Shown here in pieces: positions 1 to 64,000 of a stretch of DNA of 64,000 nt. The position numbers were made by a program, and so were the translations under genes. The notes under the pieces are model-generated. The model searched no databases. It saw only the letters and a program-made list of their open reading frames with translations, and had not been told where the DNA came from. Origin of the DNA: an uncultured Latescibacterota bacterium (lineage in GTDB: Bacteria; Latescibacterota; UBA2968). The DNA lies in NCBI GenBank assembly GCA_958295785.1, contig OY282377.1, positions 1,068,394 through 1,132,393 on the forward strand, given 5' to 3'. Within the stretch, counting starts at the first letter, position 1. Every line of letters starts with the position of its first letter.

Positions 1-1885
1 ACAATGCCTTGAGGCGCGCCATCGGCACGGGGGTCAAATCGGGTTCGCGCTCATCGACCTGCACGGCAAAGCGATCCGAAAGCCGCTCGCGTGCAAAAAT
101 CTCCCACAGGCCCGGCACATCCACCGCGCCCACCGGCCACGCGGATTGCAAGCCGCGTTGTTGCGGCCAAATCGTTTTCGGCTCTCGGCCCGGCGCGCGC
201 AAAACCGCTTCTGACGCATCCCCATCCCGAACATCTCGACGCACCACTTGCCCGACGCGATAGTCGGAACGCCCAAACGCGCCTGCGGCCAAATATCCGC
301 TTAGGCGATGCACAAAGGGCACAAAAAAGCCGGACAGGGGCGCGTCATTCCATCCCAAATTCGCGCTGACCGAGGACGCGAACAGCGCGACTCGACCCTT
401 GCCCTTGCGCGATTCGAGAAGCGCGGGCGCGCCCGATGTAAAGGACAACACGGGATATACATCTCGCCCGGGCCTTATCCGATACAAAACAAAAAAACGC
501 GGGCTTTGAAACGCGCCTTTGAGTTCGAGGCTCGATAGCATGGGATGATCGGGCAACACCGCTTGCAACGCCTGATAGGCCCCGGCCCTGGCGCCGCGTG
601 CGCCGAGCAAGGTGGCCGGGCAAAGTGCGGGCAACACGCGGTCATTGTAATGCCGGATATCGACCTGATCCCCCAAAAAGATCGCCAGCCCCATCCCGCG
701 CGAAACCCGGTTTTGCAACGCGGCAATCGCGCCCTCTGAAAACCGAGCGACATTGCACAAAAAAACCACATCCACACCATCCAACGCCTGCTCTGAGATG
801 TGGTCTGGTTTCATCTGCACCATCTCGGTAGAGACAACATCCAACGCCTGCGCGAGATAATACGCCTCATCCGGCGCGTCTGCAACGAGCAACACGCGCA
901 CTTGCTCCGGCACGCGCAACACGGTCACGCGCTGGTTGTCCGCCTCGAGATCGTCTTCTCCAATCTCCACGCGCAGGGCCACATCCCCGCCCGTTTCCGG
1001 CACAAACGGCGCGTGCAATTTTCGACGCCCCTCCGCAGGCACATGGGCAATGTGCTGTGCTACGCGCCGATCATCCAAAAATATCTGCACGGGCACACCG
1101 CCGCGATGGGTCGCGCCGTAATTGATCAGTTCAACCGCCAACGTGCTCGAACGCCCGACCTGCGGCGCGCTGACCTTGACCTGCCCAATGCCGATATTGG
1201 CAACTTGCGAGGGCCGCTCGGCAATGATGTACACGGACACGCCATCCAAATCCGCCAACGTATCGGGCAAACTCGCCCAGCCATTGGCCGCGCAATCCGT
1301 GACGCAATACAACTCGCGATTGGGCATCTGCGACTCGGTCAAATGCGACAGTGCCAGTTTCACGCCCGCCTCAAAATCCGTGCTGCCAAACCCGGGTTGC
1401 AACGCATTTAGATGCAAGCGCAACCGCGCTGGCGAAACCACATCGACCTCCTCAACCCCTTCGTCAACCAATGCCAGACGCACCTCGTCGCGCTCGTCGA
1501 ACATCGCCAACAACGCCTGCACCCTACGCAACGCGCGCTCAAACGCCATCCCCTCGGCCGTGCGGTATTGCATGCTCAGTGAACGGTCGAGCAAAATAAC
1601 CGCCGCCGTGCCCGCATCGCCCACCTGCCCGCTGCCCCCGCTCAAAGTTGGGCGCGCAAACGCCAACACCAGCAACACAATGAGCAGGGTTCGCAAAATG
1701 AGCAACAACAGTTGCTTCACTTTTATCCGTCGCATGCGGTCGTGCTGAAGGGCCTGTAGCAACACTACATTTGAAAACGATACTGTAACCGTGCGCCGTC
1801 GATTCAGCAAATGGATCACAAGCGGCAACAGCGCGGCCCACAAGCCGTATAGCAGCGTTGGATTTGTGAATGAAAGACCGAACAT
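1..1885 (-). CDS. BatA-like membrane protein with von Willebrand factor A domain (3' end outside window)
   Basis: A 628-codon open frame runs off the left edge of the window, so the C-terminus is missing. The N-terminus (MFGLSFTNPTLLYGLWAALL) is the short double-transmembrane segment typical of BatA/aerotolerance-type proteins. A second hydrophobic stretch near residues 55-75 (LLLLILRTLLIVLLVLAFARP) follows. A VWA domain starts near residue 88 with an intact MIDAS motif, DRSLS. Downstream sequence resembles the extracytoplasmic and ThuA/GATase-like part of large BatA-type proteins. In this family such proteins usually sit beside a MoxR ATPase and a DUF58 protein, and these may lie outside the window. 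The start was chosen because the membrane segment begins there; the ribosome site is weak. The function is unknown beyond the fold. Confidence 0.85.
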   Translation of the reverse strand, partial: MFGLSFTNPTLLYGLWAALLPLVIHLLNRRRTVTVSFSNVVLLQALQHDRMRRIKVKQLLLLILRTLLIVLLVLAFARPTLSGGSGQVGDAGTAAVILLDRSLSMQYRTAEGMAFERALRRVQALLAMFDERDEVRLALVDEGVEEVDVVSPARLRLHLNALQPGFGSTDFEAGVKLALSHLTESQMPNRELYCVTDCAANGWASLPDTLADLDGVSVYIIAERPSQVANIGIGQVKVSAPQVGRSSTLAVELINYGATHRGGVPVQIFLDDRRVAQHIAHVPAEGRRKLHAPFVPETGGDVALRVEIGEDDLEADNQRVTVLRVPEQVRVLLVADAPDEAYYLAQALDVVSTEMVQMKPDHISEQALDGVDVVFLCNVARFSEGAIAALQNRVSRGMGLAIFLGDQVDIRHYNDRVLPALCPATLLGARGARAGAYQALQAVLPDHPMLSSLELKGAFQSPRFFVLYRIRPGRDVYPVLSFTSGAPALLESRKGKGRVALFASSVSANLGWNDAPLSGFFVPFVHRLSGYLAAGAFGRSDYRVGQVVRRDVRDGDASEAVLRAPGREPKTIWPQQRGLQSAWPVGAVDVPGLWEIFARERLSDRFAVQVDEREPDLTPVPMARLKAL

Positions 1886-2045
1886 TGGAAGGCAGTGGTC
1901 AGGGGTCAGTCCCCACCCAGCCACGAGGCGCGGATGGCTCGAAGGATGCAACAGACATAGCGGATGCGGGGTTGTGGGGTTAATCCGCGCAATCCCCTAA
2001 TCCGCGACAATCCGCAATCCAGACAAATGGGCGCGGTGAAAACAA

Positions 2046-2073
2046 AAAAACCTGCTTCACAGCAAAGCAGGTG
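2046..2073 (-). terminator. Rho-independent terminator of the PTS IIA gene
   Basis: Read on the minus strand, an 8-bp perfect stem (ACCTGCTT / AAGCAGGT) is followed by a T-rich run (TTTTTTGTTTT). It lies about 25 bp after the stop of the PTS IIA gene and separates it from the VWA gene downstream. Confidence 0.85.
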
Positions 2074-2097
2074 ATAAAATAAAATGTGCGACATCCA

Positions 2098-2559
2098 TCA
2101 GTATTTCTCGTCTTCTGATTCAATAATCGCCAGGGCCTCTTCGCGATCTCGAATATCGATCAAACGCTGTCTAAAATCTTCGCCTTTGAGCACCCTTGAG
2201 ATGCGTGCCAAGGCTTTGATATGCGGCCCTGACACATCCACTGGCGAGACCAAAAGAAAAAAAATGTAGGTCTTTTTGTCATCTAAAGAATCGAAATTGA
2301 TGCCCTCTGATTTGATGCCCAAAACGCCCCCCACGGATGTGGCGTATTCCGACTTTCCGTGGGGTATGGCGATCCCGTGTCCGACGCCTGTGCTCATAAT
2401 TTCTTCGCGGTACAACACCGCCTCGAGCACCTTATCGCGGTCGGTAATTTTGTCCCCGACTTCGAGGGCATCGACGAGCTCTTCGAGAATTTCCCGCTTG
2501 GTTTGCCCTTTCAGCCCAACAATAACCGATTTGCCCGACAAAATCTCCATCAATGTCAT
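2098..2559 (-). CDS. PTS fructose/nitrogen-type EIIA domain protein (PtsN-like)
   Basis: A 153-residue single-domain EIIA of the fructose/mannitol/PtsN class. The phosphorylatable histidine is H67 in the motif GIAIPHGKS. Such proteins accept phosphate from HPr and either pass it to a sugar permease or act as a regulator. No PTS permease or HPr gene is nearby, so a regulatory PtsN-like role is more likely than sugar uptake; that is inference. The start was set at the internal ATG because a good ribosome site (GAAGGAAGGG) precedes it. The frame is open 19 codons further upstream without a ribosome site. The gene has its own terminator. Confidence 0.9.
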   Translation of the reverse strand: MTLMEILSGKSVIVGLKGQTKREILEELVDALEVGDKITDRDKVLEAVLYREEIMSTGVGHGIAIPHGKSEYATSVGGVLGIKSEGINFDSLDDKKTYIFFLLVSPVDVSGPHIKALARISRVLKGEDFRQRLIDIRDREEALAIIESEDEKY

Positions 2560-2675
2560 GAATGCCCTTCCTTCAAGCCTTACGATGATGTGCGAGCGTC
2601 CTGCCCGTAGTGACAATCGGGAAAATAAAACGCCCTTTCAATGAAGTCAAGAAAATTAAGGGATATAATTAGAAA

Positions 2676-3736
2676 TAGGACTTACGCATGCTGAGTTAAA
2701 AAAGGGTGCAATTCCGTAAAATTTATCACTGCGTTTGGATTACTGTCAGTATCTGCTTAGCAGTCCCCTCAACGATACCCTGACCCATTTCGCCGACCAT
2801 AGCGAAGGGTTCAGTCATGATAGGATCAACCGCTATCTCGCCGGTGATCGTATCCCCCCCCGCTTGGTGTGGGAACACGTCAAAGACCACATCGCGCTGA
2901 CGCCTAAAGGCTATGTGATCTTTGATGACACGGTTTTAGACAAGCGACACGCACGCAAGATCGCGTGAGTGCGTCGTCAATAGAGCGGCAACGCCCAAGG
3001 CGTCATCAATGGCATCGGGGTGGTCACATGTGTCTATGTCAATCCGCAAGAGGATCGGTTCTGGCTGATTGACGATCGGATTTATGACCCGCAAGGCGAT
3101 GGCAAAACCAAATGGGATCCTCTCAAGGACATGCTCTCTGCGTTGGTCTATCAGAAGGGCCTCCCTTTTACCGGGGTCTTGATGGACAGTGGGTATGCGA
3201 CCAAAACAGTCATGCTACACATAGAGCAGATGCAAAAAACCTATTCTTGTCCCCTCAAGACGAACCGGCGCGTGGACGAGTAGGCAGGCACAACCCCCTA
3301 CCAGCGCGTAGATAGCTTAACTTGGACGAAAGCGGATCGCAAACAAGGCAAGCCTAAAATCAGAGGGGTCCCCAAAGACCACAAAGTGAAATTATTCCGG
3401 GTGGCGTCTTCTGATAGACGCACGGCGTATGTCGTGACCAACGACCATGCTCAAAACGATTCTTCAGGGGTACAACAGGTGTGTCACCAACGATGGAAAA
3501 TTGAGCCATTTCACCGCGAAGTCAAACAAGTGACCGGGCTTGAAAAGTGTCAATGTCGGTTGGCACGCATGGTACGAAATCATATTGGGTGTGCGATGTT
3601 CGTTTGGATTCGACTCGCGCAGGTGGCCTATCAAACAGGACAAACCATTTATCAAGTCAAATACCGAGGGCTGGCTGACTTCTTGAGACAACAACTCAAA
3701 GCACCTCATATTCCAATGGAAATTGCGTAAGTCCTA
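2676..3736 (+). mobile_element. Decayed insertion sequence, copy A (IS4/IS701-like)
   Basis: 1061 bp bounded by the inverted repeat TAGGACTTACGCA and flanked by a 7-bp direct repeat TTAGAAA (2669-2675 and 3737-3743). It is about 31 bp shorter than copies B (20848-21939) and C (33622-34713) because a deletion near 2730 removed the transposase ribosome site and start codon. It inserted at the edge of the repeat at 3737-3862. It is the most diverged of the three copies and so probably the oldest. Confidence 0.95.
2735..3730 (+). pseudogene. Dead transposase of IS copy A
   Basis: Homologous along its whole length to the 338-residue transposase of copy C. It lacks the native start (deletion), has a stop codon replacing a Leu codon after KRHARKIA (near 2966), and carries further stops and length changes near 3280-3350. 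The DDE region is partly recognisable: the first aspartate in FDDTVLDKR, the second in LMDSGYATK and the glutamate in the RWKIE stretch. No full-length product can be made. Confidence 0.95.
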
Positions 3737-3862
3737 TTAGAAACTGTCTTAAAACGAAATATGATCTCACTCCCTCGTAGGCACAGGCGTCGCCTACAAC
3801 GAGCAGAGCGAGTCACGGGGTAGGGGGGTAGGTCACGCTAATATTAAAACAACTTCTTAGAA
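3737..3862. repeat. MITE-like repeat with imperfect terminal inverted repeats
   Basis: This gene-free stretch runs from TTAGAAACTGTCTTAAAAC at the left to ATTAAAACAACTTCTTAG at the right, imperfect inverted copies of each other. The interior holds a GC-rich hairpin (CTCGTAGGC ... GCCTACAACGAG). Similar end sequences (GTTGTCTTAAAACGAAATATGA and AATAGCCTCTAAGAG) bound the intergenic block at 40262-40480, and a partial match occurs at 11340-11378. IS copy A lies against its left end. Confidence 0.5.
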
Positions 3863-4008
3863 GCCACAAAAGCCCATTGAGAAATTCGGCAAAAGTCATT
3901 AACGTTCATGCAAAGCAACCCAAAACCCCAATAGGCGTATAATGATTGACTTCCCCCTTTCAAGACTGCCCTACGAGAAAGACAAAAGAATATCTCCCTT
4001 CTTGGATT

Positions 4009-4036
4009 TTTGGGCGAGCACGGGGGCATCGCCCCT
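4009..4036. repeat. GC-rich palindromic intergenic repeat (REP-like)
   Basis: One member of a family found about 20 times between genes in this window. The core is GGGCGAGCACGGGGGC followed by its near-complement ending GCCCCTAC. The short inverted arms would fold as a hairpin in RNA or single-stranded DNA. Confidence 0.8.
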
Positions 4037-4103
4037 ACACACTCGCCTCTTGCGTCTCCCGTTGCGGGGAGGGGTTACACCATCCACACAAAAGGATTGT
4101 CTC

Positions 4104-6407
4104 ATGTTTCGCATCCTCTGTTCGGCCCTGCTCATCACTTGTCTCGCAAGCGCGGGCGACGCGCAGAACCGCGACCTGCGCGACATCATCCACCGCTTGA
4201 AAGCCGATTTGCCCACCGCGTCCGATTCATCGGCGACTTATGCGCGGATGGGCCTGCTCTATTTGCGCCTCGAAGAAGCCGACAGCGCGGAGACGGCCTT
4301 TCAAAACGCCATTGCCCTGCGCCCCGATCTCGCCATTGCCCACACGGGCCTCGGGCGCGTGTATTACGACCTGCAAAACAAACCCGAGCGCGCACTTTCG
4401 CACTTTGAAAAAGCGGTCGCAAGCGACACCACAGACGCCGATGCCCACGACCGCCTCGTCAAAACCCTGCTCGCGCTTGAACAAACGGGCGGCCGTGCGC
4501 GCAAAACAGCGTCGCAAACCATTGCGCGATTTCCCGACTTGGCCTCGCCCTATTTGCTGCTCGCCCGCGCACATCGAGAAGAAGGCAGCACGCACCGAGT
4601 CGCGCTTTACTACTACAAAAAATACCTGCAACGCAACCCCGAAGACCGCGAAGCCGCATACCAATTTGCGTTCGCGCTCTACAAGGCCAAAGCGCACCGC
4701 GATCTCGAAGACCTCACCTCGCGCATGCGAGACCCGCGCGCCCTGCCATTGCTCGCCCAAGCCCTCATCCATAGGCGCGACCACGAAGGCGCGTTGGCGG
4801 CGTTTCAACGCTATATCCAGACCCTGCCGAAAGAAGAACACCCCCTGTATGACGACATCTCGTACATCGGCTCAAAAGCCGAAAGCCGCGCGTACCGCCT
4901 CGCATCTGCCTCTGATGACCCCGCGCAGCGCGAACGCTTTCTCGCGCGGTTCTGGCTGCAAAAAGACCCCTTCAAAACCTCGGGGGGCGCGTTGCGTCGG
5001 GCAGAACACTATCGCCGCGTGTGGCATGCGCGAACCCATTTTGGCAAAAAATGGCCGTGGGATCGCAGGGGCGAAATTTTCATCCGATACGGCGAACCCG
5101 ACTACATCTCGACCTCTCGCCAACTCAATGCCGTTGTGCCCCTCGCTGTGCAGCGCGTGCAAGAACAACGGGCGTATGCGATTTACGGCGAGGCCGGCGT
5201 TGAGGCCAATTTCGTCGGCCCGGTCTATCCCATTCGCACGATAGAGGCGGGCGGCGTGGGCCACGCATTGACGGGCAATTTGGGATTTGCCGACTATCGC
5301 CCGGTCACCACGAGCAGCGGGTGGTCATCTGTGCCGTGGGAAGTGTGGATTTACAAAAACCTCGGCAATGGCGCGGAGTTCACATTTACCGATGAATTTT
5401 TGGGCGGAAATTACGATTTTGCCCCCGTGCCATCGCTGACCTCCGCAGATCTCGCCCGGGCCGAATCTTCTGGCCGCTCGTACATGAGCGTTATTCAACG
5501 CCTCAACGAATTTAACCCCGCCACGCTCGCCCAATCCCTGGCCGCAACCGAACCCGAATTGTACAGCATTGAAGCCCTCGAACCCTTGGACTTTTACTTT
5601 GACGCCCTCACCTTTCGCGGGCCGGAAAACAAAACAGAGTTGCAGGTCGTATTCGGCCTGCCCTTAGACAATGTGGCCCTGCGTACGGATCCGGATACCA
5701 CAGTGGTGGTGGAACGCCGCACCGCGCTCATCTTTCCCCGTGCGCTCGATTTTCAAAACACCAAACACGCCTTGGCCATCGACATTACAGACGCCACGCG
5801 CGACCGCGGTTTGCAAGCCCTAAGCGCCGTGCGCCACTTTGCCGACCCCGGCGAATACGAATTGGCCGTTGAAGCGTGGCGGCAAAATACCAACCGCGTG
5901 GGCGCGTATCGCCAGCCCAATTTGCAACTGCCCGCGTACCGCGACAAGACCCGCCTGATGATGAGCGATATTCAGATCGCGTCTCGCATCGTTGAAGCCA
6001 GCCGCGCGCCCGACACCTCTTTTGTGCGCGGCGACCTCTACATTCAGCCGCAGCCCTCGGCATCCTTCATCCCCGGCATGTCCATGTTCGTCTATTTTGA
6101 AATCTACAACCTCAAACCCGATGAATTTGGGCAGACGCGCTACACCATTTCCTACGAAGTGCAAAAACGCCGGGAAACGGGTTTTGCCCTGATCTCTCTG
6201 CTCGCCAAATTGGGCAAAAAAAATGCCGAAGCCGTTGGCCTCAGCTTTGAGCAAGTGGGAACCGATCCCGACGAAAACACCTACCTCGAAATGCCCCTTT
6301 CCAACCTCGCGCCCGGCCGCTACGCCCTCAAACTCACCATCACAGACAAAAACGCGGATCAGCAGAAAAAAAAAGACGCTGTCTTCTTCATCGCGGGCAC
6401 TCGGTGA
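4104..6407 (+). CDS. Secreted TPR and GWxTD-domain protein
   Basis: 767 residues. The first about 20 residues (MFRILCSALLITCLASAGDA) form a signal peptide, so the protein is exported. Residues about 40-200 hold TPR-type helical repeats (LGRVYYDLQNKPERALSHFE). Around residue 285-330 is the GWxTD signature region, FWLQKDPF followed by RRGEIFIRYGEPDYI. The C-terminal half is beta-rich and of unknown fold. GWxTD proteins are common in FCB-group and Acidobacteria genomes and have no established function; an envelope role is likely from the signal peptide. The start was chosen from the signal peptide and AAGGA about 9 bp upstream. The open frame extends 54 codons upstream through a repeat, which is not believed to be translated. 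Confidence 0.88.
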   Translation: MFRILCSALLITCLASAGDAQNRDLRDIIHRLKADLPTASDSSATYARMGLLYLRLEEADSAETAFQNAIALRPDLAIAHTGLGRVYYDLQNKPERALSHFEKAVASDTTDADAHDRLVKTLLALEQTGGRARKTASQTIARFPDLASPYLLLARAHREEGSTHRVALYYYKKYLQRNPEDREAAYQFAFALYKAKAHRDLEDLTSRMRDPRALPLLAQALIHRRDHEGALAAFQRYIQTLPKEEHPLYDDISYIGSKAESRAYRLASASDDPAQRERFLARFWLQKDPFKTSGGALRRAEHYRRVWHARTHFGKKWPWDRRGEIFIRYGEPDYISTSRQLNAVVPLAVQRVQEQRAYAIYGEAGVEANFVGPVYPIRTIEAGGVGHALTGNLGFADYRPVTTSSGWSSVPWEVWIYKNLGNGAEFTFTDEFLGGNYDFAPVPSLTSADLARAESSGRSYMSVIQRLNEFNPATLAQSLAATEPELYSIEALEPLDFYFDALTFRGPENKTELQVVFGLPLDNVALRTDPDTTVVVERRTALIFPRALDFQNTKHALAIDITDATRDRGLQALSAVRHFADPGEYELAVEAWRQNTNRVGAYRQPNLQLPAYRDKTRLMMSDIQIASRIVEASRAPDTSFVRGDLYIQPQPSASFIPGMSMFVYFEIYNLKPDEFGQTRYTISYEVQKRRETGFALISLLAKLGKKNAEAVGLSFEQVGTDPDENTYLEMPLSNLAPGRYALKLTITDKNADQQKKKDAVFFIAGTR

Positions 6408-6435
6408 TTCGCGATCCACGGGCGGTGTATAACTG

Positions 6436-6505
6436 CGATTCGGGCGGGCACGGGGGCCACGCCCCTACGTTTTATCTGCGTTCATCTGCGTTCATCTGTG
6501 GTTGC
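6436..6505. repeat. Intergenic repeats after the GWxTD gene
   Basis: A REP-like element (GGGCGGGCACGGGGGC ... GCCCCTACG) is followed by a second repeat type containing two tandem copies of ATCTGCGTTC. The second one overlaps the last codons of the minus-strand phosphotriesterase-like gene and supplies its stop codon. Confidence 0.75.
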
Positions 6506-7509
6506 GTTTTGCGAATCCGGATGGCAAAGGCTTTCCGCGGATTTTCCACAGTGATAAGGTGAATGTCGGCATCGGTAAAATTTGCTTTTTTCATCAGCGG
6601 GATGAATTGGTCAAAAATGGCATTATACGGCTTAAAAGGGCGGTTGCCATGTCGGAAGGAATTGCCATCGTGGGAAAGCAAAACCCGGTGCAAAACCCCA
6701 AACCGTCTCAAAGCGCGCAGCACATCGAGGTGGTGCATCAGCGTTTTGTCGCCAATGCCATCCAGCCCAATCCACGCGCCCGCCCGCGCAACCGGGGGCA
6801 AGTCCGCCGAATCTTTGACGTGTTGCGCGTGTGCCCAAACCCACGCGCTCGGATGCACGCCCCTCTCTTCGAGCATTGCAACCTGTTCAACCGCTGCATC
6901 CGTGCTACCACTCGTATGGGAGACAATCGTCAACCCGGTCTTGAGATGCGTCTTGCCCGCGGCCCAAATGAGTTTCGCGTCAATGTCAGACGGCATGCCG
7001 GGGTCAACGCCAATTTTGATAAACCCAGGCCGAATATCTGTCCCATCAATCCCATGTTCCCACTCGTCAATCCAGCGTTGGGCAATTTGATCGACTGTCT
7101 CGTGAAAGGCGTGTTCGGGCACATAGCGATCATGGGCCGCGCCATAATACCCGGTATTGGTGAGCATTTGCATGCCGGTTGCTTGCGAAATGCGCCGAAG
7201 CAAATCCACGCGCCGTCCAAAATACGCCCCTGTGCATTCGCAGATCGTCTGCACGCCAAACACCTTTAGCATCTTGAGATAGGGAATCGCGGTGGCGAAT
7301 AATTTTTCCTCGTCGTATCGCGCTATGCGGCTCGGCTGTCCACCAAAAATGGACATGATGTGTTCGTGCGGCAGCGTGAATCCCATGTGTTCGGGCGCAA
7401 TCGGCCCTGTCACGGTCATCACCTGTGGCTCTGACGCAACCGCCGATGGCATGAGGATCAACGCGCTCGCGGAGATAAGGCCGTGTTGGATAAATGTTCT
7501 TCGCGTCAT
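6472..7509 (-). CDS. Tat-exported phosphotriesterase-family metal-dependent hydrolase
   Basis: 345 residues. The N-terminus has a twin-arginine motif (MTRRTFIQHG) before a hydrophobic stretch, suggesting Tat export. The metal-binding set of the family is visible: H48 and H50 in LPHEH, the bridging lysine K165 in GFIKIGVDPG, H198 in TIVSHTSG, a histidine in WAHAQH, and D281 in LSHDG. The family includes phosphotriesterases, lactonases and many enzymes of unknown substrate, so no reaction can be named. The last 10 or so residues (TQPQMNADERR) are encoded by an intergenic repeat. The natural protein probably ended near FAIRI, and the repeat has replaced or read through the stop. Confidence 0.9.
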   Translation of the reverse strand: MTRRTFIQHGLISASALILMPSAVASEPQVMTVTGPIAPEHMGFTLPHEHIMSIFGGQPSRIARYDEEKLFATAIPYLKMLKVFGVQTICECTGAYFGRRVDLLRRISQATGMQMLTNTGYYGAAHDRYVPEHAFHETVDQIAQRWIDEWEHGIDGTDIRPGFIKIGVDPGMPSDIDAKLIWAAGKTHLKTGLTIVSHTSGSTDAAVEQVAMLEERGVHPSAWVWAHAQHVKDSADLPPVARAGAWIGLDGIGDKTLMHHLDVLRALRRFGVLHRVLLSHDGNSFRHGNRPFKPYNAIFDQFIPLMKKANFTDADIHLITVENPRKAFAIRIRKTQPQMNADERR

Positions 7510-7550
7510 GATTCAGTCGTTATACCAAATTGCTTTTAAGTTGTTCGTAT

Positions 7551-7890
7551 TCTGCCTCCCATCAGGGATGAATGGGGAATTGGGGAACAGACTTACGTAA
7601 AGCGTTTGGTTCTGCCTCCATGTGGGTTGCCTTTGATGCCTTCGGCGACCGACTTTTTTTCAACAGCAAAAAAAGTAGGCAAAAAATGCCGCTCTCATGC
7701 GCCGAGGGGCTGGCACAGCGCAAAGCGCTTTGCGGGTCGCACGACATGCGTTGGCCTGCAAGGTGGGTTGCAAGATGAATGTGCGTTGCGAGATGGACTT
7801 GCGCGCTGTGCGTGATGGCTTTGTCTGACGGTCTTTTGGGATGGCCTGGTTGCAATGGCTTCTCTGAATGACTGCGTAACGGCAAGGGAT
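7551..7890. repeat. Long dispersed repeat, copy 1
   Basis: About 340 bp closely matching, in inverted orientation, 19320-19710. Shared blocks include TCTGCCTCCCATCAGGGA at one end, TTTTTTTCAACAGCAAAAAAA in the middle, and GTAACGGCAAGGGA at the other end. No reading frame is conserved as a recognisable protein. The gap between the phosphotriesterase and DUF6785-type genes (7510-7921) holds nothing else. Confidence 0.8.
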
Positions 7891-7921
7891 CGCTCCAAGT
7901 GGTCAGTGCAACCTCCGGCGA

Positions 7922-9892
7922 TCAAAAATTATGCACATTATGCCCCTGATGTGGGAACCACAAACAATCCACCACAAAAACCAACCCCGTGCTGACCGCC
8001 TGCGCTGCCAGCAAACCGATAAAAAACGGCTTCCCTTTCTCATACACCTGCACGCCCCCCATCCGCATCACAACCCCCTTGATCGCCCACGCAATAAAAA
8101 CCGAAAACACCGTCTTACTCACCCCGTAATTTCCCTGCATTGCCAAGCCAATCGGATGCAGCGGCCACGCCGGTGCCCAATAGCGAATCAGGGTCAAAAC
8201 CGCCATCAGACCTGCACCAATGCCTGCCCACATCACGCGCCCATCGCCGCCGAGACTTAGGGGATTGCGGATCGCCTTTATCGCAAAATCAAATGCGCGA
8301 GGCCCAACGTGTACGAGGCCCATATTTCCCAAATTATACGCCCCGTATTCGTAACTCAAGTAGAGCGTATTCGCTATCGAAATCACAAATCCCACTGTGA
8401 GCGACGCCCAAATCACCCCCGTAATCCGCCGGGGTTTCACCGTCTTATCCACGGCCTTCACCGCTTGGGAAAACGACGGCATCAAAAAACCCTTCCCAAT
8501 ATCGGGAAAAAAATTAAACACCCGCATAAACGCCAGCGCGACAATGCTCGATATCCCCATCACGGAAGCCGACCCAAATGCCTGCACCACCGCATCATTG
8601 GGCTCCAACCGATAATACGCATAGACCAACCCCAGCTCGGAAACCGCCCGCGCAAGTCCCAAAAACAACAACATCGCCAGAACCAAAAACACCACTGCAA
8701 CCCACAAGACCATCCCCGTAGCGACCAGCCAGCACATAGCAAACAACAGTGAAAGCCCCAGCCCAAAAACAGCCGTGCGATAGGACAACAACTCTGTGCG
8801 ATCATCCACATCACAACTCGGATCCCACGCCTTTTGCCACACCGCCTTCAAATGTGCCCGCGCCATCCACAACCCCCATACCGCGAGAAAAATGAGTGCG
8901 CCCATACTCTGCCAATTCAACACCTCATTTTCCCAATGCAAATTCGACGCCCCCAGCGGATACCCCAAAATATTTGAGACATAAATCTGAAACGCCGTCA
9001 AAACGATAAAAAACCACACGCTGAACAACACATCCAACCGCGCAAAATAGCCAAAACCTATCGCATAAAAACTGAGGCGAAATGGCAGCGCGGGAAAATC
9101 GGGAAAAGCCCGCCAGTTCATTCCCTCAATGGAAATATGCGGAAAACCCGGCGAAAAATAAGACCCGATATTCCACAGTTTCAACGCCATCACAAGCCCA
9201 AACGCAAGCCAGAACAACGGCGAACGCAGCGTCTTTTCCAATCTGCCATCGGGTTCTGTCTCCGTCAACATCCCCCCCACTTCCACGAGGGGATAGGCCA
9301 ACCGCTCGTATTCTACCCACTGCTTCCGCAAAATCACCACCACGCTGAACACCGCAAATCCCATCGCGCCCAAAAAACACATCCACCAGAAAATCGGCGC
9401 GACCCACACGCGCCATGGGAATGTCCCCTTTCCACCCTCGTAAAACCGCGTCATCTCTCCGCCGGCATTGGTCGGCACCAGCCAATTTGGAATGTGTTCG
9501 AGCAAATACGTGGTCCAGCCGTTTTCCGCGGATGCAAAATAATAAGGCGCGGCCACCACACCGATCAAATGCCCACTGATCCCGTCGTAAGACACCGAAA
9601 TCCCCACCAACCCCGACGCCATCACCACCGACAATTCCGACCGCGTCAATGCCCAGACCGACCGCCGGTAATTTGCCAGCAAATTGCACACGCACAAAAT
9701 CAAAAACGGATAGAAAAGTGCCACCGGAAAATGGCTGCGGCTGATGTTCGATCCCGCCGTATAATAGGGCATCCACTCATTCCACAACACGCTCACCAAT
9801 ATCATGCCAACCGATGCAACCGCCGTGCGATATGTGCGTAAGCCGCTGCCAATCGGCGCTCGTGTTGGCGTATTTTGAGTCGCTTTTGCCAT
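7922..9892 (-). CDS. Large polytopic membrane protein, DUF6785/DUF6784 type
   Basis: 656 residues with roughly 12-14 hydrophobic segments, for example SVGMILVSVLWNEWM near the N-terminus and AMLLFLGLARAVSELGLVYA in the second half. It resembles the DUF6785/DUF6784 membrane proteins common in Planctomycetes, Poribacteria and Latescibacteria, which are loosely related to OPT-type transporters. Substrate and direction are unknown. An in-frame ATG exists four codons upstream (9904), but that ATG is part of the flanking REP-like repeat, whose usual end is CCGAAAATGCAAGATAC. The start at 9892 (MAKATQ) is therefore preferred, although no strong ribosome site precedes either. Confidence 0.75.
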   Translation of the reverse strand: MAKATQNTPTRAPIGSGLRTYRTAVASVGMILVSVLWNEWMPYYTAGSNISRSHFPVALFYPFLILCVCNLLANYRRSVWALTRSELSVVMASGLVGISVSYDGISGHLIGVVAAPYYFASAENGWTTYLLEHIPNWLVPTNAGGEMTRFYEGGKGTFPWRVWVAPIFWWMCFLGAMGFAVFSVVVILRKQWVEYERLAYPLVEVGGMLTETEPDGRLEKTLRSPLFWLAFGLVMALKLWNIGSYFSPGFPHISIEGMNWRAFPDFPALPFRLSFYAIGFGYFARLDVLFSVWFFIVLTAFQIYVSNILGYPLGASNLHWENEVLNWQSMGALIFLAVWGLWMARAHLKAVWQKAWDPSCDVDDRTELLSYRTAVFGLGLSLLFAMCWLVATGMVLWVAVVFLVLAMLLFLGLARAVSELGLVYAYYRLEPNDAVVQAFGSASVMGISSIVALAFMRVFNFFPDIGKGFLMPSFSQAVKAVDKTVKPRRITGVIWASLTVGFVISIANTLYLSYEYGAYNLGNMGLVHVGPRAFDFAIKAIRNPLSLGGDGRVMWAGIGAGLMAVLTLIRYWAPAWPLHPIGLAMQGNYGVSKTVFSVFIAWAIKGVVMRMGGVQVYEKGKPFFIGLLAAQAVSTGLVFVVDCLWFPHQGHNVHNF

Positions 9893-9905
9893 TGTGTCTT
9901 GCATT

Positions 9906-10078
9906 TTCGGGCGAGCACGGGGGCATCGCCCCTACATTCTCTTGTGTCTTTGGGCGAGTACGGGGACATCGCCCCTACATTCTTTTGTCTCTTTGGGCGA
10001 GCACGGGGGCATCGCCCCTACGTTTCTATCCTCGTAGGTACGGGCGTCGCCTACAACGAGCGGAGCGTGTAACGAGAG
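9906..10078. repeat. Array of three REP-like repeats plus a hairpin repeat
   Basis: Three successive copies of the GGGCGAGCACGGGGGC ... GCCCCTAC element, about 42 bp apart, start near 9909, 9951 and 9994. They are followed by CTCGTAGGTACGGGCGTCGC / CTACAACGAG, a hairpin also seen at 3778-3802. This is the densest cluster of the family in the window, and it fills the gap between the DUF6785-type gene and the PorV operon. Confidence 0.85.
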
Positions 10079-10114
10079 GGGCTGATAGCGGATAGCTGAC
10101 CGCTATTTTCAAAA

Positions 10115-10144
10115 AAGCCCGGTTTCTCATTCGAGTCCGGGCTT
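10115..10144 (-). terminator. Rho-independent terminator of the PorV operon
   Basis: On the minus strand an 8-bp stem (AAGCCCGG / CCGGGCTT) with a 14-nt loop is followed by TTTTTT. It lies about 60 bp after the stop of the PorV-like gene. Confidence 0.88.
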
Positions 10145-10201
10145 ATTGTCAAGCATGGTCAGCTTGGTTTTCATGGCCTTGTCCGATACATCGCGGTGAA
10201 C

Positions 10202-11263
10202 TCAGAACCCCGCCTGAAGCGTCAGTCGGTTGACACTGTCAAACACGCCAAAATCGGTGTACGCATAGTCCACGCGCAAATCCACACCGCCGAGGTCGCG
10301 CCCGAGGCCAACGCCGAGCGAAATCCCTTGCTCATCGGTCGGCATTGCGTAGCCTGCGCGCAAAGACAGCATCTGCATGATCGTGTAATCGATGCCGATC
10401 TTGATTTGCTCGGAAAAATCGCGCGGGCGCTCGGTATCCAGCGACAAAATCATGGAATGGGCTTTCTTATCCAGCGACGTGAAATCGATCAGATCCATCG
10501 CCAAACCCATGCGGAACGTCAGCGGGAGTTCAAAACTCTCCTCGCTATACTTGTTTTCCTGCGAGAAATTGCGCGTATTCAGCGCCAGCGTCAGGCTCTT
10601 AAAGCCGGTCCAGTAGAGCACGCCAAAATCGACAATGGTCGAACGCTCGTCAAATTTTTTCGTCACCGGGGCCGTGCCCTCAACGCCCACGGGGACATTG
10701 CCGAGCGATTGTTTGGCAATGCGGATATTGCCGCCCACGGAAAAGCGGTCCGTAATCGCGCGGGCGTAGCCGAGGCCGATAACCCAAGCGGACGGGCTAT
10801 ACGTGCCCACATCGAGGAAGCCCTGATCGTTGTCTGCGCGGATGGTGCGTTCAAAATCGCCGTAATCAACAGCGACTATCGACAAGCCGAAAACGCCCCA
10901 ATTGGTACGCAACCCGACACTGCCCATGTTGTAAGTCACGTCCGCGATCCACTTGACCTGCCCGGTAGCCAAGTGAAACTTGCGGTCGAGATAGGCCATG
11001 GTCGCGGGGTTGTAAAACATCGCGGTTGACCCCACCTTCATGGCGGAATACGCATCGCCCATGCCGGCGGCGCGGGCATCGGGCGACACACTCAAAAATT
11101 TAAAGCCCGTCTGTGCGCGGCGCTCGCGCGGAATATCCTGCCCGGGATCGGGCAAAGCCTCATCGTCTGGATCCGGCGTGACATCTTGTGCGCGAACAGC
11201 TGTCAAACTCAGCAAACAGGTGCAGCACAGCGTCAGTGAAAATGTGAGAAATTTTTTGGTCAT
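10202..11263 (-). CDS. PorV/PorQ-family outer-membrane beta-barrel protein
   Basis: 353 residues. The signal peptide is MTKKFLTFSLTLCCTCLL. Residues about 55-90 carry the family hallmark FLSVSPDARAAGMGDAYSAM and FYNPATMAYL, and the rest is alternating beta-barrel sequence ending in an aromatic residue (TLQAGF). In Bacteroidetes, PorV (LptO) carries type IX secretion cargo at the outer membrane. Here it is the last gene of a three-gene run whose middle gene encodes a protein with a type IX-like C-terminal domain, which supports a surface-attachment role. No core type IX genes are in the window. The start was set at the signal peptide; the ribosome site is weak. The frame is open far upstream, in antisense-like sequence. 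Confidence 0.87.
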   Translation of the reverse strand: MTKKFLTFSLTLCCTCLLSLTAVRAQDVTPDPDDEALPDPGQDIPRERRAQTGFKFLSVSPDARAAGMGDAYSAMKVGSTAMFYNPATMAYLDRKFHLATGQVKWIADVTYNMGSVGLRTNWGVFGLSIVAVDYGDFERTIRADNDQGFLDVGTYSPSAWVIGLGYARAITDRFSVGGNIRIAKQSLGNVPVGVEGTAPVTKKFDERSTIVDFGVLYWTGFKSLTLALNTRNFSQENKYSEESFELPLTFRMGLAMDLIDFTSLDKKAHSMILSLDTERPRDFSEQIKIGIDYTIMQMLSLRAGYAMPTDEQGISLGVGLGRDLGGVDLRVDYAYTDFGVFDSVNRLTLQAGF

Positions 11264-11373
11264 TGAAATACCCCATTGGTTGGAACGCAGATGAACGCGG
11301 ATTATATCCCTCCCCCGGCCCCTCTCCGCAACGGGGTTAGGGGGATAGGTCCCGAGAAAATTGAAGATAGCCT

Positions 11374-13542
11374 CTAACGAATAATGGCGAATTTTTTGAT
11401 CACCTTTTCGCCGGTTTGAAGGTCTTTGATCACGGCAAAATAAATGCCGCTGGCGAGCACCTGATTCGACTCGGTGGTCAGGTTCCAGAACTCGTCCCCC
11501 GTGCCATCTGTGTGTTCGATAGTGAAAATCGCCTCGCCCAATTCGCTGAAAATCTGGATCGTGCATTCCCCCGGAATCTCAAAAAACGCCAGCTTGTCCT
11601 GCTGATCCGGGAATCGGATATTTTGATCTGCTTCCAGCACGTAGGGATTGGGCACAACGCGCACATCGGCCAGCGTGTTGCCGGGCGGGCGCTTCAAAAA
11701 CGCGGGATCGTACGTCTGCGTGTAATACCGGCTGCTTTTCATCACACTGCCCGTCGGCGTCATCCCCGTGGCGTTGTTGTTCACCTGCCCCACGGATTGG
11801 ATGTAGTAAAAATAACTGATGCCGCGCACCACGTCCGTGTCTTCGTATTCGCGGGCCTCTGCCCCCAGCGTGGCGATCAAATCGTATTCCCACAGGTCTT
11901 GCACGCTGCTTTCAAACAAATTGCGCGTGCGCCAAATCTCGAACCCCGTGTGATTGGCATTGGAGAAGGTCTCCCATGAAAGCACAATTTGATCGGAACC
12001 CGATTGCACTCTGAACACACTGGGCGGCAGCGGCGGATGCGGAATCGCATAGCCGGATTCCCAGTTCGCCGTGGCCCTGCGGATCATCTGATAGATGGAA
12101 TCTCGAGTGCCCAGTGCCCAGCGGTTCTTCGTGTGGGTCTGTCCATTGTGTGTGATGGGCAGGGTATCGTCATAATTCGAATTTTTGTACGCCCTGCCCA
12201 CGGCGACGCACACATCCCGATTCAGTCCGTGTACACCTTCAATCCAGACCATCTTGACGCTTTCGCCCGGCGCCAGCGTGTAGGGGCCAAAGGCAAACCA
12301 CGGCACCATGCCCCCACTTCTCATGCGATCCACATTGACTTGGGCCGCCATGCGTTCGTACCACGATTCCGAATCAAATGGCCCGGCAGGCTCTAACGGG
12401 GCTGAACGGTCGGCCTCGTGCGGGAAAAAGTGTCCATTTTCGCCCGGGTTGCCGTACTCGGCATAGCTCAAGTCCGGGTGCATAAAATGGTACGTGTCTT
12501 TCATCTGTTCGGCATCGCCAAACGCGGGGTTGGTGATCGGCTCGCCGCCCCGGTGAAAGCCCGTACTTCTGGGCTGGCGCGGATCATTGTCATCATTTGT
12601 CGGACTCGTATCGGCGTGCAAAATCGCGCGGGTCAGCATATACGCCCCGCCGAGCCGCCCGATGGAATCGCCATCGGCAATGCGATAAACACTGCTTCGG
12701 CGACCATCGCGCCAAATCGGACCTCCAATTCTGTTCAGAAACGAGACATTGGTGCCATTGCCTATCCAGCCGAGGGTTGCGCGTATGCCTTCCCATTTGC
12801 CCAACGGTTCCATGCCATCGCCCACGTAATCCCACATCGTGCCCGACACCCCCGCGCCCGTCACTCCGCGAGGCCCATTGAGGTGTTCTTTGGCCGCAAA
12901 GGACAACATCATCTCATTCGCGGTTTGATCGGGCAATTCGATCTCGTCATCCTCATCGACATTGCCCGTATTCGTCCACGTCATTTCCCTGATGTGGTAG
13001 TCATCGTGGTAGGGATTGGAAAATCCGTAAATTTTCTCTTCCCACGTAATCCCCACAGTGGTATGGGCCCCGCGCGTAATCATGCGATCTGACGGAATGG
13101 AAGGATCGACGCGGGTGAGCACGGTGGGCCGGGGAAAAGATTGAAACCCATCGACAAACACCTCGGGCTTTGGAAACTTGCCGACCAGTTCCATGGGCAG
13201 GGCAAAATGCTCTCCCAGGTCAAAGACGCGCGGCCCTGCACGCGCGACCTTAAACGGCCAGGAAGCGCCATTTTCATCCGTAAAATCGCGCACGCCAATA
13301 TAATGGCGCGACCGCACATGCGAACCGCCCTCTCGAAAGTAAATGCCCGGCCAATACTTGACCAAACCGCGAAATTGGGGCTGGTTAATCGAAGGCTCTG
13401 CTCCGGTTGACGAATACCGGTAGTGATACTCACCCACATCCATCCACGCCAAGTCGGCCTGCGCCCGCACCTCAGTCGGTTGACCGCAAAACGCCAACAA
13501 CGCGAGCGCGGCCCAGGGCGAGGATTTCAACAGTCTATTCAT
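11374..13542 (-). CDS. Secreted protein with fibronectin-like region and type IX-like C-terminal sorting domain
   Basis: 722 residues with an N-terminal signal peptide (LLKSSPWAALALLAFCGQ). The body is unrecognised and rich in Tyr, Trp and Asp. From about residue 505 there is a fibronectin-III-like segment (FRVQSGSDQIVLSWETFSNA). The last 90 residues (VRVVPNPYVL ... SGIYFAVIKD ... KKFAIIR) match the FlgD-like/type IX sorting domain pattern seen in FCB surface proteins. It lies 98 bp after the TonB receptor and 110 bp before the PorV-like gene, all on the minus strand. A surface-exposed partner of the receptor, presented with PorV's help, is a reasonable inference. Confidence 0.78.
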   Translation of the reverse strand: MNRLLKSSPWAALALLAFCGQPTEVRAQADLAWMDVGEYHYRYSSTGAEPSINQPQFRGLVKYWPGIYFREGGSHVRSRHYIGVRDFTDENGASWPFKVARAGPRVFDLGEHFALPMELVGKFPKPEVFVDGFQSFPRPTVLTRVDPSIPSDRMITRGAHTTVGITWEEKIYGFSNPYHDDYHIREMTWTNTGNVDEDDEIELPDQTANEMMLSFAAKEHLNGPRGVTGAGVSGTMWDYVGDGMEPLGKWEGIRATLGWIGNGTNVSFLNRIGGPIWRDGRRSSVYRIADGDSIGRLGGAYMLTRAILHADTSPTNDDNDPRQPRSTGFHRGGEPITNPAFGDAEQMKDTYHFMHPDLSYAEYGNPGENGHFFPHEADRSAPLEPAGPFDSESWYERMAAQVNVDRMRSGGMVPWFAFGPYTLAPGESVKMVWIEGVHGLNRDVCVAVGRAYKNSNYDDTLPITHNGQTHTKNRWALGTRDSIYQMIRRATANWESGYAIPHPPLPPSVFRVQSGSDQIVLSWETFSNANHTGFEIWRTRNLFESSVQDLWEYDLIATLGAEAREYEDTDVVRGISYFYYIQSVGQVNNNATGMTPTGSVMKSSRYYTQTYDPAFLKRPPGNTLADVRVVPNPYVLEADQNIRFPDQQDKLAFFEIPGECTIQIFSELGEAIFTIEHTDGTGDEFWNLTTESNQVLASGIYFAVIKDLQTGEKVIKKFAIIR

Positions 13543-13559
13543 TGCGCTTTCTCCTTTGA

Positions 13560-13630
13560 CGACCCCTCCTTCGGCCCCCTCCCCGTTGCGAATGAGCGGA
13601 GCGAATAACGGGGTTAGAGGGAGGGGTCCT
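13560..13630. repeat. Palindromic intergenic element inside the operon
   Basis: An imperfect inverted repeat: ACCCCTCC ... CCCCGTT pairs with AACGGGG ... GGAGGGGT around a loop containing GAATGAGCGGAGCGAAT. A related piece is in the next operon gap near 11305-11345. It could form a strong hairpin in the mRNA between the TonB receptor and the secreted-protein gene and may tune relative expression; that is inference. Confidence 0.6.
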
Positions 13631-13640
13631 TGTGGTTGCT

Positions 13641-16600
13641 TTAGAACGAGAACCGCAAGCCCAGGTTGATGCGGCGCGGATTTAAGAACCAGACAAAGTC
13701 GTTGTTGGGCATGTCGATGTACAACTTGTTGTCCAGCACCTCATCGACAAAGTCCGGATTGGCCTGCGACCATGACCCGTTTTGGTATTCGCGGTACTGC
13801 TCGGTTTCCTGCACGTACCACAAAACGCGGCGGTCTGGTTCGAGGCCCATGGGCAAGCCCGCCGTGATTTCCGCGTCGCCGGGCAAGCCATTGGCGGGCA
13901 ACTCGCCGGCTGCACTGACGATTTCAATGGGCACAAATTGCGTGCCGTAATCTCGGAAACTGCCGGGCGCGTCATTGCCGGGAATGTACTGATAGGGCGG
14001 GTTGAACTCGCCGAATGTATCTTCCGGCAAATGCAGGGATGTCAGATACGCCTCCCAGTCGCGGTCGCTGCCCGCGGGATCGGCAGCGTTTCGATTGAGA
14101 TGCTTGAGATTGAACACATTGGTGATGTCCAAAAAGAACATCGACCTGACGCCCATCATTTTGAACTGCTTGGTCAGGCGCAAGTCCATGGTCCGAGAAC
14201 TCTTGTACTGGATGTTGTTCGTCAAACCGGCAATGGCCCCGCCTTCCGGGCCATACCAGTTGAAGTATTGCCCGACGCGCCAACTGCCCACAAAAGACAT
14301 ATCCCACTTGCCGAAGGGATAAAATCCCGAAACATCCGGGCCGAAGTCGCGCGGCGTGTAAAATTCCAGTGCCAACCTGCCAAAGGGCCTGCTGACGGGC
14401 CGGTTCTGGTAGTGCCGCGTTGAGGTCGCATCGAAATTGGACTGCGACAAGCGATTCTCAAACCTCTCGTCCCGGCCGTAGTTGCCGCCCTTGGTCTGCA
14501 TATACGTATAGTTGACAAACCCGCCAAACCACTTGCCCCTGCGCTTTCGCAAGGTGATTTCAAACCCCCGAATGTCGTCGTAGTTGAGGGGTTCAAAAAG
14601 GCGGTAAGACACGGTTTGGTCCAGATTGGTGTAGCGCACGTCATTCGTCTGGTCGTCGTTGGCCTTGTAATAGCCGCTCAAGCGCAGCAAGTACCGGTCG
14701 AACAAATTCTGCTCGAAGCCGAGTTCGTAATTGATCGTGCGCGGCATCGGATGATTGGGGTTGCCGATCCGCGAGACCGCGCCCGTGTTGACCTCATCTA
14801 CGAGGAAGAGATTGTGCGGGTTCAACATCTGGCGGAAATGCCCGTAGTTGAAAAACAACTTGCTGTCCGCGGTGACCGGGAACGAGATGCCCAAGCGCGG
14901 GCTTAAGTACGACAGGGTCTTAACAGGTGCCTGTTCGAGGGCGCCTTCGAGATTTTCCTTGCCGATTTTCGCCCCAAACGCACTGGAGAAATTTTCGTAC
15001 ACCCACCATTCGCCACCCCCATTCCAGCGATCCCAACGCACCCCCAAGTTTGCGATCATCGCATTGAACTCGAGCTTGGTCTGCAAATAGGCCGCAAACT
15101 GTCTCGGCGTGCGTTGCCAGACGTATTTCGGCGCCGCGTTGTTTTTGAAGAACGGCTCTGATCTTTCGTGATTGACGTCGTAATCGCTGGCGATCAATTC
15201 CAAACCCGCCTTGAACTGCGCCACTTGATTGCGCTGGCTCGTAATGTCAAAGCGCGTCGTCCAAGTCGTGATTTCGGAATTATCGCGGCTATTGGCCCAG
15301 TGACCCCCAAAATACATGCCGTCGACAAAAACCTCATTCTTGATAAAATACTCATCCGGGGCAGCCGTCAACCCGATGTGGTTCTGCGTGATCTCCGAAA
15401 CCTGTTGAGTGGGATTGGGCGCGGGAAAATCCGGATTGCGCGGAATGGTCTTTTCGACAGCGGTCAGGTCGCGCTCTGGATATTTTTCGGACAAGTAATC
15501 CGAATTCATTCTTTGAACGCGCAATTCGTAAAACGTTCTCGGGCTCAACACATGCGAAAAGCTGAGGCCGATGTTGTTGCGCTGGATTTGAAGCGTGTTG
15601 TGGAGGTGATTCGCCCAAATTGCATCGTAGCTCCCGACCCCCATTTCCTGATTGCCGCGCCACATATTGGGAAAGCCATTCTGGTTCGGATTCAACCCGA
15701 ACTCTTCACCCGCCATCGCCTCGACGCTCAACTTCATGTTGGTGCGAATATCAGACGTGACCTTTACGCGGCCCCAGTCGTTTTCGTACTGATCGATTGA
15801 CCGAGGGATCATATACGCCCTGCGCTCGCGCTTGCCAGACGCAAAGAACCGCAACCCGCCGAGTTTGTCGCTCACTCCTGGAACCAAGGGGCCGCCAAAG
15901 CCCAAGTCGATATCGAAATCCGCATTGCGAACTTCCAAATCCTTGCGCCGATACCACTCGAACAACTCGGTAATCACCGCATCATCCACTTGCAATTCGC
16001 CGACCGGCAAGGTCGATTCATCTGCGCCCGTGTCTTTCACACCCACGCCGTGATACGGATCGGTCGCCGAATTCGCCCAGTTTCTCACGATGGTATTCCA
16101 CCCGGGCCAGTGCGAGTACTGTTGCCGCGTGTACACATCCCACGGACTTTCGGGCGAATGCGTCCCCACGTTCTTCACAGCGGGATCTGTAAATGGACGC
16201 CAATAATAGCCATTGGGATGGTTCGGCAACGGGCCAAAATAATCGCGCTGTGCGCCGCTGTATCGCAACAACACATCGCCGTTGTAGCGTCGCTTGTCGC
16301 CTTCTTTGGTCACGATATTGACCAGGCCAGAACGCACATTGCCGTATTCGGCATTGAACCCGCCCGACTGTACGCTCATTTCCTTGATCGACGTATAACT
16401 CACCGTGGAATACGGCTCGTTCTCGCGACCATCGCGCATCGACATACCGTCAACCGAAAAGGCGATCTCATTCAAATCGCTGCCCCGAATCGACAGGTCG
16501 CCATTGTTAGAGGCCAGCACCCCGGCCTCTAAGCGCACGACTTCGTTCACGCTGGTCAGGGGCAGGGTTTCGACATCCGCCGCCGAGATGTTGGCGACAT

Positions 16601-17006
16601 TGGCCGAAATATCGGGCTGCACCACAGGGGGTTCGGCAATGACCGTGATCTCGGCCAACTGAATGGTCGCTTCCACGAGCCCAAATTCGCCCGAGAAATT
16701 CACGGTGGTGGTCAAGTCGATAAAGACCCGCACATTGGCCTGAGTCGCCTTGTGATACCCCACCATACTCGCACTGACCGCATAAGACCCCGGCGGCACA
16801 TTGAGAACAAAATAATTGCCATCGGCATCGGTGACAGCGCCCAATGTGGTACCTGCAATCACCACATTGGCTCCGGGCAAGGTCTCTCCGGTGGATTTAT
16901 CCACGACCTTCCCGGCGATTTTGCCGGTCGATCCGGCAAAGACAGCACTGGCTGAAAACGCCGCCAGTGCCATTGACAAAAACAAAAAAAGACTTGCTCG
17001 CCTCAT
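13641..17006 (-). CDS. TonB-dependent receptor with carboxypeptidase-regulatory-like N-terminal domain
   Basis: 1121 residues. The signal peptide is MRRASLFLFLSMALAAFSAS, followed by a carboxypeptidase D regulatory-like domain (about 30-110; VVDKSTGETLPGANVVIAG) and a plug domain (about 145-260; VVRLEAGVLASNNGDLSIRG). A 22-strand-type barrel follows, ending NLGLRFSF with the terminal aromatic residue expected of outer-membrane barrels. It imports an unknown substrate at the outer membrane using TonB energy; the N-terminal architecture recalls SusC-type receptors. The start was chosen from the signal peptide and a strong ribosome site (AGGAGGAAG). It is the first gene of an operon with the secreted protein and the PorV-like protein. 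No SusD homologue is present; the secreted protein may take its place. Confidence 0.92.
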   Translation of the reverse strand: MRRASLFLFLSMALAAFSASAVFAGSTGKIAGKVVDKSTGETLPGANVVIAGTTLGAVTDADGNYFVLNVPPGSYAVSASMVGYHKATQANVRVFIDLTTTVNFSGEFGLVEATIQLAEITVIAEPPVVQPDISANVANISAADVETLPLTSVNEVVRLEAGVLASNNGDLSIRGSDLNEIAFSVDGMSMRDGRENEPYSTVSYTSIKEMSVQSGGFNAEYGNVRSGLVNIVTKEGDKRRYNGDVLLRYSGAQRDYFGPLPNHPNGYYWRPFTDPAVKNVGTHSPESPWDVYTRQQYSHWPGWNTIVRNWANSATDPYHGVGVKDTGADESTLPVGELQVDDAVITELFEWYRRKDLEVRNADFDIDLGFGGPLVPGVSDKLGGLRFFASGKRERRAYMIPRSIDQYENDWGRVKVTSDIRTNMKLSVEAMAGEEFGLNPNQNGFPNMWRGNQEMGVGSYDAIWANHLHNTLQIQRNNIGLSFSHVLSPRTFYELRVQRMNSDYLSEKYPERDLTAVEKTIPRNPDFPAPNPTQQVSEITQNHIGLTAAPDEYFIKNEVFVDGMYFGGHWANSRDNSEITTWTTRFDITSQRNQVAQFKAGLELIASDYDVNHERSEPFFKNNAAPKYVWQRTPRQFAAYLQTKLEFNAMIANLGVRWDRWNGGGEWWVYENFSSAFGAKIGKENLEGALEQAPVKTLSYLSPRLGISFPVTADSKLFFNYGHFRQMLNPHNLFLVDEVNTGAVSRIGNPNHPMPRTINYELGFEQNLFDRYLLRLSGYYKANDDQTNDVRYTNLDQTVSYRLFEPLNYDDIRGFEITLRKRRGKWFGGFVNYTYMQTKGGNYGRDERFENRLSQSNFDATSTRHYQNRPVSRPFGRLALEFYTPRDFGPDVSGFYPFGKWDMSFVGSWRVGQYFNWYGPEGGAIAGLTNNIQYKSSRTMDLRLTKQFKMMGVRSMFFLDITNVFNLKHLNRNAADPAGSDRDWEAYLTSLHLPEDTFGEFNPPYQYIPGNDAPGSFRDYGTQFVPIEIVSAAGELPANGLPGDAEITAGLPMGLEPDRRVLWYVQETEQYREYQNGSWSQANPDFVDEVLDNKLYIDMPNNDFVWFLNPRRINLGLRFSF

Positions 17007-17164
17007 AGACTTCCTCCTGTGGTGAAAGGGAACAAATGAACTGCACGAGGGGGGCGAATGAGATACTCGGAATTGGGGAGACAAGCCCCTGCAAAACACG
17101 CCGGACAAATTAAGAAAAAATAAAATAAAAGCAACATCGTTGTTTCGCGGTCAAAGGCGAATAG

Positions 17165-17262
17165 AAGAATAGAAGGGGCGCGGCCCCCGTGCCAGTCCAA
17201 AGCGATGGATGGGCTAACCGCTTCTCATATCTTCGGGCGGGCACAGAGGCACCGCCCCTGCG
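17165..17262. repeat. Two REP-like repeats between TonB receptor and SulP genes
   Basis: Copies near 17175 (GGGGCGCGGCCCCCGTGCC) and 17236 (GGGCGGGCACAGAGGC). The divergent members suggest the family is old. The 298-bp gap (17007-17304) holds no gene; the receptor promoter should lie between about 17010 and 17160, but no clear box was picked out. Confidence 0.7.
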
Positions 17263-17304
17263 GTTTCACATCTCGATTTTTGGGTTGGCGGGGTGGTCGG
17301 CCCC

Positions 17305-19071
17305 CTAAACCCGATAGACAATAGCCCCATTGGATTTCGGGCGATGGAGCGGGCACTCGACAGGGCACGACCTGTTGCAGGGGTATTGACCTTCCAATGC
17401 CGTCCAAACGCGCGCTACGGCGCGGTCGAGGGTGGTGTGAAAGCGATCTCGGCCAATGGCTTCGAGCCTGTCCGCACGGTCGAGCGCATCTACAATCTGT
17501 TTTTTTGTGCGTGCAAACAGCACTTCAACGCCGGCCTCGTGCAGCCGCTGCACCACGCGAACCAGCATGTCTTCGCCCGTTGCGTCGATCTCATTCATCC
17601 CCTCGGCATCCACAATCACATAGCGCAACACGGGATCGCCGATCCGCTCCAAGATGGCGTCTTCAAACGCGCCCGCGCTGCCAAAATACAGCGAGCCGTC
17701 AAATCGCATGGTGGCGATGGCATCGCACAATTCCAAGTCGTGTTCGACCGCGTCTCGAAACGCGCCATCGGGGTGCCGGGCGAGAAAGGCCACGCGCGGT
17801 TTCATGGTGCGGTAGAGGTACAGCGCGAGGGACAGGGTCGCGCCGATCAAAATGCCCTTGTCGAGGTGGGGCGCGAAAATGAGGGTCAGCGCGAAGGACG
17901 AGAGGGCGACGATGCCATCGTGCTTGTGAATCCGCCACGCGCGCACAATGGGCTTGACGTGCAACAGCCCGGCCACAGACACCATGACAATCGCCGCCAA
18001 GGTGGCCAAGGGCATGTGGTACAAGAGTGGGGTGAAGAACAGCAACAACAGGATCACCACCAGCCCGGCGATGACAGACGCAAATCCGGTTTGACCGCCT
18101 GCGCGCAAGGTGACTGTGGAGCGGACAAACGAGCCGGAAACCGGAAAACTCTGAAAAAAGCTGCCGGCGATATTGCTCAGGCCCTGCGCGAGCAATTCCC
18201 GATTGGCGTCAATGCGCTGGCGCGTCTGCGCGGCAATGGCTTTGGCAATGGAAATGGTTTCCAAATATCCAATGAGCGCGATGGTGAGGGCCGCGCCAAA
18301 CAGGGTCGGCACCACGCCCCAGTCGATGTTTGGCATGGCAAAGGTGGGAATGCCTTGGGGGATGTTGCCCACGACCTTGCCTCCGTAATCGCGCTCAAAT
18401 CCGATGAGCCACGAAACCCCGGTTGTGAGGATCGCGACGATCAGCACATTGGGAATTTGCGGGTTGACGCGCCGCAAAACAAATAACAACACAATCGCCG
18501 ACAACCCCATGACCAAGGTGGGCATGTGAAACCCCGCTGAGATCACATCCCACATGTGGATCACGCGCTCGTAATGCGCCCCCCCGCGTTCTGCGGTGAC
18601 GCCGAACAATTTGTCGATTTGCGACGTGCCGATGATGAGGGCCGCGGCATTGGTGAACCCGAGCACCACGGGATGGGCGAGAAAGTTCACCAAAACGCCC
18701 AAGCGCAACACACCCAGCCCAAATTGCAACAGCCCAACCATCAGGGCCAACAAAATGGCGTAGGCGATATACGCTTCTTCGCCAACGGACAGTTGCCCCA
18801 ATTCAGAGGCGACCATCAACGCCACGAGCGCGACCGGGCCCGTGGAGAGTTGGCGCGACGAGCCAAATAGCGCGCTGACCACAATGGGCACAAAGGATGC
18901 GTAAAAGCCGTAATAGGGCGGCATCTCGGCCAGTTGTGCATTGGCCATCGCCTGCGGGATCAACACCAGCGACACGGTGATCCCCGCCATCATATCGGCA
19001 CGCAAAACGCGCCCGTCTTTGAGTTCGCCAATCCAGTCGAGAAAAGGCAGATACCGACGAAGGAGGGCCAT
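17305..19071 (-). CDS. SulP-family inorganic anion transporter with STAS domain
   Basis: 588 residues. A membrane domain of about 12 segments (1-430) contains the SulP signature region IPQAMANAQLAEMPPYYGFY near residue 40. It is followed by a cytoplasmic STAS domain (about 450-555; RYVIVDAEGMNEIDATGEDM). SulP proteins move sulfate, bicarbonate or other small anions; the substrate cannot be told from sequence. The C-terminal tail has clustered cysteines (PCNRSCPVECPLH), which is unusual and could bind metal. The gene stands alone between repeat blocks. Confidence 0.92.
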   Translation of the reverse strand: MALLRRYLPFLDWIGELKDGRVLRADMMAGITVSLVLIPQAMANAQLAEMPPYYGFYASFVPIVVSALFGSSRQLSTGPVALVALMVASELGQLSVGEEAYIAYAILLALMVGLLQFGLGVLRLGVLVNFLAHPVVLGFTNAAALIIGTSQIDKLFGVTAERGGAHYERVIHMWDVISAGFHMPTLVMGLSAIVLLFVLRRVNPQIPNVLIVAILTTGVSWLIGFERDYGGKVVGNIPQGIPTFAMPNIDWGVVPTLFGAALTIALIGYLETISIAKAIAAQTRQRIDANRELLAQGLSNIAGSFFQSFPVSGSFVRSTVTLRAGGQTGFASVIAGLVVILLLLFFTPLLYHMPLATLAAIVMVSVAGLLHVKPIVRAWRIHKHDGIVALSSFALTLIFAPHLDKGILIGATLSLALYLYRTMKPRVAFLARHPDGAFRDAVEHDLELCDAIATMRFDGSLYFGSAGAFEDAILERIGDPVLRYVIVDAEGMNEIDATGEDMLVRVVQRLHEAGVEVLFARTKKQIVDALDRADRLEAIGRDRFHTTLDRAVARVWTALEGQYPCNRSCPVECPLHRPKSNGAIVYRV

Positions 19072-19191
19072 GGGTTTTCAAATCCGTTTCATTTTGAGCA
19101 TTTCGGGCAGGCACAAGGGCTACCTTGGGCTCTCACATCTCGTATCTTAACAATCATGCGATCATTCGTCAACATGTCCTGAAAATAAGCC

Positions 19192-19314
19192 TAAGAGTCC
19201 CTAACAAAAAGCGTTGCCCTGGATTTGTGAGAGGCCAACTTTGAGGCGTTCCTCTCCCTCGGGTGTTCACTCCTCTGTTTCAGACGCTTGCTTTCTTTAT
19301 GTGAGGGCTTCTTA
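19192..19314 (-). repeat. MITE-like element, copy 1
   Basis: About 120 bp bounded by imperfect 12-bp inverted repeats (TAAGAGTCCCTA and its partner ending GGGCTTCTTA). It matches 23694-23810 and 51901-52018. Relative to those it lies in the opposite orientation. It encodes no transposase. It abuts the long dispersed repeat that follows. Confidence 0.8.
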
Positions 19315-19319
19315 ATGAT

Positions 19320-19710
19320 TCCCTTGCCGTTACCTAGGCATTCAGAAAAGCCATGGCAAAAAGGCCATCCCAAAAGACCCTCCGATAAAACCATCGCGCA
19401 CAGCGCGCAAGGCCATCTCGCAACCCACCTCCCTCTTGCACCCCACCTCGCAGGCCAGCGCATGGTGTGCGACCCGCAAAGCGATTTGCGCTGTGCAGAG
19501 CCCCCCTCGGCGCATGAGAGCGGCATTTTTTGCTTCCTTTTTTTGCTGTTGAAAAAAAGGAGGTCGCCGCACGCCGTAGGCACAGGCGTAGCCAACGCAT
19601 CGGAAGTAACAAACGAGGGGGCAGAACCCAACGCTTGAGACAAGCACCGCATGATCTCTGAGGAGCGTCTGTTCCCCATTTCTCCGGCCTCCCTGATGGG
19701 AGGCAGGAGA
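19320..19710. repeat. Long dispersed repeat, copy 2
   Basis: Inverted copy of 7551-7890, about 50 bp longer because of an insertion near 19570-19640. It begins immediately after MITE-like copy 1, so the two repeats may have been captured together. Confidence 0.8.
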
Positions 19711-20599
19711 CGGACAAAGAAAAATCAAATGGGTATAAGACCCCATCAATATAGCGAAACGCCCCATGCGTTTCCAGCGTGAAATCATATCATACAAAGC
19801 GCGCCCCAACTGCCATTCTGCCTCACGCCAGCGCGCGAGATCGGCTCGCATTCGGAGAGGAGTCTATGTCATGGCAAATCCCCTAACGAGCGTGAACGCA
19901 ATCGAAACGGATCGCATGCCCCCTGAATTGCCCACGCGGGTAACCTCTGAAGATGCAGGTGCTCGTTCAGGGCATGGCGCGCCGTGCGCTGACGGACGTG
20001 TTGCAGTCGCATCCCTTGGGAACGATTTTTGTGTGGCCTGTTATACTCGGTATGGGAAATCTCCGTTAAAGCGTGTAGATCAAGGAGCGTCAAGTTTTGT
20101 GGGGAATAATCGTCTTGAAGGTAAAGAATTGTTGTTGGGGTAAAGGATTGTGTTTGAGATGGGGTGGGTTGGGCGTTTTAGTGATGATGTCGAGCTTGTT
20201 TTCTTGTGCATTTCCTCGGCCATTGACGCCGGTCAAACCCGTCAAAGATAGGCCCTGTCTCAAAGATAGGCCCTGTCTCATCGAGAGATGCAAAAAGCAA
20301 AAATGTTATCTGTCTGTTGTTGAAAGTGAACGGCGATATATTTGTTTTTTTAGGTATCATGGTAGGTGTCAGATTCATTGAAATTTGGATTTTTTGACGG
20401 GCATGATCGGGATTTTCTGATGGGCATGATCGGGAGGTGCCTGTCAGAAAAAAATAAGCAGTAAAGTCTGTATAATTTCGATTTTTCGGTCGTTTTTTCA
20501 CTAGTATATAGAAGGAAGCGACCCGGGGTGGAGATGTGCTGGTGATAAAAATTTGAAAATTTTGTGAAAAAGCGATAGTAGTCTATTGCCTTTTGTCGT
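19711..20599. other. Gene-poor, AT-rich stretch with short tandem duplications
   Basis: No convincing gene. Base composition becomes AT-rich after about 20080, unlike the surrounding chromosome. It contains an 18-bp tandem duplication (AAAGATAGGCCCTGTCTC twice, near 20244-20279) and a 14-bp near-tandem duplication (GGGCATGATCGGGA, near 20399-20432). A short open frame at 19872-20143 (MANPLTSVNAIETD) and its neighbours show no recognisable domain and could be coding remnants. Confidence 0.5.
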
Positions 20600-20847
20600 A
20601 TGAGAAAATGGCGGTGCATTGTGAGACAGACATTGGGTGTTGTTGAGGCGTCAGATGGAGGCGATAAGGACGAGCGGCGGGGGATGTTGGGAGGGATGCA
20701 GGGGATGATGAAGGGGGGGTTGTTGTCACGGGTTTTAGATTTGGTGGTGAAAGGAAAAAAGGGAAATGAGGATGGACGTATTAGAGAGTTGCTTTTACAG
20801 AGAAAAGTGCTTGCAGTGTTGGATGGAAAGCAGATATTTGTAACAAA

Positions 20848-21939
20848 TAGGACTTACGCAATCACCATTGGAATATGAGGTGCTTTGAGTTGTTGTCTCA
20901 AGAAGTCAGCCACCCCCCGGTATTTGACTTGATAAATGGTTTGTCCTGTTTGATAGGCCACCTGCGCGAGTCTTATCCAAACTAACATCGCACACCCAAT
21001 ATGATTTCGTACCATGCGTGCCAACCGGCATTGACACTTTTCAAGCCCGGTCACCTGTTTGACTTCGCGGTGAAATGGCTCAATTTTCCATCTTTGGTGA
21101 CACACCTGTTGTACCACTGAAGAATCGTTTTGAGCCTGGTCGTTCGTCACGACATACGCCGTGCGTCTGGCAGCAGACGCCACCCGGAATCATTTCACTT
21201 TGTGGTCTTTGGGGAACCCTCTGATTTTAATTGACTTGCCTTGTTTGCGTTGCGCTTTCGTCCAAGTTAAGCTATCTACGCGCTGGTAGGGGATTGTGCC
21301 TGCCGAATCGTCCACGCGCCGGTTCGTCTTGAGGGGACAGTAATAGGTTTTTTGCATCTGCTCTATGTGTAGCATGACCGTTTTAGTCGCATACCAACTG
21401 TCCATCAAGACCCCGGTAAAAGGAAGGCGCTTCTGATAGACCAACCCAGAGAGCATGTCCTTGAGATGATCCAATTTGGTTTTGCCATCGCCTTGCGGAT
21501 CATAAATCCGATAGTCAATCAGCCAGAACCGATCCTCTTGCGGATTGACATAGACACATGTGACCACCCCGATGCCGTTGATGACGCCTTGGGCGTTGCC
21601 GCTATATTGACGGCGCACTAACGCGATCTTGCGAGCGTGTCGCTTGTCTAAAACCGTGTCATCAAAGATCACATAGCCTTTGGGCGTCAACGCGATGTGG
21701 TCTTTGACGTGTTCCCACACCAAGCGGGGCGGGATACGCTCACCGGCGAGATAGCGGTTGATCATATCATGACTGAACCCTTCGCTATGGTCGGCGAAAT
21801 GGGTCAGGGTATAGTTGAGGGGACTGCTAAGCAGATACTGACAGTAATCCAAACGCGTCGGTCGGTCCATTGACACCTCCTCAAAGTGATAAATTTTACG
21901 GAATTGCACCCTTTTTTAACTCAGCATGCGTAAGTCCTA
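20848..21939 (-). mobile_element. Insertion sequence copy B (IS4/IS701-like), transposase inactivated
   Basis: 1092 bp, inverted repeats TAGGACTTACGCA, and a 5-bp direct repeat ACAAA at 20843-20847 and 21940-21944. It is nearly identical to copy C and clearly younger than copy A. It disrupts the small gene at 20600-22101. Confidence 0.96.
20854..21870 (-). pseudogene. Transposase of IS copy B with one nonsense mutation
   Basis: Collinear with the intact 338-residue transposase of copy C. The start MDRPTRLDYC follows a GAGGAGG ribosome site. One base change turns the Leu codon TTA after FPKDHKVK into TGA (21190-21192), truncating the protein at about two thirds, before the catalytic glutamate. 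The remaining frame (VASAARRTAYVV onward) is intact, so the lesion is recent. The copy could still move in trans if copy C supplies transposase. Confidence 0.93.
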
Positions 21940-22153
21940 ACAAAGAAAAATGGAGAGAAGAGGGAAAGTTTGTATTGGCGGAAGCGTTTGGTCAAGGGAT
22001 TGATGGATTTAGGACATGAGAGAGATGATGCTTGGAAGATTTTGATATTGTGGGATAAGTTGACGGATGGGGACGAGAAGTCTATTTATGATGTGATCTG
22101 ATCTTGTTTATGAGATGGTGATTGGTGATTGGTGAATAGAAAGGAGATCTATA

Positions 22154-22596
22154 ATGGCGGATATGATAGCGGATTTGAAACATAAGGTTGGCAAGTCTAT
22201 TAGTCGCTTGAGACAAATGAACCTCATAGGGTGCCGGCTTCTGTGGCGCGTTATGAGGGGAGTTTTCAGAGGGTATTGAATGAGGTTCATGCTCCTGATA
22301 TTGCTCATGATGTCTATGTTTTGCAGGGCGATATCGTTGTGCCGAGTGGGACGGGACGGAAAATAAGGTCTGTTCCGACTCTTACAAGAGCCAAACCAAA
22401 TCTGCCATCCCATTTTCTTCGTGCTTCAAACAATCGCACCGCCCCCTGCGCCGACGAACCCGCATGCTGCATGCAGGACGCGCGCATGCGTCTGTCCCTC
22501 GGAGAACCCGTTGTTGCCCTCCCCGACTTTTTCGCCAAACCCTCAAACGCCCCAACAACCGCATCATTGACAGACACCAAGCCAAGCACCGAGTGA
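22154..22596 (+). pseudogene. Unknown small gene with probable frameshift
   Basis: A good ribosome site (AAAGGAGAT) precedes ATG 22154 (MADMIADLKHKVGKSISRLR). The frame then ends early (22279). Reading one phase over from about 22213 gives NEPHRVPASVARYEGSFQRV and runs to 22596. Adding one A to the CAAAT run near 22214 would join the two. The gene follows the split gene at 20600-22101 by about 50 bp in the same orientation and shares its AT-rich style over the first half, so they may have been an operon. Sequence after about 22390 is GC-richer and may be foreign to the original gene. No domain recognised. Confidence 0.45.
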
Positions 22597-22610
22597 TAAC
22601 GCAAATCGAG

Positions 22611-22655
22611 CAAAAAAACGCCCAGTCGCACAATGACCGGGCGTTTTTATTTTTT
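22611..22655. terminator. Bidirectional Rho-independent terminator
   Basis: Stem AACGCCCaGTC / GACcGGGCGTT with a 7-base loop, flanked by an A-run on the left and T-runs on the right. It therefore works for the plus-strand gene ending at 22596 and for the minus-strand ion-channel gene ending at 22807. Confidence 0.88.
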
Positions 22656-22806
22656 TGATGGACAAAATTCAATGAATTGCAAATGCGGGAATTAGGTCAG
22701 CTAGCAACGGGCTCTTTTTCACTTTGAGCACAAACGTCAGGCGTCAATAAGAGCACCCAAAAGAAAACGCCAAACACAACAGGCCATCTGTCATTCATAA
22801 CCCTTC

Positions 22807-23504
22807 CTATTTGTGATCCGATTGACCGGCCCCACTCAAAGGCAATCCCACCAGGCGAGCAACCCGCACCACCAGATACGTCTGACCCCAAACGGCTTCC
22901 AACAGGGTCAGGTTTTGCGCCATCCAACTCACCGGCGTTATCTCTCCGTACCCCAAAGGGGTCAGCGTGACAAAGGAAAAATAAATCAACTCTGAAAACT
23001 CGCCCGATGTGTGAACGGGCAATGAAATCGCAGCGGGGTCGAGCAAGAGCAAGATGGGATAGAAAAACGCCCACAACAACCCGCTGAGAAATGAGACGGC
23101 AATTCCCCCCTGAATGGTATCTGCCGCGATCATCTTCTCAGAGAAAATCCGGTCCAAAAAACCACAAGACATATCCCGTAAAACGAGGCATAAACACCGA
23201 GCAAGGCCAACGCAACCCCTTCAGATACGGCCTCTGAAACGGCCCTCAGATCCAGCCACAACGAAAATCCAAACCCCAACAATCCGAGAACCACACACAA
23301 CCCAAAGAGCACCTTGGCAAGGCCAAGCGGCCAGAGCACCACGGCCATAACCAACAAAAAAAGAAAGGGCACAAAGGACTGCGCTTCGCGCGCCAACAAC
23401 GGCTTCACCACAAGAAGAAAAACCACTGACAGGCCGAGAAAGGGGGACCTGTCATCCGAAAAGCGAAATCTCGCCTCGCGTCCTTGGTCAGCTGATCGGT
23501 TCAC
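22807..23504 (-). pseudogene. Two-transmembrane potassium-type ion channel, frameshifted
   Basis: The 3' part encodes a pore region with the selectivity motif TLTPLGYGEITP between two hydrophobic helices (VSFLSGLLWAFFYPILLLL and a C-terminal one). This is the usual design of small bacterial ion channels. The N-terminal helices lie in another phase, upstream to about 23504, where GTG follows GGGA. The two phases overlap at 23155-23162 in a run of six A (T on the coding strand); one extra T gives VVFLDRIFSEKM and a continuous protein of about 230 residues. Either the gene is dead or the run was miscalled. Confidence 0.72.
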
Positions 23505-23693
23505 ACTCGTTCCCAAAGCGACATCAAAAAAATGAACACGCAATATATTCCGCTTCCCGGGGCCCAAGTCGAGAAAGGGACCGCCAGTGTCGAACAAAAT
23601 ACAAAATTGGAAGCCCGCGCGCGCAATGTGTTCGGGCAGTTCAAAAAAGCAGGGGCCCTCGCCCCCAAGGTGCCCCGAGAAGTGGGCACGGCC

Positions 23694-23810
23694 TTGAAGC
23701 CCTAACATAAAGAAAGCAAGCGTCTGAAACAGAGGAGTGAACACCCGCAGGTACGCCTCAAAGGCGGCCTCTCACAAATCCATGGCAACGCTTTCTGTTA
23801 GGGACTCTAA
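23694..23810 (+). repeat. MITE-like element, copy 2
   Basis: 117 bp matching the copies at 19192-19314 and 51901-52018. Left end TTGAAGCCCTA, right end TAGGGACTCTAA. It lies just upstream of the ion-channel gene. The 225-bp stretch to the symporter gene holds one worn REP-like repeat near 23860 and no gene. Confidence 0.8.
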
Positions 23811-24035
23811 AAATAAAACGCGGTCAGAATCGGGATGGGCAGGATTGGCAGTCAGCCTCTTCGGGCGGGCACAAAGGCCGCGCCTCTCGCGCTTCGCTAA
23901 GCTGCTCAACGCAAACAGAAAGTGCAAGGAGAACGTCTGCCATCCTTAAAAACGCTACACAGAATCTCAATTTGTATTATATTGTAAGCGCGTTCGCGTT
24001 TTGCAAAACCACCCCCAAAACAAAGGGAGCGTTGT

Positions 24036-25565
24036 ATGTATGCTAAGTTTTCTCTGTTGGCCTTGCTGATAGGGCCATTTGTGGCCGGTTCTGTGTTCGC
24101 ACAGGAAATCGCAGAACCGGAATCGCCAAATTGGCTGTTGGCGCAATTAAGCGCGTTTGAAGAACACATGGGCGCGGCGGCCAGTTTCTTGTTCTCCGTG
24201 TTTTTCTATGATTTTGGTCTGGGGATTCCCCTGATTATCGTCGTGTTGGTGGGCGGCGGGATTTACTATTCCTTCTTCTTTGGATGGATTTCCCTGCGCG
24301 GGTTCAAGCATTCGATAGACGTGATTCGCGGGCGGTACGACAATCCCGATGATCCGGGGGAAATTTCGCACTTTAAGGCACTGACCAGCGCGCTTTCCGC
24401 GACCATTGGCCTCGGCAACATCGGGGGCGTTGCCGTTGCGGTTGGCACAGGGGGGCCAGGCGCGGTTTTCTGGATGATTGTCACCGCGCTATTTGGCATG
24501 TCCTCCAAACTGGCGTCGTGTACGCTGGCCGTGATGTATCGCAAAATCCATCCCGACGGCCGCGTGGCGGGCGGCCCGATGTACTATCTCGAAGAAGGCT
24601 TGGGTCAAAAAGGGCTTGCCGGCTTGGGGCGCACATTGGCCGTCGTGTTTGCCCTCCTCACCTTGGGCGGCGCGTTTGGCGGGGGCAATATGTTTCAGGC
24701 CAACCAGACCGTTGAAATCCTCGGCACGGTTTTCCCCGTTTTCACGGAACAAGGCGCGAAGTGGATTCTCGGCATTGTGCTCGCCGCGTTTGTAGCCATT
24801 GTCATCATCGGCGGCATCAAGCGCATCGGCAATGTCACGTCGCGCATCGTGCCCTTTATGTGTGGGCTGTACGTCATTACCTCTGTTCTGATTATTCTCA
24901 CGCATATCGCCGACGTGCCGGGGCTGATTGCCGAGATCGTCCGCCAGGCATTTACCCCACAGGCAGCCTTTGGCGGTGCGCTTGGGGTGCTCATCATCGG
25001 CGTGCGCCGTGCGGCCTTTTCCAATGAAGCTGGGTTGGGGTCCGCGGCCTTTGCCCACGCTGCGGCCAAAACAGATGAACCCGCCCGCGAGGGCATGGTC
25101 GCCATGATCGGGCCTTTTATCGATACGATTATTATTTGTTTGATGACGGCGTTGGTCTGCATGATCACCGGGGTATATGACGATCCGGAATTTGCGGGCA
25201 AGGGCGTGTCCATGACCAGCGCGGCATTCGAGACCTTTATCCCGGGCGCGAGTTACGTGTTGGCGGGCGTCGTCATGCTCTTTGCGTATTCCACGATGAT
25301 TTCGTGGTCCTACTACGGCGAGCGCGCCTGGGAGTATTTGTTCGGAATGGGATCCGTTTTGGTTTATCGCATCATCTTTGTGGTGTTTGTGGTGATCGGC
25401 TCTGTGAACGCCCTGACAAATGTGCTCAATTTTTCCGACGCCATGATTCTGGGCATGGCCTTTCCCAACATCATCGGCGGCATCATCCTAAGCCCGCAGA
25501 TCAAAGCCACGCTCAATGAATACTGGCAACGGTTGCGTTCTGGCGAGATGAAGACGTACAAATAG
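24036..25565 (+). CDS. Sodium:alanine/glycine symporter, AGCS family
   Basis: 509 residues with about 10-11 membrane segments. Family signature regions are clear: SATIGLGNIGGVAVAVGTGG near residue 120 and RRAAFSNEAGLGSAAFAHAA near residue 335. The first 22 residues (YAKFSLLALLIGPFVAGSVF) look like a cleavable signal or an extra helix. AGCS proteins import alanine or glycine with sodium. AAAGGGAG lies about 8 bp upstream of the ATG. The gene is followed by its own terminator and so is probably monocistronic. Confidence 0.95.
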   Translation: MYAKFSLLALLIGPFVAGSVFAQEIAEPESPNWLLAQLSAFEEHMGAAASFLFSVFFYDFGLGIPLIIVVLVGGGIYYSFFFGWISLRGFKHSIDVIRGRYDNPDDPGEISHFKALTSALSATIGLGNIGGVAVAVGTGGPGAVFWMIVTALFGMSSKLASCTLAVMYRKIHPDGRVAGGPMYYLEEGLGQKGLAGLGRTLAVVFALLTLGGAFGGGNMFQANQTVEILGTVFPVFTEQGAKWILGIVLAAFVAIVIIGGIKRIGNVTSRIVPFMCGLYVITSVLIILTHIADVPGLIAEIVRQAFTPQAAFGGALGVLIIGVRRAAFSNEAGLGSAAFAHAAAKTDEPAREGMVAMIGPFIDTIIICLMTALVCMITGVYDDPEFAGKGVSMTSAAFETFIPGASYVLAGVVMLFAYSTMISWSYYGERAWEYLFGMGSVLVYRIIFVVFVVIGSVNALTNVLNFSDAMILGMAFPNIIGGIILSPQIKATLNEYWQRLRSGEMKTYK

Positions 25566-25585
25566 TCAAATTGTTCGGCGAGACA

Positions 25586-25618
25586 AACGGGTTTACCCTC
25601 ACAGGTGAACCCGTTTTT
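25586..25618 (+). terminator. Rho-independent terminator of the AGCS symporter gene
   Basis: Stem AACGGGTTtACC / GGTgAACCCGTT with a 5-base loop followed by TTTT, 20 bp after the stop codon. Confidence 0.9.
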
Positions 25619-25671
25619 TGTCATGAAAATCAACTTTCGGCCTCTGTCCATCCACCAGTGGCCCTGCTTCG

Positions 25672-25704
25672 GACAGGCACGGGGGCCTGTCCCTGCGGGT
25701 GATG
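25672..25704. repeat. Worn REP-like repeat
   Basis: GGACAGGCACGGGGGC followed by CTGTCCCTGCGG, a variant of the family in which both arms changed together, keeping the palindrome. Confidence 0.65.
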
Positions 25705-25751
25705 GGGCAGGGTGGGGTAATGGACTCATGTCTCCCCCTCGGATTACGACA

Positions 25752-26891
25752 ATGAATACTTCTCCAATCGCCGTCATCGGCGCGGGCATTGTCGGGTCGT
25801 CTATCGCATTTCACCTCGCCCAACGCGGCGCGAACGTGAGTGTGATCGATGCGGGTACACCCGGCGAGCAACGGGCAACAGCGATTCAACCGGCGACTTA
25901 TGTCTCCTTTGCGTGGATGAATGCGCGCGACAAAAACCCGAGGCATTACCACCTGTTCAACCGGTGGTCGCTGGACATGTGGGCGCGATTTGTGCAGCGG
26001 TTGGGCATATCCCAAAGCGCGACATGGGGCGGTGAATTGCGGTGGGCTTCTACGGAGGAGGGCGCGAAGGAATTGGCCGAGCGCGTGGGCACTTTGCAGG
26101 CGTGGGGCTATCCCATCCGCCTGTTGGATGGCGAGGCGATGAAAGCGATGGAGCCAGGGTTGACTCCCGGCGTGGTCACAGCGGCCTCCTACGCGGATGG
26201 GGATGGACACGCAGACACGGGGACAGTTGTGGGCGCGTGTGTGGAGCGGTTGGCGGAATGGGGCGCGGACCTGCGTTTTGACACGCGCGTTGTAGGACTG
26301 GCGAAGTCGGGATCGCGTATCGCGGCGGTCGCGACGGACCAAGGCGAGGTGCCCTGCGATGCGGTGGTGCTCGCAGGCGGCGCAGATACCGCGCATCTCG
26401 CGGCAATGGCGGGTTTGGATGTGCCCATGTATCACACGTATGGATGCACGATTTTGACCGATCCCGTGCCTCCGATTTTTGAAACCGCGGCTGTGGTGCA
26501 TTCCCCGCGCGATAGCCCGCCGCAGACCAATATCAGGCAGTTGCCCAACGGTGCGGTGATGCTGCACGGCGGCGCACACGGGCGCGTGTATGACGGCGGT
26601 TCACTGGGGCGGACGGATGGCGAAGTGCAGCGCGTTGTGGATGCGGTCGCGCGGTTTTTGCCGGCCGTTGAAGGCGTGCCCATACGCGAGGTGCGGCGCG
26701 GGCGGCGTCCCATTCCAAAAGACGGGCATCCCATTCTCGGCTTTTCCGAACGGGTGCCCAATTTGTACCTGTCCGTCACCCACAGCGGCGTAACGCTCGC
26801 GCCCTTGATTGGCGAATGTGCGGCCATTGAAATTTTGGATGACGCTCGGATAGATTTTTTAACGCCCTATCGCCTCGCGCGGTTTGGATGA
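25752..26891 (+). CDS. FAD-dependent oxidoreductase, D-amino-acid oxidase (DAO) family
   Basis: 379 residues. The N-terminal dinucleotide-binding motif is VIGAGIVGSSIAFHLAQRG. The C-terminal part has the family end PKDGHPILGFSERVPNLYL. DAO-family enzymes oxidise amine or amino-acid substrates with FAD; the substrate is unknown. The start was set at MNTSPIAV because the Rossmann strand begins there; an alternative ATG (25728) adds 8 residues. The GNAT gene follows 6 bp later, so the two form an operon. Confidence 0.9.
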   Translation: MNTSPIAVIGAGIVGSSIAFHLAQRGANVSVIDAGTPGEQRATAIQPATYVSFAWMNARDKNPRHYHLFNRWSLDMWARFVQRLGISQSATWGGELRWASTEEGAKELAERVGTLQAWGYPIRLLDGEAMKAMEPGLTPGVVTAASYADGDGHADTGTVVGACVERLAEWGADLRFDTRVVGLAKSGSRIAAVATDQGEVPCDAVVLAGGADTAHLAAMAGLDVPMYHTYGCTILTDPVPPIFETAAVVHSPRDSPPQTNIRQLPNGAVMLHGGAHGRVYDGGSLGRTDGEVQRVVDAVARFLPAVEGVPIREVRRGRRPIPKDGHPILGFSERVPNLYLSVTHSGVTLAPLIGECAAIEILDDARIDFLTPYRLARFG

Positions 26892-26897
26892 TCGGCC

Positions 26898-27398
26898 ATG
26901 CAACCCCCCATGACTATCGAACCCGTGCCCATTGCCGCACGCGGGCAATTTCGCGCACTGGCCGAGGCGTATTGGCGCGAGGTGATGCCCCATGCATCGG
27001 TGTGTCAATCGCAAAAGGCATGCGATGCGTTTTGCGAGGAAATATTTACTTGGGCGGGCGGCAATCGGCATCCCCATTGGGCACTGATAGAGGGACAGCC
27101 GATTGGGTTTGTGTCTTTTGAAATTGAAGGCGGGCGTGCTCGTGTTCACGACTTTTACATTTCCTCGGAACACAGGCGCAGAGGGTATGGGGCAAAAATT
27201 GTGGACTGGCTATTTGCCCATTTCGACGAGAAGGGCATCCGGCAATTAGACCTCAATGTGCGCCGAGACAATCCAAACGCGCTGTCTTTTTGGATGGCGC
27301 AGGGCTTTGGCATCGCGGGCTATGGCATGCGAATGTACCGCAACCCCGAAACGCACGCGGCTTACAAAGGCGTCTTGTCTTCGGATTTTGTGGAATGA
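26898..27398 (+). CDS. GNAT-family N-acetyltransferase
   Basis: 166 residues. The acetyl-CoA-binding motif A is RVHDFYISSEHRRRGYGAKI (R/Q-x-x-G-x-G/A type), followed by LDLNVRRDNPNALSFWMAQG, the usual strand-helix end. Substrate unknown. It starts 6 bp after the DAO-family oxidase and shares its transcript. Confidence 0.9.
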   Translation: MQPPMTIEPVPIAARGQFRALAEAYWREVMPHASVCQSQKACDAFCEEIFTWAGGNRHPHWALIEGQPIGFVSFEIEGGRARVHDFYISSEHRRRGYGAKIVDWLFAHFDEKGIRQLDLNVRRDNPNALSFWMAQGFGIAGYGMRMYRNPETHAAYKGVLSSDFVE

Positions 27399-27422
27399 TC
27401 TTACACCGACTTTAGGTAGCGG

Positions 27423-27959
27423 TCACGCTTCGAACGGAAAGGCGTCATATATCGATTCCGCAAGCGTGTAAATATCGTCATAATCATACTCTCGACCAAT
27501 TTTTGGCGTCCAGTACCGGCCGTGTGCAAGCCAGTGTCTATACTTGAAAACACGCTCCAAGGTTGCAATAACAGATGGGGAGACATTTGAATGCAGTTGC
27601 CACAAGGAAAAAATATCCATTAGCGACACACGTTGCCCCTTCTCCAGATGTACTTCTCGAAAGGCCCTTGACAGAGGGTCTCTTCGTCTTTTATAGCAAC
27701 GCAGTAGAAAGTCCATGCGGAAAGCCGCTTCTAAAGCCGCCAAGATGCTCATGGATGTACTCCGCGCGTGTTCTTCGAGAACAGAGGCCATCTCTCGTGC
27801 CAATGCCTGCGGCGTATAACCGACAAATCGGTCGGTCAAGCGCGCGTTGCGAACAGAAAAGTAGTTTCTCACGGATGCTTCGACGTCACTGTAATATCGA
27901 TTGATTTGGGCAAGTTGGAGGTGCTCGCCGGAAAATGTGATTCTTTGACCGTTAGGCAT
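27423..27959 (-). CDS. HEPN-domain protein, probable RNase toxin of a two-gene module
   Basis: 178 residues, predicted all-helical. Residues 141-146 read RHWLAH, an exact Rx4H HEPN signature, within FKYRHWLAHGRYW, the pattern of RiboL-PSP-HEPN-type proteins. HEPN proteins of this kind are metal-independent RNases in toxin-antitoxin and phage-defence modules. Its start codon overlaps the stop of the upstream gene by 8 bp, giving translational coupling and near-equal amounts of both proteins. The assignment rests on the motif, helical character and gene pairing; activity is inferred. Confidence 0.62.
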   Translation of the reverse strand: MPNGQRITFSGEHLQLAQINRYYSDVEASVRNYFSVRNARLTDRFVGYTPQALAREMASVLEEHARSTSMSILAALEAAFRMDFLLRCYKRRRDPLSRAFREVHLEKGQRVSLMDIFSLWQLHSNVSPSVIATLERVFKYRHWLAHGRYWTPKIGREYDYDDIYTLAESIYDAFPFEA

Positions 27960-28479
27960 TTGCGACTTCCATAATTGCAGAAAGAAAGGCCTCCTCTTCG
28001 AGTTCGATGTACTTGATGTTCGGAGGTCGAGTCAATATTTTCCATGTCCACTCCTCCACAGGAGGTATCGGATCATCCGCTACTGCGATGGGGAACTCTT
28101 GAACGATGACGCGGACGGCAGAAGCTGTTTTCGGAACGAGAACGAACTTGACTGTGCCATGCGGCCCATGCATGTCCACGCGACCTTTGGCACCGATCAG
28201 GTTGGTACCGATGGGATCGAAGTGAACTTTGACAGCACCGATCAGCACCTCGAGCGACGCCACTTCATAGGTTCCGATGTACTCCTCGTTGATTTGCTTT
28301 GTGGTCCACGCAATATGTACCTTGTCTTGTTCGATGTATTTCCGAAGAAATCCTTTGACCAACTGGTAGAATTTATCGAGGTGATGAATCCAATTGTCGC
28401 GTTCTTGGATGCAGTCAGTTGACGGCTTGGCCTTGGCGACCTGTTGGTTCACAAACTCGTCAAAAGATATATCGGCCAT
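27952..28479 (-). CDS. Unknown protein coupled to the HEPN protein (candidate antitoxin/partner)
   Basis: 175 residues starting MADISFDEFVNQQVAKA, with AAGGAG about 8 bp upstream. The N-terminal third is helical and charged; the rest looks beta-rich (GRVDMHGPHGTVKFVLVPKT). No domain recognised. It is upstream of and overlaps the HEPN gene (AATGCCTAA). In toxin-antitoxin pairs the first gene is often the antitoxin, but this protein is large for that and could equally be a sensor or effector. Confidence 0.72.
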   Translation of the reverse strand: MADISFDEFVNQQVAKAKPSTDCIQERDNWIHHLDKFYQLVKGFLRKYIEQDKVHIAWTTKQINEEYIGTYEVASLEVLIGAVKVHFDPIGTNLIGAKGRVDMHGPHGTVKFVLVPKTASAVRVIVQEFPIAVADDPIPPVEEWTWKILTRPPNIKYIELEEEAFLSAIMEVANA

Positions 28480-28598
28480 TGCGATTCTCCTTCCCATTCC
28501 TTCCCCTGTGCAACAAAAAAACATGGATACACGCGATGCCCAGGATTGGTCGAATCCCGTCTATCCCGTCTATCCATGTTTGAATCGGAAAACGCGGG

Positions 28599-31406
28599 TT
28601 ATTTTTTGAGTGTCTTTCTCAACTCGACAATGGATTGTTCCAACTGTTTCATCGCCTCGCCTGCGGTTGTCCAATCCCATTTTTGAAGCGATGCGCGCAC
28701 GCGCTGGAATTGGCGGTCTGCTTCTCGTGCCAAATCCCCCGCGTTGCGAATGGCGGGTTGTTCTAGCGTCTCATCAGACATTTGTTCGGCGCTCGAAGTG
28801 CCGAGGGTTTGACCTGCGCCCGTGCCGAACAATTCATTGAGGGCTTCGGCAAAGGTGGGGCGCATAATGACCTGCCCGCCATACGCCACGATCACTTGCT
28901 TGAGTTCGGGAATGGCCGTGCTCTGCTGGAGTTGGCGCGGTGCTTGTCCCTGCTGGCGTTGGGGTTGCCCGCCGCCTTCGCCTTCAAAACCCTGTTGTTG
29001 CAATTGCTCGGCTTCCTGACGGGCTTGCAAATAAATGGGTTCAACGTACAGGAAGGAGGTTTCGATAGGCACGGCTAAAAGATTGCCGCGAATGACTTCA
29101 GAACCGCGTTGTCCCCACAACGTGAGTTGGCTCGAAATGTCGGGTTGCTGATCGATGCGGGCCTCGAGTTGCATCGGGCCGAAGATGAGTTTTTCCTTCG
29201 GCAGCAAATAGACCAGCAAATCGCCGTAGTTATCCCCGTCGCATCGGGCGGCCAACCAGCCGATCATGTTGTCCTTTTTGGCCGGGGTAAAGGGCACGAG
29301 CAGCAGAAATTCCTCGCGTTGTTCCCCCGGCAATTTGACGATGATATAATACGGTTCCATCGGCTGTGCGCGGTCGCTGTAAATCTCATTGGGGATTTCC
29401 CACAGGTCTTCCTGATTGTAAAACACCTGCACATCCTGCATGTGGTATTCCCGATACATCGTGGCTTGAATGCGGAAGAGATCGACCGGATACCGCACAT
29501 GGGCGCGCAAATCTGTGGGCATGGTATCTATCGGCTTGAACAGGTTGGGGAATATCGCGGCGTACGCGGCAATGATGGGCTCGTCTTCGGCTTGGTAAAA
29601 GGTGACAGAACCGTGGTACGCATCCACCACGACTTTGACCGCATTGCGGATGTAGTTGATCTGCGACCGCCCCATGCGCTTGGAATAGGGGTACATGTTG
29701 GTGGTGGTATAAGCGTCGATGATCCAGTACAACTTGCCTTCAGAGACCACGAGATAGGGATCGGAATCAAAAAAGAGGAAGGGCGCGACCTCGCGGGCGC
29801 GCTGCACGATCTGCCTGTGGAACATGATCTTGCTCTCGGCTTGCATGTAGCTGCTCAAGAGCAAATTGGGATCCGTCATGCGAAGGGCAAAGGCCATGCG
29901 TTTGACAAAGCTACCCATGGGCACGCCCCCGTTGCCCTCGTACGTGGTGAACGCATTGCCGTCGCGTCGGGGATAGTCAAATTCGTCTGCGCTGGTCTTG
30001 ACGACCACATTGCCGTAGGTGCGCTCGCCGTAGTAGATTTCCGGGCGGGAAATTTGCAATTCTGCCGCGTCTGACACCGGGGGAATGTCTTTGATCATAA
30101 ACGCGGGCAAGCCCTCGGGGGTGACGTGCGTGACCGGGCTCATCGCAACGCCGTATCCGTGCGTGTATTGCAGGCGTTCATTGACCCAGTTGCGCGCTTG
30201 AGCGGGCAGGCGATTCGTGTCGAGTTCGCGGCCCGACAGCATCACTTGGCGATACACGCCGCCAACCGTGTAGCGGTCCACATCCACGCTCGGAAAAATA
30301 TAATAGGGGCGAATCTCCTGAACTTGTTGATAGGTTTGCACCATCGGGCGCTCGTCCCAAATGCGGATGTTGCGAATGGTGAGGGGGTTGGCAGCAATAT
30401 CGGCTGCCGTGAGATTTTCAGAGGCTTCAAAGGGCTTTTCCACAATGCGGTCAAGTGTGTAAGCCTTTCGCGTGGCTTCGATGTTGTGCTTGATATACGG
30501 GCCTTCGCGCTGCAACTCGGTGGGATCGACAACAATTTTTTGCACAATGACCCCAGGAATATTGCCCAGCCCAATGGTGCCGATCAGAAAGACGCCAAGG
30601 CCGATGAGCAGGGGCCGCGCCTCGCGCGTTTTGATATTCCGCAACAGCATAACACCCGTTGCGACAAATGCGATGATGAGCAGCCAATAAACCCAAATTT
30701 GCACATTGACATCGACAAAGCCCGCGCCAAAAAGGACATTGCCCTGAGAATAGAGCAGGCCGTAGATTTTGAGGCGGTAATTGATCGCGGAATACAGCAA
30801 GAACATCGCGCCCAAAACCGACAAATGCGCCACCGGGCGCGGCATCAGTTGAATGCGCTCCTGAATGCGGATGCCGCCCGTGGCCAGGTAAATAACCCCC
30901 GCGGCCAAGGCCGATACGACCACCGTGCCGATGAGAAAGCCGATGGTAAATTGGTAAAAGGGCAATGCAAAAACATAAAAGCCGACATCGCGGTCAAAAA
31001 TGGGATCCGTCGCGCCAAATGATCCGCCGTACCAATAGCGCAACACAGTGGGCCATTGCGAAGAGCCGACATTCCCCATAATGAGGACGAGCACCGCCGC
31101 GATTAACACATAGCCGGTGTTGGAGCGCAACAGATTTGCACCGGGGATTTCCCCTTCGAGCAATGACGCATCTGTTTCCAGCGCGTGGCGCGTGAATCGG
31201 CCCACGTAATAGAGATTGGTGCCAATGACCAAAGCGGCGAGCAACCCGTAAAACACGCCGGACAGGAACCGCGCTTTGAGGGTGGTCCAGAAAACATCCT
31301 GAAACGCGAGGCTCGAGAACCACAACCAGTCCGTGTAATAGGACGACAACCACGCGAACCCGACGACAATGACAAATATTGCGGGGATCAAAAACTTGCG
31401 TTGCAT
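28599..31406 (-). CDS. UPF0182-family large membrane protein
   Basis: 935 residues, within the family's usual 900-1000. The N-terminal third has seven or so membrane helices, starting KFLIPAIFVIVVGFAWLSSY. The remainder is a large extracytoplasmic region with the family's conserved stretches (NERLQYTHGYGVAMSPV; INYIRNAVKVVVDAYHG). A Gln-rich linker near residue 800 (QQGFEGEGGGQPQRQQGQAP) precedes a short C-terminal coiled-coil segment. Function is unknown in any organism. The start at 31406 was chosen because GAGGG lies 8 bp upstream; ATG 31412 is too close to that site. Confidence 0.92.
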   Translation of the reverse strand: MQRKFLIPAIFVIVVGFAWLSSYYTDWLWFSSLAFQDVFWTTLKARFLSGVFYGLLAALVIGTNLYYVGRFTRHALETDASLLEGEIPGANLLRSNTGYVLIAAVLVLIMGNVGSSQWPTVLRYWYGGSFGATDPIFDRDVGFYVFALPFYQFTIGFLIGTVVVSALAAGVIYLATGGIRIQERIQLMPRPVAHLSVLGAMFLLYSAINYRLKIYGLLYSQGNVLFGAGFVDVNVQIWVYWLLIIAFVATGVMLLRNIKTREARPLLIGLGVFLIGTIGLGNIPGVIVQKIVVDPTELQREGPYIKHNIEATRKAYTLDRIVEKPFEASENLTAADIAANPLTIRNIRIWDERPMVQTYQQVQEIRPYYIFPSVDVDRYTVGGVYRQVMLSGRELDTNRLPAQARNWVNERLQYTHGYGVAMSPVTHVTPEGLPAFMIKDIPPVSDAAELQISRPEIYYGERTYGNVVVKTSADEFDYPRRDGNAFTTYEGNGGVPMGSFVKRMAFALRMTDPNLLLSSYMQAESKIMFHRQIVQRAREVAPFLFFDSDPYLVVSEGKLYWIIDAYTTTNMYPYSKRMGRSQINYIRNAVKVVVDAYHGSVTFYQAEDEPIIAAYAAIFPNLFKPIDTMPTDLRAHVRYPVDLFRIQATMYREYHMQDVQVFYNQEDLWEIPNEIYSDRAQPMEPYYIIVKLPGEQREEFLLLVPFTPAKKDNMIGWLAARCDGDNYGDLLVYLLPKEKLIFGPMQLEARIDQQPDISSQLTLWGQRGSEVIRGNLLAVPIETSFLYVEPIYLQARQEAEQLQQQGFEGEGGGQPQRQQGQAPRQLQQSTAIPELKQVIVAYGGQVIMRPTFAEALNELFGTGAGQTLGTSSAEQMSDETLEQPAIRNAGDLAREADRQFQRVRASLQKWDWTTAGEAMKQLEQSIVELRKTLKK

Positions 31407-31499
31407 AAACATACCCTCTGCGAAAAAGGTGATCTGACGAAACAAAGAACTTCGGCCTGCACAAGAAAACAAAAAAACAACGATTTGTCACTAAAATAA

Positions 31500-31700
31500 A
31501 ACGGGCAAGACGGATCGCGGATTAAACGGATGGCGCGGATGGCGCGGAGGAAAGGCGGATCGCGGATTAAACGGATTGCACAGATGGCGCGGAGGAAAGG
31601 CGAAAACCAACCCCACAAAAACGCGGATGGAAGATGCAAAAATAAAAACGTAGGGGCGGTGCCTCCGTGCCCGTTCGAAAAGACAAGATACAAGATGGAA
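31500..31700. repeat. Intergenic repeat block (CGGATTAAACGGAT type plus REP-like)
   Basis: Two tandem copies of a GGCGGATCGCGGATTAAACGGAT type repeat (near 31510 and 31556), then a REP-like element near 31652 (GTAGGGGCGGTGCCTCCGTGC). The same first repeat recurs at 45770-45800 and 51575-51830. The 31407-32110 gap otherwise holds only the coding fragment below. Confidence 0.8.
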
Positions 31701-31857
31701 GAAGTGAGAAGGCCACCCGGCCCCGGCCCCCCACGCGCCGCGGTCGTGTTCAAACGCGAGTAAATACGTTCTCCTTGCATGTAAAGCACAACGTGAGTAA
31801 AATATCAACAGCGACTGCCATTTGTCCTGTCTGAAGCCATTTTTTTTCAGTTTATGA

Positions 31858-32040
31858 TTTTTTAGGGCGGTTTCAGAAACCAGTACAGGTGAACAAATAG
31901 GCAGAAAATTGCAACCATTAAAATCGCAAATTCAGGCTGATATAGATGAATCTGAAAACGACAAAAAGAGCTTTGAGTATAAAGATTCGTTCCTCAACTC
32001 GATTCAAAAACTCGAAGATCTGTGGCAAAAATCCGCATGA
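31858..32040 (+). pseudogene. C-terminal fragment of an unknown gene
   Basis: A 60-codon open stretch without a start codon (GEQIGRKLQPLKSQIQADID ... KLEDLWQKSA, stop 32038-32040). It is highly charged, helical, AT-rich and unlike its surroundings, so it is most likely the remnant of a gene lost upstream. Nothing identifies the parent protein. Confidence 0.4.
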
Positions 32041-32110
32041 TATTTTTTTATCGCGTTTTACTGGGAACGCCCGTTTGACAATTGACCACCCACTCTAAAG
32101 GGAGATTGCT

Positions 32111-33355
32111 ATGAGCAACACCGCCACGATACACACGCGTGCATGGGCAGGCGATGACGCGCTGACACTCACTTTTCCCAAAGGCTGGATCGTTGAGACT
32201 TATGGCCCTGTGGAATGCCCTCGAGTGACCGAGGCGCAGATTCAAACCGCCTTTGAAAACCCGATTGGATCGCCGCGCATTGCAGAACTCGCCAAAAAAA
32301 AAAACAGCGCGGCGATTGTGGTTGATGACCTGAGCCGTCCCACACCTGCGGCGGAACTCATCCCATACCTCCTCAAAGAACTCGTTGCGGCGGGCATCCC
32401 CAAACGCCAGATTCGCTTTGTCGTTGGCGGAGGGTCTCATCGACCGCTGACGCGAGACGAAATCGACAAAAAGGTGGGAGCCGATGTTGCCCGCGCTTAT
32501 GACGTGACGAGTCACAATTTTATGAGTGGGGACCTACGTGCATTGGGCAGTCTGGACAGCGGCCTTCCCATCTACATCGACCGAGTCGTCGCAGAAGCCG
32601 ATGTCAAACTCTGCATTGGCGGCCTGTATCCCCACGGCGCCGTGGGCTTTGGCGGCGGCGCCAAGCTCATCCTGCCGGGGGTTTCCGGCTTTGCCACCAT
32701 GTTCTATTTTCACACCTTTTACAAGGGGCGAGGGCACGCCATCATCGAACGCCAAGGCGATGAACCCGACAATCGGGACGCCGCCGAAGCGGTTGCCAAA
32801 GTGCTCGGCCTCGACGCGGTGGTCAATGTGACCCTCAATCGCAAACGCGAGATCAGCGGCGTTTTTGTGGGCGACTTCATCCAAGCGCAGCGCGCCGGCG
32901 CCCGATTCGCCTTGGAAACTTACAGCACGCAAGCACCCGAAACAGAACCCGACCTCGTCATCGCCAACTGCTATCCGCTCGACTACGACCCCATTCAAAC
33001 CGTCAAGGCACTCTGGCCACTGCGGCGGTTCAAAAACGCGTACAAAGTCGCCATCAATCCAGCCACCGATGGGATATGCCACCACGGGTTGTTCGACCGC
33101 ATGGACTACGCGCAATTTTGCAAACTGAGAGCCAACCAACCGCAACGCGAACTCCCCGAGCCAAAGATCGAAGGGCCGCGCCAGACCCTGATGTGGTCCG
33201 AACACTTTCCAGTTGACGATTTTTACAAACGCAATCCAGATGGCGTTCTCTTCCGCGATTGGGACGCGCTCCTCAATCAACTGATCGCAAAACTGCCCGC
33301 CAATGCCCGAGTCGCTGTCTTTCCAAATGCGGCCATTCAAATTCCAGCGCGATGA
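32111..33355 (+). CDS. LarA-family (lactate racemase-like) protein
   Basis: 414 residues. The catalytic and cofactor-binding residues known from Lactobacillus LarA (H108, H174, K184, H200) appear here as H110 (GGGSH), H175 (GLYPHGAVGF), K185 (GGGAKLILPG) and H201 (FYFHTF), with the same spacing. This predicts use of the nickel-pincer nucleotide and racemisation or epimerisation of a 2-hydroxy acid. The maturation genes larB, larC and larE are not nearby, and the substrate may differ from lactate. AAAGGGAG precedes the ATG by 8 bp. Confidence 0.9.
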   Translation: MSNTATIHTRAWAGDDALTLTFPKGWIVETYGPVECPRVTEAQIQTAFENPIGSPRIAELAKKKNSAAIVVDDLSRPTPAAELIPYLLKELVAAGIPKRQIRFVVGGGSHRPLTRDEIDKKVGADVARAYDVTSHNFMSGDLRALGSLDSGLPIYIDRVVAEADVKLCIGGLYPHGAVGFGGGAKLILPGVSGFATMFYFHTFYKGRGHAIIERQGDEPDNRDAAEAVAKVLGLDAVVNVTLNRKREISGVFVGDFIQAQRAGARFALETYSTQAPETEPDLVIANCYPLDYDPIQTVKALWPLRRFKNAYKVAINPATDGICHHGLFDRMDYAQFCKLRANQPQRELPEPKIEGPRQTLMWSEHFPVDDFYKRNPDGVLFRDWDALLNQLIAKLPANARVAVFPNAAIQIPAR

Positions 33356-33460
33356 AGAGAATGCAACCACAGATGAACGCGGAGTGCAAAGTGCAGAGTA
33401 GAGAGTGCAGAGTCGTACTGCCTCTAATCCTGAAAATCCTCTAGGTTGTGTTGACATTTT

Positions 33461-33598
33461 GTTAGAAATATCGGCAGTGGATGCTTCGTTTATACCCCCT
33501 TCGACAGTGGCAGGTTTTGCATTGGTGCCAGTTTCAATTTGAACGGATTTAGGGGGACTCGGGTGGGCGACGATTATCGGATTGACGCGGTTCCTTAA
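33461..33598 (+). pseudogene. Orphan 3' end of a CARDB-type secreted protein gene
   Basis: An open stretch of 45 codons ends VGDDYRIDAVP and a TAA. It matches the out-of-frame tail after the CARDB protein gene (37518-37660) almost residue for residue (NIGSGCFVYTPFDSGRFC against NIGGGCFVYTPFGSGRFC). Nothing of the parent gene remains upstream. It is probably what is left of a second copy after recombination or IS-linked deletion. With the tail at 37518-37660 it forms direct repeats of about 140 bp flanking IS copy C and the CARDB gene. Confidence 0.75.
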
Positions 33599-33621
33599 TC
33601 GGCTGGTAATGCAAATAAAGA

Positions 33622-34713
33622 TAGGACTTACGCATGCTGAGTTAAAAAAGGGTGCAATTCCGTAAAATTTATCACTTTGAGGAGGTATCAATGCGCCACC
33701 CGACGCGTTTGGATTACTGTCAGTATCTGCTTAGCAGTCCCCTCAACTATACGCTGACCCATTTCGCCGACCATAGCGAAGGGTTCAGTCATGATATGAT
33801 CAACCGCTATCTCGCCGGTGCGCGTATCCCACCCCGCTTGGTGTGGGAACACGTCAAAGACCACATCGCGTTGACGCCTGAAGGCTATGTGATCTTTGAT
33901 GACCCGGTTTTAGACAAGCGACACGCACGCAAGATCGCGTTAGTGCGCCGTCAATATAGCGGCAACGCCCAAGGCGTCATCAATGGCATTGGGGTGGTCA
34001 CATGTGTCTATGTCAATCCGCAACAGGATCGGTTCTGGCTGATTGACTATCGGATTTATGACCCGCAAGGCGATGGCAAAACCAAATTGGATCATCTCAA
34101 GGACATGCTCTCTGGGTTGGTCTATCAGAAGGACCTTCCTTTTACCGGGGTCTTGATGGACAGTTGGTATGCGACCAAAACGGTCATGCGACACATAGAG
34201 CAGATGCAAAAAACCTATTATTGTCCCCTCAAGACGAACCGGCGCGTGGACGATTCGGCAGGCACAATCCCCTACCAGCGCGTAGATAGCTTAACTTGGA
34301 CTCAAGCGGAGCGCAAACAAGGCAAGTCCATTAAAATCAGAGGGTTTCCCAAAGACCACAAAGTGAAATTATTCCGGGTGGCGTCTGCTGCCAGACGCAC
34401 GGCGTATGTCGTGACCAACGACCATGCTCAAAACGATTCTTCAGTGGTACAAAAGGTGTGTCACCGGCGATGGAAAATTGAGCAATTTCACCGCGAAGTC
34501 AAACAAGTGACCGGGCTTGAAAAGTGTCAATGTCGGTTGGCACGCATTGTACGAAATCATATTGGGTGTGCGATGTTAGTTTGGATAAGACTCGAGCAGG
34601 TGGCCTATCAAACAGGACAAACCATTTATCAAGTCAAATACCGAGGGCTGGCTGACTTCTTGAGACAACAACTCAAAGCACCTCATATTCCAATGGTGAT
34701 TGCGTAAGTCCTA
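33622..34713 (+). mobile_element. Intact insertion sequence copy C (IS4/IS701-like)
   Basis: 1092 bp with inverted repeats TAGGACTTACGCA and a 6-bp direct repeat TAAAGA at 33616-33621 and 34714-34719. The single reading frame is intact, so this copy is potentially active. Confidence 0.97.
33691..34707 (+). CDS. DDE transposase of IS copy C
   Basis: 338 residues starting MRHPTRLDYCQYLLSSPLNY with GAGGAGG 7 bp upstream. Candidate catalytic residues: an aspartate in VIFDDPVLDKR, D in VLMDSWYATK, and E in RWKIEQFHREVKQ (Y-x2-R-x3-E-like context). In copies A and B the first motif reads FDDTVLDKR; here Thr is Pro, a change next to the presumed first catalytic aspartate. This may lower activity although the frame is open. 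The protein resembles IS701/IS4-type transposases, particularly of cyanobacteria; the family placement is from memory of motifs. Confidence 0.92.
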   Translation: MRHPTRLDYCQYLLSSPLNYTLTHFADHSEGFSHDMINRYLAGARIPPRLVWEHVKDHIALTPEGYVIFDDPVLDKRHARKIALVRRQYSGNAQGVINGIGVVTCVYVNPQQDRFWLIDYRIYDPQGDGKTKLDHLKDMLSGLVYQKDLPFTGVLMDSWYATKTVMRHIEQMQKTYYCPLKTNRRVDDSAGTIPYQRVDSLTWTQAERKQGKSIKIRGFPKDHKVKLFRVASAARRTAYVVTNDHAQNDSSVVQKVCHRRWKIEQFHREVKQVTGLEKCQCRLARIVRNHIGCAMLVWIRLEQVAYQTGQTIYQVKYRGLADFLRQQLKAPHIPMVIA

Positions 34714-34740
34714 TAAAGAGTTGAAACCATCGCGTCCTTG

Positions 34741-34972
34741 TCCGTATCTTAACCTCGCCTGTTTGGAAACCTACGTTACCGGCTGGAAGGTACTGGGCGG
34801 AAAATCTGCATATCTTCCAGCCGGCCAAATGCTAGGGTCTCGGTATCCGAAAGGACCGAGTTTTAATGAGATTTTCAAGCAGGTAGCCTGTGGTATTTGG
34901 TCGGCCTATCCGAAAATCAACCGCGTGTCGCTGTATTGTGGCATTCGGTTTTTTGTTTTGTTTTTTTTTCGC
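34741..34972 (+). ncRNA. Candidate structured leader RNA upstream of the CARDB protein gene
   Basis: A perfect 11-bp stem (CCGGCTGGAAG 34779-34789 with CTTCCAGCCGG 34814-34824) is followed by a second hairpin (CTCGGT..CC, GAAA tetraloop, GGACCGAG, 34839-34860). A possible long-range pairing joins GGCCAAAT (34822-34829) and ATTTGGTCGGCC (near 34895). A last weak stem (CCGAA / TTCGG) is followed by TTTTTTGTTTTGTTTTTTTTT. The order of stems and the U-tract, about 80 bp before the gene, look like an attenuating leader. It matches none of the riboswitch consensus sequences I could recall. Confidence 0.45.
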
Positions 34973-35052
34973 AGGTTATATATTCCCTCTCGTCAATACA
35001 TCCATCTACTCGTGAGATGGCCCCCTGTATCCCCAACGCAAAGGAGATAGCT

Positions 35053-37458
35053 ATGCGTAGTAAACGGATTGTGGCAATGGGCTTGTTGATGACCGCACTG
35101 ACCGTGCTGGTCTTTGTGGGTGATCAGGCCGCTGCTGAGCCCGATGTCAATGCGGGCGCGACCACTGGGGAATCTTCCCCGAGTTCTGAACGGCGTGCAA
35201 AAGTTGCCGCTGGCCCCAATGCCAATGCTGTTCTGTCTTTGGATATTGACGCTAGTGGGAATAAAATGGATGACGGTAATACATCGGGTACTATTGGTGC
35301 TGGTACCGATACCGTTGTCGTCGAGGTGTTTATCAGTGGATTGGCAGGTCCTATTAACGGTGGTTTGTTGTCCTTTGATACGGATATGCTGACTGTCAAA
35401 AGTGTGGCTGTAGGTAAAGGATTACTTTTGGATGATCCCGCTACAACTGCTAGTATTAGTATTGGTATTATCCCTGCTGATAGCTTGACCAATGGTCATT
35501 TTGCGACTGTTACGTTTATGACTGATTCTGATGTAACAGGTATGGAGTTCAAAGTTGGTGCTAGTGTGAAGGGTTTGGCTGCTGCTAGTGGTGGAAGAGA
35601 CACGCTTATCGCGGAGATGCCCTTGACTTTTAATGCGCCTACTACAGGTGCCGCTGGCCCCAATGCCAATGCTGTTCTGTCTTTGGATATTGACGCTAGT
35701 GGGAATAAAATGGATGACGGTAATACATCGGGCACTGTTGCGGGTTCTGGTACCGATGTTGTCGTTGAGGTGTTTATCAGTGGATTGGCAGGTCCTATTA
35801 GCGGTGGTGTGTTGTCCTTTGATACGGATATGCTGACTGTCAAAAGTGTGGCTGTAGGTAAAGGATTTCTTTTTGGTAATACCGATACAACTGCTAGTAT
35901 TGGTATTATCCCTGCTGATAGCTTGACCAATGGTCATTTTGCGACTGTTACGTTTATGACTGCTTCTGATGTAACAGGTATGGAGTTCCAAGTTGGTGCC
36001 AGTGTGAGTAATTTGGCTGCTGCTAGTGGTGAAACTGACATGCTTACCGCGGAGATGCCCTTGACTTTTAATGCGCCTACTACCGGTGCCGCTGGCCCCA
36101 ATGCCAATGCTGTTCTGTCTTTGGATATTGACGATAGTGGGAATAAAATGGATGACGGTAATACATCGGGTACTATTGGTGCTGGTACCGATGTTGTCGT
36201 CGAGGTGTTTATCAGTAGATTGGCAGGTCCTATTAGCGGTGGTGTGTTGTCCTTTGATACGGATATGCTGACTGTCAAAAGTGTGGCTGTAGGTGCAGGA
36301 ACTCTTTTGGGTACCGCTACAACTGCTAATATTAGTATTGATATTATCCCTGCTGCTGACTTGACCAATGATCATTTGGCGACTGTTACGTTTATGACTG
36401 CTTCTGATGTAACAGGTATGGAGTTCAAAGTTGGTGCCAGTGTGAGTAATTTGGCTGCTGCTAGTGGTGGAAGAGACACGCTTATCGCGGCGATACCCTT
36501 GACTTTTAATACCCCCACGCCCGATTTTGATGGCGATGGCACGGTTGGCTTTTCCGACTTTTTGGCGGTTGCAGGGCAATATGGAACGCGGAAAGGGGAT
36601 GGCATATACCAAGCCAGGTATGATTTGAATAGCGATGGCGCGATAGACGTTTCTGATATTCTGATTTTTGCCGGCAGTTTTGGCGGCCCAGTATCGCCTC
36701 CTGGCGGGGGCGGTGTCAGTAGTAGTCCCGACCTGATTGTTGAATCGCCTTCGGTCAACGATAGTACCTTGACGACCGGGCAATCCTTCACCCTGCGTGC
36801 CACGGTTCGCAACTCGGGTACGGGACGGTCGGCCTCAACGACCTTGCGCTATTACCGTTCGTCCAATTCGACGATCAACACGAGTGGTGATACGGAAGTC
36901 GGCACAGATAGCGTGAGTGGTCTGTCGGCTTCGGGCACGAGTGCTGAGTCGATCAGTCTGACTGCCCCATCGAGTGCGGGGACGTATTACTACGGCGCGT
37001 GCGTGGCGAGCGTCAGCGAGGAGAGCAATACAAACAACAACTGCTCAACCGGCGTGCGCGTCACGGTGAGCAGTGGCAGCGGTGGTGGCAGTAGTCGTCC
37101 CGATCTGATTGTTGAATCGCCTTCGGTCAGCGATAGTACCTTGACGACCGGGCAATCCTTCACCCTGCGTGCCACGGTTCGCAACTCGGGTACGGGACGG
37201 TCGGCCTCAACGACCCTGCGCTATTATCGCTCGGCCAATCCGACGATCACCGCGCTCGATACGGAAGTCGGCACGGATTCGATCAGCGGTCTGTCGGCTT
37301 CGGCGACCAGTGCTGAGTCGATCAGTCTGACTGCCCCATCGAGTGCGGGGATGTATTACTACGGCGCGTGCGTGGCGAACGTCAGCGGGGAGAGCGATAC
37401 CCGCAACAACTGCTCGGATGGCGTGCGCGTCACGGTGAGCAGTGGTGGCGGGGGGTAG
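35053..37458 (+). CDS. Secreted cohesin-like/dockerin/CARDB repeat protein, C-terminus out of frame
   Basis: 801 residues as read. A signal peptide (RIVAMGLLMTALTVLVFVG) is followed by three near-identical repeats of about 147 residues (DNA 35206, 35650, 36088), each with LSFDTDMLTVKSVAVG and LTNGHFATVTFMT, cohesin-like in pattern. Next comes a dockerin-like pair of calcium loops (DFDGDGTVGFSDFL and DLNSDGAIDVSDIL, near residues 492-545). Two CARDB domains of about 120 residues follow (ARD-type; SFTLRATVRNSGTGRSASTT). A stop follows a run of six G at 37450-37455. Removing one G joins the frame to a conserved cysteine-containing tail ending at 37660. AAAGGAGAT precedes the ATG. A surface adhesin or scaffold is likely. 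Confidence 0.87.
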   Translation: MRSKRIVAMGLLMTALTVLVFVGDQAAAEPDVNAGATTGESSPSSERRAKVAAGPNANAVLSLDIDASGNKMDDGNTSGTIGAGTDTVVVEVFISGLAGPINGGLLSFDTDMLTVKSVAVGKGLLLDDPATTASISIGIIPADSLTNGHFATVTFMTDSDVTGMEFKVGASVKGLAAASGGRDTLIAEMPLTFNAPTTGAAGPNANAVLSLDIDASGNKMDDGNTSGTVAGSGTDVVVEVFISGLAGPISGGVLSFDTDMLTVKSVAVGKGFLFGNTDTTASIGIIPADSLTNGHFATVTFMTASDVTGMEFQVGASVSNLAAASGETDMLTAEMPLTFNAPTTGAAGPNANAVLSLDIDDSGNKMDDGNTSGTIGAGTDVVVEVFISRLAGPISGGVLSFDTDMLTVKSVAVGAGTLLGTATTANISIDIIPAADLTNDHLATVTFMTASDVTGMEFKVGASVSNLAAASGGRDTLIAAIPLTFNTPTPDFDGDGTVGFSDFLAVAGQYGTRKGDGIYQARYDLNSDGAIDVSDILIFAGSFGGPVSPPGGGGVSSSPDLIVESPSVNDSTLTTGQSFTLRATVRNSGTGRSASTTLRYYRSSNSTINTSGDTEVGTDSVSGLSASGTSAESISLTAPSSAGTYYYGACVASVSEESNTNNNCSTGVRVTVSSGSGGGSSRPDLIVESPSVSDSTLTTGQSFTLRATVRNSGTGRSASTTLRYYRSANPTITALDTEVGTDSISGLSASATSAESISLTAPSSAGMYYYGACVANVSGESDTRNNCSDGVRVTVSSGGGG

Positions 37459-37660
37459 CTTCGGTGCTTGCAGTGTGGGGATGGTCGTGCGTCCCAACCA
37501 GAGTTGTAGGATCAGCGGTGGAGAGTTTAGAAACATCGGCGGTGGGTGCTTCGTCTATACCCCCTTCGGCAGTGGCAGGTTTTGCACTAACAGCTTCAAT
37601 TTGAATGGATTTAGGGGGACTCGGGTGGGCGACGATTATCGGATTGACGCAGTTCCCTAA
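37459..37660 (+). other. Conserved C-terminal domain of the CARDB protein, in the +1 frame
   Basis: Read from about 37454 in the +1 phase: GSFGACSVGMVVRPNQSCRI, then NIGGGCFVYTPFGSGRFC and VGDDYRIDAVP with TAA at 37658-37660. The duplicate at 33461-33598 keeps the same reading frame with mostly matching residues, showing it was translated. The G6 run before it is a natural slippage site. Either the last about 67 residues are lost, made by slippage, or the run was miscalled. Confidence 0.72.
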
Positions 37661-37694
37661 CCGGCTGGTCATGAGAAAGCGTCACTAACGACAC

Positions 37695-37754
37695 AAGCCC
37701 TCGCATACGGACCCTGAAGGGATTTAATCAGGAGCCAGTTGCGGGGGCTTTTTG
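37695..37754 (+). terminator. Rho-independent terminator after the CARDB protein gene
   Basis: Outer stem AAGCCCtCGCA (37695-37705) / TGCGgGGGCTT (37740-37750) around an inner CCCTGAAGGG hairpin, then TTTTTG. From here to 38200 there is no confident gene except the small frame at 37914-38006. Confidence 0.8.
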
Positions 37755-37913
37755 TGATCGGGCGGGCGCGTATGATAATCGGGGGATAGACGCGCTGAAT
37801 GGCTGTTGTCAATTCCGACAGATGGCAAGCCGTGATGTTCTTCTGAAGACCTATTGCGTTGTTTTGATTCGCCCATGTGATGCAGAAAGGTGCTCAATAG
37901 GTGGCTTGTTTCT

Positions 37914-38006
37914 CTATCGTCTGTAACCCTCAAGGGCGATGGGCACGATAATGGGAATACCAAAAGCCAAAATGACGCCCATAAACCAATAAAACATGGT
38001 GTCCAT
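37914..38006 (-). CDS. Possible 30-residue single-pass membrane peptide
   Basis: MDTMFYWFMGVILAFGIPII is a strong hydrophobic helix followed by a short basic tail (EGYRR). No clear ribosome site precedes it, which lowers confidence. It is in an otherwise empty gap. Confidence 0.35.
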   Translation of the reverse strand: MDTMFYWFMGVILAFGIPIIVPIALEGYRR

Positions 38007-38200
38007 TCGAAGGTGGTTGGGGGCGGGGACCGACAACTGACAACCGAATTTCCCTTTTTTCTCCGCGCAGGGCATGCTATATTGGGCGCGGATTCGAGAA
38101 TGTGATCATCTTCAAAAACAAGCGAGAGAGCAGGTGGCGAAAGGACTGGGGGAGATCCTTTGCGATCCCTTGTTTTCTCGCGCTATTGGAGGGCATAACC

Positions 38201-39001
38201 ATGCTGACGCGAGAACAAATCGACTTTTACCACGAAAATGGGTATCTCAAATGCGAGGCACTCTTTACCCCTGAAGAAACCGCCGAACTCGGCTCGGAAA
38301 TGGTTCGTATCATCGAAAACTGGGGCAATGAGACCATTGGCTGGCGAGGCCCATGGCGGAATCGATATTTGCCCGAAGACGAACGCCTCAACACCAAAGC
38401 GGTTTTTATGCACAATCCGCAATTTTACTCCGCGACATGGGGGCGCGTCATCTTTCACGAGCGGCTGGTGGGTTGCGTTGAAGACCTCATCCACGACACA
38501 GTGCAGTGGCATCACACTGTGCTCCACGCCAAACCGCCCGAACTCGGCACGCCGTTTCCCATGCATCAGGACTACCCTTTTTACCCGCACGACGGCCCGA
38601 ATTTTGTCGATTGCCTGCTCCACCTCGACGACACGCCAATGGAAAGCGGGTGCTTGCGCGTGGTGCCCGGTAGCCACAAAAATGGCCCGCTCGTTCACGT
38701 CTTGGGCCCAGATACGTCTCCGCATCTGCCGCCGGAGGCCTATCATCCCGATCACATCGACTCCGTCATGGTGCCAGCAAAAGCGGGGGACGTCATCTTC
38801 TTTAGCTATCAGGCCATTCACTGGTCGGATTGCAACCGCACCGCCCAATGGCGAAAATCCGTGCGCTTTGGCTATCACAGCGCGAAGATGCAACCCGTGG
38901 GCCGCGCAGAAGACGACCCCTATCGCATTGACCCCAGCAATATTTTGGAACGCAAAGCCAGCACCATTGTGTCTGGCTTTAAAACGAATGACGCCAATTA
39001 A
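38201..39001 (+). CDS. Phytanoyl-CoA dioxygenase (PhyH) family protein
   Basis: 266 residues. The Fe(II) ligands are visible: H122 and D124 in MHQDYP, and the distal H207 in AIHWSD. A basic residue about 11 after it (R218) fits the 2-oxoglutarate site. The family hydroxylates diverse small molecules; the substrate is unknown. GGAGGG lies 8 bp upstream of the ATG; 33 upstream codons are open but lack support. A sulfatase gene starts 11 bp after the stop, so the two are co-transcribed and may act on the same sulfated substrate. Confidence 0.93.
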   Translation: MLTREQIDFYHENGYLKCEALFTPEETAELGSEMVRIIENWGNETIGWRGPWRNRYLPEDERLNTKAVFMHNPQFYSATWGRVIFHERLVGCVEDLIHDTVQWHHTVLHAKPPELGTPFPMHQDYPFYPHDGPNFVDCLLHLDDTPMESGCLRVVPGSHKNGPLVHVLGPDTSPHLPPEAYHPDHIDSVMVPAKAGDVIFFSYQAIHWSDCNRTAQWRKSVRFGYHSAKMQPVGRAEDDPYRIDPSNILERKASTIVSGFKTNDAN

Positions 39002-39012
39002 AGGATATGGCG

Positions 39013-40233
39013 ATGGACAAACCCAACATCATCATCGTCCTGGCAGACGACATGGGCTATGGCGATTCCAGCGCGTACGGGGGCTGGATCGACACGCCTG
39101 CGATGGAACTGATGGCGCGCGAGGGTCTCAAATTCACGGATTTTCACGCCAGCGGGGTCGTGTGTAGTCCCACGCGCGCAGGGTTGCTTACCGGCCGCTA
39201 TCAACAGCGCGCAGGCGTGCCCAATGTGATCAATGCCGACCCCAACCACGCGGACCACTATTTGGGATTGCATCCCTCTGAACGCACCTTTCCCAAATTG
39301 CTCAAGGAAGCCGGTTATACGTCCGCGATCTTTGGCAAATGGCACTTGGGTTACGACAAAAAATTCAATCCCATGCACCACGGATTTGATCGCTTTCGCG
39401 GATATGTCAGCGGCAATATCGACTATATTTCGCACTACGACCGCATGGAAATCTACGACTGGTGGGAGGGCCTCGAACACGTAGAAGAAGAGGGCTATAC
39501 CACGCATCTCATCACGCAACATTCGGTGCAATTCATCAAAGATCACAAAGACGTGCCCTTTTGCCTGTACGTTGCCCACGAAGCCGTACACACGCCGTTG
39601 CAAGGGCCTGAGGATCCCGCGATTCGCGGTCCAAAAAAAGAAAACTTTCACCCCGACGATCCCGCGGCGACCTATTGCGAAATGATGAAAGCCATGGACG
39701 ACAGCTTGGGCGAAATTATGGGCGCGGTTCGAGACGCGGGCATTGCGGAAAACACCCTCGTCTTCTTTTTTTCGGACAACGGGGGCACGCGCCAAAACCC
39801 CGAGTCCAACGCGCCTTTGCGCGGGCACAAGGGCACGGTTTGGGAAGGAGGGCATCGGGTGCCGGCCATTGCGTGGTGGCCTGGCACCATCGCGCCCAAC
39901 CGCGTTGCGGACGAACTCGCCATCAGCCTGGATCTCTGTCCCACCATGTGCGACATGGCCGGCGTCTCTGCGCCCGACGGTCACTTTGACGGCATCGGCC
40001 TCAACGCGCTTCTCAGGGGCGAGGGTGAACCGCGTCCTCGACACTTGTTTTGGAATGGCCTCGCCATGCGCGACGACACCTACAAGTTGGTCATCGACAA
40101 CGACACACCGCGCCTGTTCGATCTCTCGCAAGACCTTTCGGAAAGCGAGGACCTCGCATCGCAACACCCCGACCGCACGCGGGCCATGTGCCGCGCCATT
40201 GAGGCGTGGAAACGAGACGTGGCCGCGTCTTGA
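39013..40233 (+). CDS. Type I sulfatase (arylsulfatase family)
   Basis: 406 residues. The formylglycine motif is C51-S-P-T-R (CSPTRAGLLTGR), needing maturation by a formylglycine-generating enzyme or anSME not seen here. Metal ligands D12 and D13 lie in LADDMGYGD, with FGKWHLG and the C-terminal metal pair in FFFSDNGG. No signal peptide is visible, so action in the cytoplasm is suggested. The start at 39013 was chosen because AAGGA is 8 bp upstream; ATG 39007 sits too close. It follows the PhyH gene in an operon. Confidence 0.94.
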   Translation: MDKPNIIIVLADDMGYGDSSAYGGWIDTPAMELMAREGLKFTDFHASGVVCSPTRAGLLTGRYQQRAGVPNVINADPNHADHYLGLHPSERTFPKLLKEAGYTSAIFGKWHLGYDKKFNPMHHGFDRFRGYVSGNIDYISHYDRMEIYDWWEGLEHVEEEGYTTHLITQHSVQFIKDHKDVPFCLYVAHEAVHTPLQGPEDPAIRGPKKENFHPDDPAATYCEMMKAMDDSLGEIMGAVRDAGIAENTLVFFFSDNGGTRQNPESNAPLRGHKGTVWEGGHRVPAIAWWPGTIAPNRVADELAISLDLCPTMCDMAGVSAPDGHFDGIGLNALLRGEGEPRPRHLFWNGLAMRDDTYKLVIDNDTPRLFDLSQDLSESEDLASQHPDRTRAMCRAIEAWKRDVAAS

Positions 40234-40261
40234 AAGGAAGTTATACCAAGGGACTGATATG

Positions 40262-40480
40262 AAAACCTATCCTAAAAAGTTGTCTTAAAACGAAATATGA
40301 CCCCCGCAACGGAGCGGGGAGACGTTATTCCCCTTCCCCTTAGAAAGACGCGAGGATAGAGACGTAGGGGCGCGGCCCCCGTGCCCGCCCGAAAAGGCAA
40401 GGATAGAAACGTAGGGGCGGTGCCTCCGTGCCCGCCCACAAGGGATATAGGTTCCGATAATTTTAATAGCCTCTAAGAGG
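40262..40480. repeat. Composite repeat block
   Basis: Begins AAGTTGTCTTAAAACGAAA, shared with 3746, and ends TAGCCTCTAAGAG, shared with 11365. Inside are a GC hairpin (CCCCGCAACGGAGCGGGG) and two REP-like copies (near 40366 and 40410). It looks like a MITE-like element into which REP-like repeats were inserted. It fills most of the gap between the sulfatase and symporter genes. Confidence 0.65.
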
Positions 40481-40548
40481 AGATTACTTCCATAATCCGA
40501 GAGCTTCACGCTGAGACGTAACGGGGTTATTTTTTAGAGAGTGGGTTT

Positions 40549-42090
40549 ATGTTTGGATTACACGCGCTGGATTTTGCTTCACTCGCAATTTATTTGATCG
40601 GCATTATGGTCGCTGGGGTTTGGGTCGCGCGAAAAATAAAAAACACGGGCGACTACTTTATGGGCGGGCGTAGCTTTGGCAAGGCATTTATGATCATGCA
40701 CGCCTTTGGCACGGGCACGCATACGGATCAGGCGGTCACGGTTGCGGGCGCGTCCTACAAATTGGGCATGGCCGGGATATGGTACCAGTGGCTCTATTTG
40801 TTCGCCACGCCGTTTTACTGGCTCATCGCGCCAATTTGGCGCAGGTTGCGCTACCTCACCATTGCCGACTTTTTTGAGGATCGATTCAGCAAATCCCTGG
40901 GCTATTTCTACGCGCTGTATGGCTTGCTCTATTTTGCCATCCAAATCGGCATCATGCTCTTGGGCACGGGTAAAACCGCGAGTGCGATGACCGGCGGCGC
41001 GATTTCGCCCGAACTCGCTATCGGCGTCATGACCGTCCTCTTTCTCTCCTACGGCCTTTTGGGCGGCTTGCCCGCGGCCATCATCACGGACTTTATTCAG
41101 GGCATCTTCATCATCGTCCTCTCTTTTCTCCTCGTCCCGTATGTCATCGACGGCGTCGGCGGTTTTACGGGCCTCCACCAACAAGTGCCCATTGAAAAAT
41201 TCAGCCTCAAAGCACCCGGCGATCCCCCGCTCGGCTACGACCGCATCACGCCGTTTTTCATCGTGATGGTCGTGATCAACGCCCTCGTCGGCATCATTGC
41301 CCAACCCCATCACATGGAAATTGGCGGCGCGGGCAAAACCGAGCGCGAAGCCCGCGTGGGGTTCACCTACGGCAACATGATCAAACGCCTCTGCACCGTG
41401 GCATGGGCATTTACCGGCGTGGCTTGTATTGCCCTCTATCCGGATATCGACGACCCGGAACACGCTTTTGGGCTGGCCTCGCGCGACCTCTTGCCCATCG
41501 GTCTCATCGGCGTGATGCTCGCCTCCATGATCGCGGCGGTCATGTCCACCTGCGATTCGTTTATGGTCGATGGCGCGGCCCTTTTTGTCGAAAACTTTTA
41601 CAAACCCCTCTTCAAATCCAACGCCGAAGACAAACACTACCTCGCTACGGGGCGCATCGTGGCCCTTGTGCTGGTCGTCTTTGGCATTGTGATCGCGCTC
41701 TATTTCACGTCTGTCGTCGCGATCATCCGCCTCTCGTGGTCGCTGGTGGCGTTCTTTGGCATTGCGTTTTGGGGGGGCATTCTCTGGCGAAGGTGCAACG
41801 CGCCCGGCGCCTGGGCAGGGCTGATCGTCTCGGCTTTGTTATTCGCCATTTCCGGCGAAGAAATCATCCATTGGGAAAGCCTGGGCATCGCCATTTCCGG
41901 CCTCGGATGGGAATTGCCCCATCGCTATGTGCTCTACATCACCGGTGGATTTGCCGCGCTCATCATCGCGAGCATCAGCACCAAACCGCAAGACCCCCAA
42001 CGCCTCGACCGCTTTTACACCTTGCTCCACACGCCCGTCGGACAAGAACACAAATTGCGCGAGGCGGGCATTAAAGTTGTGTTGGAATAG
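40549..42090 (+). CDS. Sodium:solute symporter (SSS family)
   Basis: 513 residues with about 13 membrane segments. SSS features are present: the N-terminal helix plus KNTGDYFMGGRSFGKA, and the core MLASMIAAVMSTCDSFMVDG near residue 330. Substrate unknown. Position after PhyH and sulfatase genes suggests uptake of the same organic compound, but the 315-bp repeat-filled gap means the operon link is uncertain. GAGAGTGGG precedes the ATG. Confidence 0.93.
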   Translation: MFGLHALDFASLAIYLIGIMVAGVWVARKIKNTGDYFMGGRSFGKAFMIMHAFGTGTHTDQAVTVAGASYKLGMAGIWYQWLYLFATPFYWLIAPIWRRLRYLTIADFFEDRFSKSLGYFYALYGLLYFAIQIGIMLLGTGKTASAMTGGAISPELAIGVMTVLFLSYGLLGGLPAAIITDFIQGIFIIVLSFLLVPYVIDGVGGFTGLHQQVPIEKFSLKAPGDPPLGYDRITPFFIVMVVINALVGIIAQPHHMEIGGAGKTEREARVGFTYGNMIKRLCTVAWAFTGVACIALYPDIDDPEHAFGLASRDLLPIGLIGVMLASMIAAVMSTCDSFMVDGAALFVENFYKPLFKSNAEDKHYLATGRIVALVLVVFGIVIALYFTSVVAIIRLSWSLVAFFGIAFWGGILWRRCNAPGAWAGLIVSALLFAISGEEIIHWESLGIAISGLGWELPHRYVLYITGGFAALIIASISTKPQDPQRLDRFYTLLHTPVGQEHKLREAGIKVVLE

Positions 42091-42117
42091 CGGAAAAAGG
42101 GAAGATGCGAGGAGAGG

Positions 42118-42256
42118 AACGTAGGGGCGGTGCCCCCGTGCCCGCCCAAAGATACAAGAGCGGTGTGTGTAGGGGCGGTGCCCCCGTGCTCGCCCGAAAA
42201 TGCAAGATACAAGAGCAGTGTGTGTAGGGGCGATGCCCCCGTGCTCGCCCGAAGAT
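42118..42256. repeat. Three REP-like repeats in tandem
   Basis: Copies near 42120, 42169 and 42223, all in one orientation (GTAGGGGCGGTGCCCCCGTGC) and spaced about 50 bp, between the symporter and the small membrane peptide gene. Confidence 0.85.
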
Positions 42257-42267
42257 AGGAGTCATCT

Positions 42268-42387
42268 ATGTTTGATCTCGAAATTCGCAAACCATCCAAA
42301 GAAACCGTCGTCGGTTTTATCGTCGCCTGGATCTGCGTGATCGGCATTGTGTTGCTCACGATGGTCCTCGTCCGCATCGGTGCATAG
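42268..42387 (+). CDS. 39-residue single-pass membrane peptide
   Basis: MFDLEIRKPSKETVVGFIVA then a long hydrophobic helix (WICVIGIVLLTMVLVRIGA). TAGGAG lies 7 bp upstream of the ATG. It sits after the sodium:solute symporter and 11 bp before the GNAT gene in the same orientation. Small hydrophobic subunits next to symporters are known, so an accessory role is possible; that is inference. Confidence 0.68.
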   Translation: MFDLEIRKPSKETVVGFIVAWICVIGIVLLTMVLVRIGA

Positions 42388-42398
42388 AGGCATTTCCC

Positions 42399-42878
42399 AT
42401 GATTCGAAAATACCGTTCCGAAGACATAGAAGCCCTCAAGGAAATCACCGTGATTTGCTTTGATGGGGTGTCCATTGACCAAAATATGGAAAAAAAATTC
42501 GGTCAATTTGCCGACACGGATTGGAAAGCGCGCAAAGCCAAGCACATCGACGCGGATGTTGCGGCCAATGCCGATGGCATCTTCGTTTGCGAAGACAATG
42601 GCAATGTGGTGGGCTACATCACCACGCGCATCGACCCCGAAAGCAAAATAGGCGGCATTCCCAACCTCGCCATCTTGCCCGAATATCGGGGCCAAGGTCT
42701 CGGCAAGGCGTTGATGAAAGCCGCCTTTGATTACTTTGAGGAACGGGGAATGGTCGTCGCCAAAATCGAAACGCTCGACCAAAATCCCATCGGTCAAAAC
42801 TTTTATCCGCGCTCGGGCTTCACCCAAGTCGCCCGACAAATCCACTACGCAATGCCATTGGCAGATCGCAAAGTGTAG
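42399..42878 (+). CDS. GNAT-family N-acetyltransferase
   Basis: 159 residues. Acetyl-CoA motif IPNLAILPEYRGQGLGKALM (R-G-Q-G-L-G), then IETLDQNPIGQNFYPRSGFT at the family's C-terminal strand. Substrate unknown. It starts 11 bp after the small membrane peptide gene and is probably co-transcribed with it. Confidence 0.92.
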   Translation: MIRKYRSEDIEALKEITVICFDGVSIDQNMEKKFGQFADTDWKARKAKHIDADVAANADGIFVCEDNGNVVGYITTRIDPESKIGGIPNLAILPEYRGQGLGKALMKAAFDYFEERGMVVAKIETLDQNPIGQNFYPRSGFTQVARQIHYAMPLADRKV

Positions 42879-42979
42879 AGAAGCGAAATGAGATCAACTT
42901 TCGGCTTTCAGCCTTCACCCATCCGCCCAAAGCGATGTATGGGCTTACCGCTTGTGCCTTTTGTGGCAAATTGAAAATC

Positions 42980-43618
42980 ATGAACCTATCCATCCCCAAA
43001 TCGCGCCTCCTGATCGCCTGCACAATGGCCTGTTTGCTCGCGCCATCTGTCGCATGGCCGCGCGAAGCGAAATCGCCCCCAAAAGCCGCCCTGTTGTCCA
43101 TTCTCTTGCCCGGCTTGGGCGAGCGGTACGCAGGCGGGCGAAAATCCGCGAAGTTTTTCTTGTTTACTGAAGGCGTGTTTTGGACGGGCTTGTTCGCGTT
43201 TCAAAAACTCAACACCACGCGGGAAAACACGTTCCGCGCTTATGCGGCCACCCGCGCCGGTGCCACCGCGGGCAAAAGGCCCAATTCCCATTACGACCGT
43301 CTGTCTGCGTACGACAGCATTTACGACTACAATGCCCGGTTGCAATACGTCGAGGGCGCGTCATCTATGCCCTTGCCGGAAACGCCCGACAATTTTTGGG
43401 AGTGGGATTCACAGGCGTCGCGCCAACACTTTCGCACCTTGCGGAGCAAAGCCACTTGGGCGCGCACGCGCGGTTTTCTCTTTGCGGGCGCGCTGATCTT
43501 CAACCGCTTTGCCAGCGCGTTAAACGCCGCCAATATCGCTTCAAAAACCCGCGCCACAACAACGGTTGCCACCAATTCCCGAGGCGACTTGCAGGTGCAG
43601 TTGCGCTTTCGTTGGTAA
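42980..43618 (+). CDS. DUF5683-like secreted/envelope protein
   Basis: 212 residues. A signal peptide (SRLLIACTMACLLAPSVAWP) is followed by AALLSILLPGLGERYAGGRK, the hallmark of DUF5683-type proteins that begin with a conserved PG.GQ-like turn and membrane helices. A second hydrophobic segment follows (FFLFTEGVFWTGLFAFQ), and a third lies near residue 170. The C-terminus ends in aromatic residues (LQVQLRFRW). Function unknown. The start was chosen from the signal peptide; the ribosome site is weak. Confidence 0.72.
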   Translation: MNLSIPKSRLLIACTMACLLAPSVAWPREAKSPPKAALLSILLPGLGERYAGGRKSAKFFLFTEGVFWTGLFAFQKLNTTRENTFRAYAATRAGATAGKRPNSHYDRLSAYDSIYDYNARLQYVEGASSMPLPETPDNFWEWDSQASRQHFRTLRSKATWARTRGFLFAGALIFNRFASALNAANIASKTRATTTVATNSRGDLQVQLRFRW

Positions 43619-43704
43619 GAGGCGAAATAATCCACTAAGGGCACAAAGGAAAAGGAAGCCCCATCGCTTCCAGCGTGGTGAGTACGTAACCTTAGCGAGA
43701 ACTT

Positions 43705-43938
43705 ATGAAAACGATTCAAATGGAAATTGACGAGGCTCTATGGGTTGAAGTTGAGCGTGCGATCAGGGCGCGGGGTACAACCCGATCCAAATTTATTTGC
43801 AATGCGCTCCGGTTGGTTCTCAGAGATTCGCATGTACCAGCTTTAGAAAAAACGCATCGCGAAGGGTATCAAAAACGCCCTACATCAGAAGGTGAATTTG
43901 ACGCTTGGGAAACAGAACGTGTTTGGGGTGATCGATGA
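43705..43938 (+). CDS. Ribbon-helix-helix antitoxin of a MazEF-type pair
   Basis: 77 residues. The N-terminal strand (MKTIQMEIDEALWVEVERAI) and two helices (GTTRSKFICNALRLVLRD) fit a CopG/RHH DNA-binding antitoxin. The C-terminal acidic tail (EGEFDAWETERVWGD) is the usual toxin-neutralising part. Its stop overlaps the start of a truncated mazF by 4 bp (ATGA). It is now an orphan antitoxin. Confidence 0.85.
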   Translation: MKTIQMEIDEALWVEVERAIRARGTTRSKFICNALRLVLRDSHVPALEKTHREGYQKRPTSEGEFDAWETERVWGDR

Positions 43939-44042
43939 ACCGAGGAGATATCTATTGGTACACCTTTAAGCAACCAGATAAGCACCGTCCTGTATTAATC
44001 CTCACCCGTCCCTCTGCTATACCTTATCTGACATCTCTTACA
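43935..44042 (+). pseudogene. Truncated MazF-family toxin gene
   Basis: The first 36 codons match MazF ([36 protein letters not shown]). After that the sequence is simply the antisense of the ABC ATPase gene's 3' end, and the frame runs on to 44165 with no toxin similarity. About two thirds of the toxin is gone, including most of its core fold. The breakpoint is within a few bases of the ATPase stop codon (44038-44040). Confidence 0.85.
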
Positions 44043-44715
44043 GCACCGCTTCGTCCTTCACCACTTCCCCGTCGAGCAGATGCACAATGCGTTTGCCATA
44101 GCCCGCCCATCTTTCCGAATGCGTCACCTGCACAATGGTCGTGCCTTCGCCGTGCAACTGCGTGAACAAATTCATCACTTGTTCGCCCTGAGTCGAATTT
44201 AGGTTTCCCGTTGGTTCATCGGCCAGGATCAAACGCGGTTTGATCACCACGGCACGCGCAATGCCCACGCGCTGCTGTTCGCCCCCAGACAGTTGGTGGG
44301 GAAACAGGTCTTTTTTCGATGTGAGATCAAATTCGTCCAGCATTGCATTGACCCGCTCTGCGCGTTCCTCTCCCTTGACTTTTTTATATAACAACGGCGT
44401 TTCAATGTTGCCAGACACGCTCAGGTCGTCGATCAGGTGGTAGCTTTGAAACACGAAGCCAATGTTGTTTTTGTGACACTCCGACCGGTCGCGTTCGCGC
44501 ATTTTATGCACGGCTTGAGCGTCAAAAAAGTATTCTCCTTTGTTCGCCGCGTCCAGCATGCCCATAATGTGTAACAAAGTGGATTTGCCCGATCCAGACG
44601 GCCCCATGATGGAGACAAATTCCCCAGATGCAATTTCCAAGTCAATGCCCTGCAAGACAACCGTTCGGATAAAACGCGACGAATACCACTTTTGAATCCC
44701 CTTCATTTGAATCAT
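44038..44715 (-). CDS. ABC transporter ATPase of MacB/LolD type, no permease nearby
   Basis: 225 residues. Walker A GPSGSGKS, signature LSGGEQQR, Walker [11 protein letters not shown] and switch histidine region [11 protein letters not shown] are all intact. MacB/LolD-type ATPases drive efflux or lipoprotein-release permeases encoded alongside. Here the upstream gene is a lipid kinase and the downstream neighbour is the broken mazF, so the permease gene was probably deleted at the 44037 breakpoint. AGGAGG sits 7 bp before the chosen ATG; the frame is open nine codons further up. Confidence 0.93.
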
Positions 44716-44734
44716 ATCAAACCTCCTTTTTTGG

Positions 44735-44800
44735 ACGATCACAGGGGGTTGTCCCTACGTTTTTTGGACGATCACAGAAGCCATTCCCCTGCGATGGCTT
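44735..44800. repeat. Two tandem diverged REP-like repeats
   Basis: TTTTTTGGACGATCACAG occurs twice, followed by different right arms (GGGGTTGTCCCTACG and AAGCCATTCCCCTGCG). These have drifted from the GGGCGAGCACGG consensus. Confidence 0.65.
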
Positions 44801-44849
44801 TTCATCTGCGGATCATCTGGATGGGCGGGATTGCACGCTGTGTTGTAGG

Positions 44850-45743
44850 CTACGCCTGTGCGTCTGTTCGTCGTTTCACTTTCAGCGCGCTGGGAGCGAT
44901 CTCAATTTTTGTGGGGGTCTCACACACGGGTTCGCCATCGGCAAATACCCACATGGGATCATCAGACGCAATTTGCAAGGTTTTGGTTTGCGCGATATGC
45001 ACCGCGGGATGACCGATATGTGCGCCGGAATACGCACGCGATAACAGTCGCAAGACCCGCCAGCGCGGCATATCTGTCACCGCGCACACATTGAGCACGC
45101 CGTCGGAGATCGATGCGTGCGGTACAATTTTGACTCCGCTCCCGTAAAAGGGCGCGTTGGCCGTTGCCGTCAGCAGAATACGCCCTTCAAAAACGCCAAA
45201 GTCGCCAGTCAGACGCACCCTTGAAGCGCGATATCCGACCAGCGTTTGCAAAATTGCCAGCCCATAAGCCATCGTCCCGCCCCATCGCAAAGCCCGCTCG
45301 CGCACCCGTTGTGCGACTGCGGTGTCGAATCCCAAACTCGCAACGGTCGCAAAAAACCGGTCGTCGATTTTCCCCAAATCCATTGCCCGCACCGCGCCAT
45401 GCACCAGCGTATTGACGATGCCGTTCACATCTTTGGGCAAGGCCAATGCCCGCGCCAAATCATTCCCGCGACCACAGGGCACGATGCCCAAAACAGCGTC
45501 TGAATGCGCGAGGCCATTGATCACTTCATGAACGGTTCCATCCCCGCCACACGCTGCCACTTGTCGCGCCCCCCGCGCCAATACCTTGCGCGTTAGCCGC
45601 TCGCAATCCCCCGATGCTTTCGATACCATCAGGTCGGCTCCCACCCCTCGCCGATGCAACAAACCCACAACCCGCTCGCCAACGCGCTCTGCCCGGCCGC
45701 GCCCCGAAATGGGATTTGCGATAATCATCCAATGGGTTGACAT
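44850..45743 (-). CDS. Diacylglycerol kinase-family lipid kinase (YegS/DgkB-like)
   Basis: 297 residues. The catalytic domain has the family motifs NPISGRG at the N-terminus, CGGDGTVHEVINGL near residue 65 and GIVPCGRGNDLARAL near residue 88. The C-terminal domain carries NVCAVTDMP. The family phosphorylates diacylglycerol or related lipids. It lies between repeat blocks with no operon partner. The start was set at MSTHWMIIANP, where the fold begins; the open frame extends 57 codons upstream through repeat sequence. Confidence 0.92.
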   Translation of the reverse strand: MSTHWMIIANPISGRGRAERVGERVVGLLHRRGVGADLMVSKASGDCERLTRKVLARGARQVAACGGDGTVHEVINGLAHSDAVLGIVPCGRGNDLARALALPKDVNGIVNTLVHGAVRAMDLGKIDDRFFATVASLGFDTAVAQRVRERALRWGGTMAYGLAILQTLVGYRASRVRLTGDFGVFEGRILLTATANAPFYGSGVKIVPHASISDGVLNVCAVTDMPRWRVLRLLSRAYSGAHIGHPAVHIAQTKTLQIASDDPMWVFADGEPVCETPTKIEIAPSALKVKRRTDAQA

Positions 45744-45769
45744 AAGGCGGTAAGAGGTAAGATGCGGAT

Positions 45770-45865
45770 CGCGGATTAAGCAGATTGCGCGGATGAAAGG
45801 CGAGAGGCAACTACGGATGAGAGGCAGGTAGGAGCGCGGCCCTCGTGTCCGCCCGAAGACAAAAC
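45770..45865. repeat. Intergenic repeats (CGCGGATTAA type and REP-like)
   Basis: A partial GATCGCGGATTAAGCAGATTGCGCGGATG element at 45767-45796 and a diverged REP-like copy near 45830 (GTAGGAGCGCGGCCCTCGTG). No gene between 45744 and 45944. Confidence 0.6.
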
Positions 45866-45944
45866 GCGAGGGTAAATGAGCGGATGTTGGGCGTGTCGCT
45901 TTCGTCACTGGCAACGATATAGATGCCGAATGACACGGCGTGGA

Positions 45945-47360
45945 CTAGTCCTTCTCCTCGCCTTCGCCGAGAAGGTCGGGGGAGGAGATTGGACGGACGT
46001 CAATTTCGATTGGATTGAGGGCTACAATCTGTTGCTGGTCGGCTGTTGCGCCTAGGTCTTCCAAGCGTCGCGCTTGCACGAGGACTCGTCTCTCAAGCGA
46101 CCCGACACTATCGTTGTAGCAAGTCACGGCTTTATGCAATGCCTTGCCGACCTCGCCGATATGACCGCCGTAGGTCCGAATGCGACCATAGAGTTCCCCA
46201 GCGGCTTGGGCGATCTTTTCGGCATTTTCCTGCACCGTGGCCTGCTGCCAGCCGATGGCGATGGTGCGAAGCAACGCGATGAGCAGGCCGGGCGTTGCAA
46301 TGAGGACGCGGTGTTGCTTCCAAGCGTCGTCCCATACGCCCGCCTTGGCACGCTCGGCAGCGTCGAGGATGGCGTCGTGTGGAACATACATCACGGCAAA
46401 GTCGAATGACTTGGGAATTGAATTTGTGTACTCACGGCCTGAGAGTTCCTTGGCGCGTGCGGCAAGCGCATCGGCATGGCGTCGGAAGTGCTTCTTTTGC
46501 TGTTGAGGATCTTCTGTCTCGAACGCGTCGAGGTAGGCGTCCATCGGGGCCTTGGCGTCAACCACGATCCGCTTGTCGCCGGGAATCGTGACCACCATAT
46601 CGGGACGGCTTCGGTTTGTCCCTATCGCAGCCTGCTCTATGAACTCGACATGCTCGATCATGCCCGCGGCTTCAACGACCCGACGCAGTTGCTGTTCTCC
46701 CCAGTCGCCGCGTTCGCGCGTTGAGCGCAGAGCACGGTGCAATTGGCTAGTTTCGCTGCGGAGTTGGACGATTTCCCGCCGCGCTTGTTCAACGGCATTC
46801 TGCACCCGGACGTAAGCCCCCTCGCGAGCTTTTTCGATTTCGCCGACGCGCTTTTGCAATTTTTCGAGCGTTTCGCCAACCGGTTTAACGAGATTATCCA
46901 CAGCGATCTGGCGGGATTCGAGATCCTTGTCCGACAACTCGCGCTGGCGTTTGAAATCTTCCTGTGCCTGCTTGCGAAATTCCTCGCTCGTGGTCTGTAC
47001 AACCTGTGACGCGATGCCCTTGAAATGCGTGTCGAGTTGTTCGCGCATCTCCTTGCGTTCGCGTTCGAGTTGCTCCTGCGTCCGCTTCATCTCTTCTCGC
47101 CTCGTCTGATCCTCAGCACGCACCTTGGCGAGCTCTTGAGTGGTGGTCGAGAGTTTATCGCTGACCTCAGCCAAGTATTGCTGGACTTCGTCTCGCTGGC
47201 TGGTGCGTTCTTCGAGCGCGGTGTTCCGTTCGGCGAGTTGAACCTGTAGTTTCCGCAACTCGTCTGCGTCTGCCCCAGTGCTGTACTTCTTTGCGACGAT
47301 AAAGGTTGCACCGAACCACCCGGCGACGAGCCCGACGATGAGTGCGACAACGATCTCCAT
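45945..47360 (-). CDS. rmuC: RmuC-family DNA recombination protein
   Basis: 471 residues. One N-terminal membrane helix (MEIVVALIVGLVAGWFGATF) is followed by a long coiled coil (about 30-190; VQLAERNTALEERTSQRDEV). The RmuC domain follows (about 200-430), with RGDWGEQQLRRVVEAAGMIE, VVDAKAPMDAYLDA and AVMYVPHDAILDAA. RmuC limits inversion at short repeats and has a predicted nuclease-like fold. AAGGAG lies 8 bp upstream of the ATG. The gene sits directly against the cut end of a heparinase-family gene, so it probably arrived with the event that truncated it. Confidence 0.94.
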   Translation of the reverse strand: MEIVVALIVGLVAGWFGATFIVAKKYSTGADADELRKLQVQLAERNTALEERTSQRDEVQQYLAEVSDKLSTTTQELAKVRAEDQTRREEMKRTQEQLERERKEMREQLDTHFKGIASQVVQTTSEEFRKQAQEDFKRQRELSDKDLESRQIAVDNLVKPVGETLEKLQKRVGEIEKAREGAYVRVQNAVEQARREIVQLRSETSQLHRALRSTRERGDWGEQQLRRVVEAAGMIEHVEFIEQAAIGTNRSRPDMVVTIPGDKRIVVDAKAPMDAYLDAFETEDPQQQKKHFRRHADALAARAKELSGREYTNSIPKSFDFAVMYVPHDAILDAAERAKAGVWDDAWKQHRVLIATPGLLIALLRTIAIGWQQATVQENAEKIAQAAGELYGRIRTYGGHIGEVGKALHKAVTCYNDSVGSLERRVLVQARRLEDLGATADQQQIVALNPIEIDVRPISSPDLLGEGEEKD

Positions 47361-47393
47361 GAGAAAACTCCTTATGGTATTTTATTTTAGAGG

Positions 47394-48015
47394 ACAAAAA
47401 ATAGTAAAACGCCGCGGGCCAGGTTTGCCCCATCCGGATCCCACATTCAATCGTGCGCCAGCAATTTGTGCGATCCGTGCCCATCTCGGCGTCGTCTTTC
47501 CAAGTATTGCCATCCTCATCCATGGGCACCAGCACCTGTTCGATCCAGTGCCGCATTTGCCGCACAAATGCCTCGGCGTATTTTTCATCGCCGGTTTTCC
47601 AATACGCCTGCCCCAGCGTGACCCAAAACGGATGGCGCGACAATTGCCACGTCCATTCCCGGTAATTGATCGGGTCCAATTCCCAGTTGATCGCGTCTCC
47701 AAAGGCTTCTTCCACATCGCTACTCATCAGCGTATTCGCCACGATGCGGTCGGCCTTTGCGAGATCGACGTCTCTGATCGCGCGGTCTCCCACCCTCACC
47801 AATTCGACCTCTGCATCCCTATCTTGTGGCTCTGACCGATTTTGCCAGTCGGAAAACCATTTTGGATTTTTGCGCGTGCGGATGTGTTGGGCAAACGCGC
47901 GCCGCGCGCCGGGCCAATCCCGTTCTTCGACCGCCGCTTTGACCGCCGCCATATCTGCACGCGACAAATTGAGTGCGTCAAAAAATGCCGCATCGCTCAA
48001 CCGTGGTCCCATCAT
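47394..48015 (-). pseudogene. Truncated heparinase II/III-family gene (N-terminal part only)
   Basis: About 207 codons match the N-terminal helical domain of heparinase/alginate-lyase-like proteins: HPFWVTLGQAYWKTGDEKYA, then DRTNCWRTIECGIRMGQTWP and AAFYYFLSS. The homology then stops at about 47394, where the rmuC upstream region starts. The frame drifts on to 47167 inside rmuC without similarity. The catalytic (alpha/alpha-toroid) and C-terminal beta domains are missing. AAGGAGGAAGAC before ATG 48015 shows the original start signals survive. Confidence 0.85.
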
Positions 48016-48207
48016 GTCTTCCTCCTTATTCCATCGCTTGACAACGCCATATCCCGCACTACTTTGTATTCTCCGTCAGAAGATAGCGCAATGATGTTGA
48101 CCCGCCACTGTTTTTTGATGAGGTATCGAGATGGCAAACGCGAGACATGCAAATTGATGATAAAAAAATTCAGCGCGGTTGGATGCGAAATATATGCGTG
48201 CGCCACA

Positions 48208-48242
48208 GAAAAAAAAACACCCACAAATTCTGGGTGTTTTTT
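48208..48242. terminator. Bidirectional Rho-independent terminator
   Basis: Stem AACACCCA (48216-48223) / TGGGTGTT (48231-48238), A-run before and T-run after. Read on the minus strand it ends transcription of the PQQ dehydrogenase gene. The 48016-48358 gap holds no recognised gene. Confidence 0.85.
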
Positions 48243-48358
48243 TGATTTTGTATGTGAATCGGGCTATTGGGGGTCGAGATGTGGTTCCAAAATTTTACGT
48301 ATCTGTAGATGCGATACCGCCTCCCCCCGCCTCCTCGCCCCCCGGGCCCAAGCGGGGT

Positions 48359-50227
48359 CTACTCAACCAGGGGAACGAACCTGCGCCATGGCCGCCACTC
48401 CGTTTTCCTGTCCGCCCGCAGCCGGAACTCGTGGGTGGCGCAGACCTCCGGCGCCGGCGCGTCCCAGCGCAGCACGAAGCCGCCGAGGCTGTCCGGGACC
48501 GCGGTGACGACCTCACTGTATGCCACCTTGCCGTTCGCGGCCCGCGTACGGAGTTGCGCGGCGTATTTCCTTCCGGGCGTGATGCCTGCGATCCGGTGGA
48601 CGAGGATCCGGCCCCCGCGCCCGTCCGTCCGCTCTTCGGCGCCGACGCGGAGACCCTCGATGGCGTAGGGGCCGCCGCCGATGAGTCCCACGATCTGCCG
48701 GGCCTCCTCCGCGGTGAGTGCCGGGCCGGTCATGGTGGTTCCGGGAGCGAACCCCTGCGGGTCCACGAGGTAGCGTTCCATGTCGCGGGGCGTCCAGACC
48801 CGGTTCAGGGATCGCAGGGCGTCCGAGAACCCGGCGAAGCCCTCCACTGCGCCCGTGCGCCTGCCGAGCGCGCCCACGAGATGGGGCCCGGCGCGATGGG
48901 TTTTCTTGGTCAGGGAGTGGCACTTGGCGCAACGCTGAACGAACAGACGCGAGGCGGGGCAGGTCAGCATGGCGGCGCGATCCTCGTCGATGTGGCGCAA
49001 CAGTTTGACCCGGCTCGAATCGAGCAGGAGGGCCAGACGGCCGTCCGGCAGGAAGGTCAGGTCGCGGATCCGGTCGCCGACCAGGATCCTCTCGACATAC
49101 TGGATGACCCGGCCGCGGCGGCGCACCCGGAAGATCGAGTGGCCGCCGGGGATGCCTTCGATGTAAGACGTTCCGCTCAGCGAGGCGATCAGCAGATCGT
49201 CGTCCCACAAGGGAAACGCCCGGCGGTCATTCACCACCAGAGCGGAGATTCCCGGCGACGGTACCCAGGCGAAAACGGGCCGCGTGAAACCGTCGTGCCG
49301 ACCCTCCCTTCCGTACCAAGCGGACCTGTCCGTATACGGGAGACCGTAGCTGACCTGCGGATAGCCATAGTGCCGACCGGGTTCGAGCAGGTTGAGTTCG
49401 TCGCCGCCGTGCGGCCCGTGTTCGGCGGCCCACAGGTCGCCCGCCGCGTCGCGCGCCAGCCCTTGCGGATTGCGATGCCCGCGCGTCAGCGTTTCGGCGG
49501 CGCCGGTGCGTATTTCGATGCGGAGGAGTTTACCCAGATCGCCTTCGTCTTCCAGAAGTTCACTATCGCCCGCGCCGTGATGCCCCACTATGACCAAGAG
49601 GTGGTCCGGGCCATCTGTCAACATGCGTCCCCCGGCTTCATGCCCGGCGAATCCCGGTCGGAAAGAGGGCCGCGCATCGAAAACCGTCCTCCAGGCATCT
49701 GACAACTCCACATCCTGCCCGTCTCGAAGTAGCGTCGTGGATGACACCCGGAACAGGAAACGCTCCCCGGTGAAGTAGTGGTGGGAGACGAACAGTTCGA
49801 AGCGCCCGGGCGAATGCTCCTTCAGCAGAATGTCCGCCACCCGGGCGCGGCCTGAGGGAATTTCGATGCCTGCCTCGCCCATCGGAACCTGGCCGTCGAG
49901 ATACCGCAACGCGCCGTCCGGGGTCATGAGGGCGAGTCGGCCTCGCGGCGTGACGATGAGCAGGTCGCGGCCCAGGACCTCTATCGCGCCGCCCGCCCCG
50001 GCGAACGGCTCGAGCGAGTAGGTCTCGGTCTCCAGCGCATACAGATGGGTTTGCAGGACCTCGGGAGGAGGCTGGGCCTGTAGCGTCGCGGTCAGAGCGA
50101 ACGCCAGCCAGGCCAGAACCGCGATGACCACCGCTGTCCGTAGGCCGCGCCGCCACGGTGACCAGGGCGGCGCTACCGGCGGACCCCTGCGGGGGGGGAG
50201 GGGTACTGTTAAAGTGCATATTTTCAT
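48359..50227 (-). CDS. PQQ-dependent sugar dehydrogenase-like beta-propeller with cytochrome c domain
   Basis: 622 residues. A signal/anchor helix (LRTAVVIAVLAWLAFALTAT) precedes a six-bladed propeller of the soluble glucose/sorbosone dehydrogenase class (about 60-400; GHRNPQGLARDAAGDLWAAE, HGPHGGDELNLLEPGRHYGY). A class I cytochrome c domain (about 405-505) has heme motif C-A-K-C-H in FVQRCAKCHSL and a later methionine (PGTTMTGPAL) as likely sixth ligand. The final 110 residues are fibronectin-like. It would oxidise a sugar or alcohol in the periplasm and pass electrons to heme. G+C content is far above all neighbours, with C/G in almost every third position, indicating recent transfer. Confidence 0.88.
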   Translation of the reverse strand: MKICTLTVPLPPRRGPPVAPPWSPWRRGLRTAVVIAVLAWLAFALTATLQAQPPPEVLQTHLYALETETYSLEPFAGAGGAIEVLGRDLLIVTPRGRLALMTPDGALRYLDGQVPMGEAGIEIPSGRARVADILLKEHSPGRFELFVSHHYFTGERFLFRVSSTTLLRDGQDVELSDAWRTVFDARPSFRPGFAGHEAGGRMLTDGPDHLLVIVGHHGAGDSELLEDEGDLGKLLRIEIRTGAAETLTRGHRNPQGLARDAAGDLWAAEHGPHGGDELNLLEPGRHYGYPQVSYGLPYTDRSAWYGREGRHDGFTRPVFAWVPSPGISALVVNDRRAFPLWDDDLLIASLSGTSYIEGIPGGHSIFRVRRRGRVIQYVERILVGDRIRDLTFLPDGRLALLLDSSRVKLLRHIDEDRAAMLTCPASRLFVQRCAKCHSLTKKTHRAGPHLVGALGRRTGAVEGFAGFSDALRSLNRVWTPRDMERYLVDPQGFAPGTTMTGPALTAEEARQIVGLIGGGPYAIEGLRVGAEERTDGRGGRILVHRIAGITPGRKYAAQLRTRAANGKVAYSEVVTAVPDSLGGFVLRWDAPAPEVCATHEFRLRADRKTEWRPWRRFVPLVE

Positions 50228-50260
50228 TAGTTTACAGAAATAGATGGCGTTGCGGTTCGG

Positions 50261-50366
50261 TCACTGCGGCCAGCCATCACAGGTAGTGGGCGACGGCTCC
50301 GCGGCGGTTCGTCGGTGCCAGTGCTCGCTGTCCACGAGCACGTACTGGCCGGTGCTGATGCGGGTA
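50261..50366 (-). pseudogene. C-terminal fragment of a GC-rich gene
   Basis: An open stretch without a start, ending in TGA 50261-50263 (RISTGQYVLVDSEHWHRRTA, then AEPSPTTCDGWPQ). Composition matches the GC-rich PQQ gene, not the AT-richer sequence that begins at about 50367. It is likely the tail of the gene that preceded the PQQ gene in the donor and marks one edge of the transferred segment (about 48300-50366). Confidence 0.5.
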
Positions 50367-50377
50367 ATATTATTACT

Positions 50378-50611
50378 CTAGAAACCGAACCAAATGAGGA
50401 TCCCCAAAATTACGGTCATGCAGATCAGCAGGATGACCGTCCACTTGAACATGCGGGAAAAGCTGTTTTCGATCCTGTCTAGGCCCTCTGACATATCTTT
50501 GTGAAATTCGTCAAATTGCTGTCCAAATTGATCGAAGGATTCTTTCATTTCCCCAAAGGACTGCTCCATTCTGTCAAAGGACTGCGTCACTTCGTCAAAC
50601 TGATCGAACAA
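50378..50611 (-). CDS. Small coiled-coil membrane protein
   Basis: About 77 residues from a TTG preceded by AGGTGC; an upstream TTG (50653) would add 14. The soluble part is a heptad repeat with Phe every seventh residue (TQSFDRMEQSFGEMKESFDQ), a clear coiled coil. It is followed by one C-terminal membrane helix (WTVILLICMTVILGILIWFG). It is therefore a tail-anchored protein facing the cytoplasm. Function unknown. Confidence 0.62.
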   Translation of the reverse strand: MFDQFDEVTQSFDRMEQSFGEMKESFDQFGQQFDEFHKDMSEGLDRIENSFSRMFKWTVILLICMTVILGILIWFGF

Positions 50612-50724
50612 TATAACGCACCTAAAAAGAAAACGCAAGACAGAGCAGAACAATACCCCTGCAATTTTTTTGTTTTTGCCGCGAGAGATGCCTATATTGC
50701 ACCTCTACATGAAAGATGCGAGGA

Positions 50725-50762
50725 TAGAAATGTAGGGGCGGCGCCCCCGTGCCCGCCCGAAA
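50725..50762. repeat. REP-like repeat before the second PhyH gene
   Basis: GTAGGGGCGGCGCCCCCGTG and its arm GCCCGCCCG, 25 bp upstream of the ATG of the PhyH gene, so it lies in the 5' leader. Confidence 0.8.
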
Positions 50763-50785
50763 AGGCAAGATATAAGGAGGCGATT

Positions 50786-51601
50786 ATGTTTTGCGACATG
50801 CAGCGACGGCAATACAGGAAGCAGGGGTTTTTTGTCGTGGATGATGCCGTGGATCCCGATATGTTGCAACCGCTGTTGGCGGCAGTGATGCGCGCCAAGC
50901 AAAAGGTGCGTTCGGGGAAAGTGGATTTGTACACCCATCGCTCGGCAGATGGCGAACCCTGGGCCATTCGCGGTTTGTTCGCGCCCGAGATGAACGAGCC
51001 GATTTTTGCCGAGTATTTGATGTCTGAACCCGTGATGAAATACGTGCGTCCGTTTTTGGGCACGCGGTTGCAGTTGGGCGGGGCACTCATTTTCACAAAT
51101 CCCTATCAGGCGGATTACGGGTTTGGTTGGCATCGAGATTTTGGGGGCAATGAACGCGACGGGTCGTATCGGGTGGAAATGAAAATTTTGAAACGCCCGC
51201 AGCGGAGTTTGAAATGGCATTTGGCACTGGTGGATGACGAGTGTTTGCAAATTGTGCCGGGCAGTCACAAGCGGTATCGCACGGCCCACGAGCGCAGGTG
51301 CTTGTTGGAGGAACGCCACGACGATATTTCGGGTCAATACGCCGTGCCGCTCAAGGCGGGGCAAACCGCGTTTTGGAGTGGCAATTTGATTCACCGCGGG
51401 GTGATGAAAAGAGATGTGGAACGATTGACGCTGGCGGGCAGTTGGAGCATGTACGCGCCGGGCGGCGAACCCACCGAGACAGACCCGCGCCTGAAATGGA
51501 TGCTGGCGGACAATGTGCGCGGATTTTTGCCAAAAGCGATGCGTCCGTTGTACGATCGGTGGCGGGAAGGACAAAAGGCGGATCGCGGATTAAACGGATG
51601 A
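50786..51601 (+). CDS. Phytanoyl-CoA dioxygenase (PhyH) family protein
   Basis: 271 residues. Fe(II) ligands H116 and D118 in FGWHRDFGG and H203 in NLIHRGV; the 2-oxoglutarate arginine is probably in DVERLTLAG. Substrate unknown, and it is only distantly like the PhyH at 38201. AAGGAGGCG sits 8 bp before the ATG. The last residues (KADRGLNG) and the stop come from an intergenic repeat of the CGGATCGCGGATTAAACGGAT type, so the native end was lost or extended. Confidence 0.93.
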   Translation: MFCDMQRRQYRKQGFFVVDDAVDPDMLQPLLAAVMRAKQKVRSGKVDLYTHRSADGEPWAIRGLFAPEMNEPIFAEYLMSEPVMKYVRPFLGTRLQLGGALIFTNPYQADYGFGWHRDFGGNERDGSYRVEMKILKRPQRSLKWHLALVDDECLQIVPGSHKRYRTAHERRCLLEERHDDISGQYAVPLKAGQTAFWSGNLIHRGVMKRDVERLTLAGSWSMYAPGGEPTETDPRLKWMLADNVRGFLPKAMRPLYDRWREGQKADRGLNG

Positions 51602-51900
51602 CACGGATTACGCGGATGAAAGGCGAAAGAAGTGCAAAGTGCAGAGTGCAAATGACCGCTAAAAATCAGCTATCGGCTATCAGTCCCCGCCCAACCCCAA
51701 AAGCGAAAAGCAACCGCATAGGGACGCATAAGAAAGATACAAGGATAGAAACGTAGGGGCGATGCCCCGTGCTCGCCCGAAAAGGCAAGATACAAGGCGG
51801 ATCGCGGATTAAACGGATTGCGCGGATGAAAGGCAAAGGCAAGAGGCCAGGATAGAAACGTAGGGGCGATGCCCCCGCGCTCGCCCGAAGATATGAGACT
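51575..51900. repeat. Intergenic repeat block
   Basis: CGGATCGCGGATTAAACGG copies at 51578 and 51798, GTGCAAAGTGCAGAGTGC at 51632 (also near 33390), ATCAGCTATCGGCTATCAG at 51665 (compare 10082), and REP-like copies near 51753 and 51858. Four repeat families are packed in 320 bp with no gene. Confidence 0.8.
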
Positions 51901-52018
51901 TAAGAAGCCCTACCATAAAGAAATCAAGCGTCTGAAACAGATGAGTGAACACCCGCAGGAACGCCTCAAAGTCGGCCTCTCACAAATCCATGTCAACGCT
52001 TTTTGTTAGGGACTCTTA
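51901..52018 (+). repeat. MITE-like element, copy 3
   Basis: 118 bp, ends TAAGAAGCCCTA and TAGGGACTCTTA, the best preserved pair of the three copies. An uninterrupted frame reads through it (KPYHKEIKRLKQMSEHPQER ... INAFC-like end) and is largely conserved in the other copies, so the element may derive from a piece of coding sequence. 52019-52273 holds no recognisable feature. Confidence 0.8.
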
Positions 52019-52273
52019 GAAGCTACAGAACATATTGTTCTGCGGGGACGATGGGAAAAATGCGGTTGAGCCGTTTTATGTTTTCAAATAGGCAATAATA
52101 CAATACAAAGTTAATTCATAATGATTGGTATTACCTTGTCGAAACCGATACTATCCCAGCGACTCGGCGATCTGCGAGTGGAAATCCATCATCTTCCCAC
52201 ACGGAATTGGCGACGCCCAATTTTGGGATGATTCGGTTGCAGCCAAGGCGTGGGTTTCCACCGAATCATCGAT

Positions 52274-53080
52274 CTATTTTGGCAAGTCCTGATCCTTCAT
52301 CTTGTCCTTGACCAGCCATTCGACGATTTTTGGGTGAATCAGTTGCAACCATGGCAATGCGCGGAGTTTCCACGGGATCACGAGTTCGCGCTTTTGTTTT
52401 TTCATGGCGTTCAAAATGGCCTCGCAACACTTATTGACGGAAATCGCCTCTTTGTTGTGTCGCGGGGAGGACGTGCGTTGCGGCCCGCCATCTTTGCCCA
52501 AGGCGTGCTGTCGCAAATCCGTTCCCCGAAGCCAGTGCGGCAAGACCGTCAACACGTGTACGTCATTGACTTCCATTTGCAGGGCTTTCAAAAAACCCAA
52601 CACAGCGTGTTTGGATGCGGTATATCCCGTGTGCAGGGGCACGCCGATTTTGCCTTGCACAGACGCAATGCCCACCAGCATGCCCTTGGACGCTTTCAGG
52701 TATGGCAATGCCGCATGCGCGCAATAGACCAGGCCGAGATAATTGGTCGCCATCAACGTGCGAAACACGCCCATATCTTCCACCTCGTCAAACCGCGCCC
52801 ACATGCTGATCCCGGCATTGGCGATCAAAAAATCGATGCGGTCAAATTCCGCTATGGCCGCATCGATCAATTGCGCGCAATTTTCGGCCTGTGTGACATC
52901 GCCGGCCACCGCGACCACGCGCACGCCGCATGAGCGACATTGAGCCGCTGTCTCGTCGAGCATCGCCTTGCGCCGCGCAAACAGCGCCAAGTGCGTGCCC
53001 CGTTTTGCCAGTGCCAGTGCCAACGCGGCCCCCAGCCCGGAAGACGCGCCCGTAATAATTGCAACTTTATTGCGAAACAT
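52274..53080 (-). CDS. Short-chain dehydrogenase/reductase, DHRS7B-like
   Basis: 268 residues. Cofactor motif TGASSGLG (10-17), NAG at 88-90, and catalytic S140, Y153 and K157 (YTASK). The stretch SVQGKIGVPLHTGYTASKHA resembles eukaryotic DHRS7B, the proposed acyl/alkyl-dihydroxyacetone-phosphate reductase of ether-lipid synthesis. SDR sequences are generic, so this alone is weak; the location in the same minus-strand run as an alkylglycerone-phosphate synthase, a GNPAT-type acyltransferase and a fatty acyl-CoA reductase makes it likelier. AAAGGCG precedes the ATG; the upstream stop is 14 bp away. Confidence 0.9.
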   Translation of the reverse strand: MFRNKVAIITGASSGLGAALALALAKRGTHLALFARRKAMLDETAAQCRSCGVRVVAVAGDVTQAENCAQLIDAAIAEFDRIDFLIANAGISMWARFDEVEDMGVFRTLMATNYLGLVYCAHAALPYLKASKGMLVGIASVQGKIGVPLHTGYTASKHAVLGFLKALQMEVNDVHVLTVLPHWLRGTDLRQHALGKDGGPQRTSSPRHNKEAISVNKCCEAILNAMKKQKRELVIPWKLRALPWLQLIHPKIVEWLVKDKMKDQDLPK

Positions 53081-53094
53081 CGCGCCTTTCTATA

Positions 53095-53403
53095 TTAAAG
53101 GTTCAACTTGCCTCGTGCGACCAAGTGCTCGAGGGCGCGTTCAAAGCTGACGAGGCGGCGGATGAGGCCATTGTAGCGGGAATGCGTGTCTCGGGGATAG
53201 ATCGCACCGAGGGCCTCATAGAGTGCGCGTTCTGGATGGTCGGGCAGTCCCGGCGCATGGGGAATCTCCAAACCGGCCGCGCGCAAACGCGGCGCGCCAA
53301 TGGCGACGAGCAGGGCTTCGACGGTCATCTCGCCGCGTTGCAATGCTTCAACGCCCGATAGGACGAGATCTGCGCCGGGCAGATTTTCCAGCACTTTGTT
53401 CAT
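53095..53403 (-). CDS. Small protein paired with a nucleotidyltransferase
   Basis: 102 residues, predicted helical, starting MNKVLENLPGADLVLSGVEA. No domain recognised. Its ATG overlaps the stop of the nucleotidyltransferase gene (ATGA), so translation is coupled. In abortive-infection and toxin-antitoxin nucleotidyltransferase systems the partner is usually a regulator or antitoxin. It could be that, or a substrate-recognition subunit. Confidence 0.7.
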   Translation of the reverse strand: MNKVLENLPGADLVLSGVEALQRGEMTVEALLVAIGAPRLRAAGLEIPHAPGLPDHPERALYEALGAIYPRDTHSRYNGLIRRLVSFERALEHLVARGKLNL

Positions 53404-53945
53404 CGCACCTCCATCGCGCGCGCCGCTTTTTGCACCTTCTCGCGGAAGGACGCGGCGTCAATCGCGGGATAGCGCACGAGATCCCGCGCAATGGCGGTAA
53501 AAAGCGCGGTCAGGCGCGTCGGGTCGATCAACCGTTCACGGCGCATGGCTTCCACATCGCGCAGGTCCTGATCATGCCCGCGCTCAATTTTGGCGAGTGC
53601 CTGCGCGTAGAAGTCGTAATGAAAAAAATCGATCGGCCCGCACCGCTCGATGAACGTACTGCGCGCCTGCCAGTTGGGAAGAGGGGGGATAAAGTCGTCG
53701 GGTGCCGCCAGTTCGACATTGATATTCAAGGCATTTTTCGCACGGGCGATAGCCTCGAAAACACCTGCGGGTTCAGGCGCGAGCTTGAGGTCGATGTCCA
53801 TCGTGGTCATCCGCCATCCGAGTAGCACCGCCGAACTTCCCCCGACGAGATAAATTCGGCCTTTGCCTCGCGCTTCTGCACCGAGATACCGCATGAATTT
53901 TCGCACTTTTGCGACATTGGTCATTTCCCGCATGGCGGTGTCCAT
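53400..53945 (-). CDS. DUF6036/AbiEii-like nucleotidyltransferase
   Basis: 181 residues. The nucleotidyltransferase signature is seen as GGSSAVLLG (from G35) followed by the metal-binding D50-x-D52 in TTMDIDLKL. The C-terminal half is helical (DLRDVEAMRRERLIDPTRLT). Related proteins act in type IV-like toxin-antitoxin systems or modify tRNA. It is coupled to the 102-residue gene downstream and lies 59 bp after the alkylglycerone-phosphate synthase gene, so it is embedded in the lipid operon. The first or second ATG could be used. Confidence 0.8.
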   Translation of the reverse strand: MDTAMREMTNVAKVRKFMRYLGAEARGKGRIYLVGGSSAVLLGWRMTTMDIDLKLAPEPAGVFEAIARAKNALNINVELAAPDDFIPPLPNWQARSTFIERCGPIDFFHYDFYAQALAKIERGHDQDLRDVEAMRRERLIDPTRLTALFTAIARDLVRYPAIDAASFREKVQKAARAMEVR

Positions 53946-54004
53946 TTTCCAAAATCAGTGATTAGTGGTCAGTGGTTAGTCCTCGCCCATCCGCTGATTC
54001 GTCT

Positions 54005-55834
54005 TCAATTTCCAAACGCGCCGTTGCCAATGGCAAAGATGTTGTTGGGATCCATTGCTTTTTTGAGTTGCCGCAAGACCGCGATGCTGTTTTCGCTTTG
54101 AATTTGCGGCAGAAAGTCCCTGCGGAGTTTGCCCACGCCGTGGTGGTGCGATAGGGATCCGCCGTGGTCCAAAATTTCTTGGCGCAAGGCGCGCTCGATC
54201 TCGTGATAAACGCCCACGGCATCTGCAAGCCCCTGCCCGCAAAAGCCCATCGTAAAATAGATGCACACGCCCGTGTGGTAGGTCTGCGTCACGCGATAGG
54301 CCAGATAGGGTTTGCCCGGGATGCCGTGTTTGTTGTGCAATGCGGACAAGGTCTTTGCCACCGCGCCGATGACCTCGTGAATATTCGTCCACGGCACCGA
54401 GGTCTCAAAGGTCTCGCCCAAGATGTGAAACTGGCTGAAAAAATCGCGGATATACGCAATGCCAAACGTCAGCATATACCCGCGCTTGCCATTGCTCGCG
54501 CCGCCCGAAATCCCGCCGTACTTTTTCGCCAACCTGAAAATCGTCTTGGCCTGCTGCCCGACCTCGTCTTTGTTGCCCTCCATCGCAATCGTACACGCCA
54601 CCACCCGCTTTGGATCAAAGCCCTTGAGCTTAAACAGGAAGAAACGCTGAATCCCCTGCGCGACCTTTTTGAATCCCTTGGCCGCGGGCTTCAATGCCTG
54701 TCCAAAGCGAAATTCCGTGTTGTTCAGCAGGCGAATGCTCGCGGGAATTTGTCCGGTCTGCCGCAGTGCTTTGAGATAATCCACGCCCTGTTCAAATGAC
54801 GGAAATACCAATGAGCCAAATTGCTGCGCCTCGGGCTGTTTGTGGATTTTGATAATCGCTTGGGTGATGATCCCCAAATTGCCCTCGCTGCCAAATAAAA
54901 AGGATCGGGGTTGCACGCCGGTCGAATTGCGCGGCGTGGCGTGGCGCGTCTCCACCTCGCCGGTGGGCGTCACCAACTTGGCTTCGAGCACGATATCTTC
55001 AATATTGCCGTAGCGATTCTTTTTCATGCCGCTGGCATTCGTCGAAATCCAACCGCCCAGGGTCGAAAACTCCAAGCTGTCTGGATCGTGTCCGGATGTG
55101 TATCCCCGCGCATTGAGCGCGTGCTCCAACTGCTTGCCGGAAATGCCCGCTTCCACGCACGCCTGCAAATTCGCTTCGTCCAACCACACCACGCGATTCA
55201 TGCGCCGCATATCCACCGATGCGACCAGCCGCGTCTCTGAGGGCGGAACGACCAGCGCGCCGCTCACATTCGTCCCCCCGCCGTAGGGCACGAGCACCGC
55301 GTTGTGGGCATTTGCAAGGTGGATAATCTGTTGCACATCTGCCTCGCCCTCTGGGAACAGCACCACATCGACCAAGCGTTCCGGGGGGCGATGGTACAAA
55401 ATTTGGTACACCTCATCCACGCTCAACTGCCCGTGGCTGTGCGTCAACCGCAGGTGGTCTTCCTGCGACGCGCAATCCTCTGAAAGCACCTCGCGCACCG
55501 CATCTAAAAAACCCGCGTTTGCAATGGGCGCGGGCAAGTCGCGGTGTTCGACCTCCTGTCCCATATCTTCGGGGCGGATCGGCAGATCGAGCACCTCTTC
55601 GACAAAGGGGAGAAAATAGGGCATCTGATAGCCGCACAGCGGATACCGCGTGCCGGTCACATGCACGGTTCGGTCATCGTCAAATTCAAACCGCGTATCC
55701 GCATAGCCCCACTTATGGGCAAATTGCTCGTCCTTTGATCGATCAAAAAAATCGCCTTCGCGGGCAAAAACGCGCCGTCTGCAAATGTGCAAAAATGCCA
55801 GTGCCAAAAATGCGATAAGCGTCAATTCAATCAT
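54005..55834 (-). CDS. Alkylglycerone-phosphate synthase-like FAD enzyme (ether-bond formation)
   Basis: 609 residues, close to eukaryotic AGPS after its targeting signal. An N-terminal hydrophobic helix (IELTLIAFLALAFLHICRRR) suggests membrane association. The FAD-binding region has VPYGGGTNVSGAL (about 185-200). The stretch around residues 258-290 (GHDPDSLEFSTLGGWISTNA, SGMKKNRYGNIED) is nearly the eukaryotic AGPS sequence. The C-terminus holds the essential His cluster SHHHGVGKLR. AGPS replaces the acyl chain of acyl-dihydroxyacetone phosphate with a fatty alcohol, making the ether bond. Neighbours supply the alcohol and the acyl-DHAP. GGGGAT precedes the start. Confidence 0.9.
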   Translation of the reverse strand: MIELTLIAFLALAFLHICRRRVFAREGDFFDRSKDEQFAHKWGYADTRFEFDDDRTVHVTGTRYPLCGYQMPYFLPFVEEVLDLPIRPEDMGQEVEHRDLPAPIANAGFLDAVREVLSEDCASQEDHLRLTHSHGQLSVDEVYQILYHRPPERLVDVVLFPEGEADVQQIIHLANAHNAVLVPYGGGTNVSGALVVPPSETRLVASVDMRRMNRVVWLDEANLQACVEAGISGKQLEHALNARGYTSGHDPDSLEFSTLGGWISTNASGMKKNRYGNIEDIVLEAKLVTPTGEVETRHATPRNSTGVQPRSFLFGSEGNLGIITQAIIKIHKQPEAQQFGSLVFPSFEQGVDYLKALRQTGQIPASIRLLNNTEFRFGQALKPAAKGFKKVAQGIQRFFLFKLKGFDPKRVVACTIAMEGNKDEVGQQAKTIFRLAKKYGGISGGASNGKRGYMLTFGIAYIRDFFSQFHILGETFETSVPWTNIHEVIGAVAKTLSALHNKHGIPGKPYLAYRVTQTYHTGVCIYFTMGFCGQGLADAVGVYHEIERALRQEILDHGGSLSHHHGVGKLRRDFLPQIQSENSIAVLRQLKKAMDPNNIFAIGNGAFGN

Positions 55835-55848
55835 TGTTCATATCCCCG

Positions 55849-56435
55849 TTAAAACGACAATCGCACGAGAGTGACAACTTCGCGCACGAACTTGTCAAAA
55901 GAAGAACACCGCCGCGCGTTCTCCAAATCGACCCGACTCGCAAAGGCCGCTTGGTCAAGGGTCTCTCGGTAGGCCGAACCCGGTGGCTTATGGCGCGAGA
56001 GCCAACCTTTTGCATTGCGATGCGCTCGGCGTCTTCGGGCGCGGCGAGGTCGGCGGGGAGACCTCTGCAACCCGCTAGCGATTCGGCAGCCGCCACAAAC
56101 CATGACTCGAACTCGCTTTTTGCAATGACGACCGAAATGCGTCTATCCGGTCGGCAATTTTTCGCTCGCACAACGACTTTTGGCCCCAACTGCGCGGGAC
56201 AATCACCGTCCGCATCAAACAGCACGATAATCCCGTCTGTGGGAGATGTGCGTCTTGCGGCGAACTCGACAGCTCTTTCGAGCTCGCCCTGCTTGAGCAA
56301 CTTGTTCTTGGATATGCGGATCGGAGGCGCCACCTCAATATCGTAAATCTGCAATTTTTCGTACAGAACCCGCCGCAGCAAGACTGGCACGGCTTTGGCA
56401 TCCCCGTGGCCTTCAACTATGGCGATCAGTTTCAT
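55849..56435 (-). pseudogene. DUF4276 (Toprim-like) protein, frameshifted
   Basis: The N-terminal 143 codons carry the DUF4276 pattern: VEGHGDAKAVPVLLRRVL near residue 8 and an acidic pair in IIVLFDADGDCPAQ. After MQK the frame is lost, but the neighbouring phase continues with the expected end (AYRETLDQAAFASRVDLENA, then CSSFDKFVREV), stopping at 55849. The join is at a T4 run (56008-56011, A4 on the coding strand); one more A restores it. The start overlaps the ATPase stop (ATGA). It is the effector half of an ATPase-nuclease type pair, either dead or miscalled. Confidence 0.75.
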
Positions 56436-57619
56436 GAAACCGGCTCGAACAGCGTGAGTTGGGGATCGGGCTTGAGTTGATCCATGCGGAGGAGTTCGCC
56501 TGCTGTGTAGAGGTGATCGCCCAAAGCCGACCTGCCAGCTTCGTCCAAAGGGCCGATCTCGGTATTGCCATCTTCGGAAATGACGGCCAAAATCTCGCTA
56601 TGGCGTATGGACACATCGTCGAGCAAATCCGGGCTGTGGCTGGTGATAAGCACTTGGTTGTGAGTGCTCGAATCTCGCAGGCCATCTGTCAAAACGCCGG
56701 CAGCGGCCGGATGCAGGGTGCTCTCCGGCTCCTCAATCGCAATCAGCCTGTCCCGGCTCGTCGGCACTTGGAACAGGGCCACGAGCACGCCCAACGCTCT
56801 TAGCGTGCCATCTGACATGTTGGTGGCGAGGAATCGCCACGGGTACTGCGCGCCCTTAACGGCCTGCTTAAATTCGAGAATCTCCCGAGGCCCAACGGCC
56901 TTGGGATTCACGGCCACGATACCCGGCGCGACCTGTGCGAGATATTCCTCCACCCGACCCTTTAGGCCGGGCGAACGGTCGATCATCTTGGCGAGAACAC
57001 TGGACAGATTCGATCCGTCTCTGTTGAGCAGGTCGCCGGGATCGGGCGGTTGAGGCTCGCGGATGCTATCGGGATTTAAGTTGTAAAAACCCATTGAACT
57101 GAGGGCGTCGTAGAGCGGGCGGAATGCGTCTATGCCAGAGACATGGACCAAAAAGAGGCGGTCCTTGGGAACCGCGGGCGCAGGCTGAAAACTGACGTGC
57201 TCGAGTTCGCCGTCCTTTATCCGGTAGCAGGCCGTGCCATCCGCCCTCGAGCGTATCTCGCACTCCTCTTGGGCCACCACATAAGCCCCGCGTTTGGCCC
57301 CAATGCTGAATGCGTAATGCCCGAATTGGCCGCCGTGCAACTGAAACTCAATCCGAATTGCAAAGTGCGTGGGATGCCCACTCGACCACCTCCGCACCTC
57401 GTTGATGCCGCCTCGGTCGCGCAGCGCGTGATCCAATGAATGGCGCAGCGAATCCGCGATGAACCGCAGTGAATCGACAAAATTGCTCTTGCCGCACCCG
57501 TTCGGGCCGACGAGGATCGACAGGGGGCCGAGGCGCACATCGCAAGCGCCGATGCTTTTGTAATTGCGTAGAACGACGCGCGTCACCAACTTGGGATCTG
57601 ACAGGGGCTTTGATTTCAT
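56432..57619 (-). CDS. AAA (RecF/OLD-like) ATPase paired with DUF4276
   Basis: 395 residues. Walker A is GPNGCGKS (38-45) after VVLRNYKSIGACDVRLGPLS. The ABC-type signature region is NMSDGTLRALGVLVAL, and Walker B is RLIAIEEPESTLHP followed by LITSHSPDLLDDV. This layout is that of the AAA_21/OLD-like ATPases that team with Toprim or DUF4276 partners in phage-defence operons. The start was set at MKSKPLSD, just before the first strand. It begins 44 bp after the acyltransferase stop. The longer open frame upstream is antisense-free shadow of the acyltransferase. Confidence 0.88.
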   Translation of the reverse strand: MKSKPLSDPKLVTRVVLRNYKSIGACDVRLGPLSILVGPNGCGKSNFVDSLRFIADSLRHSLDHALRDRGGINEVRRWSSGHPTHFAIRIEFQLHGGQFGHYAFSIGAKRGAYVVAQEECEIRSRADGTACYRIKDGELEHVSFQPAPAVPKDRLFLVHVSGIDAFRPLYDALSSMGFYNLNPDSIREPQPPDPGDLLNRDGSNLSSVLAKMIDRSPGLKGRVEEYLAQVAPGIVAVNPKAVGPREILEFKQAVKGAQYPWRFLATNMSDGTLRALGVLVALFQVPTSRDRLIAIEEPESTLHPAAAGVLTDGLRDSSTHNQVLITSHSPDLLDDVSIRHSEILAVISEDGNTEIGPLDEAGRSALGDHLYTAGELLRMDQLKPDPQLTLFEPVS

Positions 57620-57663
57620 AAAAGGAAGGGGAAGGCGTACGGGGCTTGCTCGTCCGGCTGGTT

Positions 57664-59613
57664 TTAGGATTCTTCCGGGTTGAGCAACGTGGCAATATGC
57701 ACGGCTTGAAACAGCGCGGCGGCTTCGGCCTGAATCCGCAACGACCGTCTTTTGGGCAGCAGGGCCGTTTCGCCGAGCATGGGCGGCGAGACCCACACAT
57801 CGACTTGGCCCGGATTGATATCGATATTGCCCTTTGGGCATTTGGGCCACAGCGCGTGCAGGCCGCGGTAGGCAATGGGCACGATCACCACGTCTTGGGG
57901 CAATTGTGCAAAGACCCCGTGCTGAAGCGGAAATTGCTGAATGGCAAAGGCCGCGGTCGTCGCCATGGGGTAAATAACGCCTGGTCGCTCGGTCAAGGCG
58001 TGGGCCACGCGCTGCGTGGTATGCCCCGCGGCATGGGATCGCTCGAGCATCACATAGCCGTCCACGGTTTCCAAAACCCGGTCGAAAACCTCGGACGACA
58101 TGCCAAATTGCGTGATCTGTTTCGATCCAATTTTGATGCCCGAACGCGCCAGCCCGGTGCGCGCCAAAATCACGCACGGTTCGGGTTTGTCCCACCCCAT
58201 CGCGTTCAAAAACGCGCGGGTCTGCAAGACCTCGTACAAAACCGGGTGGTCGAACAAACTCTGATGCGTGGGCAAAAAGATGATTCGCCGATTTTCTCCA
58301 TTCGCCCGCAGCGCGTGCATAACGGCGTCAAACTGGGGGTCGATAAACACATCGACCCGAATGTCGAAAATAGCCAGCGTGCGATGCCCCCAATCGAGCC
58401 AGGCGCGCCACCCGGCTTCGCGGCGGCGAATGGGATCGGCTTCTTTGTGCAACAATTTCTTTTTTTTTTGTCCGGTCTTGAGCGAAGCCGCCAGCCATTT
58501 GGCAAAACGCATCCCGCGTTGCAGTTTTGAAAATTGCCCCCGACGACCGACATGGGGATAGTCCAAAAATCGTCCCCGCGCCGTATCCGCGAGCAAGGCG
58601 GGCATTTCCAAGCGCGAAATTTTTTGCGACGTGCGGTTGATCTGCGCGTTGACAGCACCGATGAGTTTGACGGAGAGATCGATCATATCCCGCGTCAAAT
58701 AGCTGTACTCCTGCCCGTACCAATACAACTTGGGCCGCAGCTTGGTGGGGTCTTCCTGATGGGCGTGCAAAAACTCGATCAACAGCGCCTTGATGCGCGC
58801 CACATCGCCAGCAATCGCATTCAAATTGGACTCGGGGCGCGCGCCGCGCAACCGCGCCAAAGCTATGTCGGCATCGACGATAACCTTCCACACCGACACG
58901 CCGAACCAGCCAAAATTCGTCAGATAATTGTAGCGCGTTGAAAGCAAGCCCCCCGCGGCGATCAAATTGAGCGTGCGCTGTGCCACGTCGCGCAACAAAT
59001 CGCGCAAGCAGCCTTCGACGCGCTCGCCATCTATGTCGCAGACATAGACCTCGTCCCAACGCGCGTCTTCATCGACGACAACATCGCCGAGCACCTCGGC
59101 GACTGCGCGTGCGTGCGACATCGGCACCTGCGTAATACGCACCTGCGCGAGGGCCTCTTCCACGGCTTCGGGCGCGTGCAACTCTTCCTCGGCCAGTGCT
59201 TTCAAATACAGGGATTGATACAATTTCAAAAAATCCCGCGCATCGCCATGGCCCCGCGCGACAAATTGCCGCACAAGTTGCAAATACATCCGGCTGCCCG
59301 CGTGGTATTGCGGAAGCAGATCGGCAAATGGGCGATACGCCTCGGTCAATCGCGCATTGCGAATCTCGGGCAGGCCGCGAAAAATCGCATCCACAATTTG
59401 AGCGCGAAATTGCAATGCCTTCAGATCCATTGCCCCGCGCTGGGTTTTCGGCCAGACGAGCGCGCCCGGGTCGAGGTCGTCAAAATAGCCATCGTGCCTG
59501 ATGGCTTCGAGCATGACCTGGACGGATTGGTCGTAAATCGCCAACATCTGATCGGGGTCGTCGAGCAGGATTTCGTGCAGCGGGCGAGGGTCTGATTTGT
59601 CGCGGGTCAGCAT
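57664..59613 (-). CDS. GNPAT/PlsB-type glycerol(one)-phosphate acyltransferase
   Basis: 649 residues. The acyltransferase domain is in the C-terminal third: block I H450-x4-D455 in FLPTHQSLFDHPVLYEVL, block II around LARTGLARSGIKIGS, block III YVMLERSHAAGHT and block IV VIVPIAYRGLH. The large N-terminal helical half has no family I recognise. Size and layout are like eukaryotic GNPAT (about 680 residues) and shorter than E. coli PlsB. Next to a fatty acyl-CoA reductase and an AGPS it most likely acylates dihydroxyacetone phosphate. AAGGAAG lies inside the end of the reductase gene; the two genes are 5 bp apart. Confidence 0.85.
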   Translation of the reverse strand: MLTRDKSDPRPLHEILLDDPDQMLAIYDQSVQVMLEAIRHDGYFDDLDPGALVWPKTQRGAMDLKALQFRAQIVDAIFRGLPEIRNARLTEAYRPFADLLPQYHAGSRMYLQLVRQFVARGHGDARDFLKLYQSLYLKALAEEELHAPEAVEEALAQVRITQVPMSHARAVAEVLGDVVVDEDARWDEVYVCDIDGERVEGCLRDLLRDVAQRTLNLIAAGGLLSTRYNYLTNFGWFGVSVWKVIVDADIALARLRGARPESNLNAIAGDVARIKALLIEFLHAHQEDPTKLRPKLYWYGQEYSYLTRDMIDLSVKLIGAVNAQINRTSQKISRLEMPALLADTARGRFLDYPHVGRRGQFSKLQRGMRFAKWLAASLKTGQKKKKLLHKEADPIRRREAGWRAWLDWGHRTLAIFDIRVDVFIDPQFDAVMHALRANGENRRIIFLPTHQSLFDHPVLYEVLQTRAFLNAMGWDKPEPCVILARTGLARSGIKIGSKQITQFGMSSEVFDRVLETVDGYVMLERSHAAGHTTQRVAHALTERPGVIYPMATTAAFAIQQFPLQHGVFAQLPQDVVIVPIAYRGLHALWPKCPKGNIDINPGQVDVWVSPPMLGETALLPKRRSLRIQAEAAALFQAVHIATLLNPEES

Positions 59614-59618
59614 ATCGA

Positions 59619-61235
59619 TCAACTTCCTTTTGCCACATCTGTTTTGAGCACATGGCGTTGCAAGCCGGGGATGTGGATCTCTTTGAGGTAAGTGGGCCAA
59701 TTGATGCGCGTGACATCGCAATTAAAAATTTGTTTGTCTTCTGCGTCCATGCCGTTGAACAGGCGGGTCGTGTTGTCGTTTTGAAACACGCAATCGAGAA
59801 ACGTATAAGAGGTATAAATATCGGCGAGCGACAGGGTATTTTCCAATGTGGCATTTAAGATGGACAGGTGGCGTTTCTGCTTTGAAACGTCGATGATCGG
59901 CACGCGGTTGAGTGCCCATTGCGCCATTTTGAGGGGCAACTGGTAGCGATAGCGCAACTTGCGGCGGAATTGCGGCAGCGTGGGATAGGTCCACGGCCCC
60001 ACTGCGATGGGGTTGCCCTGCCGGTCTCGCATGGGATTTTTTCCAAAATACTCGCAAACATATTGCACGGTCTCGCCCACGGTCACGGGATTACTCGCGC
60101 CTGTGGTGACGTGATAAACCTTCAAATCGGACGCTGTTTTGATCGCGGGCAAAACCCCGATGATCACATTGACGATAATATCCACGGGAATAATGTCTAA
60201 AATCGTTTCTGGACGCGCGGGGAAATCCGTCAGTCTCCCCTTGCCGTAATGGATAATGATCGGGTCCGCCACTTTTAGCCCCTCCAGCCAGCCGGGCTCG
60301 GGGTCGGACAAACTGCTCTCAATAATTGAGGGACGGACGATCGCAGTTGGCAAATTCCCCCGCATCTTGGCGATCACCTGCTCGCCCATCGCCTTGGTCA
60401 AAGAATAACTGTCGCACCAGCCCAATTCGCGCCCGCGCTGTATGCCCCGCGCCACCATGCGTTCTCGCACCCAGCGTTGGCGCAACGCCTCCATCTGGTG
60501 TTCGCGCCTGTGCGCGGTCACGCGCTTGCCCCGGTCCTTTTTGTCGAGCAAGCGCGTAAATTCGGCGAATCGCTCGGGGCGACGAGACGCGGCCTCTGTT
60601 TTGCGGCCATAGGCCAAAATGCTTTCGATCTCCGAATCCAAATTGTAATTGGGCGCACGGCCATTGCCCATCAGGTGCGCCACGGTTTGATCGGGTATGG
60701 GCGCGTCTTCGGAAATGACCCCCTTTTGCCGCCCGTTGACATAAGCGGTTGAAACGTGTACGAGCACGGCATCGCGGCACGCCTTGGCAAATTCGACAAT
60801 CCGCATCACGCCCAAGGTATTTTGAGCCAGTGCCAGATCCAGCGGTTCGTCGAAAACCACCGTGGCCGCGCTGTTGATCACGATATCGACTTCGCGGGTC
60901 AACCGCCCGTAAGTTTCCGCGTCCATGCCCAGGCGATCTTTTGCCAAATCGCTCGGCACAGCCACGAGTTTTTCGCGCATCACATCGCCAAATTGATCGC
61001 CGAGTTCTGCGCGCAATCGCGCAAACGCATTGGATTGTAAAATTTCGCGCTCGAGGCGGTCATCGACACTGACGGGCTTGCCCGCCCCTCGGCTTCGCGG
61101 GCGCACCATGAGATAGATGCGCCCCACATCCGGCGCATGGCGGAGAATTTTTTCCACCGTGCCCTTGCCCAAAAAACCCGTTGCACCCGTGATAAAAAGC
61201 ACCTTGCGGCTCAAAAATGGAATGACGACGCTCAT
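59619..61235 (-). CDS. Fatty acyl-CoA reductase (FAR type, alcohol-forming)
   Basis: 538 residues. The NAD(P)-binding motif is GATGFLGK (17-24) in VLFITGATGFLGKGTVEKIL. The active-site tyrosine and lysine lie in CDSYSLTKAMGEQ. The C-terminal part (about 400-520) is the male-sterility/FAR_C-like domain. It would reduce acyl-CoA to fatty alcohol with NADPH, as FAR1 does for ether lipids or as bacterial FARs do for wax esters. It is first in the minus-strand lipid run and coupled to the acyltransferase gene. GGAGC precedes the chosen ATG; the 15 codons upstream are unsupported. Confidence 0.9.
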   Translation of the reverse strand: MSVVIPFLSRKVLFITGATGFLGKGTVEKILRHAPDVGRIYLMVRPRSRGAGKPVSVDDRLEREILQSNAFARLRAELGDQFGDVMREKLVAVPSDLAKDRLGMDAETYGRLTREVDIVINSAATVVFDEPLDLALAQNTLGVMRIVEFAKACRDAVLVHVSTAYVNGRQKGVISEDAPIPDQTVAHLMGNGRAPNYNLDSEIESILAYGRKTEAASRRPERFAEFTRLLDKKDRGKRVTAHRREHQMEALRQRWVRERMVARGIQRGRELGWCDSYSLTKAMGEQVIAKMRGNLPTAIVRPSIIESSLSDPEPGWLEGLKVADPIIIHYGKGRLTDFPARPETILDIIPVDIIVNVIIGVLPAIKTASDLKVYHVTTGASNPVTVGETVQYVCEYFGKNPMRDRQGNPIAVGPWTYPTLPQFRRKLRYRYQLPLKMAQWALNRVPIIDVSKQKRHLSILNATLENTLSLADIYTSYTFLDCVFQNDNTTRLFNGMDAEDKQIFNCDVTRINWPTYLKEIHIPGLQRHVLKTDVAKGS

Positions 61236-61370
61236 AAAAAGCTCCGGCAATGGGGAATGGAGAACGAAAAACCGCGTCAAAAAGTGCCCTAATTAAAGGC
61301 GTCCATTGGGCATGTGTCAACCCCTTTCTCGCACGCGGCTCACATGCGCGAACCCCTTCCAAAAATGGGG

Positions 61371-61399
61371 TTGACAAAAAAAAGAGCAAATCCTATCTT
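61371..61399 (+). promoter_or_regulatory. Sigma-70-type promoter of ndk
   Basis: TTGACA at 61371-61376 and TATCTT at 61394-61399 with a 17-bp spacer, 53 bp upstream of the ndk ATG. This is the best promoter match I saw in the window. Confidence 0.7.
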
Positions 61400-61451
61400 G
61401 TCCATCTTCAAGCGCGATACGCGCCGCATTTTCACGCGGATTTTAACAACT

Positions 61452-61850
61452 ATGGAACGCACCTTGCTCATCGTCAAACCCGATGCAGTTGCACAAAATG
61501 TCATCGGCGAAATCATCCGCCGGTTGGAAGCAAAGAATTTTCGGGTTGCCGAACTGAAAATGACGCGCCTCACGCGCGAACAAGCCGCCGAGTTTTACGT
61601 GGTGCATCGCCAACGGCCTTTTTACAATGACCTGCTCAATTTTATGACCTCCGGCCCCTGCGTGCCGATGGTCCTCGAGCGCGAAAACGCCGTCTCATTT
61701 TTGCGCGAAACCATTGGCAGCACCAATCCCGCAGAAGCCGCCGAAGGCACCATCCGCAAAGACTTTGCCACCGACATTCAGAACAACGCGGTCCACGCCT
61801 CGGATTCGCGGGAAAACGCGGCTGGGGAAGTGGCGTTCTTTTTTGCCTAA
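61452..61850 (+). CDS. ndk: Nucleoside-diphosphate kinase
   Basis: 132 residues, slightly short of the usual 140. [20 protein letters not shown] at the N-terminus and NNAVHASDS with the phosphorylated H115 are diagnostic. It transfers the gamma phosphate among nucleoside triphosphates and diphosphates. The C-terminus ([12 protein letters not shown]) is normal for the family. The start was chosen from family alignment; upstream codons overlap the promoter. Confidence 0.97.
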
Positions 61851-61900
61851 ATGCGGGGGTTGACAATACCCGTTACTTTTTATTTTTTTTGAGAATTAAA

Positions 61901-63910
61901 ATGGCAACGACACCACAAAACAAAAACTACCTCGACCTGGCAATTGAGGAGGGCCGCGCCGAAATCACCGGCGAGGGCCGCAACGAGCGCGTCCGCTATA
62001 TCGCCGCCGACCACTCTGAACGCTGGGCCGACCCAGAGGAGAAAGTCCGCGCCGAGTTGTGGGCGGAACTTATCTACAAATACAAATACCCGCCGGAGCG
62101 CATCGGCTTTGAGGTCAGCGTTCCCAGACGGACGCCAAATGACCGTGCGGACCTTGTCATTTTTGCCGATAAAGAGTTGAAAGAGCCTTATTTTGTTATC
62201 GAATGCAAACGCCCCGACCTGTCCGATGCTGCCTTTGAGCAGTCCATTGAACAAGCCTGCGGCAACCGCGCCAGCTTGGGCGCGAAGTATTGTGGTGCAG
62301 TCGCTGGGCGAACCCGCCGCTTCTTGCGCTTCGACAAATTCCCGTCCTTAGAGCGCGAACGCAACCATCTCTCTGACATCCCCACGCGCTACGGTCACCC
62401 ACCTGAATGGCGTTTCTTAAAAAAACATCCAGAGAAGGACTTAACCGCTGTTCCCCGCGAAGAACTGCGTGCCGCCATCCGCAAGTGCCATCAAACCCTT
62501 TGGGAAGGCGGACGCCGCAGCCCCATCGCAGCGTTTGGCGAATTTTCCAAACTGGTCTTTATCAAACACCGCGATGAAAAAAATTTGGATCTGTTAGACG
62601 ATCAACCGTATGCCTTCCAACGTCGAGATGGCGAGACCGCCGAGGAACTCGCCGCACGCATCAACCAACTCTACGACGCCGAGCAACGAAATGAACCGGA
62701 TGTATTTATTGATCCCATCAATGTTGACCCGCTCATCATGGCGCAATGCGTGGAACACTTGGAGGGCATTTCCCTTGACCGCACGGAATTGGACACCAAA
62801 GGCGTCGCGTTTGAAGAGTTTATGGGCAGCTTTTTCAAAGGCGATTTCGGGCAGTATTTCACGCCCCGCGAGTTGATTGCCTTCGCCGTTGCCGTGCTCG
62901 ATCCAGAACGGACGGACTTCATCCTCGATCCCGCCTGCGGCTCCGGCGGCTTCCTGCTCTACGCGCTCGACCATGTGCGCCGCAAGGCCGATAAGGTGCA
63001 AACGCCCGGTACGATCCCGCATTTTACCTACTGGCACGATTTCGCCGAAAAGAACCTGTTTGGCCTTGAAGTGAACGAAGAACTGGCCCGCGTCGCCAAG
63101 ATGAACATGATTATCCACGACGATGGACATACTAACATTGTCGGTCACGATGCGCTGGATTTTCCCCAAAATATTCAGGCGAAAAACAACGGCCTTGCTG
63201 ATGGCAAATTCGATCTTATTCTCACCAACCCGCCTTTTGGCTCGGTCATCAGACGTACGGAAAAAGGGGATGGGTATCTGGATCAGTTCGAGCTACAGCA
63301 CTACCTCGGCAGAAATTATCCCGATTCCACCAAAACAACCGGAAATATGGCAAAAAGTAGCATCAAAGCTATGACACGCGCCAGCATCAAGACGGAAATT
63401 CTATTCTTGGAGCGCATCCACTCTTTTCTCAAGCCCGGTGGTCGCGCTGCTGTGGTTTTGCCTGATGGCATTCTCACCAACTCCTCGTTGCAAGGCGTGC
63501 GCCATTGGTTGCTCAACCACTTTCAACTGCTGGCAGTAATCAGTCTGCCGCAATTTGCCTTTCAGCACTATGATGCGGGGGTGAAGGCCAGTATTGTCTT
63601 TCTCCGCCGCCTTAAAGACGGTGAAAACGTTTCCAATGATGATCCTATTTTTATGGCTCTGGCAGAGAACATCGGCTACGACGCTACCGGGCGCAAAACC
63701 TTCGATGTGAAGGTTGAGAGGGAAACGCCCCACAAAGAGAGGGTTGAGCGGCATAGTTGCGATTTGTTTGACTACCGTGTTACCTACAAGTGGAGCCGGG
63801 CCGGCTCCGGCGAGGGTCACTGGAGCGAATGGAACCGCGAAATCATCCCCGATACCGGCTTGGTGGCCCAGTGGCGGGAGTTCAGCAAGGACCCAACACC
63901 TTTTTTTTGA
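61901..63910 (+). CDS. Type I restriction-modification HsdM with N-terminal PD-(D/E)xK-like domain
   Basis: 669 residues. The N-terminal 160 residues match the HSDR_N-like domain of type I R subunits, with a possible nuclease core D84 (DRADLVIFAD), E101-x-K103 (FVIECKRPD). The middle and C-terminal parts are an N6-adenine methylase: HsdM N-domain (GQYFTPRELIAFAV), motif I DPACGSGGFLLYAL (about 343), motif IV NPPFGS (about 443), and a target-recognition-linked C-domain. A TTGACA sits at 61860-61865. An hsdS-like frame follows, overlapping the stop. The fusion suggests either an M subunit that also recruits R, or a nuclease-methylase hybrid. Confidence 0.92.
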   Translation: MATTPQNKNYLDLAIEEGRAEITGEGRNERVRYIAADHSERWADPEEKVRAELWAELIYKYKYPPERIGFEVSVPRRTPNDRADLVIFADKELKEPYFVIECKRPDLSDAAFEQSIEQACGNRASLGAKYCGAVAGRTRRFLRFDKFPSLERERNHLSDIPTRYGHPPEWRFLKKHPEKDLTAVPREELRAAIRKCHQTLWEGGRRSPIAAFGEFSKLVFIKHRDEKNLDLLDDQPYAFQRRDGETAEELAARINQLYDAEQRNEPDVFIDPINVDPLIMAQCVEHLEGISLDRTELDTKGVAFEEFMGSFFKGDFGQYFTPRELIAFAVAVLDPERTDFILDPACGSGGFLLYALDHVRRKADKVQTPGTIPHFTYWHDFAEKNLFGLEVNEELARVAKMNMIIHDDGHTNIVGHDALDFPQNIQAKNNGLADGKFDLILTNPPFGSVIRRTEKGDGYLDQFELQHYLGRNYPDSTKTTGNMAKSSIKAMTRASIKTEILFLERIHSFLKPGGRAAVVLPDGILTNSSLQGVRHWLLNHFQLLAVISLPQFAFQHYDAGVKASIVFLRRLKDGENVSNDDPIFMALAENIGYDATGRKTFDVKVERETPHKERVERHSCDLFDYRVTYKWSRAGSGEGHWSEWNREIIPDTGLVAQWREFSKDPTPFF

Positions 63911-64000
63911 AAAGCCCCGCTGAACTTGGCAAGGCGCAATGCTTTGCAGTGAAGCGGGGCGAAGTCAATGATCGGATTGACCCATACTTTCACAAACCAC
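63907..64000 (+). CDS. Start of a type I specificity subunit (hsdS), cut by the window edge
   Basis: From a TTG overlapping the HsdM stop (TTTTGAAA), the frame reads KSPAELGKAQCFAVKRGEVN then DRIDPYFHKP. The pattern V-K-R-x-E-V-x-x-R-I-D-P-x-F is the typical opening of HsdS proteins. Translational coupling to hsdM is expected. Only about 31 codons are in the window, so the start codon is provisional. Confidence 0.72.
   Translation, partial: MKSPAELGKAQCFAVKRGEVNDRIDPYFHKP

What the first reader, a model, noticed from the sequence alone, without database searches (positions are those of the whole stretch)
34741..34972. Unassigned structured leader RNA
A perfect 11-bp stem, a GAAA-capped hairpin with a bulge, a possible long-range pairing and a final U-tract precede the surface-protein gene. 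The structure is more elaborate than a plain terminator and fits no riboswitch consensus I recall.
Basis: seen in the sequence. Interest (0 to 1): 0.55.

Follow-up and report, generated by a model that had tools for sequence, protein, structure and literature searches.

The report
C4-like antisense RNA in bacterial chromosome
A stretch of DNA next to a surface-protein gene encodes a small folded RNA, present in several copies in a little-studied group of bacteria, that is built like the antisense 'immunity' RNA of phage P1, except that the only partner we can find for its antisense strand is its own front end.

Summary
The structure is real. Window 34741-34972 folds far better than shuffles and has seven other full-length homologues: one elsewhere in the same chromosome and two in each of three genomes of the same genus (Latescibacterota). 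It looks like a small-RNA gene with its own promoter and terminator; other copies lie beside other genes. The helix sequence differs from copy to copy, yet each leader fits its own copy (2 of 40,320 permutations as good). It excludes a second nested fold: a 13-bp stem closing the GAAA hairpin and a variable hairpin. That fold plus leader has the layout of phage C4 antisense RNA (leader a1/b1, then C4 core). Rfam c4-2 is the best library match, and over 64 genomes six of its seven hits are these RNAs, but all score below its gathering threshold (at most 33 vs 41 bits). The downstream a2/b2 target site of true C4 loci is absent. Verdict: works like C4, probably homologous, a diverged chromosomal variant without a detectable target. 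The mechanism (self-masked antisense RNA) is inferred.

The parts
34721..34750 (+). putative sigma-70 promoter of the RNA: TTGAAA (34721-34726), 18-nt spacer, TATCTT (34745-34750)
   Evidence: pattern scan, 9 of 12 matches; a promoter-like pair lies at the same place in the other seven copies, with a TTGC.. first hexamer in six of them (read by eye)
34756..34771 (+). leader strand P1a (a1/b1-like), pairs with 34871-34885
   Evidence: duplex -21.6 kcal/mol, 0 of 500 leader shuffles as good; copy-specific in 8 copies
34778..34824 (+).
34820..34832 (+). P3 5' strand (closing stem of the C4-like fold)
   Evidence: 13 pairs, 99% of cells paired in 8 copies, 2 pairs changed on both sides
34836..34860 (+). 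short inner stem 5' strand (GGTC) and GAAA-tetraloop hairpin P4 with 2-nt bulge, matching the c4-2 consensus
34861..34885 (+). variable region: place of the second hairpin P5 (hardly formed in this copy) and the b'/a'-like strand P1b (34871-34885)
   Evidence: local P5 pairing seen in the seven other copies
34885..34905 (+). inner stem 3' strand (AGCC 34885-34888) and P3 3' strand (34893-34905)
34919..34969 (+). intrinsic terminator hairpin and U-tract
   Evidence: (helix 5: 3 pairs changed on both sides)
35053..37458 (+). downstream surface protein gene (CARDB and dockerin domains); neighbour, not part of the conserved RNA unit
33622..34713 (+). insertion sequence with DDE transposase (33652-34707), terminal inverted repeats TAGGACTTACGCA; ends 7 bp before the -35 box; neighbour, not part

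Best explanation
The window holds a small-RNA gene (promoter 34721-34750, RNA about 34756-34969) that works like a phage C4/c4-2 antisense RNA with its a1/b1 leader, in a chromosome. The transcript has two nested folds that exclude each other. In fold A the 5' leader pairs with the loop, 3' arm and linker of the second hairpin (P1), and P2 covers the start of P3. In fold B a 13-bp stem (P3) closes a GAAA hairpin and a variable hairpin that exposes the antisense strand: the C4-like core. Shown: the gene layout, the conservation, the copy-specific co-varying P1, the co-varying P3/P4/terminator and the C4-like architecture. Inferred: descent from a phage C4/c4-2 unit; that the leader masks the antisense strand until processing or refolding frees it; and that the freed core acts in trans on an RNA that carries a leader-like sequence. 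No such target was found.
For: Eight full copies in 4 of 64 genomes; L062, not in the model, scored 150 bits. Leader/core duplex: own-copy mean -26.8 vs -15.1 kcal/mol over permutations, 2 of 40,320 as good (the second swaps L033/L034, which share the strand); in each copy 0 of 500 shuffled leaders as good. In 8 of 8 copies the leader, 124-137 nt 5' of the strand, is the best complement in the locus (621-3192 segments tested per copy); in phage P1 the same test picks the annotated a1/b1 leader at -145 first and a2/b2 second. Covariation of P3, P4, P5 and terminator: 95.2% of cells paired, score 0.211 vs 0.154, 0 of 500 shuffles. c4-2 model on 64 genomes: 7 hits at E <= 1, six of them these RNAs; L062 alone E 3.6e-5. 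Reciprocal: our model gives c4-2 of phage contig L120 36.8 bits and L118 24.7. Fold A is the minimum-energy fold in 8 of 8; fold B lies 3.7-9.5 kcal/mol above it.
Against: No copy reaches the c4-2 gathering score (best 33.3, window 20.3, needed 41); the window copy and L036 are not among the c4-2 hits. The C4 model finds nothing in 4 genomes at E <= 10, and c4-a1b1 was never reported for these loci. No downstream a2/b2-like site: own-copy duplexes with the 60, 120 or 300 nt after the terminator are no better than other copies'. No genome-wide excess of complements: 10 vs 8 in the control for the window copy, 9 vs 10 for L031. No phage context. The window copy lacks a clear local P5 hairpin. 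In the reciprocal search our model also gave 20.6 bits to a tRNA region of L120, so the 18.7 bits for c4-2 in L119 are at noise level. No expression data.
Confidence: 0.58

Rival explanations
1. A cis-acting leader: the two folds decide whether the terminator at 34919-34969 is read through into the surface-protein gene (attenuator or unknown riboswitch).
For: The surface gene starts 84 nt after the U-tract; two mutually exclusive folds. In the other seven copies a second RNA element (RNA-2) follows, and an open reading frame behind it.
Against: The neighbouring downstream genes share no family (ankyrin, outer-membrane barrel, unknown). No pairing of the terminator arms with the rest of the RNA is kept in all copies (by eye). 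Four copies (L033, L034, L035, L062) carry a second terminator-like hairpin just behind the first (by eye), which fits a true stop. A possible TATATT box lies between terminator and gene (34979-34984).
Confidence: 0.2
2. A stand-alone small RNA unrelated to C4; the GAAA hairpin and two-hairpin layout are convergent.
For: All C4-clan scores are below threshold; no a2/b2 site; far from phages in context.
Against: c4-2 hits over 64 genomes fall almost only on these RNAs (6 of 7). The leader, bulge, tetraloop, second hairpin and linker all sit as in C4/c4-2.
Confidence: 0.15
3. A decaying dispersed repeat (non-autonomous mobile element or gene-duplication debris) with no present function.
For: Many partial copies: 3' halves before surface paralogues, a 5' half (L014), reduced forms L065 and L059.
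Against: In 8 full copies leader and core changed together, including the window copy, where nearly the whole helix sequence is replaced and still pairs.
Confidence: 0.07

Closest known systems
c4-2 RNA, Rfam RF02944 (clan CL00128), e.g. phage contigs L118-L120 of IMG/VR
   Same: UAU before a 4-bp stem, GG-bulge-GAAA hairpin, second hairpin, linker, outer closing stem. In L118 and L119 the leader repeat is complementary to hairpin-2 loop plus linker (complementarity read by eye).
   Different: Scores below the gathering threshold; outer stem is 13 bp of other sequence; leader pairing runs through the hairpin's 3' arm; no second copy of the leader repeat after the core (present in 2 of 3 phage loci); chromosomal, with a separate terminator.
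C4 antisense RNA of phages P1/P7 (RF01695) with a1/b1 leader (RF03163)
   Same: Order promoter - a1/b1 - C4 core, with the antisense parts in hairpin-2 loop and 3' linker; best local complement of that strand is the leader at about the same distance.
   Different: No match to either covariance model; GAAA instead of UUCG loop; no a2/b2 site and no icd/ant-like gene.
C4-like 'Group 1' small RNAs of Acinetobacter baumannii (PMC5320573, abstract and passages read)
   Same: Several chromosomal copies with a variable antisense region; proposed there to target phage or host RNAs.
   Different: Those match the Rfam C4 motif and are expressed according to that paper; ours is below threshold, has no RNA-seq evidence, and has a co-varying leader in the same unit.

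Membership tests
c4-2 (RF02944) | covariance-model score at or above 41 bits | tested here: not met
   best 33.3 (L062), window 20.3
c4-2 (RF02944) | core layout: outer stem, UAU, 4-bp stem, bulged GAAA hairpin, second hairpin, linker | tested here: met
   aligned end to end by cmscan in L031, L032 and L062; pairs counted on 8 copies; second hairpin not clear in the window copy
C4 clan | leader complementary to hairpin-2 loop and 3' linker | tested here: met
   8 of 8 copies; phage P1 as control
C4 clan | second target site (a2/b2) downstream of the core, near a ribosome-binding site | tested here: not met
   no leader repeat in window, L031, L062; one 20-nt 85% repeat in L035
C4 (RF01695) | covariance-model match | tested here: not met
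   0 of 4 genomes at E <= 10
c4-a1b1 (RF03163) | covariance-model match in the leader | tested here: not met
   not reported for window 34600-35100, L031-L036, L014, L062
C4 clan | phage or prophage location | tested here: not met
   no PHROG match in 8 of 8 neighbouring proteins tested; no match in phages, plasmids or viral contigs
C4 clan | 5' processing by RNase P | not testable with these tools
   needs experiment
known riboswitch or other Rfam family | match at gathering score in the window | tested here: not met
   0 matches in 64 kb

The most novel reading that the evidence does not exclude
Latescibacterota chromosomes keep a small repertoire of domesticated C4-type antisense RNAs whose antisense strand diversifies from copy to copy, each carrying its own matching leader as built-in mask and 'self' target: an RNA-based, copy-specific immunity or regulation set acting on phage or mobile-element transcripts that carry the same leader sequence.
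Probability: 0.15. Interest if true: 0.8.

Novelty: new variant of a known kind. Interest (0 to 1): 0.52.

Why it matters
C4 antisense RNAs are known from phages and, as chromosomal relatives, from A. baumannii. A C4-like unit in a distant, uncultured phylum that keeps and re-invents the leader/core pairing while lacking the classical target would suggest that this pairing has a job of its own, and offers a natural series of eight compensated variants with which to test what the a1/b1 leader does.

Tried and rejected
Insertion-sequence part: the element 33622-34713 ends before the promoter, and homologous RNAs lack it, so the RNA is not a piece of it. RNA-2 as the antisense target: own-copy duplexes are no better than other copies' (mean -15.7 vs -16.2; 4100 of 5040 permutations as good or better). 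Downstream a2/b2 site: negative. Genome-wide complements for the two G000 copies: no excess over the reversed-pattern control. Viral contigs, phages, plasmids: no match. The seventh c4-2 hit, L081 in another genus, is not one of these RNAs by eye. Contiguous-duplex control on phage c4-2 loci: the leader was not among the four best in L118 or L119 and ranked second in L120, probably because their pairing is bipartite; so that test supports the parallel for phage P1 only. No search for leader-like targets was made in viral collections (too little power).

Full report
WHAT IS THERE. The stretch folds better than all of 200 shuffles (z -3.9); the homologous stretch of L013/L031 does so more strongly (z -6.3).

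HOMOLOGUES. Search of the own genome found six places (L002-L007) at 88-92% identity that carry only the 3' half, in front of paralogous surface genes, further partial ones (L008-L012), and two more distant places: L013 (the same place as L031), a full second copy, and L014, a 5' half. Search of 60 relatives with the L013 copy found matches in 4 genomes of the genus, own included. A covariance model R1 from seven copies, run over the 64 held genomes of the phylum, gave 25 matches at E <= 0.1 in 6 genomes. Eight are full-length (129.6-167.3 bits), two in each of four genomes of one genus that holds 11 of the 64 genomes. One of them, L062, was not in the model (150 bits). The rest are halves, reverse-strand matches or weak. 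In the collection of 84,980 species an exact pattern of the core hit 5 stretches, all Latescibacterota, on contigs of the same lengths as those of G008, G006 and G009 (the own genome may be left out there).

ARCHITECTURE. All eight copies have a promoter-like pair whose -10 box ends 26-37 nt before P2 (by eye; the window's TTGAAA-18-TATCTT scores 9 of 12) and a hairpin plus T-rich tail at the end. On an 8-row alignment the nested structure P3, inner stem, P4, P5 and terminator has 95.2% of cells paired, 8 pairs with changes on both sides and a covariation score of 0.211 against 0.154 in shuffles (0 of 500). The sequences are related and few, so this is moderate support; P5 is the weakest helix (86.8%).

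THE LONG-RANGE HELIX. The leader between the -10 box and P2 pairs with the variable region after P4. Each leader binds its own strand at -21.6 to -31.2 kcal/mol; foreign combinations are weaker except between L033 and L034, which share the strand. Over all 40,320 permutations 2 are as good as the identity (itself and that swap). In each copy 0 of 500 shuffled leaders did as well. Pair lists are (15-20 pairs, mostly Watson-Crick, with letters that differ between copies). Scanning each locus (621-3192 segments) the leader is the best complement in 8 of 8 copies. The window copy has nearly its whole helix replaced and still pairs.

TWO FOLDS. Free folding gives P1+P2 in 8 of 8; forcing P3 gives a fold 3.7 to 9.5 kcal/mol less stable that contains the C4-like core. 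P1 and P3 cross, so together they would make a pseudoknot; these tools do not decide between a switch and a pseudoknot.

WHAT IT RESEMBLES. cmscan finds no family at gathering score. Below threshold the core matches c4-2 RNA: window 20.3, L031 30.9, L062 33.3 bits (threshold 41). Run over 64 genomes, c4-2 gave 7 hits at E <= 1, six on these RNAs (not the window copy, not L036) and none over the cut-off; 0 of 14 control genomes rang. The C4 model gave none in 4 genomes. In phage P1 the record annotates promoter, a1, b1, C4 RNA, a2, b2, icd in that order, and cmscan places C4 and c4-a1b1 there. In P1 the antisense parts lie in the loop of hairpin 2 and the linker behind it (read by eye), where our variable strand lies; the same complement scan puts P1's a1/b1 leader first and a2/b2 second. 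Three of five viral contigs found by a c4-2 pattern score 61.7-71.1 bits with c4-2; two of these three carry the leader sequence again after the core. Our model scored 36.8, 24.7 and 18.7 bits on those three, with a chance-level match at 20.6.

WHAT DIFFERS. No downstream copy of the leader site (a 20-nt, 85% repeat in L035 is the only hint and the region does not pair specifically), no target by genome-wide pattern search, no phage setting. Hence it is not filed as a member of c4-2 or C4; it works like them and is probably related.

SURROUNDINGS. The insertion sequence 33622-34713 (inverted repeats; TAAAGA on both sides) sits just upstream. The surface gene 35053-37458 has CARDB and dockerin domains. 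In the other seven copies a second conserved element, RNA-2, lies 117-268 nt downstream of the variable strand (7 of 7). RNA-2 has matches in 5 of 6 genomes searched (25 matches), several of them before genes with signal-peptide-like starts (by eye). It is not the copy-specific target.

LITERATURE. Rfam 15 paper: one passage naming c4-2. Weinberg 2010: two passages. A 2025 review of phage small RNAs: passages on C4. A. baumannii small RNAs: abstract and passages. The 2017 paper that, from memory, described c4-2 is not held. Searches for c4-2, RF02944, C4 antisense RNA, Poribacteria small RNA and Latescibacter RNA (listings only) showed no report of this RNA; only this open library was searched.

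VERDICT. Real, conserved RNA (very likely); C4-like in build (likely); antisense action masked by its own leader (plausible, untested).

Noticed in passing
L062:1780-1945; also near L031-L036 and other loci: RNA-2: a second dispersed, conserved two-hairpin element without Rfam match, upstream of various secreted, ankyrin or unknown protein genes; 25 matches in 5 of 6 genomes.
   Followed up: partly
window 2676-3736, 20848-21939, 33622-34713: Three copies of one insertion sequence (inverted repeat TAGGACTTACGCA) in the window; the same end sequence also borders the upstream region of surface paralogues L008-L011.
   Followed up: partly
L002-L007 (own genome): Surface-gene paralogues carry only the 3' half of the RNA (variable strand, P3 3' strand, terminator), apparently duplicated together with the gene.
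   Followed up: partly
L033, L034, L035, L062, just after the first terminator: A second terminator-like hairpin (AACCGCGTG...CACGCGGT plus T-run, varying) follows the first.
   Followed up: no
L059 (G002), around 1495-1580 of the reverse strand: Degenerate 5' half of the RNA running directly into a ribosome-binding-site-like sequence and a short open reading frame.
   Followed up: no
L035:1461-1480 and 1643-1662: Leader sequence nearly repeated (17 of 20) right after the terminator; could be a remnant of a second target site.
   Followed up: partly
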